Positions 1 to 9,279 of a DNA stretch of 9,279 bases are shown here, piece after piece; within the stretch, counting starts at the first letter, position 1, and every line of letters starts with the position of its first letter. A program made the translations under genes and the position numbers. The stretch is from Thermococci archaeon (GTDB taxonomy: Archaea; Hadarchaeota; B88-G9), in NCBI GenBank assembly GCA_003660555.1, contig QMUK01000047.1:1-9279 (forward strand), read 5' to 3'. The notes below the pieces were generated by a model. That model saw only the letters and a program-made list of their open reading frames with translations, was not told the DNA's origin and ran no database searches.

Positions 1-693
1 CCCGTAGTAATAGACGGTGTTCTCTCTGGATTGCTAGCACATGAGGCTGTGGGACACGCAACAGAGGCTGACAGTGTATTGAGGGGCCTGAGTGTCCTCA
101 AGGGTAAAATAGGAGAGAAGATTGGATCGGAACACGTTACTCTGATAGACGATGCCACTTTGGGAGAGATGTTCGGGTCAGATAAATACGACGACGAAGG
201 TGTGCAGTCGAAAAGGAAGGTGTTGATAAAGAACGGAGTGTTGAAGGGTTACCTGACCAACAGAGAGACCTCTGGAGAACTCGGCTTACCTTTAACTGGT
301 AATGCCAGAGCACAAGACTACAGGCATCCTCCTCTAGTCAGAATGACCAACACCTTCTTCAAACCTGGAGATATGGACTTGGATGAGCTCCTAGAGGGTA
401 TAAAAAGAGGAATATATGCCAAAGGTGGAAGGGGAGGGCAAGTAAGTCCCGCTGAGGGAGTGTTCCAATTCGGAGCTCAGGAGGCTTACGTGATAGAGAA
501 AGGTGAAATTGGGGAAAGGCTAAGGGATTTCAGTATGAGTGGGTTCATACTGGAAACTCTCAAGAAAGTCAGTGGAGTGTCAAAAGACTTCGACGTCTAT
601 CCCAGTTTCTGCGGCAAGGGAGGGCAATGGATGAGGAATACTACAGGAGGACCCCACCTGAGAATTGAGGAAATAACGGTAGGTGGTAAATAA
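1..693 (+). CDS. tldD: TldD, zinc metalloprotease subunit (C-terminal part, cut at window start)
   Basis: This is the catalytic subunit of the TldD/TldE protease, which in bacteria degrades unfolded peptides and matures peptides such as microcin B17. The frame is open from base 1, so the TTG at 31 is internal and about half of the usual ~450-residue protein lies outside the window. Numbering from the first visible codon, the metal-binding HEAVGH motif (HExxxH) is at residues 14-19. The downstream Cys expected as the third zinc ligand is at residue 204, in FCGKGGQ. The segments ETSGELGLPLTGNARAQDYR and GGQVSPAEGVFQF are also typical of the family. All catalytic residues expected in this half are present, so the visible part looks functional. 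It ends with TAA overlapping the ATG of the next gene, so the two are co-translated. The promoter is outside the window. Confidence 0.95.
   Translation, partial: PVVIDGVLSGLLAHEAVGHATEADSVLRGLSVLKGKIGEKIGSEHVTLIDDATLGEMFGSDKYDDEGVQSKRKVLIKNGVLKGYLTNRETSGELGLPLTGNARAQDYRHPPLVRMTNTFFKPGDMDLDELLEGIKRGIYAKGGRGGQVSPAEGVFQFGAQEAYVIEKGEIGERLRDFSMSGFILETLKKVSGVSKDFDVYPSFCGKGGQWMRNTTGGPHLRIEEITVGGK
681..687 (+). promoter_or_regulatory. Ribosome binding site for tldE
   Basis: AGGTGGT lies inside the last codons of tldD, five bases before the ATG at 693. It matches the archaeal anti-SD and supports translation coupled to tldD. Confidence 0.7.
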
Positions 694-2027
694 TGACCGT
701 TCTAGATTTCTCTAAAAAAGCTGTAGAGTTAGCAATGAAATTGGGTGCTGATGAGGTGGATTCCTACTCTTCTCTCTCAAAGAGCTTCTCCTTACAGGGA
801 ACTGAGGAATCTAGTGGATTTTCGGACAGAAGTGCTAGGACGGAGATATCCAGAGGTTTAGGTGTTAGAATAGTAATAGGGAAAAGTGTTTCCTACTCCT
901 ACACGACTTCTCTGGATGAAAACGGTATAGAGAAAGTGGTTAGGAGAGCTATAGACTTAGCGAGAGCAAAGGAAAAAGATCCTGAATTCCGAGGTCTTCC
1001 AGAACCCAAGGGGATTACCAAAGTGGAGGGAATATTTGACGAGAGAATAGAGGATCCTCCTTTGGAAGAAGGGGTTCAACTAATAGACGGAGTATTGGCG
1101 GAATCCATGGAGAAGGGGTTGAAGAGCTCCAATTCCTTCCTCTCCTTCGGGCTCAAGGAAGTGGGAATATCGAGTAGTTCCGGAATAGACGTGGAGTTCA
1201 AAGAGAGCTTTGTGCAACAGGGAGTTTACCTCCTCTCCGAGAAAGGTGGAGTAACTAGCCTTGGATCTAGCTTCTCAGAAGGAAGGGAAGTTCAGTTGAA
1301 ACTAGAGGAGTGCATGGAAGAAGCTCTAGAGTATTCAGAAGCAGGACTGAAGGTCGAGAAAATAAATGGAGGAGACTGGACTATAGTATTCCACCCAGAC
1401 GCACTAGCTCCTCTCATGGAGTACGGTTTCTCCCAAGCAATAGACTCATATAACGTGCAAGAAGGAAAGTCCTACCTTTCAGGAAAAATCGGGGAGAGAG
1501 TAGCCTCCGAGGATCTGGAAATAACAGACATGGGAGACATGAGCTCTGGGCTGAGGACTAGGCCTGTGGATGGTGAGGGAGTTCCGACTAGGTCCACGGA
1601 GGTAATAAAGGACGGAGTACTCTTGAACTACCTGTACGATTCTTATACCTCGGCTAAAGAGAACAAAGAAAGCACTGGAAATGCCGCTAGGGACTTCAGA
1701 TCTCCCGTCAAGGTCGCACCAACTAATCTAGTCCTGAGAGGAGAGGAGTCAAAGAGCCCCTTGGAAGAAATAGAAAGAGGCTTACTCGTGAAGGGTGTGA
1801 TGGGAGCTCATAGCACTAACATAGCAACTGGAGCTTTCTCTGTTTCTGCGAACCCAGCCTATCTAATAGAAAACGGGGAAATAAAAGGGCAGGTTAGGGG
1901 ATGCATGATAGCAGGAACTTTCGAAGAACTATTGAGGAAGTATTCTTTCCAGGGAGGTGAAGTGATTCAGAGGGGATTCCTAGTAGCACCTCTAGTAGTA
2001 TTCGAGGGAGTGAAGGTTTCCGTTTGA
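693..2027 (+). CDS. tldE: TldE/PmbA, non-catalytic partner of TldD
   Basis: This 444-residue protein has the normal length for TldE (PmbA), the paralogue that pairs with TldD to form the protease chamber. The C-terminal half aligns by eye with TldD in the adjacent gene: SYLSGKIGERVASEDLEITD against SVLKGKIGEKIGSEHVTLID, and STGNAARDFRSPV against LTGNARAQDYRHP. The HExxxH zinc motif is absent. In its place is QAIDSYNVQEG, as expected for the subunit that lacks metal, so this is not a damaged TldD. The ATG lies in TAATG, overlapping the tldD stop by one base, with AGGTGGT five bases upstream as ribosome binding site. The gene ends one base before the stop of the convergent DUF357 gene. The family assignment is firm. 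The cellular substrate in this organism is unknown. Confidence 0.95.
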   Translation: MTVLDFSKKAVELAMKLGADEVDSYSSLSKSFSLQGTEESSGFSDRSARTEISRGLGVRIVIGKSVSYSYTTSLDENGIEKVVRRAIDLARAKEKDPEFRGLPEPKGITKVEGIFDERIEDPPLEEGVQLIDGVLAESMEKGLKSSNSFLSFGLKEVGISSSSGIDVEFKESFVQQGVYLLSEKGGVTSLGSSFSEGREVQLKLEECMEEALEYSEAGLKVEKINGGDWTIVFHPDALAPLMEYGFSQAIDSYNVQEGKSYLSGKIGERVASEDLEITDMGDMSSGLRTRPVDGEGVPTRSTEVIKDGVLLNYLYDSYTSAKENKESTGNAARDFRSPVKVAPTNLVLRGEESKSPLEEIERGLLVKGVMGAHSTNIATGAFSVSANPAYLIENGEIKGQVRGCMIAGTFEELLRKYSFQGGEVIQRGFLVAPLVVFEGVKVSV

Positions 2028-2028
2028 T

Positions 2029-2346
2029 CTAGGAGGTGAATAGCTCTCTGTAGTCTTCAGGAATTTCTATAAATCCAAGCCTTAGGAGAGAATCCAGATA
2101 GGCCCAACATATGACTGCTGCCTCAAAAGCCTCCAAGTAAAGGCCCTTCTCCAAGAAGTACCTAGAGTCCTCTAGATACCCCTTGGCCATTTCGAAGACT
2201 TCCATAGCTCCTTTCCCAACATCCTCTTCTTTCTTTAATTTTACCAAGGGGATTATCTCAGACATTCTAGAGACTTCCCTCTCTGCTACTCTTTTCAAAC
2301 TCGCAGAATTCAATTGGTTCACCGCCATTCTTCGCTTCACGTACAT
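2029..2346 (-). CDS. DUF357 family protein
   Basis: This 105-residue protein carries the archaeal DUF357 signature at about residues 49-92: a run of the form MAKGYLEDSRYFLEKGLYLEAF, followed by WAYLDSLLRLGF. In the family this forms a helical hairpin with conserved Y, D, FLEKG and LD..LRLG positions. The function is unknown. The N-terminal ~45 residues are basic and then acidic (VKLKKEEDVGKG). Three in-frame ATGs are possible, at residues 1, 7 and 28. The first is preferred because an AT-rich TATA-like tract lies about 25 bases upstream, which fits a leaderless mRNA starting at that ATG. DUF357 proteins are often shorter (about 75-90 residues), so residue 28 is a real alternative. There is no membrane segment or signal peptide, so it is probably cytoplasmic. 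It converges with tldE with one base between stop codons, so the transcripts probably overlap. Confidence 0.85.
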   Translation of the reverse strand: MYVKRRMAVNQLNSASLKRVAEREVSRMSEIIPLVKLKKEEDVGKGAMEVFEMAKGYLEDSRYFLEKGLYLEAFEAAVICWAYLDSLLRLGFIEIPEDYRELFTS

Positions 2347-2363
2347 CTGGAATTACGGTAACT

Positions 2364-2377
2364 AATAAATAAAAATA
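2364..2377 (-). promoter_or_regulatory. Probable TATA box for the DUF357 gene
   Basis: On the minus strand this reads as a T/A-only tract (TATTTTTATTTATT) centred about 25 bases before the ATG at 2346. That is the spacing expected of an archaeal TATA box for a leaderless transcript. No SD motif precedes this ATG, which agrees. The BRE is not obvious. Confidence 0.4.
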
Positions 2378-2564
2378 ATGTAAATTTCGTTGAGCTTCGA
2401 GTAGCCTGACTGTCGGTAAAACATCTCAGCAGAGTAGTTGTAAACTATCTCTAGCCACGTATTGGAGAACAGGGTCTATCTCACAGGATAGGAGTCTAGC
2501 GATCTGTCAGTAATTTAAATGATTCGTTCGTCTAACTTAGGGATAGTCATTTTTGTTATTCAAC

Positions 2565-2573
2565 TATATATAT
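2565..2573 (+). promoter_or_regulatory. Probable TATA box for the GrpB-like gene
   Basis: TATATATAT lies in an AT-rich stretch about 66 bases before the GTG at 2635. Archaeal transcription starts about 25 bases downstream of the box centre, so the mRNA would begin near 2595 and carry a leader of about 40 bases. That fits the use of an SD motif near the start codon. Confidence 0.45.
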
Positions 2574-2634
2574 GAGGAAGGGGATGTCAGGAATAAAGTG
2601 TATAATGCCTTGGATTGTCAATTGGATTTAAAGG

Positions 2635-3174
2635 GTGGTAGAGTTGCTCCGTGAAAATGATCCTCATTTGGCCATAGTTCCTTATAATGATGAGAACTCG
2701 AAAATTTTCGAGAGACTAAAGCAGTATCTCTGTGAAGTGATTCCGTACGAGATTGAGGTTGAGCACATAGGGAGTACCTCAGTCCCAGGACTGGGTGGAA
2801 GGAATATCATAGACGTCCTCATACTAATAGAGAAGGGGCTCATGTCGAGAGTAGTTAGTTTACTTGAGTCTAAGGGTTTCAGATACAATCCAAGTGCAAG
2901 TAATCCGTATGAAAAGTTATTCCTCTCTGGACAGTACAAATACGAAAGTAATAAGGAAAAGCACGTTCACATTCACGTGACTTATCCAGGAAGTATTGAA
3001 CACAGAGAAAAAGTATTGTTTCGAGATTATCTTGAGCGGAATCCCAAAGAGGCTAAAAAGTATTACGAATTTAAGAAAAAATGTATGAGAGAGGCTAATT
3101 CTAACCCATCAAAATACAGAAAACTAAAGGATTCGTACATTAAGGCAATACTAGAGAGAGCGAGGAAGAGTTAG
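2635..3174 (+). CDS. GrpB/UPF0157 family nucleotidyltransferase-fold protein
   Basis: This 179-residue protein matches the GrpB (UPF0157) family, which has a minimal nucleotidyltransferase fold but no settled biochemical role in most organisms. The diagnostic stretch is EHIGSTSVPGL at residues 43-53, followed by the acidic site IIDVL around Asp60. The family's histidine strand HVHIHV is at 110-115, the FRDYL motif at 129-133, and the C-terminal helix has the usual Y...K...I pattern. Length is normal and the gene looks intact. An in-frame TAA sits at 2629-2631, so the start cannot be further upstream. GTG 2635 is the first candidate. TTG 2644 is equally likely because GGTGGT ends five bases before it. 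The gene stands alone on the plus strand with its own promoter. CGN arginine codons (CGT, CGG, CGA) appear here and are rare in the neighbours, a weak hint of a different history. Confidence 0.88.
   Translation: MVELLRENDPHLAIVPYNDENSKIFERLKQYLCEVIPYEIEVEHIGSTSVPGLGGRNIIDVLILIEKGLMSRVVSLLESKGFRYNPSASNPYEKLFLSGQYKYESNKEKHVHIHVTYPGSIEHREKVLFRDYLERNPKEAKKYYEFKKKCMREANSNPSKYRKLKDSYIKAILERARKS
2697..2712. repeat. Perfect 16-bp palindrome inside the GrpB-like gene
   Basis: CTCGAAAATTTTCGAG is its own reverse complement, with no mismatch and no spacer. It lies about 60 bases after the start codon and encodes residues 21-26 (NSKIFE). It could bind a dimeric regulator or simply follow from the codons used. 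Nothing in the sequence decides between these. Confidence 0.5.
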
Positions 3175-3365
3175 TAAGAGATGCGCATGGATTCGTAGAA
3201 ACGTGTGACCAGAGATGAGAGAGGCAGAATAAAAAATTGAGAGTTAAAAAGAGTTTACTCGGGATATCTAAGGCAAGAGAATTTGGCAAAGATCTAGACT
3301 TTCTCGAAAAATCTTCAGTGGAGTACAACGGAATCTGGGAAATTGCCACTCTAAGTAGGAATTAG
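3144..3365 (+). pseudogene. Possible gene relic or very small ORF after the GrpB-like gene
   Basis: In the reading frame shifted from the GrpB-like gene, codons are open from 3144, broken by TGA at 3216-3218, and open again to TAG at 3363-3365. The text looks protein-like: ELVRDAHGFVETCDQR before the stop, then KAREFGKDLDFLEK and VEYNGIWEIATLS after it. I do not recognise the family. Either it is the decayed C-terminal end of a lost gene, or a small protein of about 43 residues starting at TTG 3237. Only GAGAGG, somewhat too far upstream, could serve as an SD. This is the only content seen in the gap between the GrpB-like gene and the convergent ATPase gene. Confidence 0.25.
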
Positions 3366-3402
3366 ACGTTTGGAGTAATTGCATTAACACAGCGAGACTA
3401 GT

Positions 3403-4434
3403 TCAATCCCCAGGTCTTATTAAGTTCAAGTGCTCTTCCCTTATATCGAACCTCACCATTTCCCCTTCTTTTAACGGTTTGAAATCTGAAAATTCCCTTA
3501 TTAGAACTTCTTCTCCATTGCAATCTAAGTAAATGTCTCTGTAGAATGTATGGGTCTCTATTAGAGTTACTTTACCGCTGAACCTTCCATCTTGGTTTAT
3601 CTTTATTTTCTCAGGCCTTATGGCAACTACTACCTCTCCCTCAAAGCCCTCGGTGTTCAATTTCAATTCCCTCCCCAGTAAGATTAGCCTATTCTCCGAG
3701 GTTACCCTCCCTCTGATGATATTACATTTTCCGACGAATTCGGCAACGAATATGGTCTTAGGCCTCTCGTATATCTCCCTTGGCTCTCCTATTTGCTCTA
3801 CTTTTCCTGAACTCATGACTGCTATCCTGTCAGAGATTGACATGGCTTCCTCCTGATCGTGAGTAACGTAAATGAGAGTTGTTCCGAGCTCTCTCTGTAT
3901 TCTCCTTATCTCCGCTCTCATTTCCACCCTTAGCTTAGCATCTAAATTGCTAAGGGGCTCGTCTAAGAGGAGTATCCTAGGTTCAACGACTAGGGCCCTA
4001 GCAAGGGCTACCCTCTGCTGCTGTCCTCCACTCAACTGAGAGGGGTACCTTCCACCGAGACCTTCTAGCTTCACCAGTTCTAGGGCCCACATTACCCTTT
4101 CCTTTATCTCCTCCTTGGGCAACTTCCTTACCTTGAGGCCATAGGCTATGTTCTCGAAAACTGTCATGTGTGGCCAGAGAGCATAGTTCTGGAATACCAT
4201 TACTGCCCCTCTTCTCCTTGGATCCAGATCTGTCACGTCCTCTCCGTCAAAGAATATCCTCCCTGAGTCTGGAGATTCTAAGCCAGAAACTATTCTCAGA
4301 AGAGTCGTCTTCCCGCATCCACTAGGTCCCAGTATTGAGAAGAGTTCAGAACTACTTATCTCAAGACTCACACCATTTAGCGCTGTTACATTACCGAATC
4401 TTTTCATTACATCAATTATCTCCACCTTAGTCAA
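3403..4434 (-). CDS. ABC importer ATPase (Fe3+/thiamine/polyamine-type, with TOBE-like C-terminus)
   Basis: This is the 343-residue cytoplasmic motor of the importer encoded by this operon. All ATP-site motifs are intact: Walker A GPSGCGKTT at 36-44, Q-loop Gln82 in FQNYALWPHM, signature LSGGQQQR at 134-141, Walker B ILLLDEP at 154-160, D-loop LSNLDAK, and switch His192 in VTHDQEEA. The ALWPHMTVFENIAYGL run and the C-terminal beta-rich part from about 235 (with VAIRPEKIKI) place it in the PotA/FbpC/MalK-like group, whose C-terminus is usually a regulatory or dimerising TOBE/OB domain. The start is TTG, directly after the permease TAA with no gap. GGGGTGA lies five bases upstream of it inside the permease gene, so translation is coupled. 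It is the last gene of the operon. No clear terminator follows. The substrate cannot be inferred from the ATPase. Confidence 0.95.
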   Translation of the reverse strand: MTKVEIIDVMKRFGNVTALNGVSLEISSSELFSILGPSGCGKTTLLRIVSGLESPDSGRIFFDGEDVTDLDPRRRGAVMVFQNYALWPHMTVFENIAYGLKVRKLPKEEIKERVMWALELVKLEGLGGRYPSQLSGGQQQRVALARALVVEPRILLLDEPLSNLDAKLRVEMRAEIRRIQRELGTTLIYVTHDQEEAMSISDRIAVMSSGKVEQIGEPREIYERPKTIFVAEFVGKCNIIRGRVTSENRLILLGRELKLNTEGFEGEVVVAIRPEKIKINQDGRFSGKVTLIETHTFYRDIYLDCNGEEVLIREFSDFKPLKEGEMVRFDIREEHLNLIRPGD

Positions 4435-6222
4435 TTAGGTCACCCCTACTAGTGAGAACCTCTCCTTTGTGAAGTAATTGACGACTAATATTGCCGATAT
4501 TTGAGTTAGAATTAACAAAACACCAAGAGCTGCTGCTAAATGCACAGAACCAGTTGCAGAGAGCATGACGTCCTTCATGTAAGCTGTTATGGGCGCTCTC
4601 TCCATGTTTATTGCCCCCAAAGTTATGCTAGTGCTAGTCTCGCTCATGGAGTAAACGAAGCTAAGTAGAGCTCCTCCCAGTATGTTCAAGGAAACTAATG
4701 GGACTGTAATTCCCAGCAGAGTTCTCCATTTACTGGCTCCCAAGTTGATGGATGCTTCCTCTAAACTCGAGTGAATCTGTTGCATTCCTGCGTATATGCT
4801 TCTAGCGGCAAACGGGAGCCTTCTCATAGAGTAACTCAATACTAGGAGTAGCATGGGGTTGAAAGACAGTGGATCCGTTGGATCCATCGCAGTCCCAGGA
4901 AGTAACTTAGAGAAGAAATAGAAGTAGCTCACAGCTACTACTATTCCAGGAACTGCAATTGGGAGAATCACTAAGGTCTCAACAATTGCGGAGAGGGGGC
5001 TTCTCACTCTAGTGGCCACGTAAGACGAGTGAAGAGATATCAGCACAATTAGTATCACGGCCATGGATGAATATAGGACGCTATTCAATACGAACTTTCC
5101 TATTTCTCCAGATATCGCCTCCAAATTTGATAAAGTTAATCCTTCTGGCAAAGCAGAAGTCCACCTCTCAGAGAGTGCTAGGAGGAATACCCCGACTTGG
5201 GGAAGGGTCGTGAAGAGTACTACTGGAAACATCAAGGAGTAGATAATTAATTTCAGTTCAGTTGGGGGTTCTCTAGCCTTAGGGGTTCCTCTGAATAACA
5301 TGGCATAACTCCTCAATCCCACATATCTCCTTACCCAAACGAAGGCCAATAGCGCTATTACCAAGAGAAATATAGATAGAGCTGCTATCTCTGGAGATCT
5401 CTCTCCTAGTTGCCCGGTAAATCTACTGAATATCTGAAAAGAAATTGTTTTCCTTGCCAATGGATCGCTGTGGAATACTATGGGAGCTGCTAGATCCTCC
5501 AAACTGAATATAAACACTAGAATTGCCCCAGCTGCTATTCCAGGGAAAGCTAGTGGGAGCAGTATCTCCTTTATTAGTTGTAAGCCCTTAGCTCCTAAGT
5601 TCTCAGCTTGCTCCTCCAATGCTGGGTCTATCTTCATTAGGGTGGAGTGGACATTCAAATAGACTATTGGGTAATAGCTCATGGTCTGGGCCACTATTAT
5701 TCCGATCAATCCATCTATTTTTATTCTGAAGGGAAGTAATCCCAAGAGATCGTAAAGTATGAAGTTCAGTAGTCCGTGTTCAGAGAAGATCCTCTTTATC
5801 ACGTAGGCACTCACGAAAGGAGTAACCAGTATTGGGACCAGTGCCAGAACCTTGAGTAGTCTCTTCCCCCTGAAGTCGTACCTGTAATTGATGAGGGCTA
5901 TCACTGTCCCCAAGAAAGTAGTCAACAGAGTTACCGAGATAGCTACGAAAATTGAGTTGGGGATTACTCCTAAGTCTATTCCTCTCATAACGATTACTTC
6001 ACCGCCGGAGAATCTCTCTATTGAGTAGAAATCCCCCTTCGGTAGGGAGAAATAGTAGCCGGAGAAGAGTGTCTTGAACCAGTAAAGGGTTAATTTCCCC
6101 TCCTTGAAGAAGGCAACTGCTAGAGTATTGAAAACCGGAAGGATTAGAAATATTGTTAAAGAAAAAATTGGGATTGAATAACTGACTAATAGTAGGGAAT
6201 CCAATCCTCCTCTTCTAGCCAA
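4435..6222 (-). CDS. ABC importer permease with two fused membrane domains (ThiP/FbpB-like)
   Basis: This 595-residue membrane protein contains two copies of the binding-protein-dependent transport domain in one chain, as in ThiP and FbpB/AfuB. Hydrophobic segments are visible at about 11-38, 85-112, 122-142, 171-190, 226-250, 279-300, 325-350, 377-402, 413-437, 455-478, 505-527 and 561-583, roughly twelve in all. Each half has an EAA loop that contacts the ATPase: EEQAENLGA with LLPLAFPG (about 203-228), and LEEASINLGA with TVPL (about 487-509). The fusion means a single gene supplies the whole channel. The start is TTG at 6222, because an in-frame TAG lies two codons upstream; GGAGGA eight bases before the TTG supports it. 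The first 8 bases overlap the end of the binding-protein gene. The family is clear. The substrate is unknown: iron, thiamine and aminoethylphosphonate are the usual options for this type. Confidence 0.95.
   Translation of the reverse strand: MARRGGLDSLLLVSYSIPIFSLTIFLILPVFNTLAVAFFKEGKLTLYWFKTLFSGYYFSLPKGDFYSIERFSGGEVIVMRGIDLGVIPNSIFVAISVTLLTTFLGTVIALINYRYDFRGKRLLKVLALVPILVTPFVSAYVIKRIFSEHGLLNFILYDLLGLLPFRIKIDGLIGIIVAQTMSYYPIVYLNVHSTLMKIDPALEEQAENLGAKGLQLIKEILLPLAFPGIAAGAILVFIFSLEDLAAPIVFHSDPLARKTISFQIFSRFTGQLGERSPEIAALSIFLLVIALLAFVWVRRYVGLRSYAMLFRGTPKAREPPTELKLIIYSLMFPVVLFTTLPQVGVFLLALSERWTSALPEGLTLSNLEAISGEIGKFVLNSVLYSSMAVILIVLISLHSSYVATRVRSPLSAIVETLVILPIAVPGIVVAVSYFYFFSKLLPGTAMDPTDPLSFNPMLLLVLSYSMRRLPFAARSIYAGMQQIHSSLEEASINLGASKWRTLLGITVPLVSLNILGGALLSFVYSMSETSTSITLGAINMERAPITAYMKDVMLSATGSVHLAAALGVLLILTQISAILVVNYFTKERFSLVGVT
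4440..4446 (-). promoter_or_regulatory. Ribosome binding site for the ATPase gene
   Basis: GGGGTGA on the minus strand lies five bases before the TTG at 4434, within the last codons of the permease. It supports the TTG start over later ones. Confidence 0.65.
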
Positions 6223-7588
6223 GGCCTAGTTCCTCCAGAACCTTGAGATATCTCCTCCTGGAAGACTCTCTCCACTCTCTCTTTAGGAGTTCGAGGAGTT
6301 CTCTGTCTTCTTTTATTCTTTGATTTAACTCCCTAGCGTATTCCTCGGTTAAGTAGACTTCTTTCCCGGTTATAGGGTCCCTGAACTTCAACTCCAACAT
6401 TTGGTCTAATAGGGAATTGAATTTCTCCTCTGAAATTCTTCCCTCTTTCTTGGCCTTGTTGAGTTCAATCCAAGCTCTCCTGAGCTCCTCGTTCGAGTCA
6501 ATCAGGGAAGACTTGAAGTAGTTCTGTAATACTTCCTCTATTGATAGAGCTCTGGAGTCATCGAACTCTATGCCCCTGCTAATCATAGTTCTCTCGTATG
6601 ACTTCCTTAGGTCCTCTCTGCTTCTCCCTTCTGGGGAATCGAATACCCTAGGATTGACTGGCATTCTGTTTACTCTTTCGTCTAACCATATTCTCTGGCC
6701 TTCTGTGAGGATCCAGAGCACGAAAGCTTGTGCCTCTTCCTTGTTCTCTGAAGTAGATAAAAGGGCTATTGGATCTCCATTTATTACTGATTCCCCCTCT
6801 GGTATCACATAGACGCAGTTGGGATTGAGTTTCATTGCTGTGTACCCGAAGAAATCTATAGTAGTCCCTATTGCTATTTCTCCAGAGATAATAGCTTCTC
6901 TGACAGCATCGCTAGAATCGAATATCCTGGAATTAGCTGCAATCAGAGAGAGTGTTTTCCAGCCTTTCTCCCAACCCATGGCCTGTAGTATTATTTCGTA
7001 TATCCTAGTGTTGCTAGTGCTTCTGGTAGGATCTGCTATTCCGATTAGTGGTATTTCTCTTGCGTAAATCTCGCTAGCTAAATCCTCCCATTTTCTCGGA
7101 ATTGGAAGGCCCCATTTCTCAATTACTTCCCTGTTTACTGTGAATCCGAAAGAAGAGATGGCTGCAGCTACCCAATAGACTTTACCATCTATTTTTCTCA
7201 CTAAGGGGATTCCAGAAACTTCGCTCGGTATATCCCTCTCTATCAGGTCCAGCAGGTCTTTACTTTCCAGAGGGGCGAGAAGTTCCAAATCCATCAGATT
7301 GTCGAAGAGAGTTGGGCCTCCTCCCCAAGCTAGATCGACTCTTCCTTTCCTAGCGTATTCTGGCCATAGAGAGGCTGGGACGGAAACGAACTTCATCTTA
7401 GTTATTCCAAATTTCTTGGAGATCTCGCTCTTCAGGAATTCCTCCTTGGCTAATTCTTGGATAGTGGTATCATGTCTCGTTAGTATTACTAGAGTTTTTC
7501 CCTCTTCCTCCCTCGGGCTTTCTCCTATGCAGCCTAGGGTCGAAGATATTAACAATAACAGTAGCAGGGGTAATGACTGGTCTCTCAT
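6215..7588 (-). CDS. ABC importer substrate-binding lipoprotein (Fe3+/thiamine-type, family 1-like)
   Basis: This 457-residue protein should capture the ligand outside the cell and deliver it to the fused permease. It begins with a short hydrophobic signal ending in a lipobox, STLGC, with Cys20 as the predicted lipid anchor, followed by a charged linker. The mature part starts TLVILTRHD. It carries WGGGPTLFDNL at 88-98 and IADPTRSTSN at 184-193, elements that resemble the iron/thiamine-type solute-binding proteins of archaea. Compared with the usual 330-380 residues it has an extra C-terminal stretch from about 365 that is rich in Glu, Lys and Arg and predicted by eye to be helical. The ATG at 7588 has GAGGG four bases upstream. 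The gene follows the metallophosphoesterase by 30 bases and overlaps the permease by 8. The ligand is not deducible. No iron-binding Tyr pair can be assigned by eye. Confidence 0.88.
   Translation of the reverse strand: MRDQSLPLLLLLLISSTLGCIGESPREEEGKTLVILTRHDTTIQELAKEEFLKSEISKKFGITKMKFVSVPASLWPEYARKGRVDLAWGGGPTLFDNLMDLELLAPLESKDLLDLIERDIPSEVSGIPLVRKIDGKVYWVAAAISSFGFTVNREVIEKWGLPIPRKWEDLASEIYAREIPLIGIADPTRSTSNTRIYEIILQAMGWEKGWKTLSLIAANSRIFDSSDAVREAIISGEIAIGTTIDFFGYTAMKLNPNCVYVIPEGESVINGDPIALLSTSENKEEAQAFVLWILTEGQRIWLDERVNRMPVNPRVFDSPEGRSREDLRKSYERTMISRGIEFDDSRALSIEEVLQNYFKSSLIDSNEELRRAWIELNKAKKEGRISEEKFNSLLDQMLELKFRDPITGKEVYLTEEYARELNQRIKEDRELLELLKREWRESSRRRYLKVLEELGLG
6231..6236 (-). promoter_or_regulatory. 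Ribosome binding site for the permease gene
   Basis: GGAGGA on the minus strand lies inside the end of the binding-protein gene, eight bases before the TTG at 6222. It decides the start, since no ATG or GTG is near. Confidence 0.65.
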
Positions 7589-7592
7589 ATTG

Positions 7593-7597
7593 CCCTC
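7593..7597 (-). promoter_or_regulatory. Ribosome binding site for the binding-protein gene
   Basis: GAGGG on the minus strand lies four bases before the ATG at 7588, in the 30-base gap after the metallophosphoesterase gene. No TATA box fits in the gap, so the gene is probably read from the upstream promoter. Confidence 0.55.
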
Positions 7598-7618
7598 AAT
7601 ACCTAGGGCCTACAGAGG

Positions 7619-9279
7619 TTATAAGTCTCTCTTTCTTCCACTTGGTATCAAAGAAGACAGTAGTATAATCAATGAGCCCACCAAGGACGACACTATTATC
7701 ATAGGATCCAAGTCTCCTTCTTCATTCTCCTTGGTTTCTTCAAATAGACATACTCTAAATTCGCTTTTTCTGGAGATTACATCCTCTAGTGTTACATTCA
7801 CGCATCTCATGGGACTTTCAAGCCTTAGTCTGTATAGGTTATCAGATATCTCGTCCAATTCTTTTTTCCTAAAAAATACTCTCTTGACTGGGCCAGAAAC
7901 TTCGAAGTATATTTCCACAGGCCCAGTTGTTGGCTCTCTTGGATAAGAGTAAACTGATTCTATTCTGGGATTGCCTAGTTCAGTTGGGAAGACCAAGGAG
8001 CTTTCTCCCATTGGTATTTTTCCCTCAACTTTAATGTAGTTTCCAAGCGGAGTGAACTCCTGGACCTTTATTGTAGTGTACTCTTCGTTGTAATATTCTC
8101 CTCTGTCTTTCCCATTGCGTATGAAGAACTCGCCTTCTAGCTCTTCCAAGCAATTGTGGAATATTATTGCGTCTTCCCTGTCAATTATGATTAGCTTTTG
8201 TGGTACCTCTATCTCTTTGATTTCAACGCCCTTGTCTGAGAAAGTCAACTCATAGAAGGAGTATCTCTCTCCTTCCGGTCTGTCCGAAGATGCCACAGAA
8301 GTGCCCATCAGGAAAGTGATTCCCTCGCACTTGAACAAGGAGTGCTTATGGCAATGTCCACTCAGTACTAACTCTACTCCACCTCTCTTCAATATTTCTA
8401 GGAACGATTCAGCTTCTTCACGATTCCACGACCAGTAAAGCTTGTCTAGTGGACAATCGTCTGATTCTCCACGGACTTCCCACGGATTAAACAAAGGATG
8501 ATGCATCACTACTACTTTGTGCTTCTCTGTCCCATTTAATTCCGTCTCTAAGAACTTCAAACTCTCCATGGAAGGTTTTCCGATCTCTTCTCTAGTGTCC
8601 AAGAAGACTATTTTCAGATTATTTACTGAAAGAGAGAATTCGGGTGGTGCTAGAACTCTCTCGAAGTACTCATAAGAATCGTGGTTTCCCTTGGCAGATA
8701 CGAATGGAATCCCGGAGAGTGAGAGTCTCTCTATCTCCTTCAACAGGTGGAGATACATTCCTAAGTCTCCAGGCTTATCTACGTTGTCTCCGCCCGAAAT
8801 TACTAAGTCGTATTTCTCAATAGAGAGGTAATCCACTAGGGTGCTCAAAGCGTCTAACGAGTTGAACTTCCTTCCGTTTAACTCAGAGACTTGTCCTTTG
8901 GATAGATGTATATCCGTAACAAAGGCAACTCTCATAGAACCTTTCTCTCTGGGCACGACCCATATCGCTCCTGGGATGTCAAGTTCTTCACCGTCCTCTA
9001 GCTGAACCCTAATAGAGTACAATCCATCGGATATTTCTCCCTCAATTGAGAAGACTTCTAATTCATTTTCAGACCAAAGGAAATTCAAGAATATCCTTTT
9101 TCCCGTTGAAGTAGACACTAAATAGACTTTTTCATAATTTAGATTGTCAGAGAGATCTATTTCGATGATATTTGATCCTTCCTCTATAACTAGGGGATTC
9201 CCCGGCGAGGGATACAGAATTATGTCTCTAGGCAGTTCTTTTGCGTGAGAAAGCTGTATTGATACTAAAAACGACGAAA
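7619..9279 (-). CDS. Secreted, tail-anchored calcineurin-like metallophosphoesterase (5' end outside window)
   Basis: This is a two-metal phosphoesterase of the calcineurin-like superfamily, probably on the outer cell surface. Numbering from the first full visible codon (9277-9275), the active-site motifs are complete: TDIHL (Asp122, His124), GGDN (Asp164, Asn165), GNHD (197-200), MHHP (His259, His260) and GHCH (His308, His310). The frame stays open past the GTG at 9118 to the window edge. It encodes FLVSIQLSHA|KELPRD, which looks like the end of a signal peptide, then PGNPLVIEEGS and an Ig-like beta-rich region. So the true start lies upstream, outside the window. After the catalytic domain comes a beta-rich region (about 360-515). 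Last is a membrane segment at about 526-545 followed by a basic end, SGRKRDL, giving an N-out, C-in tail anchor. It is the first visible gene of the ABC importer operon. The phosphoester substrate cannot be told. Confidence 0.88.
   Translation of the reverse strand, partial: SSFLVSIQLSHAKELPRDIILYPSPGNPLVIEEGSNIIEIDLSDNLNYEKVYLVSTSTGKRIFLNFLWSENELEVFSIEGEISDGLYSIRVQLEDGEELDIPGAIWVVPREKGSMRVAFVTDIHLSKGQVSELNGRKFNSLDALSTLVDYLSIEKYDLVISGGDNVDKPGDLGMYLHLLKEIERLSLSGIPFVSAKGNHDSYEYFERVLAPPEFSLSVNNLKIVFLDTREEIGKPSMESLKFLETELNGTEKHKVVVMHHPLFNPWEVRGESDDCPLDKLYWSWNREEAESFLEILKRGGVELVLSGHCHKHSLFKCEGITFLMGTSVASSDRPEGERYSFYELTFSDKGVEIKEIEVPQKLIIIDREDAIIFHNCLEELEGEFFIRNGKDRGEYYNEEYTTIKVQEFTPLGNYIKVEGKIPMGESSLVFPTELGNPRIESVYSYPREPTTGPVEIYFEVSGPVKRVFFRKKELDEISDNLYRLRLESPMRCVNVTLEDVISRKSEFRVCLFEETKENEEGDLDPMIIVSSLVGSLIILLSSLIPSGRKRDL

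Follow-up and report, generated by a model that had tools for sequence, protein, structure and literature searches.

The stretch of DNA analyzed in this work (hereafter the window; 9,279 nucleotides) is the entire contig C47 of an archaeal genome of 1.3 Mb, available as 150 contigs. It harbors four co-directed genes on the minus strand, coding for an ABC ATPase with a TOBE domain (3403-4434; motifs GPSGCGKTT, LSGGQQQR, and LLLDEP; Pfam ABC_tran and TOBE_2), a fused two-domain ABC permease (4435-6222; two Pfam BPD_transp_1 stretches), a lipoprotein solute-binding protein with a predicted AfuA/FbpA-like fold and a C-terminal extension (6215-7588; Pfam SBP_bac_6/1/8), and a surface metallophosphoesterase whose 5' end lies off the window (7619-9279, the window end; Pfam Metallophos, 60 bits). 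The gaps between them are 0, -8, and 30 bases, respectively. The positions given in a preliminary description of the window were confirmed, and so was each family, by Pfam. The binding protein, the BPD_transp_1 permease, and the ABC ATPase, encoded together, represent a type I ABC importer. Positions 1-2027 of the window hold a TldD/PmbA metallopeptidase pair, the two genes being adjacent with a 1-base overlap.

The reading frame of the phosphoesterase is open at the window end, and most of its signal peptide is located outside C47. Contig C9 of the same genome overlaps C47 by 123 identical bases (positions 9157-9279 of the window, corresponding to the start of C9) and supplies the missing start, MTFLRQAPFILSLMTVLALSSFLVSIQLSHA, which is a plain signal peptide; the protein joined across C47 and C9 is 571 residues long. 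Beyond the overlap lies a further minus-strand gene (L027:175-1152, approximately 9331-10308 in joined coordinates) coding for a GIFT/DUF4350-like surface protein. A stop-start overlap (ATGA), preceded by GGAGG, couples this gene to that of the phosphoesterase. The two contigs are independently bridged by L116 (G119:C61), a contig that shares 99.5-99.9% identity with the window genome. L116 is binned with a Thermoproteota genome and represents a cross-binned contig. Hence, the four genes of the operon previously described are real, and the operon comprises five genes (GIFT protein, enzyme, binding protein, permease, and ATPase), the fifth, which lies off the contig, having been missed before. 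Next to it, L027:1208-3835 codes for an 875-residue protein with a Peptidase_C25 (gingipain-like) domain, divergent from the cassette.

The phosphoesterase consists of a signal peptide, an N-terminal beta domain, the catalytic domain, a C-terminal beta domain, and a membrane tail. Both the signal peptide and the tail anchor that had been assigned to it were borne out, the former mostly from C9 rather than from the window itself. The di-metal motifs are complete (D122xH124, G163D164, G197N198H199D200, H259, and G307H308xH310, residue 1 being the first one encoded in the window). They are virtually unchanged across 47 sequences sharing only about 20-25% identity with the enzyme of the window. 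Hydrophobic segments were found at the N-terminal of 54 and at the C-terminal of 51 out of 56 enzymes, and the surface proteins of the enzyme/GIFT set carry CGP tails in Thermococcus. The predicted model (pLDDT 86) matched GpdQ best (2zo9; Z 25.6, rmsd 2.6 over 223 residues), together with Rv0805 (Z 25.1-25.6), followed by purple acid phosphatases (Z 21.7) and Mre11 (Z 21.4); a sequence profile search agreed on GpdQ and Rv0805 as the nearest proteins. This suggests a phosphodiesterase as the most likely identity of the enzyme. A few genes from one of the cassettes, L029:2855-4411 codes for another anchored metallophosphoesterase-like protein, this one with a Thr-rich stalk.

For the binding protein, the predicted model (pLDDT 94) gave the best match with AfuA (4r72; Z 30.6, rmsd 3.4 over 308 residues), the next folds being the glucose-6-phosphate protein VcA0625 (Z 27.4), FbpA (26.9, with FbpA structures at 26-27), and P5PA (26.7). 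About 90-130 additional, mostly helical C-terminal residues extend beyond the AfuA-like part and are kept in all the aligned relatives, which share 42-57% identity. The sugar-binding residues H205 and D206 of AfuA (PMC4546632) align to Y/F247 and G248, which makes a hexose phosphate unlikely as the ligand. Opposite the phosphate-binding S-G-T of AfuA and P5PA (PMC8427247, PMC4546632), the alignment shows the Ser-rich S190-T191-S192. These three residues do not vary in 49 sequences, and the same holds for R38, H39, R195, D245, N270, D272, and R308. In the alignment with HitA, the positions of the two adjacent iron tyrosines of FbpA are occupied by F246, invariant in the same 49 sequences, and by Y/F247. 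The invariance of R38, H39, R195, D245, and D272 points to a single ligand class, probably an anionic one. The nearest NCBIfam names, all below their cut-off, are those of the putative 2-aminoethylphosphonate proteins PhnS2, PhnU2, and PhnT2: the binding protein scored 50 of the 392.75 bits required for PhnS2, the permease 139 of 593.25, and the ATPase 388 of 457.7. Genomes of family f40 harbor an additional, diverged binding-protein copy (L127:7025-8464 and L128:6602-8038; about 210-230 bits), with neither permease nor ATPase and adjoining a thiolase gene, as identified in L127.

The GIFT protein of the window genome, 325 residues long, starts with a lipobox-like sequence and has a membrane helix at its C-terminus; its domain is GIFT/DUF4350-like. 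Its Pfam matches (ABC_transp_aux, DUF4350, and IFT52_GIFT) are weak; with DUF4350, whose cut-off is 30.4 bits, it scored 19.4 and a Thermococcus relative 34.2. Profile matches to IFT52 structures were also obtained (IFT52, E 9e-5). Hydrophobic segments are present at the N-terminal of 61 and at the C-terminal of 59 out of 62 GIFT proteins. In two Thermococcus-type genomes, a GIFT paralogue (L121:8193-9404 and L122:8100-9320) adjoins a gene for a protein of 621-625 residues, which in L121 is a duplicated Peripla_BP_2 binding protein (BtuF/haem, that is, B12/haem-type). GIFT proteins thus pair with two unrelated binding-protein families. This aspect, together with the fact that another GIFT protein, GldG, is part of an ABC system (PMC5898192), suggests that the GIFT protein may act as an accessory of the importer. 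The gene of a third, longer GIFT protein (L123:7231-9582) is flanked by those of an AAA ATPase and of a PP2C phosphatase, the latter being followed by a 1447-residue protein kinase with SBP_bac_5 and PEGA domains.

According to the preliminary description, the enzyme and the importer form one system, and the same gene set was to be sought across archaeal genomes. In a first search of 60 relatives, close binding proteins were found only in G032 (54% identity) and G052 (44%), in both with a relative of the enzyme a few kb away; G032 has CGP-CTERM tails, which occur in Thermococcales. Scanning genome contigs then gave 199 relatives of the binding protein, whose best 80 were used for the analysis of neighborhoods. 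These 80 are all archaeal, nearly all from Thermococci and Thermoproteota, the remainder belonging to a few Bathyarchaeota, Geothermarchaeota, Geoarchaeota, and Culexarchaeota. The set of binding protein, permease, and ATPase is retained in most of their loci. Counting these loci and the first ones, the recurring families are the binding protein (83 loci), the permease (77), the ATPase (69), the GIFT protein (64), and the enzyme (57), followed by DUF447 with 13 loci, all of them from Thermococcus; beyond the five, no family in these neighborhoods recurs outside a single lineage. In those 13 loci DUF447 (e.g., L028:11136-11735) sits between the ATPase and the enzyme, a place from which it is absent elsewhere. 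Many contigs are short; in the 33 loci with wide flanks, the GIFT gene occurs in 24, the enzyme in 25, and all five families in 21.

The five families recur in various orders. Besides the order of the window, the GIFT gene may precede the three transporter genes, with DUF447 and then the enzyme downstream; it may be divergent from the transporter genes, with the enzyme after the ATPase; the enzyme and the GIFT gene may both precede the transporter genes in the same direction; or both may be divergent from them. Linkage kept through rearrangement is stronger evidence than that of a frozen operon.

Further evidence comes from the phylogenetic distribution. Among the 151 genomes of the phylum of G052, the binding protein, the enzyme, and the GIFT protein are each present in 30 and all three in 28 (binding protein with enzyme, Fisher p 8e-26, kinship among genomes being ignored). 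The exceptions are G100, whose binding-protein gene is broken, G194, a weak match, and G119, where the hits lie on the stray contig bridging C47 and C9; for this reason, we rejected G119 as a case of enzyme and GIFT protein without importer. In the 78 Thermococcales genomes, the binding protein was found in 69, the enzyme in 69, and the GIFT protein in 70, and the three are absent from the same eight genomes, which represent one whole genus, probably Pyrococcus. G246 lacks the binding protein and has the enzyme gene in pieces, with no transporter around it, its sole retained GIFT match lying elsewhere; the enzyme is absent from G263, whose genome is fragmented. In three genomes the parts have come apart and all are kept: in G159 a distance of 460 kb separates the enzyme and the GIFT protein from the transporter, in G240 the enzyme lies at least several hundred kb from the other parts, and in G224 the three parts are all separate. 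Co-presence of unlinked genes together with joint absence is the pattern that one system would show. By linkage and co-occurrence counts, the association of the five genes is far beyond chance; the idea of a single system is thus strongly supported by linkage through rearrangement, co-presence when unlinked, and joint absence.

In the 27 other genomes of the phylum of the window, the protein search retrieved a weak match to the binding protein in one only and no match to the enzyme. The phylogenetic tree places the binding protein of the window, which has a long branch, as sister to the Thermococcales clade (support 100/97). Both a transfer and a patchy retention fit the presence of the cassette in this genome.

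On these grounds, we propose, with about an even chance of its being correct, that the cassette encodes a five-gene uptake system of mostly hyperthermophilic archaea, in which a surface phosphodiesterase works with an importer of its phosphorylated product. The anchored binuclear-metal enzyme, of the GpdQ/Rv0805 type, would cut a phosphodiester outside the cell; the membrane-anchored GIFT protein might serve as a surface accessory, in the role of either scaffold or second receptor; the AfuA-type lipoprotein would bind the phosphorylated product, and not the substrate, and pass it to the fused type I permease, and the TOBE-containing ATPase would drive its import. The earlier suggestion that the enzyme acts outside and that the importer takes up the product is the best supported of the candidate mechanisms; the removal of phosphate that it also postulated is not required, since the predicted GpdQ/Rv0805-like fold points to a diesterase and the product may keep its phosphate. 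We more tentatively envisage, and consider unlikely, a system dedicated to one phosphodiester made abundant by heat, such as 2',3'-cyclic nucleotides released when RNA breaks thermally, or solutes of hyperthermophiles like di-inositol phosphate, which the phosphodiesterase would open, the GIFT protein would present, and the AfuA-type importer would take up as an intact phosphomonoester. Some aspects count against the proposal: a ligand cannot be read from the fold of a binding protein, FbpA and P5PA scoring nearly as high as AfuA, and the divergence of the enzyme family is much greater than that of the binding protein, which is less expected if a single compound is handled.

A monoesterase activity of the enzyme is also conceivable, and the product taken up would then lack a phosphate group. 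Such a system, which corresponds to the first version in the preliminary description, would scavenge phosphate or phosphomonoesters: the enzyme would strip phosphate from compounds at the surface or in solution, with the importer taking up the dephosphorylated alcohol or the phosphate. Metallophosphoesterases do include monoesterases, and purple acid phosphatases are the next structural neighbors; however, GpdQ and Rv0805, both described as phosphodiesterases, clearly come first in structure and sequence, and the binding protein retains an anion-friendly pocket, so that we regard this scenario as unlikely. A rather unlikely scenario, in our opinion, is that of envelope turnover, in which the enzyme and the GIFT protein would process the cell's own phosphodiester-linked surface glycans or lipid head groups and the importer would recycle a sugar or polyol phosphate. 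It would agree with the anchoring of both proteins in the envelope, with the recurrence of the GIFT fold in glycan-related proteins, and with the fusion of one GIFT relative to a Glucodextran_C module, whereas the set is dispensable, as a whole genus and most of the 151 genomes do without it, and genes for glycan or lipid synthesis are not among the recurrent neighbors.

The preliminary description had also allowed for an iron ligand. An importer of ferric iron or of a metal complex, of the FbpABC type, with a separate role for the enzyme, would have the same transporter architecture; FbpA structures are close in fold, and H39 falls near H9 of FbpA by eye in the alignment. In spite of this, the binding protein is without the FbpA tyrosine pair, F246 and Y/F247 being preceded by D245, and iron uptake would leave the joint loss with a phosphodiesterase unexplained, which makes this possibility very improbable. 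A flavin salvage route, from FAD to FMN with import of the latter, was rejected by its phylogenetic profile, in which the cassette showed no link with riboflavin synthesis: about half of the Thermoproteota with the cassette possess lumazine synthase, and so do about half of the sampled Thermococcales with it and two out of eight genomes of the genus without it. Membership of a sugar regulon was likewise discarded, as the region upstream of the GIFT gene in Thermococcus holds no Thermococcales glycolytic motif, only a BRE/TATA-like box.

The combination of an AfuABC/FbpABC-like importer, a GpdQ-like enzyme, and a GIFT protein is new and apparently undescribed as a unit: our search of open-access papers found no account of this gene set, in agreement with the preliminary remark that the pairing was not known as a described system. 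Two loosely annotated genes ("metallophosphoesterase" and "iron or phosphonate ABC transporter") as well as a surface protein lacking annotation are thereby turned into one testable unit, found in most of the Thermococcales genomes searched and in many Thermoproteota, in a field, archaeal organophosphate uptake, that is little described. In a genetically tractable Thermococcus harboring the set, the ligand, the enzyme, and the role of the GIFT protein would be directly testable, and the iron or phosphonate labels could be corrected in many genomes. Moreover, the unit points to partnership with ABC importers as a job of GIFT proteins.

Compared with known systems, the importer shares with AfuABC and its relative P5PA (vitamin B6 phosphate) the closest solved fold and a Ser/Thr anion-binding segment, and the fused permease of the AfuB type with its ATPase is an arrangement common to AfuABC. 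Unlike AfuABC, it is archaeal, lacks H205/D206, and has the extra C-terminal residues; furthermore, we know of no Afu system with a surface phosphodiesterase and a GIFT protein as fixed partners. The ferric FbpABC and the aminoethylphosphonate PhnS2/T2/U2 importers belong to the same binding-protein, permease, and ATPase families, but the iron tyrosines of the former are missing here and, with respect to the latter, the binding protein and the permease fall far below the NCBIfam cut-off and the ATPase below it. The GIFT protein resembles arCOG01314/DUF4350 and GldG in its GIFT-type extracellular domain, signal peptide, and C-terminal helix, whereas the published neighborhood of arCOG01314 consists of a vWA protein and an AAA ATPase (PMC5898192) instead of the present set. 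Finally, the enzyme shares its predicted catalytic fold and the complete di-metal motifs with the glycerophosphodiesterase GpdQ and the class III phosphodiesterase Rv0805; unlike them, it is secreted and anchored, with beta domains flanking the catalytic one, and is tied to an importer.
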